This document shows positions 1 through 64,000 of a stretch of 64,000 nt of DNA, piece after piece. A program made the position numbers and the translations under genes. Position 1 is the first letter of the stretch. Every line of letters begins with the position of its first letter. Where the stretch lies: contig NZ_HG942058.1 in assembly GCF_000612665.1 (NCBI RefSeq), positions 62,001 through 126,000 of the forward strand. The letters are read 5' to 3'. Source of the DNA: Neobacillus dielmonensis. GTDB taxonomy: Bacteria > Bacillota > Bacilli > Bacillales > Cytobacillaceae. The notes beneath the pieces are model-generated. The model had not been told where the DNA came from. It saw only the letters and a list, made by a program, of their open reading frames with translations, and did not search any database.

Positions 1-873
1 AAATTCATAGCGGAGCTCAATTTCCAAGCGCATATTCTCCACCACATAACTTGCCAGCTGGTCATGAACCCTTCTGGTTTGTTCCAGTTTCTCGGCTATT
101 TCATAATGCTGATTGGAAGACGAAATCCGTTGCAGCAGCTGTCGCATTTGCTGAAAGCGGGTTCGCTCTTCCTGAAATTGCTCCTTTACCTCTTGTTCAC
201 GGCCGCTCCTGAGTTCATGCTCTTGTAGAAAAATAATCTTCGGATTCCGCTTCATGCTTTCCCGATAATCCAATTCCCTGGCAATCATCCGTTTTACCCG
301 TGCCATCAAATCATCTAACCCGGAAAGCGCCTGTTGAAAATGGCCATTTTTCACTAAGTGCTCAATATACAGCTGGTCAATCGTAATCTCCAGTTCCTGA
401 AGGATTTCCCGGCTCATAAAAATTAATTCTTTCGCTTCATCCGAGCAGCGATACACCGTCTTGCCGCCTTTTTCCCACTGGGAGGTTTCCCGGTCTTCCA
501 CTAAATATCGAAAACGATGTTCCTTGATTTCTTGTTCCTTTTCATCAAACCACTTGGCGGTAAACGGCTGATGCAGTTCAGCTTGTCCGCTCCAAAGCAA
601 TCCGTCTACAAACCTCTGAATCAACTCATCCTGATTGTCGGGCTCCAGGTTGATCTGTAATTCGTTGATACAAGATTTCGTGATTCCTACCAAATCCTGC
701 TTTTTTCGATCTGGATTATTTTCAATTTCGCGGTAAAATACCTCCAAGAGGACACTTAGGGCCAGCATTTGTGCATAATCCTTCAAAGCTGCAAGCTGCA
801 TGCCAGATCCCAAATTCCATATTGGGTTTAACCGCTTCATTCGTTCCCCAAAGCCTTGCCATCGCACTTTCAT
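1..873 (-). CDS. jetA: Wadjet JetA-like protein, 3' end outside window
   Basis: Open for 291 codons from an ATG at 873 to the window edge, so it is partial at its C terminus. It starts MKVRWQGFGERMKRLNPIW, two bases after the jetD stop, with AAAGGAG ribosome binding site inside the end of jetD. The visible part is soluble, charged and helical; the stretch around residues 165-220 (QLYIEHLVKNGHFQQAL...) resembles the kleisin-like JetA subunit of Wadjet, which bridges the SMC-like JetC dimer. The coupling to a clear JetD is the main support. JetB and JetC would be expected further left. Family assignment is by recognition of pattern and context, not by a search. Confidence 0.72.
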   Translation of the reverse strand, partial: MKVRWQGFGERMKRLNPIWNLGSGMQLAALKDYAQMLALSVLLEVFYREIENNPDRKKQDLVGITKSCINELQINLEPDNQDELIQRFVDGLLWSGQAELHQPFTAKWFDEKEQEIKEHRFRYLVEDRETSQWEKGGKTVYRCSDEAKELIFMSREILQELEITIDQLYIEHLVKNGHFQQALSGLDDLMARVKRMIARELDYRESMKRNPKIIFLQEHELRSGREQEVKEQFQEERTRFQQMRQLLQRISSSNQHYEIAEKLEQTRRVHDQLASYVVENMRLEIELRYEF

Positions 874-875
874 AC

Positions 876-1958
876 TTACTCCTTTATCCGTCCAATATTA
901 TCAAGAGACAGCACTTCCTGCGGAACTCTCCGCTTCTCCTCCCAAAGCTGTTGGATCCGTTCAGCCAAGTCCGGTCGTCCATGCTGCTGAAAATCTTCCA
1001 CCACCCGTTGCAAATAGGTACGATTCTCATTTTGATTCTTTTCTGTGTGGTTAGTTAAATATGTATCAAGCATTGCTTCATAAATTGATACAGCCAGACC
1101 AATGTTGGCAGAAGGATAGGTTTCTTTTAACCTCACATAAATCCCCCATCCTTCCGGATCAATATCCCCGACATAATCAATCGTTACAGCCTCCATGTTG
1201 GTGATATCATGTAAGAAATTAAAGCTTTTCTCAATCTTCTTACCTTCTCCATAAATCACCAAATCCGGTTGAATCCCCTTAATATCCTTGCCACGATTGA
1301 TTAATAATCTACATGTATGATAAAAAGATTGATTCTCTACGATAAGAACGGTTTTGGCATTTCGAATGTCACCATGAGGCGCTAGCCAAAAAGCAAACGG
1401 CTCCCCATAGACTCTAGCTTTCAAATCATCCAACGTGATCTGCAATCGCTGCAACAATCCAGTACCCTCATTGGCAAGGAATTTTTCTTCCCTAAACAAC
1501 TGAAACGATCGCTCTTCCCTTGTCACCCAGGTGTATTGTTCGATTTGTTTTAAAAAAGAATAGAGGATTTCGATTCGCTTCCATTCTTGAACGGTTTGCC
1601 ATTCGGGATGCTGCCGGTATTTGCTTAGATTCATAAGGTTAGATACAGCCATTATTTGTGTATCACTCCACTGAGTCGCTAGGACTGCCTTTTCCAGCCA
1701 CCATTCGGTATGCAAGCTAGGTCTTCTCCCGTTCAAAGGACTTTTCTTAACGGGGGTAACAATACCCTCTTCTGTTAATTCATTCATGATTTGAACAAAA
1801 TAACGGTAACCGTTCTCGGCTTGATAGCGGATGGGTTCTTTTAGTTTATCTTTGATGAGGTAATTTTCTAGTTGTTGGATATGTATCTTTTTTCGTTTGG
1901 TTGGCAATTGAAGCGCTTTTAGATATTCCTGTAACCACGTCTTCATCTTATCCTTCAT
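876..1958 (-). CDS. jetD: Wadjet JetD (DUF2220, Toprim nuclease subunit)
   Basis: A 360-aa protein with an N-terminal helical/winged-helix region and a C-terminal Toprim-like DUF2220 domain. The Toprim acidic residues are visible: the glutamate in IVENQSFY (about residue 208) and the GDIDPEG motif (264-270). JetD is the DNA-cleaving subunit of the Wadjet condensin-like system, which restricts circular plasmids by loop extrusion followed by cleavage. The start ATG at 1958 has AAAGGTGG about nine bases upstream. It is translationally close-coupled to jetA. Nothing looks truncated, and the Toprim motifs look intact. Confidence 0.88.
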   Translation of the reverse strand: MKDKMKTWLQEYLKALQLPTKRKKIHIQQLENYLIKDKLKEPIRYQAENGYRYFVQIMNELTEEGIVTPVKKSPLNGRRPSLHTEWWLEKAVLATQWSDTQIMAVSNLMNLSKYRQHPEWQTVQEWKRIEILYSFLKQIEQYTWVTREERSFQLFREEKFLANEGTGLLQRLQITLDDLKARVYGEPFAFWLAPHGDIRNAKTVLIVENQSFYHTCRLLINRGKDIKGIQPDLVIYGEGKKIEKSFNFLHDITNMEAVTIDYVGDIDPEGWGIYVRLKETYPSANIGLAVSIYEAMLDTYLTNHTEKNQNENRTYLQRVVEDFQQHGRPDLAERIQQLWEEKRRVPQEVLSLDNIGRIKE

Positions 1959-1987
1959 CCGGTTTCCACCTTTCCAACTCCTCCTAC

Positions 1988-2016
1988 TATTTTACTAGAT
2001 TTGACAAAAAGCGCCA
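1988..2016 (-). promoter_or_regulatory. Candidate sigma-A promoter of jetD
   Basis: On the minus strand, TTGGCG (2011-2016) and TAAAAT (1988-1993) are separated by 17 bases, placing the transcript start about 20-25 bases ahead of the jetD ATG. Only sequence match supports it. The rest of the 1959-2289 gap is AT-rich, with no gene or clear terminator that I can see. Confidence 0.5.
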
Positions 2017-2289
2017 ATTGAAAAATACCAGTCCCCGATGGGCCTGGCTATTTGATATATGCTAAAACATATTAATTAACATGTAAGACTTTTTATTTTA
2101 GTTTTATTATACAGTTTATGTTAACTTTCAGGACTTCTACTAATGCAATGTAAACCTTCCTTTATTATTATTAAATTCTTTTACTTTCTTACTTTTATTT
2201 ACTGTTTTTTTTTGACAAGACTTAAACGAGAAAGTCTTCAATTTTGTTGCATAAAGTTCGATATTAACTTGTGTTATATTTCCTAAAAC

Positions 2290-4152
2290 TTATTCTAATT
2301 TCCCGTTACTTTTCTCAACCATATATTTTTCCAAACTCTTATCACAACAATAAACATAACAACCTTTCATTCCTCTTGTCATTAATGTCTTATATGTATT
2401 TCGGATTAGTTCCTCAAGTGGGTCAGTTTGACCTTTTTTTGGTTTAGCAGGTTTTGCACCTTTATCTTTAAACTCGTCCCGCCTAATAATAGTCTTTTTG
2501 GTATCTTCATTATAACCCAGGTCATTACCGATGATGACACCAACATAATCCATTTCTAGTCCTTGTACGGTATGAATACAACCTATTTGATTTGAACATT
2601 CAGGGTGAATGGCCCAATCAATTCGATTAGGGTCATTCCATGGTAAGGCAAAATTATGCTCCTCAATAATTACATCATCGGGGAGTTTTCCATTCACACT
2701 TACTTTATTCCATCCCCAAGAATAACCAGCTAAAAGTCTTCCACCACGCTTTACAACAATTTCCTTAAATAATTGTTGAGGAGTCGAAATGACTTTAAAA
2801 TCAAAATCCCCTTCAAGCTTAAATGTTTCTTTTTCATTGTTGAGTATGCTATCTAACCAAGAGATATAATTTCCTGATCCTGAACAGCGGTACTGCGACT
2901 CCAGCTCAATTTTATGGATTTCGGCTCCAAATCTCGCAGCTTCTTTTTCTACTTCTTTAACACTTCCAATGTCTTTCTTAGAAATTTTTTGTAAATCATC
3001 TATAAAAAATACACTTATCCTTGATGATCTAATTATTTGTGTAACCTGATTTTCCCCTTCAATCTTTTTTTTCATATGGCCTTGCTCTTTTAATCGATGG
3101 GCTTCATCGCAAATTAGAACATCAAAATAATTTTCAGGTGCATTCACATAAGAGGCTGATCCTTTAAATAAATCCCTTACCTCCAAATGACCTGAAGATC
3201 CGATTAACTTTTTTCTAAGAACTTCTCTAAATGCTTGATTTGGAGTTATATACTCTACATATGCTTTTTTGTTTAACATATAGCCCATCAAATTTAACCC
3301 AATGACAGATTTACCTGTTCCTGGGCCGCCCTCAATAATAATCACGTGTTTTTGTTCAGTTTGTTTTCTAAATTGATTATATTTGCTTACTACCTTTTCA
3401 TACGCTACTTTTTGTTCATCTAATAACACAAACTCTTCATTGCCCTTTAATAGTGAACTAACCGTTTCCACTAGTTTTTTTGATGGCCTAATTTTAGCCT
3501 TTTCGATTGCTTCAGCTATTTCCCTTCCATTACCTTTAGAAACAAGTTTACGAATATTTTTTGACAATTCCCGATCTCCAAATTGGAAATACAGCGGAGA
3601 TTCTTGAAGATAGTTGCTATACCTTTTATCAAGAAGCGGCTCCCCGATACTTGCCATAATATAGTTATGTAAATAAGCACAAGAATGAAGTTGAATATTA
3701 GATGTATCACTATATAATGACTCGTTAAAATTCTGTAAATATTTCTTATAGGATGAGGCTTGGTAGGACGGATGCACTGTCTCCCGTTCCCTTCCCCCTA
3801 AAAAGGTGCTAACGATTCCATCCCCCTCAGCAGCCTTTGCTTTTTGCCATTGTTTCAATTCAATAATGACAGCATTTTTCCTTCCTTGTTCATCTTCCCC
3901 TGCCACTAGAAAATCAATTCTCTTTTCAGAAGACGGAAGTTTATACTCTAATAATACATGTGTATCATCTTTTAAATCGGCATCTCTAATTACCTTTGCC
4001 ATTTGTGGAAGTGAGTTTTCCCAAGACCTTAGTTCGCTACCGGAAACTACTTTATTCATTTTTGTTAAGACATTTTCTTTTAGGACATAACCGATTTTTT
4101 TCTCATAGATATGGTGTAGAAATTTAGAAGAGGTCTCATTATAAATAATCAT
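2290..4152 (-). CDS. PD-(D/E)XK-like nuclease plus DUF2075 (Schlafen-3-type) helicase
   Basis: A 620-aa two-part protein. Residues ~65-135 carry a restriction-endonuclease-like core: acidic D80, then the E-x-K motif in VIIELKQW (E98, K100) and a downstream conserved-looking glutamine in HPSYQASSYKKYL. Residues ~240-620 are a P-loop NTPase of the DUF2075 type: Walker A GGPGTGKS (275-282), Walker B VLICDEAH (345-352), and a late motif HTVQGLEMDYVGVIIG typical of superfamily 1 helicases. Its ATG overlaps the stop of the MazG-like gene by 4 bases (ATGA), so the two are translated as a unit. Such nuclease-helicase fusions are common in phage-defence islands; the actual target is unknown. Confidence 0.8.
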   Translation of the reverse strand: MIIYNETSSKFLHHIYEKKIGYVLKENVLTKMNKVVSGSELRSWENSLPQMAKVIRDADLKDDTHVLLEYKLPSSEKRIDFLVAGEDEQGRKNAVIIELKQWQKAKAAEGDGIVSTFLGGRERETVHPSYQASSYKKYLQNFNESLYSDTSNIQLHSCAYLHNYIMASIGEPLLDKRYSNYLQESPLYFQFGDRELSKNIRKLVSKGNGREIAEAIEKAKIRPSKKLVETVSSLLKGNEEFVLLDEQKVAYEKVVSKYNQFRKQTEQKHVIIIEGGPGTGKSVIGLNLMGYMLNKKAYVEYITPNQAFREVLRKKLIGSSGHLEVRDLFKGSASYVNAPENYFDVLICDEAHRLKEQGHMKKKIEGENQVTQIIRSSRISVFFIDDLQKISKKDIGSVKEVEKEAARFGAEIHKIELESQYRCSGSGNYISWLDSILNNEKETFKLEGDFDFKVISTPQQLFKEIVVKRGGRLLAGYSWGWNKVSVNGKLPDDVIIEEHNFALPWNDPNRIDWAIHPECSNQIGCIHTVQGLEMDYVGVIIGNDLGYNEDTKKTIIRRDEFKDKGAKPAKPKKGQTDPLEELIRNTYKTLMTRGMKGCYVYCCDKSLEKYMVEKSNGKLE

Positions 4153-4463
4153 TTGCTTACTTCCTCTTTGGTGATAACTGGATATTTTACTGCATTTTTA
4201 TTAAGCTTACTAAAGACTTCCTTTTCTAGATCAATCTCCATTTTATCGGCTAGTTGCACGAGATAAATTAATATATCCGCCATTTGTTCTCTAATATTTT
4301 GGTTTGACTCAGCGATTGCTTCTTCACTTGTCCTCCATTGAAAATTCTCAAGCAACTCACTCGCTTCCAGAGATATTGAAATAGCCAAATCCTTTTCAGT
4401 ATGATATTGTTTCCAACCTCTTTCATCACGAAAGCTTAAAACTTTGTTGCGAATGGTATTCAT
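4149..4463 (-). CDS. MazG-like nucleotide pyrophosphohydrolase
   Basis: A 104-aa all-alpha NTP pyrophosphohydrolase of the MazG/RS21-C6 type, which cleaves (d)NTPs to NMP and pyrophosphate with Mg2+. The metal-binding pattern is visible as SLEASELLENFQW (E-x-x-E) followed by REQMADILIYLV (E-x-x-D). I start it at the ATG at 4463 because TTAGGAGAG sits just upstream; an upstream in-frame ATG has no such site. It overlaps the DUF2075 gene by 4 bases, so a small nucleotide hydrolase is coupled to a nuclease-helicase. Depletion or sanitising of nucleotides is an inference from the family. Confidence 0.85.
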   Translation of the reverse strand: MNTIRNKVLSFRDERGWKQYHTEKDLAISISLEASELLENFQWRTSEEAIAESNQNIREQMADILIYLVQLADKMEIDLEKEVFSKLNKNAVKYPVITKEEVSK

Positions 4464-4929
4464 CTTTCTCTCTCCTAAATTCAGCAATATACTTCATTAT
4501 TACCTTATTTTAACACTTCTTTCCTAATTCGACACCAAAGAACAAATGCTAATCAAAAAAGCTTTCTAAGAGTTTATACTTTATTCACTATTTAGTATTA
4601 ATTAATTACTTATCAAACAATAATGTAACATTTTTTAACAATTTCTTATAATTCACATCCGGTCTCATACGAGAGTTAGAAACAGTATTGCGAAATTCAT
4701 ACTTTTTCGAGATCTACATTGATCTAATATTTATTTATGTAATTCAGCATAACCCTGAGAATAAAACTTTGACAAATTACCACTAGGGTGGAGTTAAAAG
4801 GTAATTGGGACGTGTTTATGGAAAAATACCTACCGTAAAGAAAGGGTCTATAAAGGAAGCATCTATAATTTAATAGTAGTTGAATTTTCTCATTTTGCCT
4901 TGGCCAAGGATCCAACATGAATTTCTCAC

Positions 4930-5137
4930 CTATTGGCCAACAATCAACATCGACTCATCTTCTGCAATTAAGTTGGTATTATTCTTGATTAATTCTTCTA
5001 CATCGTGCTCATTCATGCCTAAATCAGAAAAACTTGTAGGCTCAATAGGCACTGCCTCATTGTTCCTTATGTAAAACAATTGTCTCCCTCCATCCTTTAA
5101 GAGGTGTAGCTAATTGAAATTCTTTATTACCACTCAT
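4930..5137 (-). pseudogene. Remnant of a nuclease-type gene (broken frames)
   Basis: After the JAMM gene comes TAAGGA, then ATG at 5137 opening MSGNKEFQLATPLKGW..., which stops at 5057. In another frame, GGAGGGAG precedes a TTG that opens a 48-codon stretch containing NNEAVPIEPTSFSDLG and LIAEDESMLIVGQ, ending at TAG (4930). That second stretch resembles the N-terminal region of DUF91-like nuclease domains (pattern LF-x-I-x-NN-E ... SFSDLG ... LLIIG), but it ends where the catalytic part should begin. I read it as a decayed or truncated gene. The rest of 4464-5151 shows nothing else convincing. Confidence 0.4.
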
Positions 5138-5151
5138 TATTAAATCATTCC

Positions 5152-5931
5152 TTATTTTAGTTTTTCCAAATGATGGTCAAAATTACTTTTTCCCCGCTCT
5201 AAATTTTCTTCCCGTAAATTAAATTCCATCTTGCGTAACCGATAAGTTTCATGCGGCGGGACATCTTTTAGTTTTATATTTTCTTCATTTAAAATCATTA
5301 GCAAATCTGCTTCTGATGAGAACAAGTCAACATCTATTAAAGACCTGCCTGTATTTTTATAAGCCCGAATGGTAAACACGTATTTTTGAAATTCTCCACG
5401 TATGTAAGATGTTTGAACCTCAGCTGGTCGAAAATCAGGAAAATCATGTCCATCGGCAGTGGGATTATATGAAAATTCATAAGCATCACTTTCTCCATAT
5501 TCCAATGTCAATGGCTTGTTTCCTTTTCCATTTCGCGCGATGGCAATGATAAAAAATTACGGTAAATTTAAGTAATCCGCTGAACCGCAGTCCCCATTAC
5601 TGGGATTGGCCCAACCTTCGAATGGTTCATCATACGGATGGCTATGATAGGTGCCCAAACAGTTTGAAGTTGAAAATAATTGTTTAGCAGATTGAATGGC
5701 TAAATCTACCTTCGAATCCGGCATCACGGAAACATCGTCCCGTCCAGCTACGCTACCAACAGGAAATGCGTAATCACACTCCACTGACTTTTCTTTATCC
5801 ATTCCAAAAATGAGCCCATGCGCTTCAGAATGAACCTTTTTTGTAGTGTGTGGAAAAAATTGTACTGCGTCTAAGATGATTGTTGATAGGACATGGTGAA
5901 TAAATTCTACTGGTTTATTATTTTTACTTAA
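5152..5931 (-). pseudogene. JAMM/JAB (Mov34) metalloprotease gene with in-frame stop and lost start
   Basis: One continuous frame of about 260 codons is interrupted only by TAA at 5557-5559. The JAMM zinc site is complete before the stop: glutamate in SEAHGLIFG (codon 36), HSHP (codons 96 and 98) and S-x-x-D (S111, D114). After the stop the same frame goes on as FFIIAIARNGKG..., the expected next strand of a JAB fold, then a beta-rich C-terminal part. The codon six bases after GAAGGAG is TTA, not a start, and no ATG/GTG/TTG exists in frame before codon 44. JAMM proteins remove ubiquitin-like modifiers; here function is probably lost unless readthrough occurs. Confidence 0.75.
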
Positions 5932-5944
5932 ACGTGACTCCTTC

Positions 5945-6472
5945 TTAACTTATCTCATAAGTTACAAATTTTTTTAAAACGTTCGGTTCTTCTTCTGATA
6001 CGTATACCTCTTTACATGGAACCCCAAGTAAACGATCCGCCAAGTACATAAATCGCAACTGCGGTTCACGCAAAAAGTCTTTTCCCTTTTTGACTTCGGC
6101 GAAAAAACAGGAGTGGGTATTGAAAACAAATAAATCTAGGTTTTCAATTTTGTAGCCTTGATCATATAGGGTTTTTCCCTTTTGGCTAAAAGATTCATAT
6201 TTATCATTACCAACCATCATTTTAATAAGATCATTATACCGTTTGTATTTAGATGTTTTTGAAAATAAATCGAATTCATTATTAATCACATAATATCCAA
6301 GGGAACGGAAATATCTCTCTGCCATCCACTCTCCAAAACCATAACCATTCGCCACACCATTCCCCTTCCAGGCTAAAGCAAACTCTGGTACGATAGCCGG
6401 ATCACGCTCTTTCCAGCGAAACAATGAATCTTTTTCCGTTGGAATCATCAGTTGCTCTATTTCAATTCGCAC
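5945..6472 (-). CDS. VRR-NUC-like PD-(D/E)XK nuclease
   Basis: A 175-aa protein. The C-terminal half has the nuclease core LDLFVFNTHSCFFAEVKKGKD: D113, then E126-V-K128, followed by REPQLRF with a glutamine typical of VRR-NUC domains. The N-terminal half contains NGYGFGEWMAERYFRSLGY, a pattern seen ahead of such domains. It starts at GTG (6472) with GGGGGGAG six bases away. Its stop is 13 bases before the JAMM gene, so these form an operon. Nuclease plus JAMM pairing suggests a defence or protein-conjugation-linked function; this is inference. Confidence 0.68.
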   Translation of the reverse strand: MRIEIEQLMIPTEKDSLFRWKERDPAIVPEFALAWKGNGVANGYGFGEWMAERYFRSLGYYVINNEFDLFSKTSKYKRYNDLIKMMVGNDKYESFSQKGKTLYDQGYKIENLDLFVFNTHSCFFAEVKKGKDFLREPQLRFMYLADRLLGVPCKEVYVSEEEPNVLKKFVTYEIS

Positions 6473-6689
6473 TGTATCTCCCCCCGCAATTTTGGATTAA
6501 CTTGTCTCTCATTGGAACTCAGTTCTTAATTTTTATTTTCTCTCCCAATAGATGCATTAAGCTCTTCCATCAGCTTTAAAAATAGGTATTATTTCGACAA
6601 ACCTTGAAAATATCCCTTTAATATATAGGAATAAACTCCTATAATATCTGTTAGGACTAGAATACTTTTACACTTAGAGGCTGAAATGA

Positions 6690-7124
6690 TATGAATCACT
6701 GAAAGAAAAAGCGTTAGAATGGCTTACCCAGCAATGCGAAAGTAATGGGCTCAATGAACAAACAAAAGTCTTCATGAATGTTCCGGTTTATTTTCAGGTA
6801 ACAGGATTTGCTGATGGACCTAAAATTTACATACATCCGACTGATCTCGGATTAGAATTTGGTTATGAGGCGGTTCAATGGCACGGTCACATCCCCTATC
6901 CAGGTATGATCAAGAAAAATTTAGTAGGTTGGGAAACGATGGAATCAATGAGTAGGGAAATGCAGCAACAGATATTGCTTGAACTGTTAATGAAGACCAT
7001 TAACTCAAGAAAAAGACAATATCGGAAATGTCAATTTTGCGGAGAAAAGGTGGCGATTGAACATCGATTTGATCAAGATACTTGCCATGGATGCGCCACT
7101 GAACAATATGGGGTTGTCTATTAA
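6690..7124 (+). CDS. Unknown protein with C-terminal zinc-ribbon, start unclear
   Basis: The first ATG in frame is at 6774 (116 aa), but it has no ribosome binding site, and the frame is open and protein-like back to 6690 (ESLKEKALEWLTQQCESNGL...). Just upstream, GAGG and ATG codons lie at 6686 and 6691 in other frames, so a small indel may have separated the true start from the body. The body MNVPVYFQVTGFADGPKIYIHP is not a family I know. The C terminus has two CxxC pairs (CQFCGEK ... CHGCA), suggesting zinc binding. Possibly a damaged gene. It runs convergent to the next gene. Confidence 0.5.
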   Translation, partial: YESLKEKALEWLTQQCESNGLNEQTKVFMNVPVYFQVTGFADGPKIYIHPTDLGLEFGYEAVQWHGHIPYPGMIKKNLVGWETMESMSREMQQQILLELLMKTINSRKRQYRKCQFCGEKVAIEHRFDQDTCHGCATEQYGVVY

Positions 7125-7217
7125 ATAAAAAGTTGGTTCAAATAAAAACTACTTTTCTATTAAAATTATTCCCTTTCACGGATATTAATTATTTAAGTTA
7201 AAATCTTTATGTATAGT

Positions 7218-7254
7218 AAAGACACCTGTTGTGTTTCCCTAAACAGGTGTCTTT
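7218..7254. terminator. Bidirectional terminator-like hairpin
   Basis: AAAGACACCTGTT (7218-7230) pairs perfectly with AACAGGTGTCTTT (7242-7254), 13 base pairs with an 11-base loop, flanked by A/T on both sides. It lies between two convergent genes, where a shared terminator is expected. Apart from this I see nothing in the 7125-7424 gap. Confidence 0.75.
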
Positions 7255-7424
7255 AGTAAATTATTCGTTGTATTGAGTTCTCCATCCATTTAATTTAAGT
7301 CAATGAAAGAAAAAAAACAGAATAATACATATGGATGTAGCGTTTGCGATATCTTATGGTATACCCGAATTAAACATCCCATCAGAAAGACATATTATCA
7401 GATATTCCTCACTCACATTTTTCT

Positions 7425-8855
7425 TTATTTTTTTCGCAACTCTAGTATCTTCCTTACTAAATAAATCCCACCTAAACCAATGCCCCCCCATAACGGTGTG
7501 GCGATCCATGGAGTATACGATTTATTGGCCGGCCAATGTGAATTATCTATAAAGGAAATGAGCCCCGTGCTGTCATTTATCGTTGATAGGATAACAAAGC
7601 CAGTAGTAACGGCTAAGATAATGTTTTCAATTTTTTTGCTTCTCTTAGATTTTTCCATCTCTGTTATGGACGAGAGAGCTTCAATTTCAAGATGCAATTC
7701 ATCCATTAAGTCCTCAATTCTTAGTACCCTGCGGAACATCTCATACAATGCCGTCTGATGAGTAATAAAACTAACTTGTTTAAAGGAACATCTTAAAATA
7801 AAGAAAACCATCTTGGATTTTAGGCTTTCCATATCCTTTTGGGCATCTTTTTTATCCTCTAAATACTCTTCCAACGTAGCCGGAAGTCTTGAGGCCAAAA
7901 TAGAAAAATATTGCAAGGTATAATATTGATTCAGCACTAAGATATATAAATAAAAGTACACGTCCCTGATATTTGCTGCATGGGTCTCTTTAAAAAATGT
8001 ATCGGATTCATCATTTTTCAAGTAAGCAATGTGAGCCGCACCCTCTAGCGAAACACCCCAAAAGCTGTTTTCAAATAACTGAATAATTTCATCATTGTTG
8101 TCCGGATCATATTCTGATGGGGCCGCCGCATACGTTTCCTTAAACGACCGCCTCATTCGAAATAGATAGGTAAGTAACTGCTTATTATTGTCTTGAACAC
8201 TATTATAATTAGAATCCATTAATACAGAACTATATATCAAAGCATAACTTGGCAGCTTCTTTATTTCTTCAAAATAGGTATCTACGGTGACGTTACTCAA
8301 AAACTCTTGAACTAGTTGACAAAAAGAAACTTTCTCCTCATCATATGTATTCTTGCCCGTTCTCTTAAAATAACGCAACTCATCTTTATATTGGTAGATT
8401 TTCTTCAAATAATAATTACATAAAATAATATCATCAATCTCTTGACCAATCGGGTACTTGATATCGAAAACAACAAACCCAGTTTGTGTTTCAAATAGGT
8501 AAAAGTGAACACCAGAAATGGCAAACTGAAACTTTTGCCCATCAGGTGTAAATTCCATTAAATCATTATTATTTTTGGGAAGGTTAAAGGTCGCTCGTGC
8601 CTCGTGTTTTAAGGCAAATCGTGTACCAATCGCTTCATTTTTATGGATGGAATCCTTATCAATTAACCGATTAATGTGGGCAAATAAACGATGTTGATTA
8701 AAACTTTCCTCTTTCCAAATTTTTTCTGATTCGTTATTTTTCTTCTTTACAAACTCCGCATTGGTTATTTTTTCAATCGTTTCCTCATAGCTTGACTTGA
8801 TGGCAAAAGGTACAATCAGGAAAGTTGATTGGGTTTCACTTTTATACCTGTACAT
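7425..8855 (-). CDS. Unknown protein with two C-terminal membrane segments
   Basis: A 476-aa protein I do not recognise by family. The first ~400 residues are soluble, mixed alpha/beta then long helices, including a coiled-coil-like stretch (RRVLRIEDLMDELHLEIEAL). Two hydrophobic segments close the protein: IIENILAV-type helix near residue 405-425 and WIATPLWGGIGLGGIYLV near 450-470, followed by a basic tail. The layout recalls CorA-like proteins (large cytosolic domain, helix stalk, two C-terminal helices), but no GMN motif is seen. I prefer the ATG at 8855 (AAAGGCAGG upstream) over 8879. Location among defence genes hints at a membrane effector; unproven. Confidence 0.6.
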   Translation of the reverse strand: MYRYKSETQSTFLIVPFAIKSSYEETIEKITNAEFVKKKNNESEKIWKEESFNQHRLFAHINRLIDKDSIHKNEAIGTRFALKHEARATFNLPKNNNDLMEFTPDGQKFQFAISGVHFYLFETQTGFVVFDIKYPIGQEIDDIILCNYYLKKIYQYKDELRYFKRTGKNTYDEEKVSFCQLVQEFLSNVTVDTYFEEIKKLPSYALIYSSVLMDSNYNSVQDNNKQLLTYLFRMRRSFKETYAAAPSEYDPDNNDEIIQLFENSFWGVSLEGAAHIAYLKNDESDTFFKETHAANIRDVYFYLYILVLNQYYTLQYFSILASRLPATLEEYLEDKKDAQKDMESLKSKMVFFILRCSFKQVSFITHQTALYEMFRRVLRIEDLMDELHLEIEALSSITEMEKSKRSKKIENIILAVTTGFVILSTINDSTGLISFIDNSHWPANKSYTPWIATPLWGGIGLGGIYLVRKILELRKK

Positions 8856-8983
8856 TTTAATGCCTGCCTTTCTTTCCATTTAGTTCAGATCCAATATACC
8901 CCATCGACTTTCATTTCAAGAGCCGAGATTTCGTTGTAACAAATGATTGGCAATCCGCCGAACATATCCTACACTTCACTACT

Positions 8984-9982
8984 TTAGCTTCGTTTTTTCT
9001 CCTGGACCCATTCTTCTAAGTTGGCAAAAAAATCTTGATTCAGCTCATTTTTGCTGTCAGGTTTTAATAGGTTCGTAATATGCTTCACATTATTTTGCCA
9101 TTCGAATTCGATAACTGGATAGGAATTCCAATCTCTATCAAATATCCCGTCACTATATATATCTGATTGGCAAGTAACAAATACGTCTTTATTTAAGGCA
9201 CTCGCTATTCCTGCTTCAAGATGCAGCCAGCCGGAAGAGTATTTTTTATGTATTTTATCTTTTTGTTTTTCTCCACCTACTCGATCGCGTAAAAAGTAAG
9301 CATGGCTTCTCTCAAGACCAATCACAATCATTGCCTCACATTCTAAAACAGTGTCTGTTACTCTTCCTATGGGGTCCTTCTTTTGATATTTGCCGATCGT
9401 TACCCGAACAGGTTTAATTCCCATTTTTCTGAGTCGGTTAGAGAAAGATTCTAGGAAAAATCTTTGGAACTCTGTGTCGGGATTGACGGTACTAATGAAA
9501 ACTGGGATTAAGTCTTCGTCATTTATGGTTTCATTTTCCTTGATAATTCGTTCTAAATGATTAGAAAAGTTTTTTGTATATACCTTTAAAATAGTCTGTA
9601 TAGAATCAAGAATCATATCTGCAGCACTTTGCGCAGAATCTTTGGAATGGCCTGTATCATGCACTAAACCATTACGGATTTCTCTGATTAAGTTACATCT
9701 ATAAATGATTTCTTGTGGAATTTTTATTTCATTATTTCCTTCTCGATTATTGAAATTTCTTAAATGTTCTATGTAGTCATTTAATACTTTAAAATCGGTT
9801 TTCTTAGCCTTTAATTCACGCATGAAATCAGCTAAAAACCCTTCTAAAAATACAGCCCCCCATACTGCCGATGCAAAATATTGCTCCGTGTTAAAGTTCA
9901 TCGAACAATTTTGCAAATGATCAAAAGTAGATTCGGAAAGATACGGTTCATATTCAAAAAATTCATATCTTTTTTCTGGCAT
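8984..9982 (-). CDS. HEPN-like plus TIR/SLOG-like fusion protein
   Basis: A 332-aa protein. Residues 1-140 are helical and carry RNGLVH (103-108), matching the R-x4-H catalytic motif of HEPN ribonucleases. Residues ~155-295 look like a Rossmann-type TIR/SLOG or deoxyribosyltransferase-like domain: VFISTVNPDTEFQRFF, then ECEAMIVIGLERS, and WLHLEAGIASALNKDVFV, whose glutamate (256) sits where such folds bind or cleave nucleotides. The start at 9982 has AAGGGTGAG upstream. The architecture fits a nucleotide-sensing or NAD-acting toxin or abortive-infection effector; that role is inference. It appears monocistronic. Confidence 0.6.
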   Translation of the reverse strand: MPEKRYEFFEYEPYLSESTFDHLQNCSMNFNTEQYFASAVWGAVFLEGFLADFMRELKAKKTDFKVLNDYIEHLRNFNNREGNNEIKIPQEIIYRCNLIREIRNGLVHDTGHSKDSAQSAADMILDSIQTILKVYTKNFSNHLERIIKENETINDEDLIPVFISTVNPDTEFQRFFLESFSNRLRKMGIKPVRVTIGKYQKKDPIGRVTDTVLECEAMIVIGLERSHAYFLRDRVGGEKQKDKIHKKYSSGWLHLEAGIASALNKDVFVTCQSDIYSDGIFDRDWNSYPVIEFEWQNNVKHITNLLKPDSKNELNQDFFANLEEWVQEKKRS

Positions 9983-10206
9983 TAAACTCACCCTTAAACA
10001 AATAGTTGTTATGTACTGCAAAAAAAGTTATAGGCTAATTATAGTACAAAATGACCATTCAAAGAATAGATTTCTACCTATCTTAGTAATAGATGGTTCT
10101 TACAAGCATAGATAGAATTAGAACCCCATACCGTTACGTTTCCTACTTATCTGAGTCAACGGACGCCATAAAAGTGGATTATCGTGTGGCTATGAGGTTC
10201 ATCCTA

Positions 10207-11058
10207 TTATCTTACCTTTTTATATAATTTTTGATTAGGTACCACTTGTTCAAAATGGTTAGCGACATTCTTAAAAGCAATCGTTTCTTTATCTCCGAGC
10301 CCCAAGATTCCAAACATCCCTAAACTATCATAGAAGAGCTTCAGTACATGATCCTGCAAAGTATGATTAAAATAGATGAGAACATTCCGGCACAAGATTA
10401 CATTGAACTCGTTGAAGGATCCGTCCGTTACGAGATTATGCTGGGCAAACACCATGTTCTTTGTAAGGAAAGGATGAAACTGCACCCCATGACTCGTCAC
10501 ACTATAGTAGTCAGAGAAGCTCTTTTTGCCGCCTGACTGTAAGTAATTGTTTGTGTACTTCTTCATCTGATTTAGTGGAAACAGCCCTGTTTTGGCCTTT
10601 GTTAACACATCGGCATTAATGTCGGTGGCATAGATGGTCGCTTTTTCGTAGAGCCCTTCTTCAAGGAGCAGAATCGCCATTGAGTATACTTCCTCTCCCG
10701 TTGCACAGCCGGCATGCCAGATGCGGATGGTAGGATAAGTCCGCAGCATCGGGACAATATTCTCCCTAAACTCACGGAAAAAGGTCGGATCCCGGAACAT
10801 TTCCGTCACGTTTATCGAAAAATCAGCCAATAACCGCTTCAAGCAGGCCGCATCATGCAACAATCGTTCTTGCAGACCGGAAATCGTCGAAAGCCCCTCA
10901 GCTGAAACGCGATACCAGATCCTTCTTTTAATAGAATGATAGGCGTAATCTCGGAAATCATAACCATACCACTCATACAGTGCTTGAAGAAGCAGAGAGA
11001 TTTCCAGCCTTTCCAACCGTTCCTGCAAGCCGGTATCAGTTTGTTTTTCCATCGGCAA
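10207..11058 (-). CDS. CheR-type SAM-dependent methyltransferase
   Basis: A 283-aa CheR-family protein. An N-terminal all-alpha region (~10-90: KRRIWYRVSAEGLSTISGLQERL...) precedes the methyltransferase fold with IRIWHAGCATGEEVYSMAI (SAM-binding), IYATDINADVL and NVILCRNVLIYF. Classical CheR methylates glutamates on chemoreceptors. With no chemotaxis receptor nearby and a hybrid kinase just upstream, it more likely acts in this signalling operon. Start is TTG at 11058 with AAAGGTG seven bases away; an ATG lies two codons later. It overlaps the kinase gene by 23 bases. Confidence 0.85.
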   Translation of the reverse strand: MPMEKQTDTGLQERLERLEISLLLQALYEWYGYDFRDYAYHSIKRRIWYRVSAEGLSTISGLQERLLHDAACLKRLLADFSINVTEMFRDPTFFREFRENIVPMLRTYPTIRIWHAGCATGEEVYSMAILLLEEGLYEKATIYATDINADVLTKAKTGLFPLNQMKKYTNNYLQSGGKKSFSDYYSVTSHGVQFHPFLTKNMVFAQHNLVTDGSFNEFNVILCRNVLIYFNHTLQDHVLKLFYDSLGMFGILGLGDKETIAFKNVANHFEQVVPNQKLYKKVR

Positions 11059-14000
11059 ATAACCACACCTTTATGAGCGAAATTAGCTGTTCAGGATTGA
11101 CGGGCTTCGTGATATAATCTGAGGCCCCTGCTTCGATGCATTTGGCCCGGTCATCCATCATCGCTTTCGCTGTTAAAGCGATAATCGGCAAACTCTCAAA
11201 TTCTGGCTGTTTCCGTATTTGTTTCATGGTTTCATAGCCGTCCATTTCTGGCATCATAATATCCATCAATATTAAATCAAAATCAGTTGGGTGCTCCGAG
11301 AGCGTCTGCAGGCACTCCCTGCCGTTCTCAGCAAAGGAAATTTCCATTCCGCACCCTTCTAAAATATTCGATAGCGCAAAGACGTTGCGGACATCATCAT
11401 CCACTATCAGTGCTTTCTTGCCTTCCAGATAGTTCCGATTGGATGAGGTTTTTACCGTATGGGAATGCTGCATAATTGGCTGTGAGTCGCCTTGATCACG
11501 TAAAAAGAATTCAAGCTCTTCCAATAACCGCTGCGGCGCAAGGGCATCCTTCATGATAATCGTATGGGCCTGTTTTTTCAGCCACACTTCCTCTTTTGCA
11601 GTTAACTCCCGGCCTGTATAAATGAAGATTTTAATTCCTTCGTTTACTGAATGGGCCCTGATTTCCCCAAGGACTTCGAATCCGGTTGTATCCGCTAAGC
11701 CTAAATCGAGAATCATTCCGTCGAATGCCCCTAGCTTTAACTCTTCTAGTGCTTCTGCACCTGTGGCAACAGCTTTCAAAACCACATTTCGATTGCCGAT
11801 CAGCTCCATCAAGCTGTTTCGCTGCCTCCGATCATCATCGACAATTAACAGCCGTTTAATGGGCTGAGCGACATCTGTTGAGATAGGCTGATTAACTTCT
11901 TTTGTCTCTGGATCTTTAACAGGGATCTGGGTTTCATGTTCTTCTGCGGCAGAGGAGGCTGCCACTTCCTCCGCTGCAAGACGCCATTCTTCTTGAACAG
12001 ATTGATAATCTCCTAAATAAAAAGTAAACGTACTACCCTTTCCTTCGACACTATCCACCGTGATTTTCCCGCTTAATAGGATAGAAATTTCACGACAAAT
12101 GGATAACCCTAAACCGGTTCCGCCATATTTTCGGCTGGTTGTACCATCAGCCTGTTGGAAGGCTTCAAACACCAAATCATGTTTGGACTCTGGAATTCCG
12201 ATCCCCGTATCGGAGACCGCGAAATAAACGGAATACGGATCAGCCCCTTGGCCGATTTCCAAAGTGACCTCTCCCTGATGGGTAAACTTAAACGCATTAG
12301 ATAACAAATTCATTAATACCTGCTGAATGCGCTGGGAATCATTATAAATGAATGTCGGCGTTCCTTGCTTTCGAACCACATGGAAGGTGAGTCCTTTTTC
12401 ATTGGCGACCTGCTGAAAGCTCCTTTGGGCGAATTCCATTAGGTCCTCTATAGACACGGCAGCGGGTTGAACGTCCATTTTTCCCGACTCTATTTTCGCA
12501 AGGTCTAAAATATCGTTAATGAGTGTGAGTAAATCACTGCCAGAGGAGTAAATCGTTTGAGCAAATTCTACTTGCTTTTCGGTTAAGTTCTGTCCTTGAT
12601 TATCACCAAGAAGCTTCGATAGTATGAGCAGACTATTTAACGGCGTCCGTAATTCATGAGACATATTCGCTAGGAACTCAGATTTGTACTTGGAACTTAA
12701 CGCCAGCTGTTTCGCCTGTTCTTCCAACTCCCTGCGGGCCCTTTCCATTTCTTGGTTCGTCTGGGCTAATCTCTTATTTTGCATTTCAAAGATTTCTGCC
12801 TTTTCTCTTAACGTCACGTTCGTTTCTTCCAGCTCTTCCTGCTGGGCCTGGAGTTTTTCCTCTGACTCCCTAAGCGCGACTGTTTGTGACTCAAGCTCTT
12901 CATTCGTGGCTCTTAATTCCTCTTGCTGGGTTTGCAGCTCTTCCGATTGAGCCTGGAGTTCTTCTGTCATTACTTGTGATTCCTCAAGCAGTTCTGCCAA
13001 GCGGGCTCGGCTTATGATGCTTTCCATCATGATTCCGACATGTCCAACCAGTTCTTCTAACAATAATTGCTGCTGGTGCGAAAACCGGTTGAAGGAGGCA
13101 ATTTCCACTACCCCTTTTACGTCGCCCTCAAAACTGATAGGCAAAACATAGATTGTGTTCGGAGAAGCCTCACCTAGGCCGGATTGGACTTGAAGATAAT
13201 CACTAGGAACATTGGTTAGCAGGATTGGATACTTCTCAACAGCAGCCTGTCCAACGATTCCTTCCCCAAAGTAAAAGTAGTTGGGCCGGTTACCACTTTC
13301 GTAAAAGGCGTAACTGGATAATCGGTTTAACAACGGTTTCTGTTGCTCATCATATTCTTTCAGATAAAAGACCGCTTGGCAGGCTTCGATGAGTGGTACA
13401 ACCTTTGATAAAAAGGTGCTTGTAAAGGCCTCAAGTTCGTACTTGCCGCTTAAAGCAGCCAGTATATCGGCGAGATTGGCCTTAATCCAGGCATATTCCT
13501 GATTTTCTTTTCGAAGTCTCTGCTCCTTTTCAACCTGCTCGTCTAAGGACTGGGTCATCCGATTAAACGACTCCGCCACCTCACCGATTTCATCCCTATT
13601 GGTGATAACAATCCGCGTTTTCAAGTTGGCGGTTCCGGCCGAAACATCGGTCATGACATCGGCTACACTTTTTAAACGTCGTGCGGCTCTCCAAAGGCCT
13701 CGAATCATCACAACTAGTCCTAATAGGAGAACGGCTAGCGAAATCATCATTCCCCAGATCAAGTTACTCCGGTACTCCTCGGATGCTTGGTCTAGTGACG
13801 TTTTCATACCCTTTTCAAAGGAATCAATAATGTTCGTAATACTTTGAAAATACTCATCATGAAACTGTCTACTATTGGTTTCCATCAGTTCGATTGCTTC
13901 ATCGCTTTTCCCTTCGCTTACGAGGAGTAGGATTTGGTCCTTATAGGCCATAAACGTTTGATTGGTCTTGTTTAGTTCTTGGAGCAGTTGCTTCTGCTCT

Positions 14001-14314
14001 GCTGTTACTTCATATTCTTGAAGCGAAGCAATCTTCTGATTAATCGTCTCACTTTCTTCCTGGATGCTGCTCATTTCCTTATCAAGGGATTTCGTTTGGG
14101 GGTAAATGACGAGATTTCGTAATTCGATCGCCACATCTTTCATGTCCGTTTGGACCGCTTCGGTCTTAAAGACCATTTGGTATTTTTCTTGAAGTTGATT
14201 GCTCGTTTTTGAAAAACTAGCAATTTGATACCAGCCCACCCCTACTAGAAGTATAACCACAAGCGGAAGTACACTAAGGCCCCATACTAATTTTGTCTTC
14301 ATTTTCATGTTCAT
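11036..14314 (-). CDS. Hybrid sensor histidine kinase with HAMP, GAF and two receiver domains
   Basis: A 1092-aa membrane kinase. Order: membrane helix ~10-30, extracytoplasmic helical sensor ~31-183 (CHASE3-like), membrane helix ~185-205, HAMP ~206-260, GAF ~280-435, long Q/E-rich coiled coil ~438-545, HisKA with FLANMSHELRTPLN (phospho-acceptor H553), HATPase with NLLSNAFKFT, DTGIGIP and GTGLGLSI, receiver 1 (RLLIVDDD ... D870) and receiver 2 (KALIVDDD ... LMDIMMPEMDGYE, D1018). Both receivers keep the acidic pair and acceptor aspartate. Receiver 1 has MKDA where the usual lysine motif KPx is expected. It overlaps the GGDEF/EAL gene by 4 bases. Confidence 0.93.
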   Translation of the reverse strand: MNMKMKTKLVWGLSVLPLVVILLVGVGWYQIASFSKTSNQLQEKYQMVFKTEAVQTDMKDVAIELRNLVIYPQTKSLDKEMSSIQEESETINQKIASLQEYEVTAEQKQLLQELNKTNQTFMAYKDQILLLVSEGKSDEAIELMETNSRQFHDEYFQSITNIIDSFEKGMKTSLDQASEEYRSNLIWGMMISLAVLLLGLVVMIRGLWRAARRLKSVADVMTDVSAGTANLKTRIVITNRDEIGEVAESFNRMTQSLDEQVEKEQRLRKENQEYAWIKANLADILAALSGKYELEAFTSTFLSKVVPLIEACQAVFYLKEYDEQQKPLLNRLSSYAFYESGNRPNYFYFGEGIVGQAAVEKYPILLTNVPSDYLQVQSGLGEASPNTIYVLPISFEGDVKGVVEIASFNRFSHQQQLLLEELVGHVGIMMESIISRARLAELLEESQVMTEELQAQSEELQTQQEELRATNEELESQTVALRESEEKLQAQQEELEETNVTLREKAEIFEMQNKRLAQTNQEMERARRELEEQAKQLALSSKYKSEFLANMSHELRTPLNSLLILSKLLGDNQGQNLTEKQVEFAQTIYSSGSDLLTLINDILDLAKIESGKMDVQPAAVSIEDLMEFAQRSFQQVANEKGLTFHVVRKQGTPTFIYNDSQRIQQVLMNLLSNAFKFTHQGEVTLEIGQGADPYSVYFAVSDTGIGIPESKHDLVFEAFQQADGTTSRKYGGTGLGLSICREISILLSGKITVDSVEGKGSTFTFYLGDYQSVQEEWRLAAEEVAASSAAEEHETQIPVKDPETKEVNQPISTDVAQPIKRLLIVDDDRRQRNSLMELIGNRNVVLKAVATGAEALEELKLGAFDGMILDLGLADTTGFEVLGEIRAHSVNEGIKIFIYTGRELTAKEEVWLKKQAHTIIMKDALAPQRLLEELEFFLRDQGDSQPIMQHSHTVKTSSNRNYLEGKKALIVDDDVRNVFALSNILEGCGMEISFAENGRECLQTLSEHPTDFDLILMDIMMPEMDGYETMKQIRKQPEFESLPIIALTAKAMMDDRAKCIEAGASDYITKPVNPEQLISLIKVWLFADGKTN

Positions 14315-16092
14315 TTCCTACCTGCTGTTCTTGTTAGTAGTTTCTCCATCACTTCTGGTTCCACTGGAGGGCTATAGAGGTAACCTTGCATTTCTTCGCA
14401 TTTCAGCTGTTTTAGTATAGTAAGCTGTTCTTCCGTTTCGACCCCTTCGGCTACCACCGTCATGTTCAAACTGCCAGCTAAGGAAACAATCGCAGCCACT
14501 AAGGCGGCCGCCTCTTTCTCTCGATTCGAAAGGTCCTGAATAAATGATTTATCTATTTTAAGGGTATGGAGCGGAAACTTACGCAAGTAGTTTAACGAAG
14601 AATAACCTGTTCCAAAGTCATCCAAACTAATCTTAATCCCTTTGCGCTTGATCTCCTCCAACACAGTCGTCACCATCTCTACGTTCCGCATGATACAGGT
14701 TTCAGTAATCTCTATCTCCAGCCATTCAGGGCTTAGACCCACTTCCATTAGGATTCGCTCAATTACTCCAACGAGTTCTTTCTGTAAAAACTGCTTTGCT
14801 GAAAAATTGACCGCCATTCGAATCGGTATCATGCCTGCATCTTGCCAAGCTTTATTTTGGCGGCAGGCCGTTCGTAATACCCATTCGCCTATTTCTAAAA
14901 TCAATCCGGTTTCTTCGGCCAATGGTATAAATTCCAGTGGAGAAACCATTCCAAGACGAGGATGGTTCCATCTTAGAAGCGCCTCCACGCTTGTGATGGC
15001 CCCGGTTTTCCCATCGATTCTTGGTTGGTATACCAGCCGCAGTTCCTTTTTTTCCACCGCTTTGCGCAAATCATTTTGCAACGTAAACTTTTTATAAGAA
15101 TTAGGATTCATCCCGGCATGGAAGAATTGGTATTTATTTTTCCCCTGCTCTTTGGAACGGTACAGAGCCGCATCCGCATTTTTCATTAACGTAATTTCAT
15201 CTTCACCGTCAAAAGGAAAAACGCTGATGCCGATACTGGTTGTGACATGCAATTCGTATGCGTCAAGATGAAAAGACTCTTGAAACGCAGAAAGAATGCC
15301 TCCTGTAATTTCAACCACCCTTTGTTCGCTCGTATTAGGCAAAAGCATCACAAACTCGTCCCCACCTAATCTGGCTGTAAAATACTCGTTGTTCGAGCAT
15401 TTTTTTAACCTTTTAGCGATTTCTTGCAGCAATTGATCGCCTAGCAAATGCCCAAGTGAATCATTGATATACTTGAAATGATCCATATCCATATACAACA
15501 AAGCAAGATTGTGATTTTTCGCCTTTCCTTCGGCGATTAATTGGTTGACCTGATCGTGAAACATCCTGCGGTTTGGCAGCCCTGTTAATCCATCGTGATA
15601 TGCCATATAGGTAATTAATTCCTGTGATTGGTTTAGATGCTGATTGACCCTCTCTAACTCAACCGTTTTTTTCATAAGACTTTCGGTTTGCTCCATCAGC
15701 TTTTGGTTCGTTCTGTAGATGTCGACAAACCCCTCAACTTTCGCTTTCAAGATATATGGGTCAAAAGGCTTGAGTATGTAATCCATTGCCCCGACAAAAT
15801 AACCTTTGAAAATATGCTGCGAATCCATATTATTGGCGGTTATGAAGATAATCGGGATATTTTTCGATTTTTCCCGTGATTTGATCAGTTTTGCGGTTTC
15901 GAATCCGTCCATTCCCGGCATTTGCACGTCGAGTAGAATGGTGGCAAAATCATATTTCAGTAAGTATTTTAATGCTTCTTCCCCTGAAAATGCTTTGATG
16001 AGTTGGTAATTTTCTCTCTCAATAATTGCTTCTAATGCTAATAAGTTTTCCACACGGTCGTCTACCAATAAGATATTTACTTTTTCATCCAT
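14311..16092 (-). CDS. Response regulator with GGDEF and EAL domains (c-di-GMP turnover)
   Basis: A 593-aa cytosolic protein. Receiver ~5-125 with D55 in LLDVQMPGMDG; coiled linker ~128-160; GGDEF domain with intact RLGGDEF (241-247) and substrate-site LDFKYIN-like MDMDHFKYIN; EAL domain with intact EALLRW (370-375), NFSAKQF, EITETCIM, DDFGTGYSSL, KIDKSFI and VAEGVET. Both diguanylate cyclase and phosphodiesterase motifs look active, so the net direction cannot be read from sequence. First gene of a three-gene operon with the kinase and CheR-like enzyme. Confidence 0.94.
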   Translation of the reverse strand: MDEKVNILLVDDRVENLLALEAIIERENYQLIKAFSGEEALKYLLKYDFATILLDVQMPGMDGFETAKLIKSREKSKNIPIIFITANNMDSQHIFKGYFVGAMDYILKPFDPYILKAKVEGFVDIYRTNQKLMEQTESLMKKTVELERVNQHLNQSQELITYMAYHDGLTGLPNRRMFHDQVNQLIAEGKAKNHNLALLYMDMDHFKYINDSLGHLLGDQLLQEIAKRLKKCSNNEYFTARLGGDEFVMLLPNTSEQRVVEITGGILSAFQESFHLDAYELHVTTSIGISVFPFDGEDEITLMKNADAALYRSKEQGKNKYQFFHAGMNPNSYKKFTLQNDLRKAVEKKELRLVYQPRIDGKTGAITSVEALLRWNHPRLGMVSPLEFIPLAEETGLILEIGEWVLRTACRQNKAWQDAGMIPIRMAVNFSAKQFLQKELVGVIERILMEVGLSPEWLEIEITETCIMRNVEMVTTVLEEIKRKGIKISLDDFGTGYSSLNYLRKFPLHTLKIDKSFIQDLSNREKEAAALVAAIVSLAGSLNMTVVAEGVETEEQLTILKQLKCEEMQGYLYSPPVEPEVMEKLLTRTAGRK

Positions 16093-16173
16093 TTGATTTC
16101 CATCCTCATCTGCCGCGATTTTGTCACTCGCACATAAATCGGTATTTTTTCACATTGATTATTTCAAAATAAG

Positions 16174-16195
16174 GCGTAATCTTTAAAATTTACGC
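16174..16195. promoter_or_regulatory. Inverted repeat GCGTAA-N10-TTACGC
   Basis: Perfect 6-base arms with a 10-base spacer in the divergent region between the c-di-GMP operon and the XRE regulator. TTTGCGTTA recurs at about 16277. A regulator-binding site is plausible. Confidence 0.4.
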
Positions 16196-16201
16196 AATAT
16201 T

Positions 16202-16218
16202 AGTCACAAAATGTGACT
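16202..16218. promoter_or_regulatory. Palindromic operator candidate AGTCACAAAATGTGACT
   Basis: A perfect 17-base palindrome (7-base arms, AAA centre) ahead of both divergent genes. Related half-sites occur at 16126 (TTGTCACTC) and 16235 (TTCACATTTTG). Likely bound by the neighbouring XRE protein or another dimeric repressor. Confidence 0.5.
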
Positions 16219-16326
16219 ATTTAATCATATCATAGTTCACATTTTGTTTTGTAAAGAATTTTACGAATGATTTACTTTGTAATTTGCGTTATGTTATACA
16301 GTAAATAGAGATTAGGTGGTCATAGG

Positions 16327-16962
16327 ATGTTTCATTTATCATTTGGGGAACGACTGGCGAAATGTCGGATTAAGGTTGGTCTATCCCAGGCGGAGCTGTC
16401 TGAGCGAGTGCAGATTTCAAAAAGTACATTAGCCATGTACGAAACCAACAAACGAGAGCCAAGTCTTGCTACGATTAATAAATTATCGGAAAAGCTTGGC
16501 GTTTCGACTGATTATTTAATTTCTGGAAAGGAAATGGATATTTCAAAGCTGTTAAGCAATTATTGGGGCGCCATCCCCCATGTCAAAGAAATTAGCTATA
16601 ACGATCCAATTATTAAACATAAAAATATTGAAACGTATTTTAGTACTCCTTATAGTTGGCTGAATGGAGATGGAGAGTATATCTGGTATACCCCTAAGAG
16701 CCATGACTATATTACGGATGGAAACGATGTTGAACCGTGGGTGCTGATTTCCCTGCAATCGGAGGTGGATAATGGTGACTTGGCTGCTGTGTGTGTGAAT
16801 GGGGAAAGTGCGATACTTAGACGGATTTATTTTACGGATGAGCAGCTGACCCTCATCCCTTTTCATCCCGCTAAAGATACGGCGCCGATTTTTTGCCACA
16901 AAGCGGAGATCAAAATTCGCGGGAAGGCCATTGCCATGCTGGAAACACGGCTTTTTACATAA
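16327..16962 (+). CDS. XRE-family regulator with degenerate S24-like C-terminal domain
   Basis: A 211-aa protein. An N-terminal helix-turn-helix (~6-62: GERLAKCRIKVGLSQAELSERVQISKSTLAMYETNKREPS) is followed by a beta-rich C-terminal domain laid out like LexA/CI S24 peptidases (NGDLAAVCVNGESAILRRIYF ... LTLIPFHP ... IRGKAIAM). The catalytic serine motif is absent and the usual lysine is replaced by arginine, so self-cleavage is not expected; it may sense a ligand or dimerise. AGGTGG precedes the ATG. Divergent from the signalling operon, whose shared upstream region carries palindromes. Confidence 0.85.
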   Translation: MFHLSFGERLAKCRIKVGLSQAELSERVQISKSTLAMYETNKREPSLATINKLSEKLGVSTDYLISGKEMDISKLLSNYWGAIPHVKEISYNDPIIKHKNIETYFSTPYSWLNGDGEYIWYTPKSHDYITDGNDVEPWVLISLQSEVDNGDLAAVCVNGESAILRRIYFTDEQLTLIPFHPAKDTAPIFCHKAEIKIRGKAIAMLETRLFT

Positions 16963-17001
16963 CCCATTTAATATATTGTTGCTAATGTGCCACTTGTGGA
17001 T

Positions 17002-17028
17002 GGCGAACAGTGCCTATCACTGTTCGCC
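17002..17028. repeat. Perfect 11-bp hairpin between convergent genes
   Basis: GGCGAACAGTG (17002-17012) pairs with CACTGTTCGCC (17018-17028) over a 5-base loop. There is no T-run, and it is followed within 10 bases by a copy of the AGAACCGTCCC repeat, so it may be part of a repeat element as well as a transcription stop. Confidence 0.6.
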
Positions 17029-17037
17029 TGAACCACT

Positions 17038-17053
17038 AGAACCGTCCCTGTGG
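17038..17053. repeat. Copy 1 of dispersed repeat (AGAACCGTCCC core)
   Basis: AGAACCGTCCCTGTGG lies between the XRE and FUSC genes. Same core as copies at 19.05, 19.97, 20.81, 23.87, 50.27 and 55.32 kb. Confidence 0.65.
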
Positions 17054-17082
17054 AGCCGCCTGTGGTTCCGTGGTTCCTGTGG

Positions 17083-19011
17083 TCACTTTTGAAGGGATTT
17101 TTGCAGGGAAGTTAACTCATGCTGGATGCTTGGATACCCGTTTATTTCAGGAATGGGTTTTATGGCGGGTGATTTTTTGCGATTGGCGGCATTCGCCATT
17201 GTTTCACAAGCATAAAGCATTTGGGAAAGGATTGGATCTGATAGTATCGGACGTTCTTCATTTCTTGAGCAATTTTCTAGTAAATATCCTAACTGTTCGA
17301 TGGTAAATACGACTGGCCAGTAATAGTCTAGTGCTTGTTTATCTACTGGAATCTCACCAGAAGCTGTATCATATAGTGTTTTTAAATTATTGATGTTCGT
17401 TCGCATTTTTATGACTTCTCTACTTTTTCTCGCCTGAAAACCTGGTCCTTGGTCAGAAAAAAGAATGAATAAAAGCTGCGCCTGACTTCGAATTGTTTTG
17501 GTTATTAAATGAGGCAGCCGACTAGAAGCAGATTGTCTTCCTACGAAAAATACTCCTATTAGACCAATGACACTACCGACCAAGATATCCATTAATCTGG
17601 CGGATGCAAAATATGTAAAGGTAAAGCTTCCATGGCTCGTGCTTTCCGCCATAAGCAAAGCATTCGGTGTAAAGAACAGAGCAGCAAGCCCATAATTTTT
17701 TACAATAAACAACTCTGTTATAAATGTTAAAAGCAATATAAAGACAGCAATCATGTATCCAGAAGGGTGAGCCATTAGAATGAGACTTGCGATCAATATC
17801 CCTAGGATGGTACCAAATGCTCGCTGAATCGCACGATGATAGGTAGCGACAATCGTAGAGCCTGACATCACCGCTACACAGGATAACGGTATCCAAAAGG
17901 GCCGGGTAAATTCAAACTGATACGCAATCATCGCAGCGATAATAGTGACAATCCCAAACCGTACAGCTGTAATAAAAACGATGGAGTTTTTATCAAAGGC
18001 CCCCATAAAAATAGTCCTAAGTGATCGTTTGGAAATGAGAATTTCTTGATTAATCTTAGAAGTAGGTTCACTCATGATGGCATCCGCATCGGTCATTTGT
18101 TTGAATAAATGTAGAATGGATTCATCCATCTCTTCCGGCAAAAGATTTTGTTTAGAAACACGTTCATTCTTATTTTTCAAATCAAGGGAATGAGCGATTC
18201 CCCGAATAAATTCCCCTAATTGTGGTGGCAATGTGACGTTCGTTTTTGAAAAGTTTTCAAGGACATACAAAAAAATCGAGTTGGCATGCTCCTTTAAAAG
18301 TACTAATCGATAAAATTTGTCTATATTTTCCCAAGGGATATATCCCACTGCTAGTGTTTCTTCTGCTTCCTTTAAGCTCGACATGACTTTATGTCTTGAC
18401 TCATGATAGTTTTCTGTACCAACTGAATCAAGAAACGAAGCCAATTCTGCATATACTTTTTTCACTACACCTGTTTCCGGGCCATGTGGATCAAAAAACC
18501 AACCAATCATGGCAACCACGAACGAAAATGCCCCTCCTAGAAAGACGAGGCCGGCACGCAGCCACACAAGTTCTGGATGAACCGGCATGCCCGTTGTCAT
18601 GGCGAATACTAATACGAAAAAAATCGCAGAAGGTCCGGTAATTTTTAAAGCTCCAAAAATAAAAATAGCCACTGCTCCAATAATCCCCATTAAAATCGCG
18701 ACTGCCAACGGGAAAGGCGCCGCAAGCGTCCCTAAACAGGAGACCAACATCATTCCCAGTATGACAAAAAATAGCTTTTTGGCTCTTTGGGCATAAGGGA
18801 TATTAAATACATAAAGATAAGTAAATCCTCCCATTCCAGCGATCAACCCATATTCGAGATTCCCAAGAACTAATCCAATCATCACCGGCAAAGAGGCAGC
18901 TATTCCAGCAGAAAATGCCTTTAACCAAGGAAATGGCCTCTTATTAACCTTTAATGCCTGTTTGATAATCGATGGAGATTTGGGATTGACGGATTTAGGC
19001 GTTTCATTCAT
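17083..19011 (-). CDS. FUSC-family membrane protein (aromatic acid exporter-like)
   Basis: A 642-aa integral membrane protein with the two-block layout of the FUSC/AaeB family: about six hydrophobic segments in residues 30-190, a long cytosolic helical part (~195-345), a second block of about five to six membrane segments (~350-515), and a soluble C-terminal helical part. Members export aromatic carboxylic acids or other small compounds; the substrate here cannot be read. GGAG precedes the ATG at 19011. It is transcribed alone. Confidence 0.82.
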   Translation of the reverse strand: MNETPKSVNPKSPSIIKQALKVNKRPFPWLKAFSAGIAASLPVMIGLVLGNLEYGLIAGMGGFTYLYVFNIPYAQRAKKLFFVILGMMLVSCLGTLAAPFPLAVAILMGIIGAVAIFIFGALKITGPSAIFFVLVFAMTTGMPVHPELVWLRAGLVFLGGAFSFVVAMIGWFFDPHGPETGVVKKVYAELASFLDSVGTENYHESRHKVMSSLKEAEETLAVGYIPWENIDKFYRLVLLKEHANSIFLYVLENFSKTNVTLPPQLGEFIRGIAHSLDLKNKNERVSKQNLLPEEMDESILHLFKQMTDADAIMSEPTSKINQEILISKRSLRTIFMGAFDKNSIVFITAVRFGIVTIIAAMIAYQFEFTRPFWIPLSCVAVMSGSTIVATYHRAIQRAFGTILGILIASLILMAHPSGYMIAVFILLLTFITELFIVKNYGLAALFFTPNALLMAESTSHGSFTFTYFASARLMDILVGSVIGLIGVFFVGRQSASSRLPHLITKTIRSQAQLLFILFSDQGPGFQARKSREVIKMRTNINNLKTLYDTASGEIPVDKQALDYYWPVVFTIEQLGYLLENCSRNEERPILSDPILSQMLYACETMANAANRKKSPAIKPIPEINGYPSIQHELTSLQKSLQK

Positions 19012-19050
19012 TCCAATTGCTCCTTTTTAACATCATTTAGGTGCTATGTT

Positions 19051-19075
19051 GCCATGGGGACGGTTCTTCTGGCGC
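19051..19075. repeat. Copy 2 of dispersed repeat (GGGGACGGTTCT)
   Basis: CATGGGGACGGTTCTTCTGG, just upstream of the FUSC gene and in inverted orientation to copy 1, so the two copies bracket that gene. Confidence 0.65.
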
Positions 19076-19281
19076 ATGATGAGCCGGGAGGTCCCTTCTT
19101 AACTTGTCTTACTATTTTTTCCTTGCATATTTTATTTTACAACTACTTTATTCTTCTCCATTTCCTTAAAAATCAGGCTCAAATCCATAATAATTCCTTC
19201 TAGGTGATTAGGTACTCTGTCATGATTACCTTAAAAGTATGTTTCGGGTTTACATTTTCATGCTTAATGCAACAAAAAAAT

Positions 19282-19328
19282 GGCCCACACTACTCCTTTC
19301 CAAAGGAGTAGGTGTGAGCTATTTTTTA
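19282..19328. terminator. Bidirectional terminator-like hairpin with no obvious gene
   Basis: TACTCCTTT pairs with AAAGGAGTA, extended by CACAC/GGTGTG with one bulge, followed by ATTTTTT on plus and by a T-run on minus. It lies in a 1-kb region with no intact gene and may be left over from a lost gene. Confidence 0.65.
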
Positions 19329-19580
19329 AAGTATTTTAGTTAACAGTTAAAATAACACAGTTCTCGAACAAGGAGGAAAGATGAAAACTAATTTGTAGTA
19401 GTTTAAAGTACTTGATAACTTAAGTTATTTGATTTGGGATGGCAAAATAAAATTATATATCCAATAATTGTTATGAGGTTTTCTGAATAAGCCAGTCATT
19501 CTAGAGGTTTAACAAGAGATGTATTATATCCAACATTCGACTATTAATAGAAGGTTTAAGATAGAATTTAACAATCTAAA

Positions 19581-19820
19581 TCAATCACCGCTTAAATGTC
19601 TTACTATTTGGTTCCTTTCTGCTTGCACATACCTTGCACGTGAAGGATCCACCCTATGAAATGTTATGTACAACTACATTGCAACGGATGAATTTGTATA
19701 TTTTTTTAAAAGAGCCGCTTCTTCCAGAATGCGTTCACTATTTTCATTTGTAAAAGCATGTATTTCCCCTACTTAAACCCATTGATCTGGAAAAGCCTGA
19801 CGAACTTCCTCCCCATTCAT
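19581..19820 (-). pseudogene. Small-protein gene broken by stop codons
   Basis: AAAGGAGGTGTGATGAA precedes ATG (19820) opening MNGEEVRQAFPDQWV, then TAA (19773-19775). The same frame continues protein-like for 32 codons (GEIHAFTNENSERILEEAALL...) to TAG at 19674, then again to 19581. The strong ribosome binding site and codon-like continuation point to a formerly functional gene of roughly 75-80 aa. I cannot name the family; MNGEEVRxAFPxQWV resembles small bacterial proteins of antitoxin-like size. The rest of the 19.0-20.06 kb gap shows only the repeats and hairpins listed. Confidence 0.5.
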
Positions 19821-19968
19821 TTCATCACACCTCCTTTCATAATTTTATCTTCCATTTTGATTGTAGCCAATATTAGTTCAACACTCTCTATAAACACTAA
19901 CATCTATTATTTCTGCAATACAAATCACCCAAAAAATAGAAAACATTACCTGTAACTATTTGCCAACT

Positions 19969-19993
19969 CCATGAGAACCGTCCCTATGGCAAC
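19969..19993. repeat. Copy 3 of dispersed repeat
   Basis: CATGAGAACCGTCCCTATGG, same orientation as copy 1, next to the terminator of the 80-aa gene. Confidence 0.65.
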
Positions 19994-20013
19994 CTAGCTT
20001 ACCTGATGAAGAC

Positions 20014-20047
20014 AAAAAACCCTTCTCAATGAAGAGAAAGGTTTTTT
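20014..20047 (-). terminator. Rho-independent terminator of the 80-aa gene
   Basis: On the minus strand AACCTTTCTC pairs with GAGAAGGGTT over an 8-base loop and runs into TTTTTTG, 15 bases after the stop codon. Confidence 0.85.
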
Positions 20048-20062
20048 GCTATTCTTCTAAGG

Positions 20063-20305
20063 TTAGTTAGGCGGATTTGCGATATTATCAACCATGTTTG
20101 TTAGCGTAGGAAGTTCGTTGTCTGCAATATAACCATATGATGCAACAACACCCTCTAATGTAGCACCATTATCTCCTTCAGCTAAGGAAGTATCTTTTGC
20201 TTGTGCTTTTGCGATAAAATCTTTCGCTGCATGCAGGTGATCAATAGCCAATTTCACCCTACGATTAGATTCTTCCAAATACGCTTTTGCTGCTGGATTT
20301 GCCAT
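20063..20305 (-). CDS. Small orphan protein, 80 aa
   Basis: Not a family I recognise. It begins MANPAAKAYLEESNRRVKLA and is largely alpha-helical and soluble, with alternating charge in the first half and an acidic, Asn/Pro-rich end (VDNIANPPN). No signal peptide or membrane segment. It has a very strong ribosome binding site (AAAGGAGGG, nine bases before ATG) and its own terminator, so it looks expressed and monocistronic. Size and composition would suit a stress- or sporulation-related protein, but that is a guess. Confidence 0.7.
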   Translation of the reverse strand: MANPAAKAYLEESNRRVKLAIDHLHAAKDFIAKAQAKDTSLAEGDNGATLEGVVASYGYIADNELPTLTNMVDNIANPPN

Positions 20306-20806
20306 AACATTCTCCCTCCTTTCATTTTAAGATACTTTTAATTTTATGAATTGTTATGAACAATTGATTGGACAAGCGTCGGAAAACTCAGCCTATTTTT
20401 TCCCTCTATCGAATAGACATTCCATTGTGTTGTAACTGATAGTGTATATAAGCCCCCTTCAACTTCTTAAAGATTATTTTAGATTAAAATTCACCAATCA
20501 TGATTTTACAAGTTACCTACTGCCTATTTCCTGGATAGTCTTAAGTGTACTAAAAAAAGTGCCAAGCACCTCCGAATTTCTAGGAAGTGATAGACACTTA
20601 TTCAAAAGTAAAAATATAAAATTATGTTTAGTTATCTAAAGTGCTCATTCTATCTGCATACTCTCTTCAGGTCAGGACTTCCAAGAGGATATGAGTGACA
20701 TCAGGGAATCATGTCTGACGTCATTGACACAGACTTTGGAGAGATCGAGGAACAAATGGAAACTGGCACTAAATATGTCAACAGCCAAGGGGATACTTCC
20801 CATGTT

Positions 20807-20834
20807 TGCCAAAAGAACCGTCCCCATGGCGACC
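20807..20834. repeat. Copy 4 of dispersed repeat
   Basis: AGAACCGTCCCCATGG immediately downstream of the ATP-grasp stop codon. The 20306-20839 gap otherwise holds no convincing gene; a short open stretch near 20712 (MSDVIDTDFGEIEEQM) may be a gene fragment. Confidence 0.65.
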
Positions 20835-20839
20835 AAAAA

Positions 20840-21793
20840 TTAAACTGTTGTGGTAGCGTATTTTTCTTCTAATGTTTTCTTTAAGAATGACGCTACTTCG
20901 AGCATTCCGTATTTTCCGGCTTTTGCTTCTGCAACCGAGTTATAGTTCGTGTTGGTATTGATATCGTACGTGTAAATTTCACCTTCCGCATTTCGGATAA
21001 ATTCAATTCCAGCCACTTGAATTTGATTGCCAGCCAAAACCGTTTTATATTTTTCTAAGATTTCGTCCTCAAAGCCTTCAATGATTTGGAACTTAGGCTT
21101 CTCTTCTACTTCTTCTCCTACCGGGCAGAACAAGTCACCAATTTGGCAGGCATCCGCTGGGCAAAGTTCAAATCCTTCTGAAGTATCCACCCTAACGGCA
21201 TACACAAAATTTCCTCCCACAAACTCACAACGAGTGATATAACTTTCAGGAGATTGAATGTATTCCTGGATAAGTGTAATGCCATCTACTGGTTCTTCGA
21301 AAGTAGGTCCTTCCACATATGCTTTTAAAGCTTCAAGACTTTGGAATAATTGAACTCCTAATCCTTTACCGGCACGGTTATGCTTCGTGATGAACGGTTG
21401 TCCGGCAAAGCTTTCTGCTGCCTTAATAATGTTTTGTTTTCCAACCGCCGCAATCGTTTTAGGAGTCTTCACACCATATTTGTTTAACTCTAAATACTGC
21501 AAAACCTTACTAACTTCCAGCCTTAGCGCGCTCGTCCCATTTAGCACTGTACGGCCATGTGCTTCAAGCCAAGCCAATACTTGTCCAGTAAATTCAGCTG
21601 CAAAACGATGGTCTCGCGTATGAGAAGAAGCACTCATCCGGCTATAGAAGATTCCTTCTGGTGGTTCAGCTGATAAATCTAGTGTTCCTTGGTCTAAATG
21701 CCACTCTTCATAAGGAACACCCAGTTCCTCTAATCTTTTGGTTAAATGGACTGTCCACTCACTATTTTCATGGATCACATATACCTTGCTCAT
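20840..21793 (-). CDS. RimK-like ATP-grasp ligase
   Basis: A 317-aa ATP-grasp protein: N-terminal Rossmann-like domain (YVIHENSEWTVHLTKRLEELGVPYEEWHL), lid with PFITKHNRAGKGLGVQLF (ATP-binding lysines and Gly-rich loop), and the metal site near IQVAGIEFIRNAEGEIYTYDINTNTNYN (E...D-x-N). RimK-like enzymes form amide bonds between a carboxylate and an amine using ATP. It follows the LLM monooxygenase by 15 bases and so is under the same SAM riboswitch, which points to a role in sulfur metabolism. The actual substrate is unknown. Confidence 0.85.
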   Translation of the reverse strand: MSKVYVIHENSEWTVHLTKRLEELGVPYEEWHLDQGTLDLSAEPPEGIFYSRMSASSHTRDHRFAAEFTGQVLAWLEAHGRTVLNGTSALRLEVSKVLQYLELNKYGVKTPKTIAAVGKQNIIKAAESFAGQPFITKHNRAGKGLGVQLFQSLEALKAYVEGPTFEEPVDGITLIQEYIQSPESYITRCEFVGGNFVYAVRVDTSEGFELCPADACQIGDLFCPVGEEVEEKPKFQIIEGFEDEILEKYKTVLAGNQIQVAGIEFIRNAEGEIYTYDINTNTNYNSVAEAKAGKYGMLEVASFLKKTLEEKYATTTV

Positions 21794-21808
21794 TTTTACG
21801 TCCCCTTT

Positions 21809-22858
21809 CTAGTTCTTTAGTAAACTACGTTTTTGTTCCACTAATGGCATAACCTGTTGGGCAAAGCGTTCCATTTCCTCTAGTTGCGGGGAAAATTGTA
21901 ATAATAATAAGTCTAAGCCAGTTTCTTCATATTGTAAAATTCGATCCGCAATTTGCTCCGGCGTTCCTACTAAATTAGGACGGAGGCCACGATTGGAAAC
22001 CGAGTAATCCTGTAATTGGATTTGCTGCTCCAAATGGGATTTGGTCGTGAAGTCTTTAAAGCCAGCATAACCGCTAGAATCCTTCACCGTCGTAATTTTT
22101 TCAAGCTCCGCCTGCGCCTCTTCTTCTGTATCGCGGCAAATCACATACGCCGCCATTCCGAAAGATTGAAATGGCACATTGCTAGTTTGTTCACGGCGTG
22201 CCTTCATATCGGCAATTTTCCGGTCAATCTCTTCAACGGTTCCCCCATGCATCACGTATGCATCACACTTTTCTGCAATGGTTTGCTTGCCTTTTTCGCT
22301 TTCACCGCCTGCATAAAGAATTGGATTTGGCCTTTGAACCGGTTTCGGAGCAAGTTTCGTGTCTTTTAAATCATAGAATTGGCCAGAGAAATTAAACGTT
22401 TCTTCTGTCCATAACCCTTTAAGTACATCGATAAACTCCTCGGTACGAGCATAGCGCTCATCATGTTCCGTAAAAATTCCGCCATATTGACGCGCTTCTT
22501 CCGCCCACCAAGCAGAAACCACGTTTAGAGTAAAACGGCCATTAGAGATTTGATCAATATTTGCAGCCATTTTTGCGGCTACAGCCGGATTATGAAAGCC
22601 AGGGCGAATAGCGGTCATGATTTCAATTTTCTCCGTCACCGCTGCAAGTGCGGCGGCTGTGGACCAAGCTTCAAGAGAATCATGCTCCGGTCCTTTAATA
22701 TCATTTAAATATAATTCAGCTATTAAAGTAGTGGAATATCCCCATTTTTCAGCTGATTGAATGACGTTTTTTGCATATTCAAAGGTTGGCGGCATACTTT
22801 CGTCATCAACATTACGTAACCAGCCTCCAAAAATCGGTAACCAAAAACCATATTTCAT
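21809..22858 (-). CDS. LLM-class flavin monooxygenase, SfnG/SsuD-like
   Basis: A 349-aa luciferase-like TIM-barrel FMNH2-dependent monooxygenase. Typical segments are visible: MKYGFWLPIFGGWLR start, HDSLEAWSTAAALAAVTEKIEIMTAIRPGFHNPAVAAKMAANIDQISNGRF, VSAWWAEEARQYG and the late GTPEQIADRILQYEETGLDLLLLQ. Closest by pattern to dimethylsulfone monooxygenase SfnG and alkanesulfonate monooxygenase SsuD, which release sulfite or sulfinate for sulfur supply. The ATG at 22858 is preceded by GAGGAGAG. An S-box riboswitch upstream fits sulfur starvation control. No ssuABC-type transporter is next to it. Confidence 0.85.
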   Translation of the reverse strand: MKYGFWLPIFGGWLRNVDDESMPPTFEYAKNVIQSAEKWGYSTTLIAELYLNDIKGPEHDSLEAWSTAAALAAVTEKIEIMTAIRPGFHNPAVAAKMAANIDQISNGRFTLNVVSAWWAEEARQYGGIFTEHDERYARTEEFIDVLKGLWTEETFNFSGQFYDLKDTKLAPKPVQRPNPILYAGGESEKGKQTIAEKCDAYVMHGGTVEEIDRKIADMKARREQTSNVPFQSFGMAAYVICRDTEEEAQAELEKITTVKDSSGYAGFKDFTTKSHLEQQIQLQDYSVSNRGLRPNLVGTPEQIADRILQYEETGLDLLLLQFSPQLEEMERFAQQVMPLVEQKRSLLKN

Positions 22859-22926
22859 GTCTATTCTCTCCTCTAGCAATCTAATTATCTAGTTTTCCTA
22901 TTTACTTAGTTGGAATTGCGTATAAA

Positions 22927-22955
22927 TGAAAAACTCTCTTCATCAAGAAGAGAGT
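22927..22955 (-). terminator. Riboswitch-controlled terminator
   Basis: ACTCTCTTC pairs perfectly with GAAGAGAGT over a 5-base loop and is followed by TTTTT on the minus strand. It sits between the S-box aptamer and the LLM gene, as expected for the OFF-state terminator. Confidence 0.88.
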
Positions 22956-22968
22956 CTGATAACCCTCT

Positions 22969-23070
22969 CCTCATCTTTCAAGCAAGCGCTTGATGGAATT
23001 GGCACAGTATTCAAAAGAACCTGCTGCCGAGGCTTCAAAGGGCCAGTCCCTCCACCTCTCTGGATAAGAA
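22969..23070 (-). promoter_or_regulatory. SAM-I (S-box) riboswitch aptamer
   Basis: Minus-strand sequence matches the S-box core: CTTATCCAGAGAGGTGGAGG, then GGACTGGCCCTTTGAAGCC, TCGGCAGCAGG, and GTGCCAATTCC, closed by AGATGAG for helix P1. When SAM is plentiful the downstream terminator should form and shut off the monooxygenase/ATP-grasp operon. Strong match to the known consensus. Confidence 0.93.
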
Positions 23071-23326
23071 GAAAAATGTAAATTCAAATTTATTATAATG
23101 CGATAATAGTTTAAATTCATCAAATTGTCAATCAAATATTTCTAGTCCCTAAATTTGTTTTACGTTCCCTCCCTCTTTGTTATGAATGAGGTAGGAATGG
23201 CCCTCAATTCTAGATATGAAAAAGCCCCGACCGTCCACCCTTCCCGATCATCTAGTAAAAATTTTAACCGCCCTGTCCTTTCCCCCTATAAATCTATATA
23301 TAAAGGGAGAAAGGAGGTGAGGTAAC

Positions 23327-23545
23327 ATGGCACAAGGATTTCTTGAAACCACAAAGCTTCGTTTAGTTTTTCAAACTGGGATGGATGATGAGGGCAAACC
23401 GATTCAACGTTCCAAGACATTCAGCAATGTCACAAAGGCGGCTACAGCTGACCAATTGTATCAAGCTGCAAATGCTCTCTCTGTTTTGTCTGTCGATCGG
23501 TTAAACAAAATTGAGCGCAATGACAGTTCAGAAATTATCGGTTAA
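23327..23545 (+). CDS. DUF1659 small protein
   Basis: A 72-aa protein of the DUF1659 family (ETTKLRLVFQTGMDDEGKPIQRSKTFSNVTKAATADQLYQAANALS), found in Bacillales beside DUF2922 and YvrJ genes. Function is unknown; no membrane segment. AAAGGAGGTGAGG gives a very strong ribosome binding site. First of three small genes in the standard order. Confidence 0.88.
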   Translation: MAQGFLETTKLRLVFQTGMDDEGKPIQRSKTFSNVTKAATADQLYQAANALSVLSVDRLNKIERNDSSEIIG

Positions 23546-23582
23546 TGGCACTGGAAAAGTGTAACGATGGGAGGTGAAAACA

Positions 23583-23801
23583 ATGGCAAAAACACTGGAA
23601 TTGGAATTTGGCACGGAGTTTGGAAAAACGGCCCGGATTTCCCTCGAAAATCCGAAGGAGCCGATTGATGAAGAAGTCGTCAAACAATCCATGGCTCAAA
23701 TCATTGCATCTGACGTGTTCGTATCACCCAGCGGCAAGCTGATTGCTGCAAAAGGGGCAAGAGTCGTCGACCGCAATGTTGTCGAATATGAACTAGCTTA
23801 A
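23583..23801 (+). CDS. DUF2922 small protein
   Basis: A 72-aa DUF2922 protein (LELEFGTEFGKTARISLENPKEPIDEEVVKQSMAQII). I prefer ATG at 23583 because GGGAGG lies eight bases upstream; a GTG at 23574 overlaps that site. Function unknown. It is followed by a terminator and then a repeat copy that separates it from yvrJ. Confidence 0.87.
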   Translation: MAKTLELEFGTEFGKTARISLENPKEPIDEEVVKQSMAQIIASDVFVSPSGKLIAAKGARVVDRNVVEYELA

Positions 23802-23812
23802 TAGAAAAACGG

Positions 23813-23842
23813 AAAGGCCGGATCAGCAGAAACCGGCCTTTT
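23813..23842 (+). terminator. Rho-independent terminator after DUF2922 gene
   Basis: AAAGGCCGG pairs with CCGGCCTTT around a loop of about 11 bases, followed by TTTC. Twelve bases after the stop codon. Confidence 0.8.
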
Positions 23843-23864
23843 CATGTAGCCCAGGGGAGTCTCC

Positions 23865-23886
23865 AGAGGGACGGTTCTCATGGCGC
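23865..23886. repeat. Copy 5 of dispersed repeat
   Basis: GAGGGACGGTTCTCATGG between the DUF2922 terminator and yvrJ, i.e. apparently inserted inside an otherwise conserved three-gene cluster. Confidence 0.65.
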
Positions 23887-23923
23887 TAATCTAACAGTTT
23901 AGTAGAGAAAGGAGTGAACGCTT

Positions 23924-24061
23924 GTGGAACAGATCATTCCGCTCATCAGCGAGGTAGGCTTCCCCATCGTGGTGACCATTTATCTGCTTTACCGGATTGA
24001 GGCAAAGCTGGATTTGGTGGTTCAGTCGATTCAGAGTCTTCCTGAACGAATGAAGGGGTGA
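23924..24061 (+). CDS. YvrJ-family small membrane protein
   Basis: A 45-aa protein: an N-terminal hydrophobic helix (IIPLISEVGFPIVVTIYLLY) followed by RIEAKLDLVVQSIQSLPERM, the YvrJ-family pattern. Starts at GTG (23924) with AAAGGAG upstream. These proteins travel with DUF1659 and DUF2922 in Bacillales; function unknown. Too short for usual gene callers. Confidence 0.85.
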   Translation: MEQIIPLISEVGFPIVVTIYLLYRIEAKLDLVVQSIQSLPERMKG

Positions 24062-24227
24062 CGCAACAACCTAGCATATACTTGCTTTGAATATGGCTGC
24101 AACTTCTTTTGGGGTGGCAGCAATTGGTTTTACTTGACACTTCCAAGACAACTTAGGAAACACAGCCAAAGCCCAGCCATTTTACGGTTGGCATTCCCAT
24201 AGGAATGTGGCGCAATATTAAATTGAA

Positions 24228-24266
24228 ATAAAAACGCCCGTCATGTTCAAACATTTACGGGACGTT
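24228..24266 (-). terminator. Terminator at the end of the carbohydrate locus
   Basis: On the minus strand AACGTCCCGT pairs with ACGGGCGTT (one mismatch) and runs into TTTTATTT. It lies 38 bases after the HAD gene stop and closes the long minus-strand operon. Confidence 0.8.
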
Positions 24267-24303
24267 CATCATGAAATCGTATTATCCAACCTTCAGTTTC
24301 TCC

Positions 24304-25056
24304 TCATTTATGATGATACTCCATTTCAAATATATAACGGCAAATCGCTTGGGCGACGCCGTTATTTTCATTGGTGTCCGTAACCGCGTCAGCAATCTCT
24401 TTAATGGCTGGGTCGGCATTTCCCATCGCGATGCCTAAACCTGCTGCCTTCAATAACGATAAATCATTGAATCCATCACCAATGGCCAGCACTTGACTCA
24501 TGTCAAAATCTAATAAGTTACAGACCTTCCGAATCCCATATTCCTTCGTGGCTCCTTTAACGGAGATTTCCAGACTTTTCGGTTCGGATTGGGTCACCTC
24601 TAACCCCAAATTGGTGATAACCGTTTTTAATTCATTAATGACAGAAATGTCTTCATTACTCAGACCAAATTTAGTCCATTTCTCCTTTAACAATGCCTTT
24701 GTCCATTCATCCTTTCTAATATATCCCTCAGCAGTGTACCCCCAAAACCAGGAATTACTTTCAATGGCCAGATGGTATAACCGTTCGATATCGCTGGACT
24801 CCATAAACCTCCTTTCCAGTAATACTCCCGGTGCTTTCCAAATTTCAGCTCCATTCAGCAAAACCATCGGCGAGGTTAATCCAAGCTGGGTCCGGTAATC
24901 TGCTGTATTTCGATCGCCGCGGCCTGTAGCAAACGAGACACCCCCCCCCGCCTCTCCTGCTTTCTTAATCCAATATTGAGTCTCAGCTGAGATTTGTTTA
25001 TTATCTAAAAGTGTGGTTCCATCTAAATCTAGTGCAACTAAACGATAATTTGGCAA
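24304..25056 (-). CDS. HAD-superfamily Cof-type phosphatase
   Basis: A 250-aa HAD hydrolase of the Cof/IIB type: motif I ALDLDGTTL with nucleophile aspartate, motif II SFATGRG, the IIB cap in the middle, motif III lysine region (SLEISVKGATK) and motif IV LAIGDGFNDLSLL. Such enzymes dephosphorylate sugar phosphates, which fits the locus. It begins with TTG at 25056, GGGAG nine bases away. A run of nine C bases (24941-24949) codes EAGGG near residue 37 and could be prone to slippage. Last gene of the locus. Confidence 0.88.
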   Translation of the reverse strand: MPNYRLVALDLDGTTLLDNKQISAETQYWIKKAGEAGGGVSFATGRGDRNTADYRTQLGLTSPMVLLNGAEIWKAPGVLLERRFMESSDIERLYHLAIESNSWFWGYTAEGYIRKDEWTKALLKEKWTKFGLSNEDISVINELKTVITNLGLEVTQSEPKSLEISVKGATKEYGIRKVCNLLDFDMSQVLAIGDGFNDLSLLKAAGLGIAMGNADPAIKEIADAVTDTNENNGVAQAICRYIFEMEYHHK

Positions 25057-25080
25057 AACCAGGTGCTCCCTTCCAATTTA

Positions 25081-25878
25081 TTAGACCCCTCTTGTCCTGC
25101 CGAGAAGTCTATTAACTTTTTCACGCGATTGATTGGCATCATTTAACGTACTCATTTCAAAATTAACAAAGTCATCCCGTTCCTTCGAAGAAATCAACTC
25201 CATAATGCTTTCAAACGGAATTTCTCCGTCTCCAATCGCTAAATGCTCATCCACTTTTCCATGATTATCATTTAAATGAAAGCCTTTGATATACGGCTTG
25301 AGTTTTTGAAGTTCCGAATCGAACTCATCTCGGTTGGCCAGAAATGCATGCCCCGTATCAAAACAGACCCTAATCTTTTCGTTATGAACAGCATCAAGAA
25401 TTTGGATTAAATCATCACTGTTGGTACCAATTTGTTTCTCATAAGGAGGGACATTTTCTAACAGGAGCAAAGAGCCATCTGGTAGGTCATGGATCTTCTC
25501 ACTATAAAACTGCTGAATGTTTTCGATGCCTTGCTCATGATTCTCAGACTTTCCCGGGTGAAACAGGATATACTCACTGTTAAAAAATGCAACCAACTCC
25601 ATGCATTTCTTCCAAATTTCCTCCGTCTTGAAGCGAACAGCTGGATTATCAAGTGCCGGATTAAACTCGATATACGGTCCATGAAAGTTAATCGATGCTC
25701 CGTAATGTTGTAACAAACGACGAAGTTCCTTCCGTTTGGTTGGATCCCAGTCCAGCATGTCATATCCAAAACCTTCACACATCACTTCGATAGAACTCCA
25801 ACCATTTTCTAATAACTTAGCAATGCTCTCTTCGATTGGCAAATGGCGTAACGCAAACGTCGAAACAAGTGACTTCAT
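25081..25878 (-). CDS. Sugar phosphate isomerase/epimerase-like TIM barrel (1)
   Basis: A 265-aa AP-endonuclease-2-like TIM barrel (MKSLVSTFALRHLPIEESI...). Metal-site style segments are visible: YILFHPGKSEN, LLLENVPPYE, VCFDTGHAFLANRDEF, KGFHLNDNHGKVDEHLAIGDGEIPFESI and FVNFEMSTLND. Members isomerise or epimerise ketoses and keto-sugar derivatives. TAGGAGG precedes ATG 25878; an upstream in-frame start is less likely. Ten bases after the DUF4127 gene. Confidence 0.85.
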   Translation of the reverse strand: MKSLVSTFALRHLPIEESIAKLLENGWSSIEVMCEGFGYDMLDWDPTKRKELRRLLQHYGASINFHGPYIEFNPALDNPAVRFKTEEIWKKCMELVAFFNSEYILFHPGKSENHEQGIENIQQFYSEKIHDLPDGSLLLLENVPPYEKQIGTNSDDLIQILDAVHNEKIRVCFDTGHAFLANRDEFDSELQKLKPYIKGFHLNDNHGKVDEHLAIGDGEIPFESIMELISSKERDDFVNFEMSTLNDANQSREKVNRLLGRTRGV

Positions 25879-25888
25879 TGAAATCCTC

Positions 25889-27442
25889 CTATTCTTTCGA
25901 AAACGCAAAGGTCAAATCAAAGCCCACTTCAAACATCCGCTTCCACGGTGAATACACATTCTTGAGATCAATCTTCCCTTCCTTTATATCAGAAAGATTT
26001 TCCTCAACAAATGTTTCCAAGTAACCTTTGATAATTCCTTGAATTTCATTAAGATGGCCGGAAATATCAAAATACGTTACACCCAGACGAGGTACATCGT
26101 CCATGGCCACGGCCTTTCTGGCAATGGTTTGATAGCCCCAATCTTCTACGAGTCTTGAATAATAAAATTCTCGGCTTTTCCGCCTTCTCTCCCCATTCTT
26201 TTCAGTACGCTGATAGTAATAGGATTCAATAATCGTATGAGCGATAACCGTTCCTAACGTATTTCCGGAAGTATTCCATCCAGCATAGGCGTCCAGTTTT
26301 TCCAGCAGCCCCTGTTTTTTCAACATAAACATTAAGGTTTGGTCGCTTCCATTGCAGGTGGCAACATCCGCTAATCCAATCACTTTCCCCCAGTCATATT
26401 TTAAGGCCTGGACAAATTCCCGATAGTTAATTTCAGAAAAATATGATCGGTGCCTCTCCCCAAATGTTTGGAATGGTTCGGCCACTCCTGATTGGCTGAC
26501 TGCAGGGGAATGGGTAAATAAAATGGCATCTGCCTCACTGGCATAATCCACGATGACACCGCCCATTGCCGTGATATGGGACTTGATGCTTTCTTGCAAA
26601 CTGCGGTCTTCGTATTTTGGAATGATATAAGGGCCTTTCGTAGATGAATAACGAATAGACAGTGCCGGCGTATAGTGATGGGCTTCACAAAAGACCTTGG
26701 CCAGCAGGGTGCAGCCGATTTCGTCAGCACCTGGATAGATGGCCACCTGATCCCATAGATTACACTTTTCCACCTTGCACAACAGCTTGCTTTGTTCCTG
26801 GGAACTAAACCCATATTCGGCATTGTCGTCAAGAGGGATAATCAGAAAATCAATCAGCCCTTGATCAGCCATATCGATCGCATACTCGTTGGTAAAAGCA
26901 TTGACCTGCCGTCTGCCGATAAAATCAGTGATCACATTCTGTGGTATTTCATCCGTAAGGAGCTCAAGAAGCTTCGCATCATCACCTGTTAATTCCCCGC
27001 GGGATTTTTTATCCAACAGCTTTCCATAGTTAGAGATTCTCTCCCCATAAACTTCATAATAATCTGGTTCTTCATCACTGGAATTATAGCCTGGCACCCT
27101 CATAATCAGATTAAAGGCAAAGATTTTGAGCTGCGGGTTTTGTGTTTTTAATGCCTTGATCACATCCAGCCTGTTTATGCATTCTTCTTTCGATAAATGA
27201 TGAAGCCTTGAGGGGACGATTCCTCCATATACCAGCATATCTAGGGATAGGATTAAATAGTTAGCAGTTTTTGTCTCCTTCATTAGCCATTTTTGGAGTC
27301 CCTCTACATTGGCAGGTTGTTTCTTTGCCCCTAACAACTCCCTATCCGGGACATGAATTTCCAGGTCTGTCATGGCCGCTAATTGTTGCGGATATTTTAA
27401 ATTGCATGGCCGTTCATCAAGTGGTAAGTAAACGACTTTCAT
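25889..27442 (-). CDS. DUF4127-family protein
   Basis: A 517-aa cytosolic protein of the DUF4127 family, recognised from YLPLDERPCNLKYPQ at the N terminus and conserved-looking blocks LSLDMLVYGGIVPSRLHH, IIPLDDNAEYGF, YPGADEIGCTLLAK and GLADVATCNGSDQTLM, GWNTSGNTLGTVIAH. No signal peptide. Biochemical function is not established to my knowledge; acidic and histidine-rich motifs suggest a metal-dependent hydrolase or lyase. Its place among sugar enzymes implies action on a glycan-derived compound. Confidence 0.8.
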   Translation of the reverse strand: MKVVYLPLDERPCNLKYPQQLAAMTDLEIHVPDRELLGAKKQPANVEGLQKWLMKETKTANYLILSLDMLVYGGIVPSRLHHLSKEECINRLDVIKALKTQNPQLKIFAFNLIMRVPGYNSSDEEPDYYEVYGERISNYGKLLDKKSRGELTGDDAKLLELLTDEIPQNVITDFIGRRQVNAFTNEYAIDMADQGLIDFLIIPLDDNAEYGFSSQEQSKLLCKVEKCNLWDQVAIYPGADEIGCTLLAKVFCEAHHYTPALSIRYSSTKGPYIIPKYEDRSLQESIKSHITAMGGVIVDYASEADAILFTHSPAVSQSGVAEPFQTFGERHRSYFSEINYREFVQALKYDWGKVIGLADVATCNGSDQTLMFMLKKQGLLEKLDAYAGWNTSGNTLGTVIAHTIIESYYYQRTEKNGERRRKSREFYYSRLVEDWGYQTIARKAVAMDDVPRLGVTYFDISGHLNEIQGIIKGYLETFVEENLSDIKEGKIDLKNVYSPWKRMFEVGFDLTFAFSKE

Positions 27443-27460
27443 AACCTCAACCCCTTTTTC

Positions 27461-28066
27461 TTATATGACCAATTGTTCCGCTTTACGGATGGTCCGCTTT
27501 GTTACTTGATAATTCACCAAGCTTACGATGCTAAATGCACATAGGATCGGTAAAAACTTGGCAAATGTGGATAGAAAGATCATCAAACAAGTAACCATTA
27601 GTGTGATTGTTGGTGTTGCCGGTCTAGTAATAGTTAGTAAAGCAGCTTTTCGAATAAGCTGGCTCATTGGCAGGTCCAAATCAATCAACAGCGGGTAAAT
27701 ATATAAGGAAATAAATAGAAACAAAAGTCCTAATAACACGAGAATCGGGAAGAGCCCGTACTTGATAATAACACCATCCATCTGCCAAACGACGAAATAA
27801 TCTCCTACCAATAAAATCGCAACAATGGTTTGTAAAATTCCAATCATAGAACTTTTGAAAAAGTACTTTTTAAAGTTAAGAAAAAAAGTTTTGGTGATGG
27901 GTGGTTCCTCTTGATGCGACCATTCTTTCATGACCGCTGTCATGGCTGCGGTCGACGCAAAGACCGTCACAATCGGGAGGGATGAAACAAGCCATAAAAT
28001 ATTTAAATAGCAATAATTACCGATTAGCGCCATTACTTTGTATAAAGTTCCCTCTGGAGAAAACAT
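27461..28066 (-). CDS. YesL/DUF624 membrane protein
   Basis: A 201-aa membrane protein with about five hydrophobic segments, recognisable as YesL/DUF624 from the N-terminal MFSPEGTLYKVMALIGNYCYLNILWLVSSLPIVTVFASTAAM. Such proteins are almost always encoded with sugar ABC importers of the CUT1 type and glycosidases. Exact role unknown, probably transporter-associated. GGAGGTGAG precedes ATG 28066. Confidence 0.87.
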   Translation of the reverse strand: MFSPEGTLYKVMALIGNYCYLNILWLVSSLPIVTVFASTAAMTAVMKEWSHQEEPPITKTFFLNFKKYFFKSSMIGILQTIVAILLVGDYFVVWQMDGVIIKYGLFPILVLLGLLFLFISLYIYPLLIDLDLPMSQLIRKAALLTITRPATPTITLMVTCLMIFLSTFAKFLPILCAFSIVSLVNYQVTKRTIRKAEQLVI

Positions 28067-28097
28067 TTCTCTCACCTCCGCACTCTTGATGAAACAA

Positions 28098-28123
28098 GAC
28101 ACCACAAGCCCGCTTGCGGTGTC
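28098..28123. repeat. Intra-operon hairpin
   Basis: GACACC and GGTGTC flank an inner CAAGC/GCTTG stem, giving a near-continuous 26-base hairpin between the epimerase and YesL genes. It could be an mRNA-processing or partial-attenuation structure; there is no good T-run. Confidence 0.5.
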
Positions 28124-28151
28124 TATTACAACTTGAAAAGATTCAATCTGT

Positions 28152-28994
28152 TTAGCGGGCAGCCAGTAAAATCGTTTTTAGGTTGGCAACAGATTTCTCC
28201 GTTCCCTGCTTGGCATCACCTGCCCCTTCAAATTCGACAGACAACCAGCCTTGATAATCCGCACTTTTCAGTTCAGTAATAACATGGTGCAGATCAACGT
28301 TGCCTTCCCCGGCTGCTGTTCCGGCATATCTTTTTCCAGCTAACGATTGAAAAGCGTGCTCCTCATACGTACTGTCCACTTGAATAAAGTCCTTAAAATG
28401 CACGTGGACAGCATCGTGTTTCAGTGCCGTAACCGCATCCTTAGGATTTTCATCCACTAACAAAAAGTTCCCGGTATCTAAGGTGCTCCTCACATTAGGT
28501 GACCCCACCGCTTCAATTAATTCTGCAACCTGTGCACTCCGGCCGGCAAAATAGCCATGGTTTTCAATGCCTAATAGTACACCCTTCTCTTCGGCATATT
28601 TCGCACTTTCTTTCAATCCTTCGATGATCCATTGTTTGCCCTGCTCGAAAGAAATACCTTGGTGCACGTCTCCACTAAAAATACGGACGACTTTGGTATC
28701 CAGCTTTTTGGCGATATCCACACTTTTTCGTACCCTTGCCGTCTCCTGATCCCGTTCTTCTTGACTTTCCTTCACAAAATTATTGGTAATATCATAGGCA
28801 CTAACCTGAAGATTCTTTTCTTTTACTCTTGATAATACTTGGGGGATTTCCATCTCTTCATCATTCCAATAGATATCCAATAATTCTACGCCGTCAACCC
28901 CAATGGAGGCCGCATAATCAATAAACTCCAAAATAGACATTTTCCCTGCAGCCACATATTTATGTAAACTATACATACTGACACTCGTTTTCAT
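28152..28994 (-). CDS. Sugar phosphate isomerase/epimerase-like TIM barrel (2)
   Basis: A 280-aa TIM barrel of the same superfamily as the 25.1-kb gene but clearly divergent. Visible metal-site blocks: DGVELLDIYW, VVRIFSGDVHQG, LLGIENHGYFAGRSAQV, VRSTLDTGNFLLVDENP, AVHVHFKDF, AGEGNVDLHHVI and GWLSVEFEG. Likely an isomerase or epimerase of a keto-sugar acid or inositol-like compound produced by the Gfo/Idh oxidoreductase of the same operon. GAGGTG precedes ATG. Confidence 0.86.
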   Translation of the reverse strand: MKTSVSMYSLHKYVAAGKMSILEFIDYAASIGVDGVELLDIYWNDEEMEIPQVLSRVKEKNLQVSAYDITNNFVKESQEERDQETARVRKSVDIAKKLDTKVVRIFSGDVHQGISFEQGKQWIIEGLKESAKYAEEKGVLLGIENHGYFAGRSAQVAELIEAVGSPNVRSTLDTGNFLLVDENPKDAVTALKHDAVHVHFKDFIQVDSTYEEHAFQSLAGKRYAGTAAGEGNVDLHHVITELKSADYQGWLSVEFEGAGDAKQGTEKSVANLKTILLAAR

Positions 28995-29019
28995 TACACC
29001 TCATCCTTTTCAGTTTCTT

Positions 29020-29994
29020 CTAGCCTCTTGCCAGCAAGTACTCTGCTACAAATTTGATTCTTTCCTCTTCATGAAATGGATTGGGTTCATGGCCGTTTTC
29101 CGGATAAATCTTTAATTCTATTTCCTTGTTTGCCAAATGGTTGTAGGCAGCGAAAACGGTAGAAGGTGGTGTCACGATGTCTTCCAAACCAATCGACATT
29201 AACGTTGGAATCTTAATGTTCGGGCAAAAATTCATGACATCAAAGTATGCTAGATTCTTCATTAACTGGTCATAGTTCTCCATTCTTGGGTCACGGAATT
29301 TTACATAGCTTAATAGTTCGAGATAGGGGCCACTGCCTGCCACTTGAACGGCCCTGCTAAAATGGGACAGAAAAGGATAGTCAGCCATGGCCAAACATAG
29401 TTCGCTGCGCATTGCCGCAGCAATTAAAGTTAAGGCTCCGCCTTGCGATTCACCGTAACCCCCCACCCGTTCTGAATCAATCTCTTCCAATTGAAAAGCC
29501 CAATCTACACAGGTCAGTACATCCCGATAGACATTTGCATAATAATAGTTTTCTTTTTTCTCAATCCCTAGTGTCATCCACCCGGGGATTTGATTTCCAT
29601 TTGGATATCGCGCGTAATCTGGTGAAAATCCTTGCCCGCGCACCTCAAAGCTGATAACCGCTATTCCCTGCAGCGCCCATTTCAGAAATTCACCGACTTG
29701 GCCCCTGCTTCCCGTATAGCCATGAAAATGCAACAATGCAGGAAAAGGACCGGGTCCCTGATTCGGAACGATCAGCCATGCGCGAATCGGAGTTTCATCC
29801 CAGGACTTAATGGAAACATCGGCAACCTTAATCGAAGCTACAGGATAATCAAGCCAAGTGATTTCCGAATCAATAGTTTCTGGGATAAAGGAATTCATCT
29901 CTTTCCAGAAAGAATCAAAGTCGGCTGGTGCCGTTAAAGTTGGTAGATATGTTTTTAATTTTTCTAAGGGAAAATCGCCGATTGAACGAAGCAA
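29020..29994 (-). CDS. Acetylxylan esterase/cephalosporin-C deacetylase family hydrolase (1)
   Basis: A 324-aa alpha/beta hydrolase of the AXE1/CE7 family, which removes O-acetyl groups from sugars. Triad visible: serine in GGYGESQGGALT, aspartate in SIGLEDIVTPP, histidine in YPENGHEP. The oxyanion region LLHFHGYTGSRGQ and FEVRGQG match CE7. No signal peptide, so it acts on imported acetylated sugars. I prefer the TTG at 29994, which has GAGGAG eight bases upstream, to GTG at 30003. Confidence 0.87.
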   Translation of the reverse strand: MLRSIGDFPLEKLKTYLPTLTAPADFDSFWKEMNSFIPETIDSEITWLDYPVASIKVADVSIKSWDETPIRAWLIVPNQGPGPFPALLHFHGYTGSRGQVGEFLKWALQGIAVISFEVRGQGFSPDYARYPNGNQIPGWMTLGIEKKENYYYANVYRDVLTCVDWAFQLEEIDSERVGGYGESQGGALTLIAAAMRSELCLAMADYPFLSHFSRAVQVAGSGPYLELLSYVKFRDPRMENYDQLMKNLAYFDVMNFCPNIKIPTLMSIGLEDIVTPPSTVFAAYNHLANKEIELKIYPENGHEPNPFHEEERIKFVAEYLLARG

Positions 29995-30017
29995 CGTAAG
30001 CACTCCTCTATTAGATG

Positions 30018-30872
30018 TTAGTACATCTTATCTAAAACAGCCTTAGCCGTTTTTTCGATTGATTGAAAAATGTTTTCTTTTAACCTTAAAGCAACCACTG
30101 TTGTTAGAATATCCAGCAAATGCAGCTGCGCAATTTTTGAAGAAAAGGCTCCGCCTTGAAGCGGCGTTTCCTTTGATGCAGCGAGCAAAATGACATCGGC
30201 ATATTGAGTAATCGGGGATTTCGCATGATTCGTTATACAAATCACATAGGCCTTATTTTCTTTGGCAATCCGAATTGCATCCACAACGTCCTTTGTACTG
30301 CCGGAAGTTGAGATTCCAATCACCACATCTCGTTCTCCCACAAGTGCTCCATGCATGGCCATGATATGGGAATCGGAGGAATGCTCCACGGTAAAACCGA
30401 ACCGCATAAATCGGTATTTGGCATCTAAAGCCGTAATGCCTGAAGAGCCAATGCCAAAGCAATACAGCCGTTTTGCCAAGATGATGGCATTTACCGCCTT
30501 TTCTAAACCTTGGGATTGCAGCAAATTGAGTGTATTTTCAAGGGCGTGTGTATTCTGATTGGTAATCTTTTTTGCCACCACCTCCAGATCGTCAGATTCC
30601 TCAATTTCCCCGTGGACCTGTTCATCTGGACTGACAAGATTTTGGGCAACTGCCAGCTTGAATTCTTGGTACCCGTGGTAGCCAAGCTTCCGGCAAAACC
30701 GGATGACGGTCGTTTCACCGACGCCTGCCTTTTCTGCCAGATCAGTTACGGAGGAATACACGGCTTCCTTTGTGTCGGCCATAACAAAGTCGGCTACTTT
30801 TTGTTCTGCTTTGGTCAGGGACTTGTAAATGCTTGATATCATGATAATGGGGCTAGACGTAGTCGTACTCAT
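30018..30872 (-). CDS. MurR/RpiR-family transcriptional regulator
   Basis: A 284-aa regulator: N-terminal HTH (~10-80: SLTKAEQKVADFVMADTKEAVYSSVTDLAEKAGVGETTVIRFCRKLGYHGYQEFK) and C-terminal SIS sugar-phosphate-binding domain (~125-255: AKRLYCFGIGSSGITALDAKYRFMRFG ... VVIGISTSGSTKDVVDAIRIAKENKAYVICIT). RpiR proteins respond to phosphosugars such as amino-sugar 6-phosphates, so it probably controls this locus in response to a ManNAc-6-P-like ligand. Confidence 0.92.
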   Translation of the reverse strand: MSTTTSSPIIMISSIYKSLTKAEQKVADFVMADTKEAVYSSVTDLAEKAGVGETTVIRFCRKLGYHGYQEFKLAVAQNLVSPDEQVHGEIEESDDLEVVAKKITNQNTHALENTLNLLQSQGLEKAVNAIILAKRLYCFGIGSSGITALDAKYRFMRFGFTVEHSSDSHIMAMHGALVGERDVVIGISTSGSTKDVVDAIRIAKENKAYVICITNHAKSPITQYADVILLAASKETPLQGGAFSSKIAQLHLLDILTTVVALRLKENIFQSIEKTAKAVLDKMY

Positions 30873-30927
30873 TTTGTTCCCTATCCTTCCTGTTATTCCA
30901 TCATTTGACTATGAAAAGGGTGATGAT

Positions 30928-31986
30928 TTAAAAAGTAATTTCCATCCCCTTTTGACTAGATTCATAGATTCCGCACAAAATTTTCATAATCTCGACGCCA
31001 TCTTCCACAGGACTAATGGTTTCTTTTCCGGTGAGGCAGCAATCTACAAAATGATCAATCTCCGCCTGAAATCCTTTAACGAAATCAAAGGTAAGCATAT
31101 CTACCTGCGGAGTTAAATTGACGACTGTATCATACTTTTCCGAAACAATCAGCAATTCCGGTTCGATTTCTGCCCCGCCTTTGTCTCCATATAATTTGAC
31201 AGACATTTCATCCTGCTTGGCATGCAGTGTGAAACTGACATCCACCATTAAAGAGGCCCCGTTTTCAAAACGAATCAAGGCAATAGCAAGATCCTCTACC
31301 GTATTGTTGGAGGCATCGAAATCAGCTGCTTTGTAATAAGACAGGTTTTGTACATTTGCCCTGTTCCCCAATTTGTTATAGGTGTTTCCACTTACCGATT
31401 TCACTTTGGGACGCCCCATTAAATACCAGCATAAATCAATGACATGGACCCCTAAATCAATCAGCGGGCCGCCGCCGGAACGCTCTTTATCAGAGAACCA
31501 GCCGCCGGGATTGCCCAAGCGGCGCAGGCACGAGGCTTTCGCATAATAAATCTCACCAAGTTCGTCATGATCGATAAACTGTTTCAGAATGTTTGTATTG
31601 CTGCCATATCTTCTGACAAATCCGACCTGAAGGAGCTTCCCTGTTTCTTTTACGATCTGTTCCACTTGCAAGGCATCCTTTACGGTCGTACAAAGCGGTT
31701 TCTCCACCAGTACATGCTTTCCTGCTTGCAGAGCGGCCATACTGATTTCCGCATGGGTGTGATTCCAAGTGCAAATACTAACGGCCTCCACTTCCGGGTT
31801 TGCTAAAAGTTCTTTGTAGCTGCTGTAAGTGTATTGGGCCCCATATCTTTCTGCTTTCTGTTTTGATCGTTCGCTATTCAAATCACAAATGGCAATAATC
31901 TCGGCCTGTTCATTTATCGAGTAAGAATCTAAGTGGAGATCCGAGATACTCCCGCCGCCAATCACACCGATTTTCAACTTTCTCAT
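30928..31986 (-). CDS. Gfo/Idh/MocA-family oxidoreductase
   Basis: A 352-aa NAD(P)-dependent oxidoreductase: Rossmann motif KLKIGVIGGGSISDLHLDSY at the N terminus, the family EKPLCTT motif (VLVEKPL) and the C-terminal substrate domain with GGGPLIDLGVHVIDLCWYLMG (catalytic-type histidine/aspartate). Members oxidise sugars or inositols; in gut bacteria one acts on 2,7-anhydro-sialate, an interesting parallel given NanE nearby. ATG 31986 has GGAGG eight bases upstream. About 240 bases with two palindromic repeats separate it from the ROK gene. Confidence 0.9.
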   Translation of the reverse strand: MRKLKIGVIGGGSISDLHLDSYSINEQAEIIAICDLNSERSKQKAERYGAQYTYSSYKELLANPEVEAVSICTWNHTHAEISMAALQAGKHVLVEKPLCTTVKDALQVEQIVKETGKLLQVGFVRRYGSNTNILKQFIDHDELGEIYYAKASCLRRLGNPGGWFSDKERSGGGPLIDLGVHVIDLCWYLMGRPKVKSVSGNTYNKLGNRANVQNLSYYKAADFDASNNTVEDLAIALIRFENGASLMVDVSFTLHAKQDEMSVKLYGDKGGAEIEPELLIVSEKYDTVVNLTPQVDMLTFDFVKGFQAEIDHFVDCCLTGKETISPVEDGVEIMKILCGIYESSQKGMEITF

Positions 31987-32061
31987 TCTCAAAACCTCCA
32001 ATCGTTTTTAAGGCTGTCTTCATATGCCATTTTTCCTATTTGAATAAACATTAAGTGCTAC

Positions 32062-32161
32062 TCTATTAACGACTGTGCTGGCGTTTTTTTCAGAAGATCG
32101 GTCGTTAATAAAGGCTATTAGCGACCGATCTGGCGATTTTTTCGAGCGTTCGGTCGTTTAT
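32062..32161. repeat. Two tandem copies of a palindromic element (CGGTCGTT arms)
   Basis: Copy A: ATTAACGAC (32065-32073) with GTCGTTAAT (32101-32109), 9-base perfect arms. Copy B: ATTAGCGACCGA (32117-32128) with TCGGTCGTTTAT (32150-32161). Both have TGGCG(A)TTTTTT in the loop. A third relative is at 41201-41274. They lie between the ROK and Gfo/Idh genes. Confidence 0.7.
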
Positions 32162-32224
32162 ATATAGACCATATGTTTTTACTTCTTCTAATAGTAGAAA
32201 AAGAACCAATCTATTAGAAAATGG

Positions 32225-33220
32225 TTAGCTACGGTCCAATGAAACATTTCGGTTATCCTGGTATACCCACGGCTGTATGGCCGCACCGATGAGACCAGCA
32301 TCCCCGCCAAGCTGTGTTGCTTGAATGGCTACTGGCTTAACAAGAGATGGGATTCCAAGCGTTATTACTTTGGACCGCACTTTCTCAATAAACCAGTCCC
32401 CATCCTGCAGCACCCCGCCGGTCAATAGCACCATGGTAGGATTGAAGGTATGGATCATGCTGACGATCCCGTAAGACAGGGCACGAATGGCTTCCTCTAC
32501 TACCTCAGTAGCAGCTTCATTGCCGGCTTGCATCCATTCGAAAACATGCTTACTGTTTAATTCATCGGGATGGTGTTTGTAATAGACCAAGCCGTTATTC
32601 CCAATCGATTCATCCGCCAAAATCTTCTCCCTCATCCTTCGGGCCATACCGGTGCCTGACGCGTACGTTTCCAGGCAGCCATTAAAGCCGCAATTGCAAG
32701 CTGGACCATTCATATCCACCACAATATGTCCAAGCTCTGCACCGCCACCCCAGGCACCGCGGATAATCTTCCCTCCGGAAATCACTCCGCCGCCGACACC
32801 AGTACCCAAGGCAAGGCAGATTACGTCATCGTTGTTTTTTCCGGCGCCGAGCTGCTGCTCCGCAAGGGCAATAACATTCACATCGTTATCTATATAAATA
32901 GGAAGATTCGTTTTCTCAGATAAAATTTTTTTAATCGCCACATCGTTCCAATCCTTGATGTTTGCGGTCCCCGATAGTACCTTCCCATGAACAAAATCAA
33001 TTTGTCCCGCAGTCCCAATTCCAATGCCAATCAGCTGTTTATTTTCAAAATGGGCGGATTCCGTTAATGTAAAAATAATATTTTCCAATAATAGCAAAAT
33101 CGAATCTCTCGTTCCCTGAGGAGTTGAAAATACCTTTTTCGTTATAATCTCACCAGATTGATCCACGATTCCCGCAGAAATCTTCGTTCCGCCAATATCG
33201 ATGCCAATTGCGTATTCCAT
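32225..33220 (-). CDS. ROK-family sugar kinase
   Basis: A 331-aa ROK kinase: ATP-binding AIGIDIGGTKISAGIVD, catalytic aspartate region IYIDNDVNVIALAEQ, second phosphate loop LALGTGVGGGVI, and zinc-binding ELGHIV...CNCGFNGCLE. ROK kinases phosphorylate glucose, ManNAc, GlcNAc or fructose. Sitting directly after NanE, a ManNAc kinase role (making ManNAc-6-P) is the most coherent guess, but glucokinase cannot be excluded from sequence alone. Confidence 0.88.
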   Translation of the reverse strand: MEYAIGIDIGGTKISAGIVDQSGEIITKKVFSTPQGTRDSILLLLENIIFTLTESAHFENKQLIGIGIGTAGQIDFVHGKVLSGTANIKDWNDVAIKKILSEKTNLPIYIDNDVNVIALAEQQLGAGKNNDDVICLALGTGVGGGVISGGKIIRGAWGGGAELGHIVVDMNGPACNCGFNGCLETYASGTGMARRMREKILADESIGNNGLVYYKHHPDELNSKHVFEWMQAGNEAATEVVEEAIRALSYGIVSMIHTFNPTMVLLTGGVLQDGDWFIEKVRSKVITLGIPSLVKPVAIQATQLGGDAGLIGAAIQPWVYQDNRNVSLDRS

Positions 33221-33265
33221 CCTTGTTTCACTTCCATCCGTATCGTGTCATGCTACTTTTGTCCT

Positions 33266-33973
33266 TTAGGACCCTAAATTAGGTTCTTCTCGTTTCAGTT
33301 CCTCTACAAAACGCTTGGTGATTTCTTGCGGCCGAGTAATGGCCGTACCTACAACCACTGAATACGCTCCATTTCGATACGCTTCAATAGCTTCGTCAGG
33401 CGTTGAAATTCTTCCTTCGGCGATAACAGGTACCTTGCAGGAAGCAGACAGCTCCTTAATTAAAGAAAAGTCAGGCCCGGTTAATTGGGGGCTATAAGGA
33501 GTATATCCGGAAAGTGTGGTAGATATCAGGTCACACCCGAGATTTACCGCCTCGATTCCCTCTTTGACCGTTGAGACATCGGCCATAATCAGGCTGTTGC
33601 TATTTTTCCTGATATAGTTCACCAATTCGCTTAACGTGACTCCGTTTGGACGAAGCCGTTCAGTGGCATCTAGTGTAATGACTTCTGCGCCGGATTCGAT
33701 TAACTCCATTACCTCTTTTAAAGTTGGAGTAATAAAAACATCACTGTCCTGGTAATCCCTTTTAATGATACCGATTACGGGCAGGCCGGTGGCTTTACGG
33801 ATAGCAATGATATCTTCTTTCCCATTTGCGCGGATCGCAGCCGCCCCTCCCATTTTTGCTGCAAGGCCCATTTTCGCCATAATTTCTGAACCATGCAGGG
33901 GTTCATGCTCCAGCGCTTGGCACGAAACAATTAATCGTCCTTTAATGATGTTTAAAAACTCCTGTTTTTCCAT
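33266..33973 (-). CDS. nanE: N-acetylmannosamine-6-phosphate 2-epimerase
   Basis: A 235-aa NanE: TIM barrel with characteristic LIVSCQALEHEPLHGSEIM at the start, AAMGGAAAIRANG, PVIGIIKRDY (catalytic lysine), VITLDATERLRPNG (catalytic-site acid), LGCDLISTTLSGYT and VIAEGRISTPDEA...VVVGTAITRP. It converts ManNAc-6-P to GlcNAc-6-P, feeding NagA/NagB. ATG 33973 has GAGGGTGAG upstream. Placed between the importer and the ROK kinase. Confidence 0.94.
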   Translation of the reverse strand: MEKQEFLNIIKGRLIVSCQALEHEPLHGSEIMAKMGLAAKMGGAAAIRANGKEDIIAIRKATGLPVIGIIKRDYQDSDVFITPTLKEVMELIESGAEVITLDATERLRPNGVTLSELVNYIRKNSNSLIMADVSTVKEGIEAVNLGCDLISTTLSGYTPYSPQLTGPDFSLIKELSASCKVPVIAEGRISTPDEAIEAYRNGAYSVVVGTAITRPQEITKRFVEELKREEPNLGS

Positions 33974-34023
33974 CGTCTCACCCTCTTTTTGGTCAGAATC
34001 CAATTGTTTTTCAACAAGGAAAT

Positions 34024-34923
34024 TTATCCTTTTACTGCGCTGCTATATGCGCCTTTAATAAAATAATTTTGGAACATCATGAACACGACCAAAATAGGTA
34101 TTAATGCAATGATCGCACCGGCTGATACTAACCTGGTATCCGTAACAAATGTCCCTTTTAAATCATACAGACCTACTGTCAGTGGATAGGCATTAGGATC
34201 CTGAAGGACAAGCAGCGGCCATAAAAAGTTATTCCATGAACCAATGAAGCTTAAGATGGCTAAAGTGGCTAGCATCGGCTTTACCATTGGAATCAAAATA
34301 TACCACCAAATTTGCCATGGTCTGGCGCCATCAATAATGGCCGACTCATCAATTTCCTTTGGGATCCCCAAAAAGGCCTGCCTCATTAAAAAGATACCAA
34401 AGGCAGACACGGCCCCTGGAAGAATAACCCCAGCAAATGAATCGATCAAACCTAATTTCTCTAAAATTAAATAAATCGGAATCATCGTTACCTCGCCGGG
34501 AATCATCATCGTTGCCAGGATGACTAGGAAGACCGTATTTTTCCCCTTAAAATTCATCCGCGCCAGCGGAAATGCTGCCAAAGAGCAGAACAATAAAGGG
34601 AGAATCACTCCCCAAAAAGCTAATATAATGCTATTCCATAAATAAAGCGGGATGGGAAGGGTGTTCCATACAGTCATAAAGTTTTCAAGGGTAATGTTTT
34701 CGGGAATAAAATTCGGGGGAAACGAAAAGATTGCTTCATTTTTCCCTTTTAGGGCAGTGGACAATGACCACAAAAATGGAACAATCATGACAACTGCTGC
34801 CAAGGTCAAAAAGAAATAGGAAACAATTAGGCGTCCCGCTTTCCGCTTATTCGGCAGATGGCGTGTTTGTTTGGTTTGATCGATTTTAGGGACTGTATTG
34901 ATGTTGGTTTGTGCAGGTTGCAT
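34024..34923 (-). CDS. Carbohydrate ABC importer permease (MalG type)
   Basis: A 299-aa CUT1-family permease with six hydrophobic segments and the EAA loop near IDESAIIDGARPWQIWWYILIPMVKP. Partner of the next permease upstream. No ATPase gene is nearby; CUT1 systems in Bacillaceae often share a housekeeping MsmX-type ATPase. AAAGGAGG precedes the ATG. Confidence 0.92.
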   Translation of the reverse strand: MQPAQTNINTVPKIDQTKQTRHLPNKRKAGRLIVSYFFLTLAAVVMIVPFLWSLSTALKGKNEAIFSFPPNFIPENITLENFMTVWNTLPIPLYLWNSIILAFWGVILPLLFCSLAAFPLARMNFKGKNTVFLVILATMMIPGEVTMIPIYLILEKLGLIDSFAGVILPGAVSAFGIFLMRQAFLGIPKEIDESAIIDGARPWQIWWYILIPMVKPMLATLAILSFIGSWNNFLWPLLVLQDPNAYPLTVGLYDLKGTFVTDTRLVSAGAIIALIPILVVFMMFQNYFIKGAYSSAVKG

Positions 34924-34937
34924 GGAACTGCCTCCTT

Positions 34938-35789
34938 TTATGTCTCTTGATCTAACGTTCGTTTATTTAACAAGGTTAGTATTAAAATAATAATAAATAA
35001 GATAAATGAGATGGCACTTGCGTAACCCATTTCCAGCTCCTTAAACGCCTTTTCAAACACCATATAGACAACTGTCTTTGAAGCCCCAATCGGTCCACCC
35101 TCCGTCATTGTCAGCATTAAGGTGAACTCTTTAAAGGCTGACATGGTGGAAATGACGGCCGTAAAGAAGATGATGGGCTTCAGCATTGGAAAGGTAATAT
35201 GCCGATGTTTTTGCCAAAAATTCGCCCCGTCCAATTCCGCTGCTTCATATAAATCAGTCGGAACCGACTGCAATCCTGCCAAATAAAATAACATATAATA
35301 CCCAAGCCCCTGCCAAATAGTCACCATGGCCAAACTCGGCATGACGAATTTTCGACTGGTCAACCAATCAACCGGATTAACTCCGACTAAGCTTAATAAG
35401 TAATTAAAAATTCCATCACTAGCAAACAACCAATTCCATAAAATAGCGGTGATGACGACGGAGACTAGCGCCGGGAAATAGTAGATTAGCCGGTATAGTT
35501 TAATAGCCCGTAAGTTTTGATTCACTAGAATGGCCAGAAAAACAGGCAAAACGACGAGTGCAGGTGTTACTAAAACCCAAAAATAAAAGGTATTGCGTAA
35601 CGCACTCCAAAATTCTTCATCCTGGAATGCCGTTTTAAAGTTGTCCAGTCCCACCCACTCGACTGGCTGGAATACATTATAATTGGTGAAGCTAATTCCC
35701 AGTGCCGCAAGGGCCGGCAGCAGGGTAAAGGTTGTTAACAATATTCCCGCCGGCAGTAAAAAGGACCATGCGTGTCTTGCTTTATACAT
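34938..35789 (-). CDS. Carbohydrate ABC importer permease (MalF type)
   Basis: A 283-aa CUT1 permease, six membrane segments, EAA loop near PTDLYEAAELDGANFWQKHRHITFPMLKP. Starts MYKARHAWSFLLPAGILL. Fourteen bases before the MalG-type gene, so the two are co-translated, forming the membrane channel for the binding protein encoded upstream. Confidence 0.92.
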   Translation of the reverse strand: MYKARHAWSFLLPAGILLTTFTLLPALAALGISFTNYNVFQPVEWVGLDNFKTAFQDEEFWSALRNTFYFWVLVTPALVVLPVFLAILVNQNLRAIKLYRLIYYFPALVSVVITAILWNWLFASDGIFNYLLSLVGVNPVDWLTSRKFVMPSLAMVTIWQGLGYYMLFYLAGLQSVPTDLYEAAELDGANFWQKHRHITFPMLKPIIFFTAVISTMSAFKEFTLMLTMTEGGPIGASKTVVYMVFEKAFKELEMGYASAISFILFIIILILTLLNKRTLDQET

Positions 35790-35923
35790 ACAACCACTCC
35801 TACGAATTTACGATTGCTGTTACAAGAAAAAGGAGGCATTCACTAGACTTATTCCATCTGGTGAATGCCATTAAGAATGTTTAACCTATCCTTCGATCCT
35901 GTTCTTTATGGATGCCTTTGGAA

Positions 35924-37195
35924 CTATTTCAGGAGATCATTGATACGTTTTTCAGCATCATCCAATGCTTTTTGCGGGTCTTTATTTTCTAGTAAAACCT
36001 TTTGGAATTCTTCATTTACTGCCTTATTAATCTCGGAGATATTTTCAACTGGAGGGAAAATATTTTTTCCAATCTCCAATTGTTTTGCGGCGTAAAACTT
36101 GCCTTTTTCTGCCGGGTCATCTGAATTTTCACCTTGGGTAAAATATTCATCCGCGGCTGCTTCCTTTACAGATGGCAAAATGGCAACAATTTTAGAGAAA
36201 GCTAACTGGCTTTCTGCATTGGTCACAAACTTAGCAAATTTAACTGCCTCTTCAGGGGACTTTGTTTTTGCTGATACGGCAATATTCATAATCGCCATAT
36301 GCAGGAATCCTGACGAGCCACCCATTGCTGGAGCTGCATCTGATTTTTCATATACCTCTGGAGATAAGTCTTTAACTTGACGGAAGAGCTGAGGACCGGT
36401 TAACCACCAAGCGACTTTTCCTTGGGCATACCATTCATTTGTTTTTGCCTGGCCTAATAACAGTTCCTTTGGAATCAATCCCTTATCGAATCTTGCCTTA
36501 AACTCCTTGAAGATTTTCAGCGCTTCTGGCGTATTGATAGCTGCCTTTTTCAGGTCTTTTGAAACGATTTCGACTCCATTTTGCGGCAGGTATTTGTGGA
36601 TTTCGTTTGGAACACTGCCGTATACACCTAACTTATCATAGAGGACTTCGGTCATTTCCCATGCTTCTTTTTCCGTTGCTGGCGGATGATTGAAGCCTGC
36701 TTTTTCCAACAATTCTTTGTTGTAAAGCATGCCTCCTGTGGTCACATACCAAGGCAGGGCATAGGTTTTATCCCCTAAATTTCCAGCATCCCACACACCA
36801 TCAAAATAATCATCTTTCACATCGGCTGCTTTTTTCGTCAAATCCATAACCGCGCCAACAGCCGCAAGCTTTTTCAAATAATCGGTATTCAAATTCATGA
36901 CATCCGCGAGTTTTCCGGATGCTGCTGCAGTCAATGTTTTTTGTTCAACCGTGTCAAAGGGGAGATCTTCCCAAACAACCGTCACACCTGGGTTTTCTTT
37001 TTCAAATTGATCGATGAGGCCATTGATGTAATCGTCAAATGTCGGGCTTAACGCAATCGTCCAAAACTTAATCTCAACATCTTTTTTCTTCGTCCCTTCA
37101 CCGTCGCCGCTAGCACTTTCTTTGTTTGAGCATGCGGTCACCAGAAGAAGAGAAAAGACAAGCAATAGAATTGAAAGCCTTTTCAGTTTCTTCAA
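35924..37195 (-). CDS. Sugar ABC importer solute-binding lipoprotein
   Basis: A 423-aa extracellular solute-binding protein, family 1. Signal peptide with lipobox LLLVTAC (about residues 17-23) for lipid anchoring. Mature domain has KFWTIALSPTFDDYINGLIDQFEKENPGVTV and YALPWYVTTGGMLYNKELLEKAG, typical of CUT1 binding proteins for oligosaccharides. The start is most likely TTG at 37195, preceded by AAGGGGG; an upstream ATG lacks a site. First gene behind a good sigma-A promoter. Confidence 0.9.
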   Translation of the reverse strand: MKKLKRLSILLLVFSLLLVTACSNKESASGDGEGTKKKDVEIKFWTIALSPTFDDYINGLIDQFEKENPGVTVVWEDLPFDTVEQKTLTAAASGKLADVMNLNTDYLKKLAAVGAVMDLTKKAADVKDDYFDGVWDAGNLGDKTYALPWYVTTGGMLYNKELLEKAGFNHPPATEKEAWEMTEVLYDKLGVYGSVPNEIHKYLPQNGVEIVSKDLKKAAINTPEALKIFKEFKARFDKGLIPKELLLGQAKTNEWYAQGKVAWWLTGPQLFRQVKDLSPEVYEKSDAAPAMGGSSGFLHMAIMNIAVSAKTKSPEEAVKFAKFVTNAESQLAFSKIVAILPSVKEAAADEYFTQGENSDDPAEKGKFYAAKQLEIGKNIFPPVENISEINKAVNEEFQKVLLENKDPQKALDDAEKRINDLLK

Positions 37196-37296
37196 GATTT
37201 TTTCCCCCTTAGTAGATAAATAGAATGACTCCACCTCTCCAATTGAACATTTACTTCAATTTTTTCGGAAAATGGTGGAAATATTCTTCATTTTTA

Positions 37297-37325
37297 ATTT
37301 TATTTGAGAAAAATTGCCATGTCAA
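37297..37325 (-). promoter_or_regulatory. Sigma-A promoter of the importer-nanE operon
   Basis: TTGACA (37320-37325) and TAAAAT (37297-37302) are separated by exactly 17 bases on the minus strand, about 100 bases before the binding-protein start. Best promoter match in the locus. Confidence 0.75.
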
Positions 37326-37361
37326 TACAAATGTACTAATTTTTGGAATAGTTTCAAATTA

Positions 37362-38312
37362 CTACAAATGTTCTTTTATAAATTGAATCGTGGCATCTAT
37401 ATGCGAACTAATTCCCGGCGCATCATGGCCGGAAAACGGATAAGCGATAATCGATTTATCGGAATGAATATGATTATAAACACCATAAATGGTTTGAGGA
37501 GGACAAATTAAATCTTTCAATGCTGCCGTAAGCCTTACTTTACTGGTGATTTTGGAGGCCAAATTCAAATTGTCAAAATAGGAAAGTGTTTGAAAGACTT
37601 GGGCACTTTTTTCCGGAAACCGGCTTAAGTATTCTTCTATTTTTACAAGCGAGCCCTCAAATTTTTGCTGAATCGCCAGTTCGAGATTGCACATATTGGG
37701 AACATCGGCCACTACCAGCTTCGGACGCTGATCAAGGGCGGCAACAGCCAATGCAATCCCCCCGCCCATACTAGCTCCAAGCAGGCAAACACGATGGTGA
37801 TCAATCTCCGGTCTAGTAAACACAAAATCGATTGCCCGTTTACTGTCCATATATACTTTCCGATAATAATACTCGTTTTTATCTAATAAGCCTTGTGTGG
37901 CCCATGTTCCAGCAGAACCTGAGGAGTAGAGCGAGTCGTCCCCACTCTCGCCATGCCCGCGGCAATCGACAGCAAAAACAGCGATTCCTTGAATGAGCCA
38001 TTTCAAATAGTTGGAAACAGAACTTTTATTTCCACCATACCCGTGAAACGTAATGATACAAGGGAGTTCCTGATTCCTTTCTTTTGGCACCATATAGTAC
38101 CCTTTTATTAACGTGCCGCCGAAACCTTGGTAGGTAACATGGAACGCCCGAATTTGTTCAATCGGGTAGTCTATTTCTATGAGTATCGGCTGTAGCGGAA
38201 CCTGAGCGGATTCTTCCAGTGTAGACGTCCAAAAAGACTCGAAATCCTCCTCTTTTGTCATTTCTGGTTTATAGGTTTTGATGGTTTTTATCAACGTTTC
38301 GATTGAATACAA
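37362..38312 (-). CDS. Acetylxylan esterase/CE7-like hydrolase (2)
   Basis: A 316-aa alpha/beta hydrolase related to the 29-kb gene. Triad: serine in LLGASMGGGIAL, aspartate in ALKDLICPP, histidine in PFSGHDAPG; CE7-like IITFHGYGGNKSS and VDCRGHGES. No signal peptide. A second deacetylase in one locus suggests the substrate is acetylated at more than one position or is an acetylated oligosaccharide. Start is TTG at 38312 with GGGAGG upstream. Confidence 0.86.
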   Translation of the reverse strand: MYSIETLIKTIKTYKPEMTKEEDFESFWTSTLEESAQVPLQPILIEIDYPIEQIRAFHVTYQGFGGTLIKGYYMVPKERNQELPCIITFHGYGGNKSSVSNYLKWLIQGIAVFAVDCRGHGESGDDSLYSSGSAGTWATQGLLDKNEYYYRKVYMDSKRAIDFVFTRPEIDHHRVCLLGASMGGGIALAVAALDQRPKLVVADVPNMCNLELAIQQKFEGSLVKIEEYLSRFPEKSAQVFQTLSYFDNLNLASKITSKVRLTAALKDLICPPQTIYGVYNHIHSDKSIIAYPFSGHDAPGISSHIDATIQFIKEHL

Positions 38313-38360
38313 TTTTGTTTTCCTCCCGTTTCACTCTTTAATCTCCTCAGTTTTTGGACT

Positions 38361-39170
38361 TCAAACACATAGCAAGATGCCGTCATATGCCACCTGAATG
38401 CCAATAGGGGCAAAGATTTCTTCCAAATCCTCCTGCATCAGCCCAATATTATGGGAAAAGTGGGTCACGATGATTTGGCTATTTTCATCGATTATGTTGT
38501 TTTGTTTAAAAAACGTTTGGATTTCCTTCACTGCCTCAATGTTTAGATGATTGCGCCGTTCTGGCAACAGTCCATTCGTGCAATCGAGAATCGCTGCATC
38601 CAATTTTTTATCCTTAAGCCAATCCCAGGTAGCATCCGGAAACCAGCCGGTATCATGGCCGTAAAAGATTGTTTTCCCGTCTTTTTCAATGTAGAACAGC
38701 AGGCATGTTTCAAGTGGGTTATGGTCTGCAAGCAGCGGTGTGACTCGGGCAGTCCCCACTTGATAGGTCGTAAATGGCTGCATCAGCGTGTAGGAAAAGT
38801 AAGGTTCGGCGTGCAGCAGGGCCTCTTTGCATTTAAGAATAGCCACGTCATGTCCGTAGATTTCCAGTGGGTATGGGAAGTCGTGGGCAAAACCAGGTGT
38901 TCTCATGCCAAGGTCCTTGGGATTAAAATGATCCATATGGGTGTGGGTAAATAATAAGTGTTCCACCTTTGATAGGTCCAAATCATGGGTAAGGACATGA
39001 TGGTAGGTATCAGGTGGAAAATCAATTTTTATCGTATCGTCAATGATGGCCGAAGAACGGGTTCTGATATTTTTGCCGCCTAACTCTCTGGCTTTTTTGC
39101 AATGCAGGCAATTGCAAAATATGCCTGGAAACCCCTCAGCTGCCGCTGTTCCAAGGATCTGTATTTTCAT
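38361..39170 (-). CDS. Metallo-beta-lactamase-fold hydrolase (PhnP-like)
   Basis: A 269-aa MBL-fold protein: MKIQILGTAAAEGFPGIFCNCLHCKKAR (with a cysteine cluster as in PhnP/lipoate-like subgroup), HLLFTHTHMDHFNPKDLG (HxHxDH), IFYGHDTGWFP and IIVTHFSHN. PhnP subgroup members are phosphodiesterases acting on cyclic sugar phosphates. In this locus an action on a cyclic or ester sugar intermediate is plausible but unproven. ATG 39170 has GAGAGG nine bases upstream. Confidence 0.82.
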   Translation of the reverse strand: MKIQILGTAAAEGFPGIFCNCLHCKKARELGGKNIRTRSSAIIDDTIKIDFPPDTYHHVLTHDLDLSKVEHLLFTHTHMDHFNPKDLGMRTPGFAHDFPYPLEIYGHDVAILKCKEALLHAEPYFSYTLMQPFTTYQVGTARVTPLLADHNPLETCLLFYIEKDGKTIFYGHDTGWFPDATWDWLKDKKLDAAILDCTNGLLPERRNHLNIEAVKEIQTFFKQNNIIDENSQIIVTHFSHNIGLMQEDLEEIFAPIGIQVAYDGILLCV

Positions 39171-39255
39171 AACTATCATCCTCTCATTCTCATAAAATAA
39201 TGTCTTCGACCAGTTGAATAAAAGGACAGGTTATAGAACCTGCCCCCAATCCATC

Positions 39256-40932
39256 TTACTTATCACTACGAATCATTTTTAAGAACCCTGGATTATGATG
39301 CGGAGGTTTAGATGGTTCTGCAAACTCCTCCTCTACAATATGCCACCAATCGAACCACTCGAGATAAACCAGGTCAAATAGCATGACGCCGTGAGTTTTT
39401 TCCATGTCCTTCCTTAATGCTTTACGGAACTGCTCTGGATTATTACTATATTGGTTTAAATATAAGCTGCCATAAACAAAGGTAGCCTCGTTAATGACGT
39501 CCATGGCAACCTCCGCTGAGCCTTCGACACTATGTTCCGCAGGTCGTCCGTTTGCCAATGCCTCTTCCTTTGTCACATCCTCAAAATACGTTCCGGTCAT
39601 AATAAAGTCTAATGTTTCGGCATAACCGGTTTTGTTATAATCTGGGCTGGTCCAGTCGTAGGTTGGCACATGTGTCCGGCTTGCCCAGTTGACTCCCTCA
39701 CTATAATAATCGGAATACCAGGCACCAACATAGGTGCTGAAATAGACGTCCTTATTAATCTCGTGGACTCGCTTTTCCGCTTTCTTAAAGAAGGACTGGA
39801 TGTTCCCTGCCCTCCACTCAATCCATTTTTGATACAAAGGGCCTGGAACTATTTTTTGGCCGCTATCATCAAATTGGATTTGGAAAATGTCATTTGGGAA
39901 ATTGGCCACTTTTTGGCCGATGTACGCTTCAAACTTTTCACGGCTTAGATCACTGAAATCTGCGTAAATACTATTATATCTGGCACGGTCTAACACAATT
40001 CCATCTACATCATAGTTCTTTGTTAATTCTTCTATGATCCCTAATTCATATGTTTGAACATCGTCACGGATCGGATTGACGAATGTAGCATTACCGGAAG
40101 CCTGTGAAGCTGGGACCAGCTTCGTTTCAGATTTGGAAATATCAATCGTATCACCGACTTTCACATTATTGAGAAGCCATGTACGAGCTTTTCCATGTCC
40201 GGATAATACGTAACCGTTTTCAGGCACCTCTAAGGCTGGACCATTATACGTATTCCGATCAGAAACTTGCGTAACCGTGTTGTTTACAACTTGTACTTCC
40301 GCCCCCCAGCGATTGGCAGGAGATACTTTGTTTTTGTCTGGTGTGTATACAACGAGGTAGTCTGTTTGGCGAACAACATTGGAACCGTTAATTTTTAATG
40401 TGCTTCCATTGGCAGCTGTCGCGATTCTTGCCCCTTCATAGATAACGGATTGCCATTCTGGATGTTGGTATGCCGGGCCTTCTTGGTCAAAGGTGCTTCC
40501 CTCCGAGAAGACGTTAATCGCGGCATGAACCTTGATGCCGTGTTTATGGGCTTCATCGATGACTGTTTGCAGGAGGTCGTAATCTTTTGGATACCCTTGA
40601 AATTTAGCTATTTTCTGTGAAGTGCTTGCATGCGGGGCCAGATTGCTTTTGTAGGCAACAAATCCTGTGGAGTTCTTTATATCCAAAATGATGGTGTCAA
40701 TATTGGCTCTGGCTGTCTTGCCGACAATGTCTTTCACCTTTTCTTTTGTGTTGAGGTATTCTATGTTGGCGGATAAGTCATACCATAGCATACGTGCTTT
40801 TTGGTCTTGGTTGTTGACGAGATTTTTTAATACCTGATGCCTTGAGTTATCATTTCCACCCTCCGCTGCGGCTGGAATAAGAGAGAAAGTTACCAAGAGT
40901 AAAGCTGTCAAAAAGGCAAACCATTTTTTCAT
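39256..40932 (-). CDS. Secreted glycosidase-like TIM-barrel protein (DUF187/GH10-like)
   Basis: A 558-aa secreted protein: signal peptide MKKWFAFLTALLLVTFSLIPAAAEG, then a TIM-barrel of the alpha-amylase-like/DUF187 group with ARMLWYDLSANIEYLNTKEKV..., IDTIILDIKNSTGFVAYKS, HGIKVHAAINVF, YDVDGIVLDRARYNS and YFSTYVGAWYSDYY. An inserted beta region spans ~190-285. Likely hydrolyses an extracellular polysaccharide to give the oligosaccharides imported here; specificity unknown. ATG 40932 has AAAGGAG eight bases upstream. Confidence 0.8.
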   Translation of the reverse strand: MKKWFAFLTALLLVTFSLIPAAAEGGNDNSRHQVLKNLVNNQDQKARMLWYDLSANIEYLNTKEKVKDIVGKTARANIDTIILDIKNSTGFVAYKSNLAPHASTSQKIAKFQGYPKDYDLLQTVIDEAHKHGIKVHAAINVFSEGSTFDQEGPAYQHPEWQSVIYEGARIATAANGSTLKINGSNVVRQTDYLVVYTPDKNKVSPANRWGAEVQVVNNTVTQVSDRNTYNGPALEVPENGYVLSGHGKARTWLLNNVKVGDTIDISKSETKLVPASQASGNATFVNPIRDDVQTYELGIIEELTKNYDVDGIVLDRARYNSIYADFSDLSREKFEAYIGQKVANFPNDIFQIQFDDSGQKIVPGPLYQKWIEWRAGNIQSFFKKAEKRVHEINKDVYFSTYVGAWYSDYYSEGVNWASRTHVPTYDWTSPDYNKTGYAETLDFIMTGTYFEDVTKEEALANGRPAEHSVEGSAEVAMDVINEATFVYGSLYLNQYSNNPEQFRKALRKDMEKTHGVMLFDLVYLEWFDWWHIVEEEFAEPSKPPHHNPGFLKMIRSDK

Positions 40933-41027
40933 CCCCATGCTCCTTTTCTATTCTTTATTAACCCTTCGAGTATGTAACCCACGGTGTAAAAAGACTCACC
41001 TCCTTTCCAAATATTGGTACTAATTAA

Positions 41028-41056
41028 ATAATAGCATAATTACTGAAATGGGTGAA
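41028..41056 (-). promoter_or_regulatory. Candidate promoter of the secreted glycosidase gene
   Basis: TTCACC (41051-41056) and TATTAT (41028-41033), 17-base spacing, minus strand. Between it and the gene a second strong AAAGGAGGTGAG (about 41000) opens only a 13-codon frame, possibly a leader peptide. Confidence 0.45.
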
Positions 41057-41200
41057 TATTTTCTCTTTTTTTAATAACAAAATAGGATTTTTTTACCACT
41101 TTTTATCACTGATCATTATCTCGGTAAAAAAAGATGCTCTTGGTTTTTACCGGTTCCTACCCCACGGAAACTCCTTGTATACGATTAACCAAACGGATTA

Positions 41201-41274
41201 TCTATTAACAACCATGCTGGCGATTTTTCCGGCTGTTCGATCATTTATATATAGGCAATATGTTTTAAGCAGTT
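41201..41274. repeat. Third copy of the ATTAAC...GGCGATTTTT palindromic element
   Basis: TCTATTAACAACCATGCTGG, then CGATTTTTCC and a degenerate right arm, ending TTTATATATAGGCAATATG, closely matching the end of copy B at 32 kb (TTTATATATAGACCATATG). Lies upstream of the carbohydrate locus. Confidence 0.65.
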
Positions 41275-41291
41275 GAATAAGCAACAACCCT

Positions 41292-41334
41292 AAAAAAACG
41301 AGGTGGACCCAAATAATGGTACACCTCGTTTTTT
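41292..41334. terminator. Bidirectional terminator
   Basis: AACGAGGTG pairs with CACCTCGTT (extended by ACC/GGT with one mismatch), with A-run before and T-run after, so it can act on either strand. It insulates the carbohydrate locus from the sigma/anti-sigma genes. Confidence 0.85.
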
Positions 41335-41476
41335 ATAACCTCCCATGTTTCTAGCTATTTCTGCTTAGCTCATAAGTATCCAAAATGGTGTTTATGATGT
41401 TATGAACCTTGCTTGAGTCACCAATGAAGTGTAGTTAAGTCTCTCCGTTCATTATAAAAAGCTGGTCGTTTTTTTA

Positions 41477-42448
41477 TTATTTAATAGGAACCGCTTCTTT
41501 CATTAACCTGTTGCCCTCTGAGTCATAAACCATCAGGAAGTACTCCCCATTTTCTAACGTCACTCCATTAAAACGTGAATAAGACAAATCCCCTGGTTTA
41601 TTTGAATTAGATGCCGAGCTAAACTCTCCCTTAACTCCCGCTTGAGATTCAATTTTAAAATGAATATCTTCACTCTTGCTTTGAGATAAATCATAATAAA
41701 CTGTTGTTGACATTGGGGTTGTCACTACTTCCCGGATCGTGATTAAATCTCCGGAATCAAGCGTAATTTGCTTATTCAATTCAAACACTTTTTTCTCTTC
41801 CATTAACTGCGACTGGTTCACTTCTACTTTAAAAACCCAAGGTCGGTTAATGACTTCACGGTCCCAACTATCGTAACTAATTTCTATGTTTACCTTCTCC
41901 GAATTGATTTCCTGGCTTAACTCTATGTCATTAAAAATGGTAAACATATGATTATTTAATTCCACCGTTTCTCCCCCAGTTGAAACCGCAGTATCTTGCC
42001 CATTTATTTTTACTGTGGGGGTAATAGCGGTTTGATAATCCATATCTACATGACTGGTTGGCTGAAAGGTGGAACTTACTAATATCCGATGATCGTCTAT
42101 CATCACTTCATTTAATGTCAATTTGCCCAGTTCATTTTCTGCAGTTTGTCCTATTTCTGTTTTATAGGAGGAATAATCAAGATTTTCATTACTGTTAATA
42201 TATTTCTCTATTTTCTCACCTATAAAAGGCATATCTGCAACCGTTCCCTTATCAAGTGTTACTATTACACTCAACAATAGAGCAGCCACACTCATGCTTA
42301 TCGGTATCCATTTATTTCGAGATCCCTTAGAAGAGAGGTCTTTTTTAACCTGCTTGAGAATTCTTTTCTTGTCTATTTTTGATAGTTCGATTTCTTCAAA
42401 TTCCTGCAAATCAACTTTTACATTATTTAACTCATGATAGATGGTCAT
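41477..42448 (-). CDS. DUF4179 anti-sigma-like membrane protein (1)
   Basis: A 323-aa single-pass membrane protein: ~65 cytosolic residues, one membrane helix (WIPISMSVAALLLSVIVTL), then an extracellular beta-rich domain of the DUF4179 type. Its gene begins four bases after the stop of an ECF sigma factor, the normal arrangement for a cognate anti-sigma factor that releases the sigma on envelope stress. ATG 42448 has GAGGTG upstream. Confidence 0.82.
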   Translation of the reverse strand: MTIYHELNNVKVDLQEFEEIELSKIDKKRILKQVKKDLSSKGSRNKWIPISMSVAALLLSVIVTLDKGTVADMPFIGEKIEKYINSNENLDYSSYKTEIGQTAENELGKLTLNEVMIDDHRILVSSTFQPTSHVDMDYQTAITPTVKINGQDTAVSTGGETVELNNHMFTIFNDIELSQEINSEKVNIEISYDSWDREVINRPWVFKVEVNQSQLMEEKKVFELNKQITLDSGDLITIREVVTTPMSTTVYYDLSQSKSEDIHFKIESQAGVKGEFSSASNSNKPGDLSYSRFNGVTLENGEYFLMVYDSEGNRLMKEAVPIK

Positions 42449-42452
42449 TGTT

Positions 42453-42989
42453 TTACACCTCATTTCTCATTAATAAATTTCTCAACTTTTTTCTCCCCCT
42501 GGAGAGTCTGTTGTAAACCCAGGAATCTTTTGCTTTAAACTCAGTTGCAATCTCCCTTGATGAAACTCCCTCAAGATAATATTTTTCAAATATGGCCCTT
42601 TCTATATCCGACAGTTTTTCTAACAAGCTCTGCAAATCAAGCAATTTACTTTCAGACACGGTTTGGTCCATACTATTCTCCGTCCATTCTGATTTGCTTA
42701 AATATGTCATTTCCTTTGCTGCTTTTCTTACATAATCGATCGCTTTGTACTTAGCAATGGCAGCGATCCAATTCTTAAACTCGTTTCTTGATGAGTCGAA
42801 TGAATCAATATGGTACCAAATCGACACAAGAACATCTGCGACGCACTCCTCTTGGTCTTGACGATTTCCCTGAAGATAGTTTTGAATGATGGCATATAGT
42901 AAGCCGCCATATTTATCAAGTAATATGGAAATGCTTTTTTCATTTTTCAATTTCATCTGTTCCACTATGTATGAATCATCCACTTTCAC
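42453..42989 (-). CDS. ECF RNA polymerase sigma factor (1)
   Basis: A 178-aa ECF sigma factor: region 2 with SILLDKYGGLLYAIIQNYL...DQEECVADVLVSIWYHIDSFD and NWIAAIAKYKAIDYVRK, and region 4 with LEKLSDIERAIFEKYYLEGVSSREIATEFKAKDSWVYNRLSRGRKKLRNLL. GTG start at 42989 with AAAGGAGGGG upstream. Pairs with the DUF4179 gene. Confidence 0.92.
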   Translation of the reverse strand: MKVDDSYIVEQMKLKNEKSISILLDKYGGLLYAIIQNYLQGNRQDQEECVADVLVSIWYHIDSFDSSRNEFKNWIAAIAKYKAIDYVRKAAKEMTYLSKSEWTENSMDQTVSESKLLDLQSLLEKLSDIERAIFEKYYLEGVSSREIATEFKAKDSWVYNRLSRGRKKLRNLLMRNEV

Positions 42990-43061
42990 CTATACCCCTC
43001 CTTTGTTTGTTTTTGGTTTCATAAATTAATACGGAATCCGTTTATCATTCCTATCACCGAT

Positions 43062-43093
43062 AAAAAAATAATCCGATAGAAATATCTATCGGA
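43062..43093 (-). terminator. Terminator downstream of the lipoprotein gene
   Basis: TCCGATAGA pairs perfectly with TCTATCGGA over a 4-base loop, then TTATTTTTTTA on the minus strand, about 120 bases past the lipoprotein stop. Confidence 0.75.
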
Positions 43094-43214
43094 AAATCAT
43101 AAGTTGAATGATCACCACCATAAAGGTTCTTCTTTTCCCGACTAACCGGTCGCTACGTTACACTTTATTGAAAAATTTATACGTATAAAGCAATAATCCC
43201 ATAATCCAGGAACC

Positions 43215-43646
43215 TTACCCCTCAATTAAGCTATTTAATCCAACTTGTATTTCTTGTTCAAATGGTATATTCTCTGAATCTACGTCTTGCTCGTGTATAT
43301 AAAAGATTAATACATTCCTTTTTTCAAACAAACTATATGAAACTAAATTCATGGTTGCCGTTTTTTCAGTAAACTCTTCTAACCCTTTCTCACGGGCTTG
43401 TTCATTTTCAAACTCATATATATAAAAACGCTTTCCGCTTAACTGGTATGCTTCTGGCTCCGCCTTATTCAACTCCGAGCCAAACGAGTTACTATGTGAG
43501 AATGTTGTTTCTATTAAGTCTACTTTATTCTCCTTTAAGACCTTTACTACATCTTCTACTTCTATATGCGAACTATCATTTACTTGTTCAGATTGACATG
43601 AAACCAATAATAGCAATAGTAAACATAAACATACTATCCTATTCAT
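43215..43646 (-). CDS. Putative lipoprotein, 143 aa
   Basis: Signal peptide MNRIVCLCLLLLLLVSCQS with lipobox LLVSC, then an acidic mixed alpha/beta domain (YQLSGKRFYIYEFENEQAREKGLEEFTEKT). I do not recognise the family. Just upstream, a 26-codon frame (MNQQKRFYVINELAKANPF...) ends in TGA overlapping the ATG region and may be translationally coupled. Exported and membrane-anchored; role unknown. Confidence 0.72.
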   Translation of the reverse strand: MNRIVCLCLLLLLLVSCQSEQVNDSSHIEVEDVVKVLKENKVDLIETTFSHSNSFGSELNKAEPEAYQLSGKRFYIYEFENEQAREKGLEEFTEKTATMNLVSYSLFEKRNVLIFYIHEQDVDSENIPFEQEIQVGLNSLIEG

Positions 43647-43801
43647 TCATTCACCGTCCCCGTTCGTACAAAATGGGTTCGCTTTGGCCAGCTCATTGAT
43701 AACATAAAACCTCTTTTGTTGATTCATAGGGTTATATGTATAAACTAATTAATCCAAGTCCAATACCAAGTTTAGCCCAGTTGATGAGGTAAACTTTGTA
43801 T

Positions 43802-44626
43802 TCACTCCTTGTAATAGACAATCTGGCTCGTGGTAGCAAGTAATTTCCCTTCCGGCGTCCATATCTCCGCTGTCTGATCGAAGAAGCCATCGTGAAATTG
43901 AAGTGCACGGGCATGGCCTAACACCTCTTGATCGGCATGCGCGTTGAGTTCAGCTGAGTCAATATGGAAGTAAACGGTCAGGGAAACGGTGCCAATGGGT
44001 ACGACTTGTTTTCGCCGCACGAAAATACGTGGAAAAAAGGCGTCGCAAATCGCTGTCAGTGATAGGAAATCCATGGGTCTGCGCGGTTCATCACGAATCC
44101 ATTGGATGGTAACAGAATCGGCTGTGTCTTCTGTTTTGGGTTGTGATGGCAGCGAGAGCCCTCCTTGGATAATCCGTATGTCGTAGTTGTTCACCCAAGC
44201 TGGCCGTCCCTCTGCCGGCATACTCTCTACTTCATTTGCGGTTGGAACGGACGGAAATTGCGCCTCGGTGGAGGACCAAGTCTTGCGCCGATTTGCGAAT
44301 ACGGCTGTTCCCGTGATGATCACTTCGTCATCCTGAGTAAGCTCAATCATCCAATGCTGCGTTGAGCGGTTTGTTCTGGCCGGCCTTGCTTTGATGACAA
44401 AATCGCCCTCCGCAAGTGGCGCTGCATAGTTGACGGTTAGCGCCACTGGCTCTCCTTGACGCGCTGGATGGTTCATTGCGGCCCTGAGAAGGGTGGCCGC
44501 AGTCACTCCGCCAAATGGTCCAATCATGTTGGCATAACATTTTGATGTCCGACCGTGGTAGTTGCCTGACTCCTCAGTAAGCCGTGTGGCGGCATCAAAA
44601 GGATGGTTTTGTTCAAATAGATTCAT
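43802..44626 (-). CDS. Acyl-CoA thioesterase-like (double hot-dog) protein
   Basis: A 274-aa thioesterase-like protein with two hot-dog repeats: first MIGPFGGVTAATLLRAAMNHPARQGEPVALTVNYAAPL...IKARPARTNRSTQHWMIELTQ, second PRRPMDFLSLTAICDAFFPRIF...GTVSLTVYFHID...ARALQFHDGFFDQTAEIWTPEGKLLATTSQIVYY. Likely hydrolyses acyl-CoAs. The gene is visibly richer in G+C than its neighbours, which suggests recent acquisition. Monocistronic. Confidence 0.82.
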   Translation of the reverse strand: MNLFEQNHPFDAATRLTEESGNYHGRTSKCYANMIGPFGGVTAATLLRAAMNHPARQGEPVALTVNYAAPLAEGDFVIKARPARTNRSTQHWMIELTQDDEVIITGTAVFANRRKTWSSTEAQFPSVPTANEVESMPAEGRPAWVNNYDIRIIQGGLSLPSQPKTEDTADSVTIQWIRDEPRRPMDFLSLTAICDAFFPRIFVRRKQVVPIGTVSLTVYFHIDSAELNAHADQEVLGHARALQFHDGFFDQTAEIWTPEGKLLATTSQIVYYKE

Positions 44627-44856
44627 AACATCATTCTCCTAGCCCTGATTTTTATTCTCTAATTGCTCCACAATGCCCTTGATCATGGTGCCGTATAAAG
44701 GCACTTCCGCTATTTCCTTATTCTGATAAGTCCGAATATAACATATTTACAAGTGTCTTGTACACACGTCGGGTCCTTTCCATACTAGTTCTTTCAAGTA
44801 TGGTCTTACCCTAATTTTAAAAAGGAAAAAAACCAGTCCTCTTAATAACTCACTTT

Positions 44857-44893
44857 TAAAAATCAAAAGCCCCTGGCTCACACCAGAGGCTTT
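44857..44893 (-). terminator. Terminator of the GH3 gene
   Basis: AAAGCCTCTGG pairs with CCAGGGGCTTT (one mismatch), followed by TGATTTTT on the minus strand, 25 bases after the stop. Confidence 0.8.
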
Positions 44894-44917
44894 ACAAAAA
44901 GAGAAACCAATATCTAT

Positions 44918-47116
44918 TCAATTACCAGCAAAATTGGGCTTTCCCGTTTCCCCTGCATGATCTGGTTTGCCGACTGCTTTCCCTTGATTATAAGATAGAC
45001 CAAAACCATACTCATATTTATCCCCAGCTTTATTTTTATAGGCATAATCAGGATATTCTTCTTTTGCAAAGCTAGGAACATCACCGACTTCTTTAGCAAC
45101 TGCATCCGCACTGGCCGGTATTGCCATTGGCAGCTTGCCGATTGGGTTAAATTCGCCGCGAATCACATCGATGATGGCTTCAGGCTTCGTTCCATAAGTG
45201 GCTAGAACGGCAGCAGCATTTGGTTCAATCTTGTCAATCAACCATGGACTGATAAAGTTAATCGCCGTGATGGTTGGGACGGTTTTTTCAATCTCTAGGA
45301 TCCGGTCTACATTTGCAATCCCTGTTTCAGGACCTATTGTAATCCGTGGATTGTTGTCCCAGTTGGATTGAGCCGGTTTCACCCAAACGAACGCATGAGT
45401 GGCGTCTTCAAGTTTATCTACAATCGTGATCGAGCTGTCATACTTTTTGATTGCTTGTTTAAACTTCTCGTTTTCCTCCGCATTGACGCTGCCCGTAAAT
45501 AGTTCCACATACAGTTTTACCTTCTTCAGCTTGGCATCTTTTAAAGGCAGGATGTTTTTATCGTTGCGTAATAGTACGATGGACTTTCGGTGTGCTTCAT
45601 CCGCTTCCTTTTGTGCTTCTGGATTATTCACCACATCCAGTGCTTCTTGTGGATCTACATATGGGTCTTCAAACAATCCCAGATTCATCATCTCACTAAG
45701 CAGCAGGGTAACGGACTCGTCCACTTCTGACTCGGAAAGTAAGCCTTGATTGACAGCGTCGATAATTAACTGGGGGTCAGAGGAACCTGAAATCAGATCG
45801 GTACCCGCCTTCACTGCTTTTGCCACCTTTTCTGCAGGTGATAAGTTTTCAGAGCCCCAGGCATTGGATCCTACTGCTCCAGTATCGGAGTTGACATAGC
45901 CTTTAAAGCCCAAGCCGTTCCTGAGGAAATCTAAAATCCCCTTGTTCAGGGCAAATCCGACTTCTTCAAATTGCTGGTTTTCACTATACCAAGGTAATCC
46001 TTGGTCAGCACTTGTATTGCTTGGGTAAGCATAATACGGCATCACCGCAGTGACATTGGCCTTAATGGCCGCCTGGAAAGGAGGGATATGGTACTTTAAT
46101 AGACTGCCTGGAGTTGGATACGGATTGAATTTTCCTTCTTCAAAGTGAGGATCCAATCCGTTATCACGGGCCCCTCCGCCAGGGAAGTGTTTCACTGTAA
46201 TCGACACACTGCCTTTGCCCAGTTTTTCTCCTTGGAAGCCGGTTATCACATTATAGACCATTTCGGAAGTTAGCTTTGGATCTTCTCCAAAGGTATCTTC
46301 GATTCTTGCCCATAGAGGATCGGTGGAAACATCCGCTGTATAGCCGTATACCTTGCGAATTCCGGCCGCTCTCCATTCTTTGGCAGCAATTTCACCAAAT
46401 TCTTTGACCGCTTCCGGATCGCGTGCAGCGGCCAAGCCTAATGGTCCAGGCCAGAAGGTATGTACGCCCGTACCCTCACTATTATTGGTATAATCCGTTG
46501 AAGCGTGGTTTCTCGGGTTGGAAGTGACGACAACCGGAATACCCAGCCTCGATGCTTCTCCCAATTCCTGCAGCTGATTCGTATATTTGGCAATCACATC
46601 AACAGTTGGAGTCTGCCGGAAAATGACATGACGCATGTTCTTGGCACCAATCATCGGGTCATTTGCCCGCACATATCTTCCATCTGTTGGGTTGGAGATG
46701 GGTGTATGGGTATCGATCAGCATCATTCCTGCTTTTTCAGCCAGGGTCATTTTTCCAACGAGGTCTTTCACCCGCTCACTGACCGATTTTCTCCAGTCTT
46801 CATAAGTATCCAGGCTCTTATCGCCATCTAGATCTCTAAACTGATATTGCCCGATTTTCAAGACACCTTTTTTGGCTGCTTCAATTTCTGGCTGGCCCGT
46901 TTCAGAGTTGGCAGGAACACGATACGTTTCTACATTGGCGCCCGAGTTTCCTGCGTTGCCTGCAGACGGGTCTACATATCCTAAGTCCTCATTGCCGCCT
47001 GCACTAACAGAAGTCACCATCACCGGTGCCACAAGTGATAATGCTAAAGTACTAGTCATCATTGTCTTTTTAAGTTTTGAAGATTTCTTTCTGATTCTTG
47101 AAGATATTGAAGCCAT
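44918..47116 (-). CDS. Secreted glycoside hydrolase family 3 protein
   Basis: A 732-aa secreted GH3 enzyme: signal peptide with long basic start (MASISSRIRKKSSKLKK...LALSLVAPVMVTSVSAGG), N-terminal TIM barrel ~110-480 with GIPVVVTSNPRNHASTDY, TVKHFPGGGARDNGLDPH and FKGYVNSDTGAVGSNAWG containing nucleophile D411, then the alpha/beta sandwich domain ~520-690 (SIVLLRNDKNILPLKDAK, LPMAIPASADAVAKE). Beta-glucosidase or beta-xylosidase type rather than NagZ, since the NagZ KHFPGHG/His-Asp dyad is not seen. AGGGGAGGAG precedes ATG; a cre-like site lies upstream. Confidence 0.9.
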   Translation of the reverse strand: MASISSRIRKKSSKLKKTMMTSTLALSLVAPVMVTSVSAGGNEDLGYVDPSAGNAGNSGANVETYRVPANSETGQPEIEAAKKGVLKIGQYQFRDLDGDKSLDTYEDWRKSVSERVKDLVGKMTLAEKAGMMLIDTHTPISNPTDGRYVRANDPMIGAKNMRHVIFRQTPTVDVIAKYTNQLQELGEASRLGIPVVVTSNPRNHASTDYTNNSEGTGVHTFWPGPLGLAAARDPEAVKEFGEIAAKEWRAAGIRKVYGYTADVSTDPLWARIEDTFGEDPKLTSEMVYNVITGFQGEKLGKGSVSITVKHFPGGGARDNGLDPHFEEGKFNPYPTPGSLLKYHIPPFQAAIKANVTAVMPYYAYPSNTSADQGLPWYSENQQFEEVGFALNKGILDFLRNGLGFKGYVNSDTGAVGSNAWGSENLSPAEKVAKAVKAGTDLISGSSDPQLIIDAVNQGLLSESEVDESVTLLLSEMMNLGLFEDPYVDPQEALDVVNNPEAQKEADEAHRKSIVLLRNDKNILPLKDAKLKKVKLYVELFTGSVNAEENEKFKQAIKKYDSSITIVDKLEDATHAFVWVKPAQSNWDNNPRITIGPETGIANVDRILEIEKTVPTITAINFISPWLIDKIEPNAAAVLATYGTKPEAIIDVIRGEFNPIGKLPMAIPASADAVAKEVGDVPSFAKEEYPDYAYKNKAGDKYEYGFGLSYNQGKAVGKPDHAGETGKPNFAGN

Positions 47117-47137
47117 TTTTTTACTCCTCCCCTTATT

Positions 47138-47151
47138 TTAAAACGCTTTCA
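47138..47151 (-). promoter_or_regulatory. cre-like site (CcpA) upstream of GH3 gene
   Basis: TGAAAGCGTTTTAA on the minus strand matches the CcpA consensus TGWAARCGYTWNCA except at position 13. About 22 bases before the GH3 start, where CcpA binding would block transcription in glucose. Confidence 0.45.
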
Positions 47152-47345
47152 TTTTTTTAAAAAAAGAAAAAGAAATTGCACCTCCTCACACCTAAAACGA
47201 AGGTTTAGTTTGTTCACTTAACAAACTATTAAAAATATTCTAACACTTCGAAATTCCTGTTTCATGGGAATTTTTTCCTATTTATACAACCTTTATTAAG
47301 ATCTAAAAGAATAGAATACGGCTGATCTTACGCAATGGCTAGCCG

Positions 47346-47597
47346 TTACCAAAAAATATCATCCATAGGGGGAATCGGTCTATTTTCAATTTCTTTTACT
47401 TTCTTTGTTATGTCCTGTATCCCATCCACCATCACCTTTTCAATAATCGTTGAACGATATCCGGTTTGCCGCTTAATGCTTTGAATATACTGAAAAGCAA
47501 CACTTGGAACTCCAGCTTGATCCCTTGCTGCAAGATATCGGCCACAAGAAATTCCCGTTCCTTCAATATTTAAAGACACTTTAACGTAAAACCTCAT
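47346..47597 (-). CDS. Small SOS-box-linked protein, 83 aa
   Basis: Begins MRFYVKVSLNIEGTGISCGR; soluble, basic, mixed alpha/beta, ending in IPPMDDIFW. Not a family I know. AAGAAGGT lies upstream of the ATG. Its promoter region contains GAACGTTTGTTC immediately before a TATAAT -10, a LexA (DinR) operator-like arrangement, so DNA-damage induction is likely. Monocistronic. Confidence 0.65.
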   Translation of the reverse strand: MRFYVKVSLNIEGTGISCGRYLAARDQAGVPSVAFQYIQSIKRQTGYRSTIIEKVMVDGIQDITKKVKEIENRPIPPMDDIFW

Positions 47598-47635
47598 TAT
47601 ATTACCTTCTTTATTTTGTATATATACTATATTAT

Positions 47636-47649
47636 AGAACGTTTGTTCC
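47636..47649. promoter_or_regulatory. SOS box (LexA/DinR site) candidate
   Basis: AGAACGTTTGTTCC matches the Gram-positive core GAAC-N4-GTTC, although outer bases differ from CGAAC...GTTCG. It abuts a TATAAT -10 box for the minus-strand 83-aa gene. Confidence 0.6.
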
Positions 47650-47897
47650 TATTTTGTATATAAAAAATGAGGTGATATCCTGTATTATGATTACCTACCG
47701 GTGTACGCGAAGTATGTGACATTGTACTTTAATAAATGCTACTACGATCATTATAAAATTGGAAACAATGTTCTGATGGTCAAAATCGTTTCATTCATCC
47801 GGTTGAACCAATATTGAATTTGGAAAATTAAGGATAGAGGGAAATGTGTGTTAAAATAGTGTTATAAAACGTAATTTTATTTTGAGGAGATGATTCT

Positions 47898-48104
47898 TTG
47901 GTTAGTTTATTGGAAAACATATTCCAATTCTCAGCAATAATACTACTCCTTTGTTCACTCTTTTATTATAGACACTTCAAAAAGGTTAAGAGAGAGAGAA
48001 AACTAACCTTATTTGAACTTTCAATCTATGTCATTACACAAATCTCCATTTATCTTTGCGCAGGCAGTTATCTACTGTTGTTTTTGGATAAGAACTTCGG
48101 GTAA
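47898..48104 (+). CDS. Small membrane protein, 68 aa
   Basis: Two hydrophobic helices (IFQFSAIILLLCSLFYY and LSIYVITQISIYLCAGSYLLLFL) joined by a strongly basic loop (RHFKKVKRERK). Begins at TTG (47898) with GAGGAG nine bases upstream. No family recognised. Monocistronic and opposite in direction to its neighbours. Confidence 0.6.
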   Translation: MVSLLENIFQFSAIILLLCSLFYYRHFKKVKRERKLTLFELSIYVITQISIYLCAGSYLLLFLDKNFG

Positions 48105-48236
48105 GAATTGTTAAAGAAGAAAAGTAATAAAAACAGGACGGTGACCACATCAGTCATCGCCCAAGATATTTTTTATGTTCTAGTAGAAACCGATTTGTTA
48201 GTCTATTTGGTCTCCTAAATGAACTACTTTCAACGT

Positions 48237-49652
48237 TTATTCATTGCCCACTGGGAATTCAATCGTAAATGGTTTTAATTCTTTAGATGGAACAAAGCTG
48301 GAAAAATCAAAGAGCAGCATGGTGTTTTCTAGCTTAAAATTCTCAATCCTTTCTTCTTCACCGTTTAAGTCAAAAGTTGATTGGAAGTGTGCTGCTGCTT
48401 CATCTATCATTTTTACCTTATTAAAGGGAATCCCGTGGTTTTTAGGAGGCCATGGATTGTCCGGGTCGATTTCGCTAACATAATCCTTATCTACCAACCA
48501 GAATTGGTATGCTAAATTGTGGTTGATGGTTTCAAGTTTTTCTTTGCTCAAATTCTGTGGAAGGCCTGTAAGCTGATAATCGATTACCAAATTCCCACCT
48601 TTTTGCGACACAGCATTTACCTGCAGGCCTACATTGTACCGTGTGCTTTTAATTGCAAATGACTTTTTGTCTACTAACTGCTCAACTTTTGGGTCTGCGA
48701 AATTTATCTGTGGATAAAAAGTAAGGGAAGTAATATCTGAATTGAGCTTGGTCATCTCTGTACGAACGGTACGATGATATCCATCTTCTTGTTTTGATTC
48801 CTCGAGATATGTTGGGTTTCCAAGTTTATACACTTTTCCTTTATTATCCACTGCTTTTATATAAATTTCATCACCCTTGTACTTCTGCACCGTTTCATAA
48901 ACAAATGAGGATGACGCTTTTGCGGTTAGAATCTCTTTTATACGGAGTTTGACCCCATCATCCAGGTATTCTTGCTCCTGATTCATCACAAGGGAACGAT
49001 TTTTTTCTTGTTTTATGGGAATATCAAAATTCCATTCACCTTCGATCCCGTTAATATTATGAATCGTTATAGGAAGAGTAAAATTCTCCTTAAATGTTTT
49101 ATACGGATATTGCATTTTCCATTGAAATTCATACCCATTTTCCACTTTCTTAAGGTCATTTGATTTTCCCCTTAGCCAAGGGTCATCATCACCTTTATTG
49201 TGTTCGAAGTTCATATCAAAGCTTACTTCTCCTTTTTCGTTTCCCCCCTTTTCAACTCCTTCATCTACAAATCCGGTAATGGATACGACACTGCCATCAA
49301 AATAAGCGCTTGTCAGCTTTACGGTCACTCCATTTTTTGTAATGGCTTGGTTTAATTCTGTCACTGCATCCTGATTTGCCAACTCTACACCAGTCTCATC
49401 ATTAAATTCCTGAAAGATCCCGCCAATTAAAGGTGCCTTGGCCAAAACTTTATTCATGGTCGGATTAACAAAGCCTGAGGTAACGGTAATTCCAAGTAGT
49501 GCAGCTGCAGTTGCCACACCTGTAAGAACCTTCTTTTTCTTTGCCGTTCCCTTATTGCCATCCTTGTTAATCCCTTTGGAAATGGCGCAAAATACTTTTT
49601 CTTTCGGCACAGGTATTTGCTCTATGGCTGTGTTGAACTCCTGGTTATCCAT
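48237..49652 (-). CDS. DUF4179 anti-sigma-like membrane protein (2)
   Basis: A 471-aa protein: cytosolic N terminus, one membrane helix ([24 protein letters not shown]), then a large extracellular beta-rich region with DUF4179 near the membrane and a DUF5643-like C-terminal part. ATG 49652 has GAGGAGG upstream and overlaps the end of the sigma gene by 8 bases. Cognate anti-sigma factor by context. Confidence 0.82.
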
Positions 49653-50184
49653 GGCATTTGTCCTCCTCATTTTTATAGAATTTTTTCAACTCTGCTTTGC
49701 CTCTACTTAGATAAGTTTTTACCGTGCTCTCCGGGATTTCCATGACACTGCTAATCGTTTTTATCGAGTAATCGTAATAATAAAATAAAATAATCGCAGT
49801 TCGATAATTCTCACGTAACTGCTGAATGGCTTGAAGGAGCTGTAAGGATTCCTCCATGTTTGGATTTACCGTACCCTGCAGGTTTGACAATATCTCATCA
49901 CTCATCGGAACAACCTTGCTTTTCCTCTTTAGGATTTGTCCCGAACATCGTATGACAATTCTGGTGAAGCAGGTCATAAAATACTCCGGACTTTTTAATG
50001 AATGGATGGATATAAAGGCCTGATAAGTTGCTTCTTGAACAACATCCAACGCATCTTCCTCGTTATGTACATAAAGATAAGCCGTACGGTAAATTCTTTC
50101 ATAATGTAGCTGAACCAATTTTTCAAAGGCTCTTTTATTCCCTTTAATGGCTTTTTTAACCAGCCGGTAGTTTTCTATTTCCAT
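49645..50184 (-). CDS. ECF RNA polymerase sigma factor (2)
   Basis: A 179-aa ECF sigma: region 2 [69 protein letters not shown] and region 4 [57 protein letters not shown] precedes the ATG. It is unlike the 42-kb sigma in region 4, so the two pairs likely answer different signals. Confidence 0.93.
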
Positions 50185-50267
50185 CTAATGTGTCCCCCTT
50201 TACTCATTAGTGGGATCAATCAACAAAAAAAGTTTCAAAAAGTTTTAATTGGATACCAGGGTACCAA

Positions 50268-50336
50268 GGGGACGGTTCTGGTGGAACCATCCATTTCATG
50301 GCAATAAAAAAGCCATGAGAACCGTCCCCATGGCAG
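50268..50336. repeat. Copy 6 of dispersed repeat, full-length palindromic form
   Basis: About 69 bases: GGGGACGGTTCT at the left, AGAACCGTCCCC at the right, and an inner TCATGGC/GCCATGA hairpin around AATAAAAAA. Nearly identical to the 55.3-kb copy, which makes it a mobile-looking or REPIN-like unit. Confidence 0.8.
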
Positions 50337-51531
50337 CTAAATCGTAAAAATCTCCCCATCAATGGTCCATTTATCATTAGGATGTTGCGCTTCTTTAGTG
50401 ATTGTAAAGAATTGAAACGCATCATCTTCCGGATTCCATTTTACCCTATTTCCATATGGTTGAATAAGGTTTCGTTCTCCTAAAATGCTAATGCTATTAT
50501 CCAGCAAAAAGTGTGCGATTTGTTCTTGTGGCAGATTGATAGATGCATTTAATCTACCGACAACTTCGTCTAGATTGGATGAGTCATGATGATGAAACGC
50601 ACTGATTATTCCATCTAAAAGTGGTTTCATCACAGAAACGATCTGAACATGCTTATCTATAGGAGCTTTAATACTTATTTCCAGTCCATAAAAATCAATA
50701 TTTGTACGATCTAGAATGCTGACCGTTCCCATTTTCATTGCGTGCCATATAGAATGGGGTTTTATCTCACTAGATAATTTTGGAATTGGAATATTCCTCC
50801 ATGTTGCCAATGTCCTTTTCTTTATCCTAAACTCTGAAACTTGCTTCTCTTCTTTTCCAATTGTATAAGATTGGTAATGGTCAAAATGGTTTCCATTCAC
50901 AATTGGGGGCTGTGAGTATTCTCTTTCAAATTGAAGGGATGTTATCTTTAAGTGACTAAAGGCAGCAAGGCCCACGTTATAAAATAATACAATTTTCAAC
51001 ATCAAAAAAGCTTTGGTCCATCGATTTATATACAGCTTTTAAGGATATGCCGTCCCCATGTAACATCTTTAACTGATTTCTAATCATATCCCGCAATTCC
51101 AACTGCCAACCCCTTGGTTCAAATGGAAGTCTCTTTGAGGTATACACTTCCAGCATATTGTCTTTTGAACCGTGGATCATATAATGGGATTGATCGATTG
51201 GTTGTTTAAAAGTTCTTTGCACTCGACTAATTTTCCCAAACTCTTTTTCCTTATTGCTTTGAATTAATATTTTCCCTTCTTTCATGTTTTCATTATTAAT
51301 GAGGCAATACGTTCCCCTTGCTACTTTATTTAACACGCGGTATTTTGACTGAATCGATGAAGAGCCATTTCCTCCATGTGATACAGGTACCATGTCTGCC
51401 ATCGCTGTCCCTATATCCTTCCATCTTTCCCCGTACCGCTCGTCTATCCATTGTTTAATCTCTTTTATGGTTCGCTCCCCACTAAGATCATCAAATGCTG
51501 CAAGTATGGCTTCAGGAAGTGTAGGCATCAT
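50337..51531 (-). pseudogene. Winged-helix/unknown protein gene with a single-base frameshift
   Basis: Two overlapping frames look like one gene. The first (51531-50977, 184 aa) begins MMPTLPEAILAAFDDLSGERT, a winged-helix-like domain with IGTAMADMVPVSHGG, and ends ...FFDVENCIIL. The second (to 50337) reads ...VLFYNVGLAAFSHL. Removing one T near 50991 gives FFDVEN-VLFYNVGLAAF and a continuous protein of about 400 aa. GGGGAG precedes the start. Either a pseudogene, a sequencing error, or a frameshift site. Function unknown; the N-terminal domain is shared with restriction-type proteins. Confidence 0.7.
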
Positions 51532-51598
51532 TATCGCTCCCCTTTCGAACGGCCTATGGGGGCTCACAGGTTGTTCACGATTTTCCGGTTATCTATCT

Positions 51599-52756
51599 TT
51601 ATTGAATTAATACTAGACCTATTGTGACAAAAATACTCAATATTGTTATCGCGGCCAAGTACATCCCTCTGATTGCTCTACTTTTTGCTGAAAAGTAAAA
51701 GTCACTATCGTTGTATTTTTTCATCAACGGATGCGAACTGAAAACCTTGTTCCAAATGATCGTTAACCAAGAACGCAACATAAATAGGAAGCCGAGAAAA
51801 ATCAGTACTTTTATCCAAATGGGTGGGACCCTAACCATCGCTATGGTTGTCACACTGATGAGAGTAAGATAGCCCCTTACATATGACTTGTTTCGGATAA
51901 AGGTTTTGATAAACAATTCCATAAATCCAGTGATGGGTGTACGTTTCTTAAAGATTCTTTTGGACTTTCGGAATAAAAGTGGTTTGTTTCTCTTGATCAC
52001 AACAGGCTTTTCCATTTCCGGCGCGGCCGCAAAGAAAAATTGGATTAAACTGGTTTTCCGTTCCTGTTCCATGTCAATCAGCCTATCCATTGAACGGTTG
52101 AACCTTAATTGCCGCAAACTGAAGTAAACCAGTACAGATAGGACCATACCACAACCTATAAAAAGAGGAAGGAAATTTCCCTTTCCAATTATGATAAAAA
52201 TCCACTGGTTAATCCAGCTGAAGACAAAGAATACGACGATTCCTACGATGATTTGACTGATTCGGGATAAAGTGTTCCTTAAAAGATATTTTATAAACAT
52301 AAAGCATGCCTTTAACGAAATAAAGTAAATTCCCCATGAGGTAATTTCTAACCATCCCATGTGATAATGATGGAGTAAAAAGGGCAATAGGATGAAGATG
52401 GCTGCTACCACAGTCAAGGTTTGAAGAATTATAGAGTAATAGTAGCCGTATTTTTTTAACTTCCAAATTAAATCATTCTTTTTAATCAAAAAGACTTTGT
52501 CCGCTTCCTCCACATATGTTCGAATCGTTCCTGCCCATGAGATGAGATAAAAAATAGAAAATATAAGAATCAAAGGTATGTCATGAAACCAAGTCGGAAG
52601 TTCGCTCCACCATGAACGGTAAATGATGGAAAAAAATACAGCAGCCGGTATGATGATATATAACATGACGGTCCAGTCAGCCACCGATTTAATGACATTG
52701 TATTGATATTTCCAGCCTTTTACCCAGCGACGAAAAAAAAGATCCTTACCCTTCAT
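51599..52756 (-). CDS. ABC transporter permease, EcsB/YthQ-like
   Basis: A 385-aa membrane protein with about nine hydrophobic segments and a basic cytosolic loop (VVIKRNKPLLFRKSKRIFKKRTP), the layout of EcsB-family permeases. Length matches B. subtilis YthQ better than EcsB. Overlaps the ATPase gene by 11 bases. EcsB relatives affect secretion and membrane-protease functions; substrate unknown. Confidence 0.85.
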   Translation of the reverse strand: MKGKDLFFRRWVKGWKYQYNVIKSVADWTVMLYIIIPAAVFFSIIYRSWWSELPTWFHDIPLILIFSIFYLISWAGTIRTYVEEADKVFLIKKNDLIWKLKKYGYYYSIILQTLTVVAAIFILLPFLLHHYHMGWLEITSWGIYFISLKACFMFIKYLLRNTLSRISQIIVGIVVFFVFSWINQWIFIIIGKGNFLPLFIGCGMVLSVLVYFSLRQLRFNRSMDRLIDMEQERKTSLIQFFFAAAPEMEKPVVIKRNKPLLFRKSKRIFKKRTPITGFMELFIKTFIRNKSYVRGYLTLISVTTIAMVRVPPIWIKVLIFLGFLFMLRSWLTIIWNKVFSSHPLMKKYNDSDFYFSAKSRAIRGMYLAAITILSIFVTIGLVLIQ

Positions 52757-53462
52757 TATCGTTACCTTCTGCTAGGAAGTGAAAGCAATCATACAGTGAG
52801 CCCGATGGCAGCTGGCACTGACGCTGTATCTCCTCTAAAGTCCCTTTCGCTACAAGGCGCCCCTTGTGGATCATAAGAAATCGGTCACATATTTTTTCCG
52901 CTGTATCTAATACGTGCGTTGACATCAAGACGCCAGCACCGCGGGCTCGTTCCTTATCAATTGTTTCAAGAAATAGTTTCATGGCATTAGGGTCAAGACC
53001 CATAAACGGCTCATCAATGATGTACAGTTGTGGATTGGTGATGATCGCAAGGATCAGCATGGCTTTTTGCTGCATACCCTTTGAATACTTGGTTGGATAT
53101 TCATCGGCCTTAACCAATAGATTATATTTTTCTAGCAGATCCCTAACTTGTGTTTGGTAAACTTCCTCTTGAAGCCCTTCCACTGCAGCAACAAAATCTA
53201 GATGCTCCCATAATGTTAATTCATCATAAAAGATAGGCCGTTCCGGTATGTATGAATAATTGATTCCAGAACCGTAAGCCACTTCGCCCTCTACATGATC
53301 AAGCAGCCCTAAGATGGTTTTAATCGTTGTACTTTTGCCAGCCCCATTCGGTCCAATTAGTCCAACTAACTCTCCTTTTTCAATGGAAAATGCTATTTTC
53401 TTTATTGTGTCATTGTCTTTCTCATAACCCGCTGATTTTATGTCTACATTCAATAACTTCAT
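52746..53462 (-). CDS. ABC transporter ATPase, EcsA/YthP-like
   Basis: A 238-aa ATPase: Walker A LIGPNGAGKSTT (36-47), Q-loop region, signature KYSKGMQQK, Walker B LYIIDEPFMGLDP and switch histidine in LMSTHVLDTAE. GAGGAG precedes the ATG. Encoded with the EcsB-like permease; length matches YthP. No EcsC gene follows. Confidence 0.92.
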   Translation of the reverse strand: MKLLNVDIKSAGYEKDNDTIKKIAFSIEKGELVGLIGPNGAGKSTTIKTILGLLDHVEGEVAYGSGINYSYIPERPIFYDELTLWEHLDFVAAVEGLQEEVYQTQVRDLLEKYNLLVKADEYPTKYSKGMQQKAMLILAIITNPQLYIIDEPFMGLDPNAMKLFLETIDKERARGAGVLMSTHVLDTAEKICDRFLMIHKGRLVAKGTLEEIQRQCQLPSGSLYDCFHFLAEGNDNEG

Positions 53463-53688
53463 TCATCAAACTCCTCATACCTATTTGCTTCATTTACTAT
53501 TTTACACAAATACTCAGATAATTCATAAAGTTATACTCAGTAGCTTGCTCGGAGTCCAACCCCTGGAAAATAAAGCTGTTTTTGTATAGTTTGGCATTTA
53601 AAGAAATGGGCTATTTTTTGTATATGTGAACCTTCTCCAAACCCAATTCTAGTTATTAAAGGTTCAAGGAAAATTAAAACTAAGACTA

Positions 53689-53755
53689 TATAGTAATTAA
53701 ACATTTACTATAATTTAGTATCATCCTTGACTAATCACGAAATTAGTAATAGTAT
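53689..53755 (+). promoter_or_regulatory. marR promoter with two inverted repeats
   Basis: TTGACT (53727-53732) and TAGTAT (53750-53755) with a 17-base spacer. ACTAAT-CACGAA-ATTAGT (53730-53747) is a perfect palindrome lying inside the promoter, and TATAGTAA-N8-TTACTATA (53689-53712) lies upstream. Autorepression by the MarR protein is the natural reading. Confidence 0.6.
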
Positions 53756-53785
53756 ATTTACCATATTTCAAAGAAGGAGAACAAG

Positions 53786-54223
53786 ATGAACGATAAAATT
53801 GCCCAGGAATACATTGCTCTAATTCCAAACCTTTTTAGTAGCTTTAGCGAGCTAAACAAGGGTTCAATAACTCTAACACATACGCAAAATCATGTTATAG
53901 AGTTTTTATTTACGCAACAAAGAGCGGTGAATATTAAAGATATTAGTAATGGTTTAAATATTACTAAACAACAATTGACTACTATCGTTAGTGAGTTAGA
54001 AGCTCAGGGTTATTTGGTGAAGAAACCTGACAGTAAAGATAAACGGGCTGTGTTAGTTTCATTAACATCAAAAGGTAAGGAAATACAAAATAAAAAGTGG
54101 TCCGAAATTTATCAAAGATTTTTAAAAAATTTAACTAAAATAAGCGAGGAAGAGAAGCGAGATTTAGCCTTCGCTCTTCATAAAGTGAATGTCTTATTAA
54201 AAAAAATGGAGAGTGAAGAATGA
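53786..54223 (+). CDS. MarR-family transcriptional regulator
   Basis: A 145-aa winged-helix regulator: TLTHTQNHVIEFLFTQQRAVNIKDISNGLNITKQQLTTIVSELEAQGYLVKKPDSKDKRAVLVSLTSKGKEI contains the recognition helix and the beta-wing D-x-R motif (DKRAV). GAAGGAG precedes the ATG. Followed in the same direction by a glycosidase-like gene about 95 bases on. Confidence 0.93.
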   Translation: MNDKIAQEYIALIPNLFSSFSELNKGSITLTHTQNHVIEFLFTQQRAVNIKDISNGLNITKQQLTTIVSELEAQGYLVKKPDSKDKRAVLVSLTSKGKEIQNKKWSEIYQRFLKNLTKISEEEKRDLAFALHKVNVLLKKMESEE

Positions 54224-54317
54224 ACCTAAAGGTCAATCACAGGAAAATCCGTAAATATTGTGATTTTAGCAGTTGGTTAGAATATATCCTATTCCAAGTG
54301 TAAAAGGAGAGTTAGAA

Positions 54318-55307
54318 ATGGATACATCAGGATTAACGTTTGGAATTTATCCGCTTAGCGCCGCAGGTACACCTTTTGGTTTGGCAACAGGTCCTGCTGA
54401 TGATTATAAAAATATTCAGGCTGCGTTACGGGAACTTCAAGGCAGCTCTACAAAGTTGTTTCCAAGAACTTACCTCATCTATACCAAGGAATGGGAAACA
54501 AAAATGTTAGCAAATGCAGATCGATATCTTGAATCCAATTTATTGGGGGATTTAACTATTGGATGTGGGGATTGGACACAGAATCAGGAACCCGATATCG
54601 AACTCGAACATTGGATTGATTTTATTAAAAAAATCCTCAACAAGTACGGTTCTCATCTGGCTTCTCTTCAAATTACAAACGAACCCAATTTATCGTTTAT
54701 GGAAGGTTCGAAACCTTATATCATACAAGCCTTGGTAGAAGGTGTAATTGCAGCAAAAAAAGAAGCTCAATTGCTTCATTTGCCAGTTAAGATTGGCTTT
54801 GGTTCGGTACCGGAAAGTCCTGCATCGGTCCCACATTTTTGGGATAACCTAGCGAAAGCTGTAGATTCGACTTTTATTGAATCCGTTGATTTTGTAGGAC
54901 ATAATTTTTATGTGGATGTATTCGAAAACAAGCCACTCGAGATAACTGAAGTAACTTCTTCTGTTGAACGTACCCTTCGCGGTTTAAGAGAGAATCTTTC
55001 TATTGTAGGCATACCTACTTCAGTCCCAATTCGAGTAACTGAAAATGGTTGGCCCACTGGAAAAAACCCTGTAGCCAATATAGAAAGGTCATATGAACGT
55101 CAATCAATCGTAATGGAAACGATTATAAGAACCATCTATCGTTTGCGAATGGATTTCAATATTACCCATTATGAACTTTTCGGACTCCGGGATGCAGACA
55201 GTTCAAAAGAGGACCTCTTCCATCAGTATGGGATTATGCGTGACGATTATTCTCCGAAACCAGCTTACCATACATTTAAAGTATTGATTGAAGAGTTGGG
55301 GCTTTAA
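54318..55307 (+). CDS. GH-A clan glycoside-hydrolase-like protein
   Basis: A 329-aa TIM-barrel protein without signal peptide. Acid/base glutamate in LQITNEPNLSF (E122) and nucleophile-type glutamate in RVTENGWPTG (E242) at the ends of strands 4 and 7, as in clan GH-A. Exact family unclear (GH5/GH17/GH39-like). ATG 54318 has AAAGGAGAG upstream; earlier in-frame codons lack a site. Being intracellular, it would act on imported glycosides or short oligosaccharides. Confidence 0.72.
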   Translation: MDTSGLTFGIYPLSAAGTPFGLATGPADDYKNIQAALRELQGSSTKLFPRTYLIYTKEWETKMLANADRYLESNLLGDLTIGCGDWTQNQEPDIELEHWIDFIKKILNKYGSHLASLQITNEPNLSFMEGSKPYIIQALVEGVIAAKKEAQLLHLPVKIGFGSVPESPASVPHFWDNLAKAVDSTFIESVDFVGHNFYVDVFENKPLEITEVTSSVERTLRGLRENLSIVGIPTSVPIRVTENGWPTGKNPVANIERSYERQSIVMETIIRTIYRLRMDFNITHYELFGLRDADSSKEDLFHQYGIMRDDYSPKPAYHTFKVLIEELGL

Positions 55308-55321
55308 AAGTGTCCACGGGT

Positions 55322-55396
55322 GTCCACGGGGACGGTTCTAGTGGACTCATCCATTTCATGGCAATAAAAAAGCCATGAGAACCGTCCCCATGGCAA
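55322..55396. repeat. Copy 7 of dispersed repeat, full-length palindromic form
   Basis: Same layout as the 50.3-kb copy: GGGGACGGTTCT, CATTTCATGGCAATAAAAAA, GCCATGAGAACCGTCCCC. Preceded by a short tandem GTGTCCACGG. Lies between two convergent genes and may act as a transcription stop. Confidence 0.8.
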
Positions 55397-55412
55397 CAAT
55401 GGCAGCATAAGC

Positions 55413-56399
55413 TTAATCTTCATATTCCTTTTCAAACACTTTGGTACTTCTAACCGTGTCAAAGTGACGGATTAATTTTTCGATTTGGTCCCGTTTTGAT
55501 TCAAAGAATGGCGGTAACGATAGCTTTTCGCCTAGCGTTTCATATGGTTCATCCCCCATAAAGCCTGGGCCATCGGTGGCCATTTCGAACAGGATTTGCG
55601 GATACACATTTGTATACAAGGAACCGAAATAATACCGCTCCACATAACCAGAATTCGGGAGACGGAAGGATTGCATCCGGTTCATCCATTCGTCTAGTTC
55701 AGCCCGGTCCTTGACACGGAAGGCTGCATGGTGAACGGTTCCAAACCCTTGACGTGCCCGAGGAAGAATCGTATTATATTCGACGATGACCGAAGCTCCA
55801 TTCCCGCCCTCTCCTGTTTCAAACAAATGGCTAGAACCCTCGGCTGCGGTTTCTTTAAATAATAATACCTCTTCCATCAAGGCTTTGAAGTAATCGATGT
55901 TGGAAATCCGGACGAAAACCGGTCCTAATCCAGTGATCGCATATTCTAGAGGAATCGGTCCTTTTTGCCATGGTGTCCCGGCAGCCACCCCTTTATTGTT
56001 TTCATCAGAAATCAATTGGTATTGCTGATCGTCGAAATCAACAAATGACAATGTCTTTTTGCCAAATTGTTCTTTCATTCCTGTATGTTCCACTTTTAAT
56101 CGGTTAAACCGTTTCACCCAGTACTCCAATGCTGCATCATTTGGAACCCGAAAGGATGTTTTGAAGATTTCATCCGTCCCATGAACGCCTTTTGGAATAC
56201 CTGGAAAGTCAAAGAACGTCATATCTGTACCGGGGCTTCCGACATCATCGGTAAAATATAAATGATAGGTTTGAATATCGTCTTGGTTCACAGTTTTCTT
56301 GACTAACCGCAGCCCTAAAACATACGTAAAAAATTCATAAATTTTTTCTGCGCTGCTGGTGATGGCTGTAACGTGATGTACTCCTTTTAATTCGTTCAC
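55413..56399 (-). CDS. MhqO-type ring-cleaving dioxygenase (VOC)
   Basis: A 328-aa protein with two vicinal-oxygen-chelate modules (GVHHVTAITSSAEKIYEFFTYVLGLRLVKKTVN and GFGTVHHAAFRVKDRAELDEWM). Metal ligands: histidines in VHHVT and VHHAA, glutamate in QILFEMATDGPGF. Matches the MhqA/MhqE/MhqO group that opens hydroquinones and protects from quinone stress. GTG start with AAGGAGG upstream. Two MhqR-like operators lie ahead of it. Confidence 0.88.
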   Translation of the reverse strand: MNELKGVHHVTAITSSAEKIYEFFTYVLGLRLVKKTVNQDDIQTYHLYFTDDVGSPGTDMTFFDFPGIPKGVHGTDEIFKTSFRVPNDAALEYWVKRFNRLKVEHTGMKEQFGKKTLSFVDFDDQQYQLISDENNKGVAAGTPWQKGPIPLEYAITGLGPVFVRISNIDYFKALMEEVLLFKETAAEGSSHLFETGEGGNGASVIVEYNTILPRARQGFGTVHHAAFRVKDRAELDEWMNRMQSFRLPNSGYVERYYFGSLYTNVYPQILFEMATDGPGFMGDEPYETLGEKLSLPPFFESKRDQIEKLIRHFDTVRSTKVFEKEYED

Positions 56400-56472
56400 T
56401 CTATTTCCTCCTTAATATACGGACAACATATATGTTTTATAGTCTCCAAAGAAATCCAAATTAATTTACCCT

Positions 56473-56490
56473 TATCTCGAATTCGAGATA
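56473..56490. promoter_or_regulatory. MhqR-like operator (perfect palindrome)
   Basis: TATCTCGAATTCGAGATA, an 18-base perfect palindrome about 75 bases before the mhqO-like start, matching the ATCTCG...CGAGAT pattern known for the quinone sensor MhqR. A second, weaker match TATCTCACATCCGAGAAT is at 56576-56593. Confidence 0.75.
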
Positions 56491-56575
56491 TCGGATTAAA
56501 AAAAAGCAACACTTGACCTTTGTACAAAATTTGGCCCTTTTGTTGTGTTGTCATCTTTAAATGTGATTATCACTT

Positions 56576-56593
56576 TATCTCACATCCGAGAAT
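56576..56593. promoter_or_regulatory. Second, imperfect MhqR-like operator
   Basis: TATCTCACATCCGAGAAT keeps the TATCTC and GAGA half-sites at the same spacing as the perfect operator 86 bases upstream of it in coordinate terms. Confidence 0.5.
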
Positions 56594-56682
56594 CTTTAAT
56601 ACAAAATAATAATATCTCTACTCGACCTATCTGTCAATTCATTCGTTTTATATGGTTGTGTAGCATCTTGAATTCATCATCT

Positions 56683-57129
56683 TTAACCAGCCTTCTCAGA
56701 AAGCCTTCCTAATTCCCCGTCTGTGAGAGATTCGAAGAGTTCTGCTGACTTTTTCTTGTTTAATTGAACATATTTACCTTCAGCATCTAGGACCAGTTCT
56801 ACTCTGTCTTTATTTGGACTAATCCAAAGCTCATACAGCACTACTTTTCCTTCCGTACCGGGTTTTTTAGATTGAAAAGCAAAGCGATAATCAGCAGGGC
56901 GAACCATAGAAACCTGTGCATTTGTCCAATCTATATGATCTACTATTTCTCTGACCTTTTGTACTTGTTCATTCTTCTTAATAACTTTAAAGTCTTCGTA
57001 TACATTTTCATCCCCCATCCGCTTCTGAACTTTAATTAATTGTTCTTCAGCACCTATTTCCTTTGAACAACCTGCAATAAAAATGGAAATGATTACAGTA
57101 AAAACTATAAAATACTTCATTCTATTCAA
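56683..57129 (-). CDS. Putative lipoprotein, 148 aa
   Basis: Signal peptide NRMKYFIVFTVIISIFIAGCSKE with lipobox FIAGC. Mature part is small, mixed alpha/beta, basic and acidic patches, with KVVLYELWISPNKDRVELVLDAEGKY. Not a family I can name; its shape recalls small Bacillus lipoproteins around YjgA-like size. The best start is TTG at 57129, seven bases after GGGGG; ATG lies three codons later. Confidence 0.7.
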   Translation of the reverse strand: MNRMKYFIVFTVIISIFIAGCSKEIGAEEQLIKVQKRMGDENVYEDFKVIKKNEQVQKVREIVDHIDWTNAQVSMVRPADYRFAFQSKKPGTEGKVVLYELWISPNKDRVELVLDAEGKYVQLNKKKSAELFESLTDGELGRLSEKAG

Positions 57130-57314
57130 GATATCGCCCCCTTTATACAATAAGACGTATATGCTTTGGAATCGTCTCAAATTCCTTTTTTAAAAGTGGC
57201 TTCTGTGGACTCACACTATTATAATTTCTGGAAAATATTGTATCATCCAAAAGGATTATTTATACTAAAACTAGCACGATAGAATTCTAGAAATTACGAA
57301 AAGGAGGAAAAACA

Positions 57315-57686
57315 ATGAAGCTTGGCGCTTTTTCTGTAAGTCTGACGGTCAAAGACATACATAAATCAAAAGCTTTCTATGAAAAACTAGGATTTGAATC
57401 CTTTGGTGGGGATCTTTCTCAAAATTGGCTGATTCTCAAGAATGAGGATTGTGTGATTGGTCTTTTTCAAGGGATGTTTGAAAAAAACATTCTTACCTTT
57501 AATCCTGGATGGAATCAAAATGCAGAAAATCTCGAATCGTTCACAGACATCCGCGAGATTCAAAAGCAGCTACAAGCAAAAGGAATCAACATGCTGACAG
57601 AACCAGTTGCGTCCAGTGAAGGACCAGCACATTTTATAATAGAAGATCCCGACGGTAATCAACTTCTTATAGACCAACACCGCTAA
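57315..57686 (+). CDS. VOC-family (glyoxalase-like) protein
   Basis: A 123-aa single VOC module: LGAFSVSLTVKDIHKSKAFYEKLGFESFGGD at the start and HFIIEDPDGNQLLIDQH at the end. Two modules or a dimer make the metal site. Members include antibiotic-resistance and dioxygenase-like proteins; no specific function can be read. AAAGGAGG precedes the ATG. Confidence 0.88.
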   Translation: MKLGAFSVSLTVKDIHKSKAFYEKLGFESFGGDLSQNWLILKNEDCVIGLFQGMFEKNILTFNPGWNQNAENLESFTDIREIQKQLQAKGINMLTEPVASSEGPAHFIIEDPDGNQLLIDQHR

Positions 57687-57752
57687 TTCCGGTCAGCTCT
57701 AGGTTACTCTATTCAAAATAATAGGGCTGCACAACGATATTTTCTGATTCAT

Positions 57753-57775
57753 TGCCACGAGGGCGTTCTAGTGAC
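57753..57775. repeat. Degenerate copy of the dispersed repeat
   Basis: GCCACGAGGGCGTTCTAGTG resembles CCACGGGGACGGTTCTAGTG of the 55.3-kb copy with a few changes. Probably a decayed member. Confidence 0.35.
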
Positions 57776-57784
57776 TAACAAAGC

Positions 57785-57814
57785 AGGGCTACACCGGTAA
57801 CGGTTAGCCCTTTT
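57785..57814 (+). terminator. Terminator after the VOC gene
   Basis: AGGGCTA pairs with TAGCCC(T) around an inner ACCGGTAACGGT part, followed by TTTTGAATT. Lies between convergent genes. Confidence 0.65.
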
Positions 57815-57817
57815 GAA

Positions 57818-59689
57818 TTAATGAATCGCTTTTTCCCCTACATTTTTCTCTTTTATGGCTTTTATCATTTCAAGCATTTTCTGATTTTTCGAGTCAGAGA
57901 ACAACTCCAGCATTTCTTGATAGACGGTGTCTTCGTCCTCCCAATTGGTAATGACCTTTGATTTCGAAAATATCCGGGTGTACCTTGAGGATGTTTGTTT
58001 TGATTTCGTTGAAAAGGACAAGCCCAGTGATTCCAGCTCGTGAATCATAGCTAACCGTTTCTCCGGCTGCAAAGGCCCCAATTCCAGTGTTAGCTTTAAT
58101 CGATCGTCCTTCAAACGTTCAAACCAATATGTGAAAGTCGAATCGTGCCACCACCATTTTTCCCGGGTTCCACCATACGTCTCTTCCAGTTCCCGAAACA
58201 CGGGAAGAAGAAAAGAAGCCACTCGATTTTGAATTCGATATAGATGCGAATAAATTCCTTGAGACTCTACGAATCTATTAAAGGCCCCCTCTGACAATTT
58301 TCCCGTGGAATGGTGGTCCAAATAAACATCGGATTCATCCAGTTCCTCCTCGTCCTCACCTGCTTCCAAAGATTCCACAGCCAAGGCTATCTTTTTAAAT
58401 AAAGAATGGAGCGAGGAATCATGGTATAGCTGACCCATGCCATCGAGAATCACTTGTTTATTAGCCCAATCTGATACTTCAGTTGTTTGCGTATAGATTT
58501 TGGTATATTTCTTGCCTTCGATTTTGGCTGATGAACGGATTGGAACGCCTTGATTCTCCAGCGCGGTTAAAAACTTAAGTCTTTTTTCATAAGGGGTGGG
58601 GCCCACTTCCACAGAGAGCTTCAACCGTTCATCCCAGGTTCGTTCAAACCAGATAATTAAACCATGACCTAACCAATATCCTTGTTCGGGCTCACCAATC
58701 GTCTCGGCGAAATCCAGCCATTCTGGTAAAATAAAGTTCGGAACTTGAACATGTGCACGATAGACTTCTTCAGGTATGTCCTCCATTTTCACAAACGACA
58801 AAAATGCTTGGCGCAAGACATTGCTGCCGATTTTAAAAATAAAGTCGATCGTTTGCTTTCTTTTTTCATAAATTTTCTTTAAGGCCTGCTGTTGTTGCTC
58901 CGATACTCCGGTGATTTCATCCAAAAGCTTCCGAAAGCGCGGCTGTTTGGATAGTTCTTGATGCTGACTTACATATAAAGTATCAATTGCTGCCTGGTTG
59001 GCCTGGTAAACATCAAGAGCCAACTGGATCGCTTCCTCATCCTGAACGAGTTGTTCTTTTAAAATCAGCGTGTAAAAATTTAAAAACTCATAGACACTGT
59101 CGGACATTGCTTCCCGATTTAACTCGATATGTAATTCAATAATCTCCAATACATCATGATAGTCTAATATCCAGTAATCTGGAAATGATGGTGCATCGCT
59201 AGCAAGAGTTAGGAATATAGGAAGGATGGTATACCCGTCCGCTTCAAATCGATTTCGAGCATAGGTAAGGTAATCCTCAAGCTGACCCATCGATTCGGCC
59301 GCATGGAATTTGTTTTCAATTAAGACCACTAGCTTTTGCGATGGCACGACGACGAGCAAATCGATGTAACGGTTGGTGTTTGTTTTGACTTCGCGGTACA
59401 CTTCCGCATCGGAAAAGGACGCATACATATAGGAAAGAAAATCACCAACCAATGTTTTATCCTCATTTTCTGTCCGCGTCCCTAATCGCGACAGCAATTT
59501 TTTAATGAAAAAACTCCCCAGCTGATGGTTTTCGTTTGGATCGAGCAACCAGGCGAGTACGTTAGAATGCCGGATTTCAAACTGGTCGACCCGGAGCACT
59601 TTTAGAGGATTAAACTGATGAAATTTTTGGTGCAAACGGGCAAATTCATGGGAATGATCCAGTTGGGCAATCGAATCAATGGAATACAT
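57818..59689 (-). CDS. PD-(D/E)XK nuclease-family protein (PDDEXK_4-like)
   Basis: A 623-aa protein. Residues ~30-140 fit the PDDEXK_4 group: FEIRHSNVLAWLLDPNENHQLG, then D110 in RYIDLLVVV, E125-N-K127 in LIENKFHA, and Q136 in MGQLEDYL. The rest is two related C-terminal modules: both have WFER-(x)-DRLKL(S/T)-(V/L)-E-(V/L)-GP..EKRL, at ~365-400 and ~545-580, so an internal duplication. Possibly a DNA-targeting defence protein. ATG 59689 chosen; a TTG 18 codons upstream has no site. Confidence 0.75.
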   Translation of the reverse strand: MYSIDSIAQLDHSHEFARLHQKFHQFNPLKVLRVDQFEIRHSNVLAWLLDPNENHQLGSFFIKKLLSRLGTRTENEDKTLVGDFLSYMYASFSDAEVYREVKTNTNRYIDLLVVVPSQKLVVLIENKFHAAESMGQLEDYLTYARNRFEADGYTILPIFLTLASDAPSFPDYWILDYHDVLEIIELHIELNREAMSDSVYEFLNFYTLILKEQLVQDEEAIQLALDVYQANQAAIDTLYVSQHQELSKQPRFRKLLDEITGVSEQQQQALKKIYEKRKQTIDFIFKIGSNVLRQAFLSFVKMEDIPEEVYRAHVQVPNFILPEWLDFAETIGEPEQGYWLGHGLIIWFERTWDERLKLSVEVGPTPYEKRLKFLTALENQGVPIRSSAKIEGKKYTKIYTQTTEVSDWANKQVILDGMGQLYHDSSLHSLFKKIALAVESLEAGEDEEELDESDVYLDHHSTGKLSEGAFNRFVESQGIYSHLYRIQNRVASFLLPVFRELEETYGGTREKWWWHDSTFTYWFERLKDDRLKLTLELGPLQPEKRLAMIHELESLGLSFSTKSKQTSSRYTRIFSKSKVITNWEDEDTVYQEMLELFSDSKNQKMLEMIKAIKEKNVGEKAIH

Positions 59690-59781
59690 TCTATTTCTAC
59701 CTGCTTTCTTTGTTGGTTCTAGAATTATGTTAAATAACCACAATGGTTTTGTTCAAGTATTTTGACTTTCATATATATCCA

Positions 59782-59807
59782 GGACTAACCCTTAACTTGG
59801 TTAGCCC
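59782..59807 (-). terminator. Hairpin after the two-lipoprotein operon
   Basis: GGGCTAACC pairs with GGTTAGTCC-like arm over a short loop on the minus strand, 18 bases past the stop; T-run is weak. Confidence 0.5.
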
Positions 59808-59824
59808 ATATTTTAAGAATCCGA

Positions 59825-60451
59825 TTATTGTAGATTAAAGAAAACCTGTCCGTCCATGAATTCCCCGTAACGGAGCTGTGCTTTTTCGCCTGTTTTGACC
59901 AGTCCTGCAATATATCCTTCTTTTTCATTCCCCACATACATCTCAAATGAGAACTCCGGATTGGTTGTGGCAAAAGAGTCCCCCGAATAAATGTCGCCAC
60001 TCTCGCTGACCATTTTAAAATTCATGATTCCATCAATGGAAAATGCTAAATCCTGTGTTTTCGATTCCGTGAATTTCACTTTTGCCTTCACAAGCACCCA
60101 TTCATATCCATCTGGGGCTGGCTCATTGAATTCATTCATGGATTTAAGTTTTTGGAATGCAGCATCACCGCGAATCACGTCTTCCATCGTTAAATCAAAT
60201 GTGATTGGGAATGCCTCACCAGCATCATTATATACCTCATCTTCTACGGCAGCCGTTTGTTGAAATGGAATGGGGTTGGTTCGGGAACCCAACTTCGATA
60301 CCGGTTGCTCTTGTGCCTTTTCTTCACTCTGCTTTGGCTGCTCTTGTTTTGCCGCTGCCTGCTTTATCGCGACATCCTTTGTGTCTTGGCCGCATGCCGC
60401 AAGCGCGGTAACTGTTGCCAAGGATACTAATAATAGTTTTACTTTTTTCAT
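59825..60451 (-). CDS. DUF4352-like lipoprotein, 208 aa
   Basis: Lipobox LAAC at residues 17-20 in MKKVKLLLVSLATVTALAACG, a low-complexity Q/E/K linker (~22-52), then a beta-sandwich domain like DUF4352/immunoglobulin-like (SRTNPIPFQQTAAVEDEV...YEWVLVKAKVKFTES...FEMYVGNEKEGYIAGLVKTGEKAQLRYG). Cell-surface protein; role unknown. Follows another lipoprotein gene by 16 bases. Confidence 0.78.
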   Translation of the reverse strand: MKKVKLLLVSLATVTALAACGQDTKDVAIKQAAAKQEQPKQSEEKAQEQPVSKLGSRTNPIPFQQTAAVEDEVYNDAGEAFPITFDLTMEDVIRGDAAFQKLKSMNEFNEPAPDGYEWVLVKAKVKFTESKTQDLAFSIDGIMNFKMVSESGDIYSGDSFATTNPEFSFEMYVGNEKEGYIAGLVKTGEKAQLRYGEFMDGQVFFNLQ

Positions 60452-60467
60452 TTTTATGTCCCCCTTT

Positions 60468-61055
60468 TTAATCTTGGCTTTTTAATGCATCAGGATAAAC
60501 AATTTTGTCAAACACCGTTTGGGTCGCTTGGTCTTTTACATAAATCGTCACTTTATAATCATCTGGTTTTACCCCATTAAAAAGTTCGACCATCATGCCG
60601 GACATCCCAAGGCCTAGTGCGGCAAAACCATCCAGACTGTTCTCATAAGCAGCTTGATCGACAATCATCGTAAATTCAGAGAAATTGTTTTTGTAGGTAA
60701 TGTCCTTAATGGATTGATAGTCTTTTCCGCTTTTTGCTTCTTCGATGGTTTGGATAACGTTGCTTTTCATTTCCTCCATCATTTCTTTATGATTTGATTT
60801 TGACATTTTATAGGTCACTGAGCCGTCTTCATTCTTTATGGCGGTGATTCCCTCTTTTTGGGCATTGGCAACTGCCTCATCCACGTTTTGATCTTCAAAC
60901 ATGCTTGCTGGCAAAGTAATTGTGACATTCAATAATCCTTTATCGACATTAACTGCCTTCTCTTTTCCTTTTACCTCGTTCTCCGTTTTTTCTGCTGAAC
61001 ATGCAGCCAGCAGCATCATGGTGGCCACTAGTAATACACTCATTATTTTTTTCAT
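60468..61055 (-). CDS. Putative lipoprotein, 195 aa
   Basis: Lipobox LLAAC in MKKIMSVLLVATMMLLAACSAE, then a mixed alpha/beta domain (LLNVTITLPASMFEDQNVDEAVANAQKEGITAIKNEDGSVTYKMSKSNHKEMMEEMKSNV). No family name I can support. First gene of a two-lipoprotein operon. Confidence 0.75.
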   Translation of the reverse strand: MKKIMSVLLVATMMLLAACSAEKTENEVKGKEKAVNVDKGLLNVTITLPASMFEDQNVDEAVANAQKEGITAIKNEDGSVTYKMSKSNHKEMMEEMKSNVIQTIEEAKSGKDYQSIKDITYKNNFSEFTMIVDQAAYENSLDGFAALGLGMSGMMVELFNGVKPDDYKVTIYVKDQATQTVFDKIVYPDALKSQD

Positions 61056-61104
61056 CTCTTTTTCCCCCTGTTACATGATGAACTTGCTTACAACTAAATC
61101 ATAC

Positions 61105-61136
61105 TAAAAAGGGTGCACCAAAATTGGCACACCCTT
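61105..61136 (-). terminator. Terminator of the penicillin-binding protein gene
   Basis: AAGGGTGTGCC pairs with GGTGCACCCTT over AATTTT, then TTTTT on the minus strand, about 55 bases past the stop. Confidence 0.85.
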
Positions 61137-61190
61137 GAGAATATTACTGATTCATTTTTACACTCAACAATGGAAAAAAATGAACTGTTT

Positions 61191-63380
61191 TTAACCATGC
61201 TTATGCTTTTGTTCTTCCTTTTTCCGACGCTTCTCTTCCTCTTTTTTAAGTTTTTCTATCCCTTTTTTGAGTTTTTCATCCACTTTTGTTAAATTCTCTT
61301 TCGCATTGTATCCTCCATTATTCGGAGGAATGACCACTTCTTCTTTCTTTGGTGGAACTTCTGCAGCATTGATTCCTTTTATATAAAGCTCATTATCCAC
61401 TCGGTAAACACTAGCTGGTTGCTGAAAATTGGCTGTGTCCGTTCCAAAGGCTTCCATCATGGATTTAAAAAGTAACTGTGAGATTTTCGTCGTATTTCCA
61501 CTCATATAAGTACCCTGTCCATTTTGCGCGTATCCCGTCCAGACGGCCATTGTGTATTGTGGGGTATAGCCGGCAAACCAGCTATCATTCGTTGCATCAC
61601 CAGGGTATCCATATTTTGCGCGGGTTTGTGCTTCAAAATTGGTCGTTCCTGTTTTTCCGGCAACATCCAACCCAGGAATATTGGCTGTTGTACCTGTACC
61701 GTCATCTACCACGGTGCGCAGCATATCGGTAACCATATAGGCCGTATAATCCTGCATGACTCGTTTTGGTTTCTCCGCGAAATTGACGGTTTTACCGTTT
61801 GCTAAAACAACCTTTTGGACAAAATGCGGTTTGTTGTATTCTCCGCCGTTTCCAAAAGCACTGAAGGCCCCTGCCATTGCTAATGGACTAACCGTATTGC
61901 TTCCGATTGCGTAGGATTCATATACTTGGTTATTCCCAAACGAAATACCAAGCTGTTCGGCAAAAGTCTTTGCCTTATCAAGCCCAACTTCTCGGAGTGT
62001 AAGTAGCGCTGGAATGTTATAGGATTTTTGCAGCGCGGCACGGCTGGTAATCATTCCATGATACTGATGATCCCAGTTTGAAATTGGCTGGCCAGTAGAA
62101 TAGTTCGTCGGCTGATCATTGATTAAATGCCCAGTGGACCATTTTAAATTTTCAATGGCCGGACCATAGTCAAAAATCGGCTTGAACGTTGAACCTGGCT
62201 GCCTTTTAAGATCAACTGCCAAGTTGTGTCCCAAGAAATTTGCCTGATATTCGTTTCTCCCGCTTCCAATCGCCCTGACCTCGCCTGTTTTTGTATCCAA
62301 AAAGACAAAGGCTCCCTGAAAATTTGCATCCGGATAGGCAATGATATCATTGGTCTTCATCAATTTGTCCGCATAGTCTTGTGCTTTGGGGTCAAGAGTC
62401 GTATAAATCGATAATCCATCGGTGCTGACGTCTACATTCTTCAGCTTCCCTTTCATTTCTTTTACCACTGCATCCAAGAATGCCTCATAAGGCATGCCTT
62501 GTTGCTCGTTTTTGGGTACAAGGCCCTCGGTTATTGGAACCTTGGCAGCTTCGAGCATTTGCTTTTCAGTAATGTACCCGTGTCTTTGCATTAAACGTAA
62601 AACGACATTGCGCCGGTCCGTAGCCGCTTCTTTGTTTTCCGCTACTGACGGGTCATAATGATTCGGACTCTGCGGCAGTCCTGCTATCATGGCCGCCTGT
62701 GATAGGGTCAACTTGTTCAATTCATTTGCATCGAGCCCATAGTAGTTCTTTGCTGCTGCCGCCACTCCATACGAGTGGTTTCCTAAGTAGATTTTATTCA
62801 AATACATCATGAGAATTTCATGCTTAGAATACTTTTGTTCCAACTTGTAGGCAAGTTCCCATTCCTGCACTTTACGCTTCAATGTTTTCTTAGGAGTCAA
62901 AAAGGAGTTTTTAATCACCTGTTGTGTAATGGTGCTTCCACCCTGTGATCCGAAATCTCCTGTCACGTTCACGAATATAGCTTTTGCTGTCCTTTTATAG
63001 TCGATCCCTTTATGTTCATAAAAGCGGGAATCCTCCGTAGCGATAAAGGCATTTTCCAACACTTTTGGTAATTGTTCATACGCAATCTTTGTCCGCTTTT
63101 CCTTCCCGTATTCGTAGAGGAAGTTTCCGTCTTTATCATAAAACTTCGTCGAAAGCGGATCGACTAGTTTAGAAGCATCGAGTCCAGGAGCCCCCTTTGC
63201 CATTGAGGTAATCGTAATCGCTCCTGCCCCTGCCGAAATAAGACCAAGCACTAAACAGACAATGACCAATTTTTTTACCAAGGATCCTTTTTTGTGTGGT
63301 CTAACACTTTTTTGTCTATTTTGTTCTTTTTTTTCAGCTTGTTTTCGTTCCCCACGAGTTTGATACGTTTCTTCAGACAT
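61191..63380 (-). CDS. Class A penicillin-binding protein (transglycosylase/transpeptidase)
   Basis: A 729-aa bifunctional peptidoglycan synthase: basic cytosolic tail, membrane helix ~35-60, GT51 transglycosylase ~85-265 with ATEDSRFYEHKG (E116), GGSTITQQVIKN and RKVQEWELAYKLEQKYSKHEILMMYLN; transpeptidase ~325-640 with active-site serine in RQPGSTFKP (S397), SYN (453-455) and KTG (576-578). C-terminal tail is extremely Lys/Glu-rich (EKLKKEEEKRRKKEEQKHKHG). Size is close to PbpF/PbpG-type enzymes. GGGAGAG precedes the ATG. Confidence 0.94.
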   Translation of the reverse strand: MSEETYQTRGERKQAEKKEQNRQKSVRPHKKGSLVKKLVIVCLVLGLISAGAGAITITSMAKGAPGLDASKLVDPLSTKFYDKDGNFLYEYGKEKRTKIAYEQLPKVLENAFIATEDSRFYEHKGIDYKRTAKAIFVNVTGDFGSQGGSTITQQVIKNSFLTPKKTLKRKVQEWELAYKLEQKYSKHEILMMYLNKIYLGNHSYGVAAAAKNYYGLDANELNKLTLSQAAMIAGLPQSPNHYDPSVAENKEAATDRRNVVLRLMQRHGYITEKQMLEAAKVPITEGLVPKNEQQGMPYEAFLDAVVKEMKGKLKNVDVSTDGLSIYTTLDPKAQDYADKLMKTNDIIAYPDANFQGAFVFLDTKTGEVRAIGSGRNEYQANFLGHNLAVDLKRQPGSTFKPIFDYGPAIENLKWSTGHLINDQPTNYSTGQPISNWDHQYHGMITSRAALQKSYNIPALLTLREVGLDKAKTFAEQLGISFGNNQVYESYAIGSNTVSPLAMAGAFSAFGNGGEYNKPHFVQKVVLANGKTVNFAEKPKRVMQDYTAYMVTDMLRTVVDDGTGTTANIPGLDVAGKTGTTNFEAQTRAKYGYPGDATNDSWFAGYTPQYTMAVWTGYAQNGQGTYMSGNTTKISQLLFKSMMEAFGTDTANFQQPASVYRVDNELYIKGINAAEVPPKKEEVVIPPNNGGYNAKENLTKVDEKLKKGIEKLKKEEEKRRKKEEQKHKHG

Positions 63381-63414
63381 TTAACTTCTCTCCCACTTAA
63401 AGCCTTTTCTATCT

Positions 63415-63651
63415 TTATGAATTTATGAGATTAACATTCTTCTCGTCGTAATCATGAACTCCAATATAACGGATTAAAGAACAATTGATCCTATACTCCC
63501 CTTGGTCACCTTTTGCAAGAAGGTATTTACGATGTTCAATCTTTTTTACTATTTCTTGGATAACTTGTTCCTTACTAACATCAGTCTCTTTAATTATTCT
63601 TTCTCTTTTAATATCATCTTCTAAGGTATAACAAACCACAAACTCTTTCAC
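63415..63651 (-). CDS. Small unknown protein, 78 aa
   Basis: MKEFVVCYTLEDDIKRERIIKETDVSKEQVIQEI...; charged, soluble, mixed alpha/beta, no motif I know. GTG start at 63651 with GGGGAG upstream. About 35 bases ahead of the PBP gene and same direction, so possibly co-transcribed with it. Confidence 0.6.
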   Translation of the reverse strand: MKEFVVCYTLEDDIKRERIIKETDVSKEQVIQEIVKKIEHRKYLLAKGDQGEYRINCSLIRYIGVHDYDEKNVNLINS

Positions 63652-64000
63652 ACCTGACTCCCCTATTCCTATTTACCATGTTGATTATTGAAAAAAACTT
63701 CAGTATTCGATGGATAACTCGAATCTATTTATATAGGTTCGAAGCAGTCCTTAAATTTTAGGGGGGGTTATTGGTTTTACAATCTACTACCACTTTTGGC
63801 AAAAATAAAAAAAGACGCAGATTAATCACGCTTATAGGAATATTATATTAAGATTATTTATACAGGTTTGTTGGGTCACCATTTGCAAAAAATGAAACTA
63901 CCCGACCAATTTAAACCTAATTCAGAAGATGTATGCTTTAATTTTTCCGTATCCATATCATCACTTACTAGCTATTATTTCCTATTTCAGAAATGAGTAT

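What the first reader, a model, noticed from the sequence alone, without database searches (positions are those of the whole stretch)
2290..4463. MazG-like pyrophosphohydrolase coupled to a nuclease-DUF2075 helicase
The two genes overlap by ATGA, so they act together. One hydrolyses nucleotides; the other joins an E-x-K nuclease core to a Schlafen-3-type helicase. Nucleotide depletion or modified-nucleotide sensing linked to a DNA/RNA-cutting motor would be a distinctive two-gene defence module. I do not recall this exact pair as a named system.
Basis: partly seen in the sequence, partly recalled or inferred. Interest (0 to 1): 0.78.

Follow-up and report, generated by a model that had tools for sequence, protein, structure and literature searches.

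The report
Nucleotide-hydrolase plus nuclease-helicase gene pair
Two tightly joined bacterial genes, one for an enzyme that breaks down DNA building blocks and one for a DNA-cutting motor, turn out to travel together across very distant bacteria and archaea, often near virus-defence genes, and are probably an unnamed defence system.

Summary
On the minus strand a 104-aa all-alpha nucleotide pyrophosphohydrolase gene (4152-4463) overlaps by ATGA a 620-aa gene (2290-4152) joining a RecB-like PD-(D/E)xK nuclease (D80, E98xK100, Q131xxxY135) to a Schlafen-group-3 SF1 helicase. The pair is not lineage-specific: of 81 homologous loci found by helicase sequence alone, 48 have the partner on the same strand within 100 nt (39 upstream, 9 downstream), in many bacterial phyla, candidate-phyla bacteria and an archaeon. 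A second helicase clade with a GIY-YIG nuclease keeps the same partner in 22 of 25 hits in the window's order. The partner is dCTP-pyrophosphatase (DCTPP1)-like rather than MazG proper. Neighbours are rich in defence families; here a complete type III Wadjet adjoins. Best reading: a widespread, unnamed two-gene anti-invader module. An SOS/repair role is the main rival: 12 of 81 helicases carry a LexA-type S24 domain. A 2026 paper lists MazG among predicted, unvalidated defence domains; PADLOC's candidate PDC-S41 is a distant helicase relative.

The parts
4152..4463 (-). DCTPP1/MazG-like all-alpha nucleotide pyrophosphohydrolase, 104 aa
   Evidence: PF12643 E 3.2e-17; PDB sequence hits 4qgp 1.4e-20, mouse dCTPase 6sqw 1.4e-14; model pLDDT 94.5 matches dCTPases
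4356..4367 (-). ExxE metal-binding motif, E33 and E36
   Evidence: E33 47/49, E36 48/49 in partners; 22/22 each in second clade
4284..4286 (-). Codon 60 CAA (Gln) where relatives have Glu (third metal ligand of ExxE..ExxD; role recalled)
   Evidence: E in 48 of 49 aligned rows, the window being the exception; E in 8 close relatives and in 22/22 second-clade partners; read
4275..4277 (-). D63, last residue of the ExxD motif
   Evidence: D in 49 of 49
4149..4152 (-). ATGA overlap: start of helicase gene / stop of hydrolase gene
   Evidence: exact 4-nt overlap recurs in 17 of 48 adjacent pairs
4471..4476 (-). AGGAGA, ribosome-binding-site-like, 7 nt before the ATG at 4463
   Evidence: read from sequence
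2290..4152 (-). Nuclease-helicase, 620 aa
   Evidence: PF09848 E 1.5e-91; AlphaFold model pLDDT 90.5, pTM 0.90; first Foldseek PDB match human SLFN11 2.5e-11
3748..3915 (-). PD-(D/E)xK core: D80, E98xK100, Q131xxxY135 (RecB-like QxxxY)
   Evidence: each 82 of 82 in the homologue alignment; motif names recalled
3307..3330 (-). Walker A GGPGTGKS (residues 275-282)
   Evidence: G275, G276, G278, G280, K281 82 of 82
3097..3108 (-). DEAH box (residues 349-352)
   Evidence: D 81/82, E 82/82, A 80/82, H 82/82
2341..3351 (-). SLFN-g3 helicase domain (Pfam stretch, residues 268-604)
876..1958 (-). Neighbour, not part of the unit: JetD of a type III Wadjet (jetA, B, C follow, mostly outside the window)
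   Evidence: PADLOC JetD3 1.1e-115; JetA3 9.2e-176, JetB3 3e-87, JetC3 1.9e-216

Best explanation
A two-gene, horizontally spread defence module against invading DNA. The effector is an SF1 (Schlafen-group-3) motor with a nuclease on its N-terminus: PD-(D/E)xK here, GIY-YIG in a sister clade. It loads on invader DNA (ends, forks or ssDNA), unwinds it and cuts it. Its partner, a dCTP-pyrophosphatase-type enzyme, acts on the nucleotide pool in the same event: it lowers dCTP (or 5-modified dCTP), which starves the invader's replication and leaves the stalled or unmodified DNA that the motor attacks. Shown here: the anatomy, the conserved catalytic residues, the cross-phylum pairing with swaps of gene order and of nuclease, and the defence-rich neighbourhoods. 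Inferred: defence function, the DNA substrate, the nucleotide substrate, and that the two activities are coupled. In the window's own copy the hydrolase may be impaired (Q60), so there the unit may work through the nuclease-helicase alone or with the partner as a non-catalytic binder.
For: Pairing in 48 of 81 loci chosen by helicase alone and in 22 of 25 of the GIY-YIG clade. In the own genome both MazG-like genes (2 of 2) lie at the two over-cut-off SLFN-g3 helicases. In a 249-genome phylum sample, 5 of the 10 strong helicase hits (138 bits or more) have a PF12643 gene within 2 kb. Gene order needs 6 changes on the tree while linkage stays. Nuclease swap with partner kept. Active-site conservation in both proteins. 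Purifying selection, median dN/dS about 0.1 and 0.04, with dS near saturation. Neighbour proteins hit 102 and 167 PADLOC families against 19 for control regions. Type III Wadjet next door. Patchy, partly decayed copies among 35 congeneric genomes. Copies on plasmids and a pair in a Microcystis phage record. PADLOC's candidate PDC-S41 is a distant relative. dCTPase likeness.
Against: No phenotype is known. 28 of 81 loci show no partner in the retrieved DNA (4 of them have under 400 nt on one side), and some of those sit among metabolic genes. Of 11 plasmid loci opened, only 3 have the partner adjacent, one has it about 0.6 kb away and 7 have none; one of the 7 (L134) is 88% identical to the own genome's GIY-YIG helicase. 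S24 and NUDIX associations fit a DNA-damage or nucleotide-hygiene role equally well. The window hydrolase has lost a metal ligand. The PADLOC counts are of overlapping families, not of proteins. No evidence that the two proteins touch; the mirror-tree correlation is modest (r 0.32).
Confidence: 0.5

Rival explanations
1. A stress or SOS-linked DNA-repair and nucleotide-hygiene unit: the pyrophosphohydrolase clears damaged or unwanted dNTPs while the nuclease-helicase processes damaged DNA. It spreads as an accessory fitness gene, not as antiviral defence.
For: 12 of 81 helicases end in a LexA/UmuD-type S24 peptidase domain, 10 of 12 with an Ala/Cys-Gly site like that of self-cleaving repressors (site recalled; Pfam S24 above cut-off in the one checked). 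A NUDIX-family cluster lies within 6 kb in 8 of 81 loci. Dna2, RecD2 and UvrD are among the structural matches. Some lone helicases lie among metabolic genes.
Against: Patchy presence in a genus and decayed copies, plasmid carriage, surroundings hitting many more PADLOC families than control regions. S24 domains also serve as triggers in prophage and mobile-element regulators (recalled).
Confidence: 0.25
2. The hydrolase is an anti-modification arm: it destroys 5-modified dCTP that a phage makes to protect its DNA, so the phage must replicate with ordinary cytosine and its DNA becomes cuttable by the nuclease-helicase and neighbouring restriction enzymes.
For: Closest solved structures after an archaeal pyrophosphatase are dCTPases, two entries with 5-methyl-dC nucleotides bound. 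Some neighbours have a modified-cytosine theme: GmrSD in 3 of 127 nearest neighbours, a C5-cytosine methylase in L140, a DUF3578 gene overlapping the hydrolase gene in Priestia.
Against: Those neighbours are a minority. The mREase_IV label is not independent support: PADLOC gives it to the PLD-DEAD-DUF3427 helicase of L157. DCTPP1-type enzymes also take plain dCTP (recalled).
Confidence: 0.17
3. A toxin-antitoxin pair: the nuclease-helicase is toxic and the small partner neutralises it.
For: Small gene and large nuclease gene, often small-first, with overlapping stop and start codons.
Against: Helicase without any partner in the retrieved DNA in 28 of 81 loci; helicase intact with a partner split into two ORFs (L137) or with none in a close relative (L138); partner intact with a broken helicase (L102, L127). 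The partner's catalytic residues are conserved, unlike a mere binder.
Confidence: 0.06
4. Chance or hitch-hiking neighbours inside defence islands, no functional link.
For: Both are common accessory genes; most MazG-like hits of the phylum sample lie far from any strong helicase hit.
Against: About one such gene per genome makes immediate adjacency roughly a 1-in-1000 event (inference), yet it is seen in 48 of 81 and 22 of 25, with exact 4-nt overlap in 17 of 48 and in both orders.
Confidence: 0.02

Closest known systems
Gabija (GajA nuclease plus GajB helicase, nucleotide-sensing model)
   Same: Two-gene nuclease/helicase logic with a nucleotide link: NTP/dNTP inhibition and depletion were proposed for one Gabija (passages of PMC12407980, which itself argues against that model).
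   Different: Here nuclease and helicase are one protein and the nucleotide enzyme is separate; no GajA or GajB model is hit by either protein at E up to 1.
PDC-S41 (PADLOC candidate, unnamed single protein)
   Same: Distant relative: 9.3e-20 for the window protein (3 stretches, best 190-318). In homologues the best stretches lie elsewhere, 3-287 in L107 and 411-610 in L205, so it may share the whole nuclease-helicase layout.
   Different: Weak similarity only (51-69 bits over a 657-position model); no PADLOC model is hit by the two hydrolases scanned. That the entry is a single-protein candidate is read from its name (recalled naming).
Nhi and AbiO nuclease-helicases
   Same: Helicase part is related: AbiO 3.2e-13, Nhi 4.9e-10.
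   Different: Best stretches start at residue 181 or later and end at 405; the nuclease part does not match. That these act without a pyrophosphohydrolase partner is recalled.
DCTPP1 / RS21-C6 dCTP pyrophosphatase family (Pfam MazG-like PF12643)
   Same: Fold, ExxE..ExxD motif, near-invariant Trp17 and Trp43, aligned to chain positions 47 and 73 of mouse dCTPase.
   Different: Linked to a nuclease-helicase; the window copy has Gln at the third metal ligand.
SLFN11/SLFN14 (Schlafen group III helicase domain)
   Same: First Foldseek match of the model is SLFN11 (2.5e-11); Z 18.2 over 273 residues, helicase part; PF09848.
   Different: No Schlafen RNase core among the Pfam hits; the N-terminal domain is a PD-(D/E)xK or GIY-YIG nuclease instead. 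Bacterial Schlafen defence, in the passages of PMC12839542 that I saw, concerns the RNase.
Nucleotide-depleting defence (dCTP deaminase, dGTPase, Clover)
   Same: Would share the idea of an enzyme acting on dNTP pools (abstract of PMC12265719).
   Different: Different enzyme fold (all-alpha pyrophosphohydrolase); paired with a DNA-cutting motor.
Predicted MazG defence domain in DefensePredictor (PMC13092281)
   Same: A MazG NTP pyrophosphohydrolase is named as a predicted, unvalidated defence domain.
   Different: The passages seen do not name its partner; figure and supplements could not be read, so it may or may not be this pair.

Membership tests
DCTPP1/MazG-like all-alpha NTP pyrophosphohydrolases (PF12643) | Sequence family above curated cut-off | tested here: met
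   63 bits versus cut-off 27
DCTPP1/MazG-like all-alpha NTP pyrophosphohydrolases (PF12643) | Complete ExxE..ExxD metal site | tested here: not met
   Window copy E33, E36, Q60, D63; E60 in the 48 other rows and 22/22. Met by the family, not by this copy
DCTPP1/MazG-like all-alpha NTP pyrophosphohydrolases (PF12643) | dCTP hydrolysis | not testable with these tools
   needs enzymology
SLFN-g3 helicases (PF09848) | Domain over full length above cut-off, Walker A/B intact | tested here: met
   307.7 bits, profile 1-354/354; motifs conserved
PD-(D/E)xK (RecB-like) nucleases | D..ExK plus QxxxY in a strand-rich N-terminal domain | tested here: met
   D80, E98, K100, Q131, Y135 82/82; strands 65-69, 79-86, 92-100 around them in the model. 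No Pfam nuclease domain was reported
Gabija | OLD-type GajA plus UvrD-like GajB | tested here: not met
   no GajA/GajB among PADLOC hits of the two proteins at E up to 1
Nhi / AbiO | Full-length match to the nuclease-helicase model | tested here: not met
   best stretches 220-405 (Nhi) and 181-405 (AbiO) of 620
PDC-S41 | Full-length match to the candidate's model | tested here: inconclusive
   partial stretches over different parts in different homologues
Toxin-antitoxin system | Toxic gene never kept without its antitoxin | tested here: not met
   28 of 81 without partner in the retrieved DNA; L137 with a split partner
Anti-phage defence system | Enrichment among defence genes | tested here: met
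   102 and 167 PADLOC families near the helicase versus 19 in control regions at E 1e-20; families, not proteins, counted
Anti-phage defence system | Protection phenotype | not testable with these tools
   bench work

The most novel reading that the evidence does not exclude
A previously unnamed, ancient and modular immune system in which a swappable nuclease (PD-(D/E)xK or GIY-YIG) on a Schlafen-type motor is wired to a dCTP-class pyrophosphohydrolase that strips the invader of (modified) cytosine nucleotides, sometimes with a LexA-type self-cleaving domain that lets DNA damage switch the motor: nucleotide denial and DNA cutting in one two-gene unit across bacteria and archaea.
Probability: 0.2. 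Interest if true: 0.86.

Novelty: new variant of a known kind. Interest (0 to 1): 0.68.

Why it matters
If it is a defence system, it would be a widespread one that the profile library used here (PADLOC-DB 2.0.0) does not describe as a pair. It would link two themes usually seen apart, nucleotide-pool attack and DNA cutting, and give a simple bacterial setting for the Schlafen group-3 helicase domain. The natural variants (order swaps, nuclease swaps, S24 fusions, partner losses, one active-site loss in the window itself) make the division of labour directly testable.

Tried and rejected
MazG as antitoxin: rejected because each gene survives without the other. Wadjet as part of the unit: rejected; no relative of this window's four Jet proteins turned up in the other 30 stretches searched. 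Chance adjacency: rejected. Filing under Gabija, Nhi or AbiO: not met; under PDC-S41: inconclusive. Conserved third operon gene: none; the largest neighbour cluster, PLD-DEAD-DUF3427, is in 9 of 81 loci and NUDIX in 8 of 81 (domains confirmed by Pfam in one example each). Promoter and terminator scans gave no more than shuffles. The window hydrolase as a general pseudogene: not supported, dN/dS median 0.109 against 0.08 among relatives, with dS near saturation. Literature: DUF2075 with MazG 0 papers; DUF2075 with defense and phage 0; nucleotide pyrophosphohydrolase with anti-phage, helicase and defense 1, on phage adsorption by its title; DUF2075 alone 5, none on function by title and abstract start, one of them only a COG list (passage); a MazG/defence/nuclease query 3, one relevant; PMC7159879 holds none of MazG, Schlafen or pyrophosph. 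Two papers wanted for prior prediction, Burroughs 2015 and Makarova 2011, are not held, so earlier description cannot be excluded. In the structure comparison the listed rows cover mainly the helicase part, so the nuclease domain rests on motifs and on the strands of the model.
Full report
Observation. The hydrolase gene runs 4152-4463 from an ATG preceded by AGGAGA, and shares ATGA (4149-4152) with the start of the 620-aa gene 2290-4152. Pfam places the small protein in MazG-like PF12643 and the large one in SLFN-g3 helicase PF09848. The N-terminal part has the PD-(D/E)xK signature with a RecB-like QxxxY; D80, E98, K100, Q131 and Y135 are the same in all 82 aligned sequences (motif names recalled; Pfam reports no nuclease domain there).

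Structure. The hydrolase model (pLDDT 94.5) matches an archaeal pyrophosphatase (4qgp) and then mouse and human dCTPases, two entries with 5-methyl-dC nucleotides bound (TM to the model about 0.7-0.8, 32-45% identity for the first 19 rows). E. coli MazG is at rank 49. It is therefore DCTPP1-like. The nuclease-helicase model (pLDDT 90.5, pTM 0.90) matches SF1 helicases: Foldseek's first hit is human SLFN11, followed by DSH9, Dna2 and RecD2 among others; VIA-align gives UvrD Z 20.3 (301 residues, rmsd 3.9) and SLFN11 Z 18.2 (273 residues, rmsd 3.8). These alignments cover mostly the helicase part.

The pair recurs. With a partner profile built from 11 sequences, 48 of 81 have it on the same strand within 100 nt, 39 upstream and 9 downstream; 41 of the 70 loci with at least 500 nt on both sides do. 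Four more have it near: 385 nt, 871 nt with one gene between, 4.8 kb, and divergent at 52 nt. L191 is a 49th adjacent case by inspection. 28 of 81 show none in the DNA retrieved, four of them with under 400 nt on one side. Exact 4-nt overlap occurs in 17 of 48. By record title, adjacent pairs lie in Bacillota, Bacteroidota, Pseudomonadota, Thermodesulfobacteriota, Nitrospira, Spirochaetales, Parcubacteria, Peregrinibacteria, Saccharibacteria and a woesearchaeote, and a near pair in an Omnitrophica bin; several are metagenome bins. On a quick tree, partner presence needs 15 changes, order 6 and the S24 domain 6; presence is spread through most deep branches, and absences are concentrated in, but not limited to, Bacillaceae-type and Lachnospiraceae-type rows. 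Hydrolase and helicase distances correlate modestly (r 0.316 over 47 rows; best of 5000 permutations 0.310). In a 249-genome sample of the phylum, 5 of 10 strong helicase hits (138 bits or more) have a PF12643 gene within 2 kb; two of the other five lie on contigs under 4 kb.

A second nuclease, same partner. The own genome has two PF12643 genes, and both lie at its two over-cut-off SLFN-g3 helicases. The second helicase has an N-terminal GIY-YIG domain (Pfam above cut-off in L110 and L113, not reported for L117). A search of 397 genomes of the order found 25 such helicases; 22 of 25 have the partner adjacent on the same strand, 7 upstream and 15 downstream. My strict GIY-YIG pattern fits 19 of the 25. 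All 22 partners keep E33, E36, E60, D63, W17 and W43.

The window copy. Codon 60 of the window hydrolase is CAA (Gln). The 8 clade relatives have GAA or GAG and the other 48 rows of the wide alignment have Glu. By analogy with the family (recalled) this residue binds metal, so the copy may bind but not hydrolyse nucleotides, or be a recent lesion. dN/dS medians (0.109 for window pairs, 0.08 for others; helicase 0.042 and 0.041; dS near saturation) show the gene was long under constraint. Elsewhere in the clade one relative has a split partner (L137), one has none (L138), and others have decayed helicases (L101-L103).

Neighbourhood. Downstream on the same strand lies a complete type III Wadjet: JetD3 in the window (1.1e-115), JetA3, JetB3 and JetC3 next (9.2e-176, 3e-87, 1.9e-216). 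No relative of these proteins was found in the other 30 stretches searched, so Wadjet is a neighbour and not a part. At E 1e-20, 100 neighbour proteins from 10 pair or remnant loci hit 102 PADLOC families and 145 proteins from 20 control regions of the same ten genomes, placed at two fixed fractions of each contig, hit 19. 127 nearest neighbours across L137-L206 hit 167 families, with mREase_IV, HEC-06, PbeA and Orf5 at the top, and Pfam shows GmrSD (3), DUF3427 (2), RhuM (2) and NUDIX (2). These are family counts and overlap; some labels, such as mREase_IV and PbeA, are given to general helicases. Of 11 plasmid loci opened, 3 have the partner adjacent (Priestia, with a DUF3578 gene overlapping it and type I restriction genes nearby; Halalkalicoccus; Marivirga, with a broken helicase), one has it about 0.6 kb away and 7 have none.

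Regulatory variants. Twelve of 81 helicases end in a further domain: a GxSM serine motif in 11 of 12 and an Ala/Cys-Gly site in 10 of 12. Pfam names it Peptidase_S24 above cut-off in the one checked (L205). This suggests, but does not show, control by DNA damage. A parallel unit, NUDIX plus PLD-DEAD-DUF3427 helicase, lies within 6 kb in several loci (PLD cluster 9 of 81, NUDIX cluster 8 of 81; PADLOC calls a NUDIX example PDC-S07 and a helicase example mREase_IV).

Interpretation. Linkage that survives order flips, a nuclease swap and wide transfer is best explained by joint function. Patchiness, decay, plasmids and defence-rich surroundings favour conflict with invaders; S24 and NUDIX favour a DNA-damage link. 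I give 0.5 to a coupled defence module and 0.25 to repair or hygiene. The anti-modification form rests on dCTPase likeness and on a minority of cytosine-modification neighbours.

Known work. No paper on the pair is evident in the listings of my searches (open-licence PMC only). PMC13092281 (outline and passages) lists MazG among predicted, unvalidated defence domains and cites a 2015 study that is not held; I could not see its figure, so overlap with this pair is possible. PADLOC's candidate PDC-S41 is a distant relative of the helicase protein. PMC12407980 (passages), PMC12265719 (abstract and opening) and PMC12839542 (passages) give the precedents cited.

Noticed in passing
window 876-1958 and G000:C46:56144-62873: Complete type III Wadjet (jetD, A, B, C in transcription order; all four match PADLOC type III models), directly downstream of the pair on the same strand.
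   Followed up: yes
window 5152-5802 and 5945-6472: JAB-like protein (YHSHP motif, weak Prok-JAB hit) split by an in-frame stop, with a nuclease-like ORF upstream (PADLOC REase_II 0.004); looks like decayed conflict genes.
   Followed up: partly
window 7425-8879: 484-aa protein matching PADLOC CorA-like models (4e-20) with no Pfam hit.
   Followed up: no
window 8984-10021: 345-aa protein with no Pfam, PADLOC or NCBIfam hit, in the same island.
   Followed up: no
L113 7824-9926 (G000:C63): Second pair in the own genome, with a GIY-YIG nuclease in place of PD-(D/E)xK.
   Followed up: yes
L140, L142, L149, L164, L167, L188, L194, L195, L205, L210, L211, L213: Nuclease-helicases with a C-terminal LexA/UmuD-type S24-like domain.
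   Followed up: partly
L146, L147, L157, L158, L159, L170, L216: Parallel unit of NUDIX hydrolase and/or PLD-DEAD-DUF3427 nuclease-helicase beside the pair or the lone helicase.
   Followed up: partly
L135 (Microcystis phage Mwe-JY31, PP438423.1): The hydrolase-helicase pair lies in a 22-kb phage record.
   Followed up: partly
L147 4685-5005: A further pyrophosphohydrolase-like small gene (judged by eye only) between NUDIX and HNH genes near the helicase.
   Followed up: no
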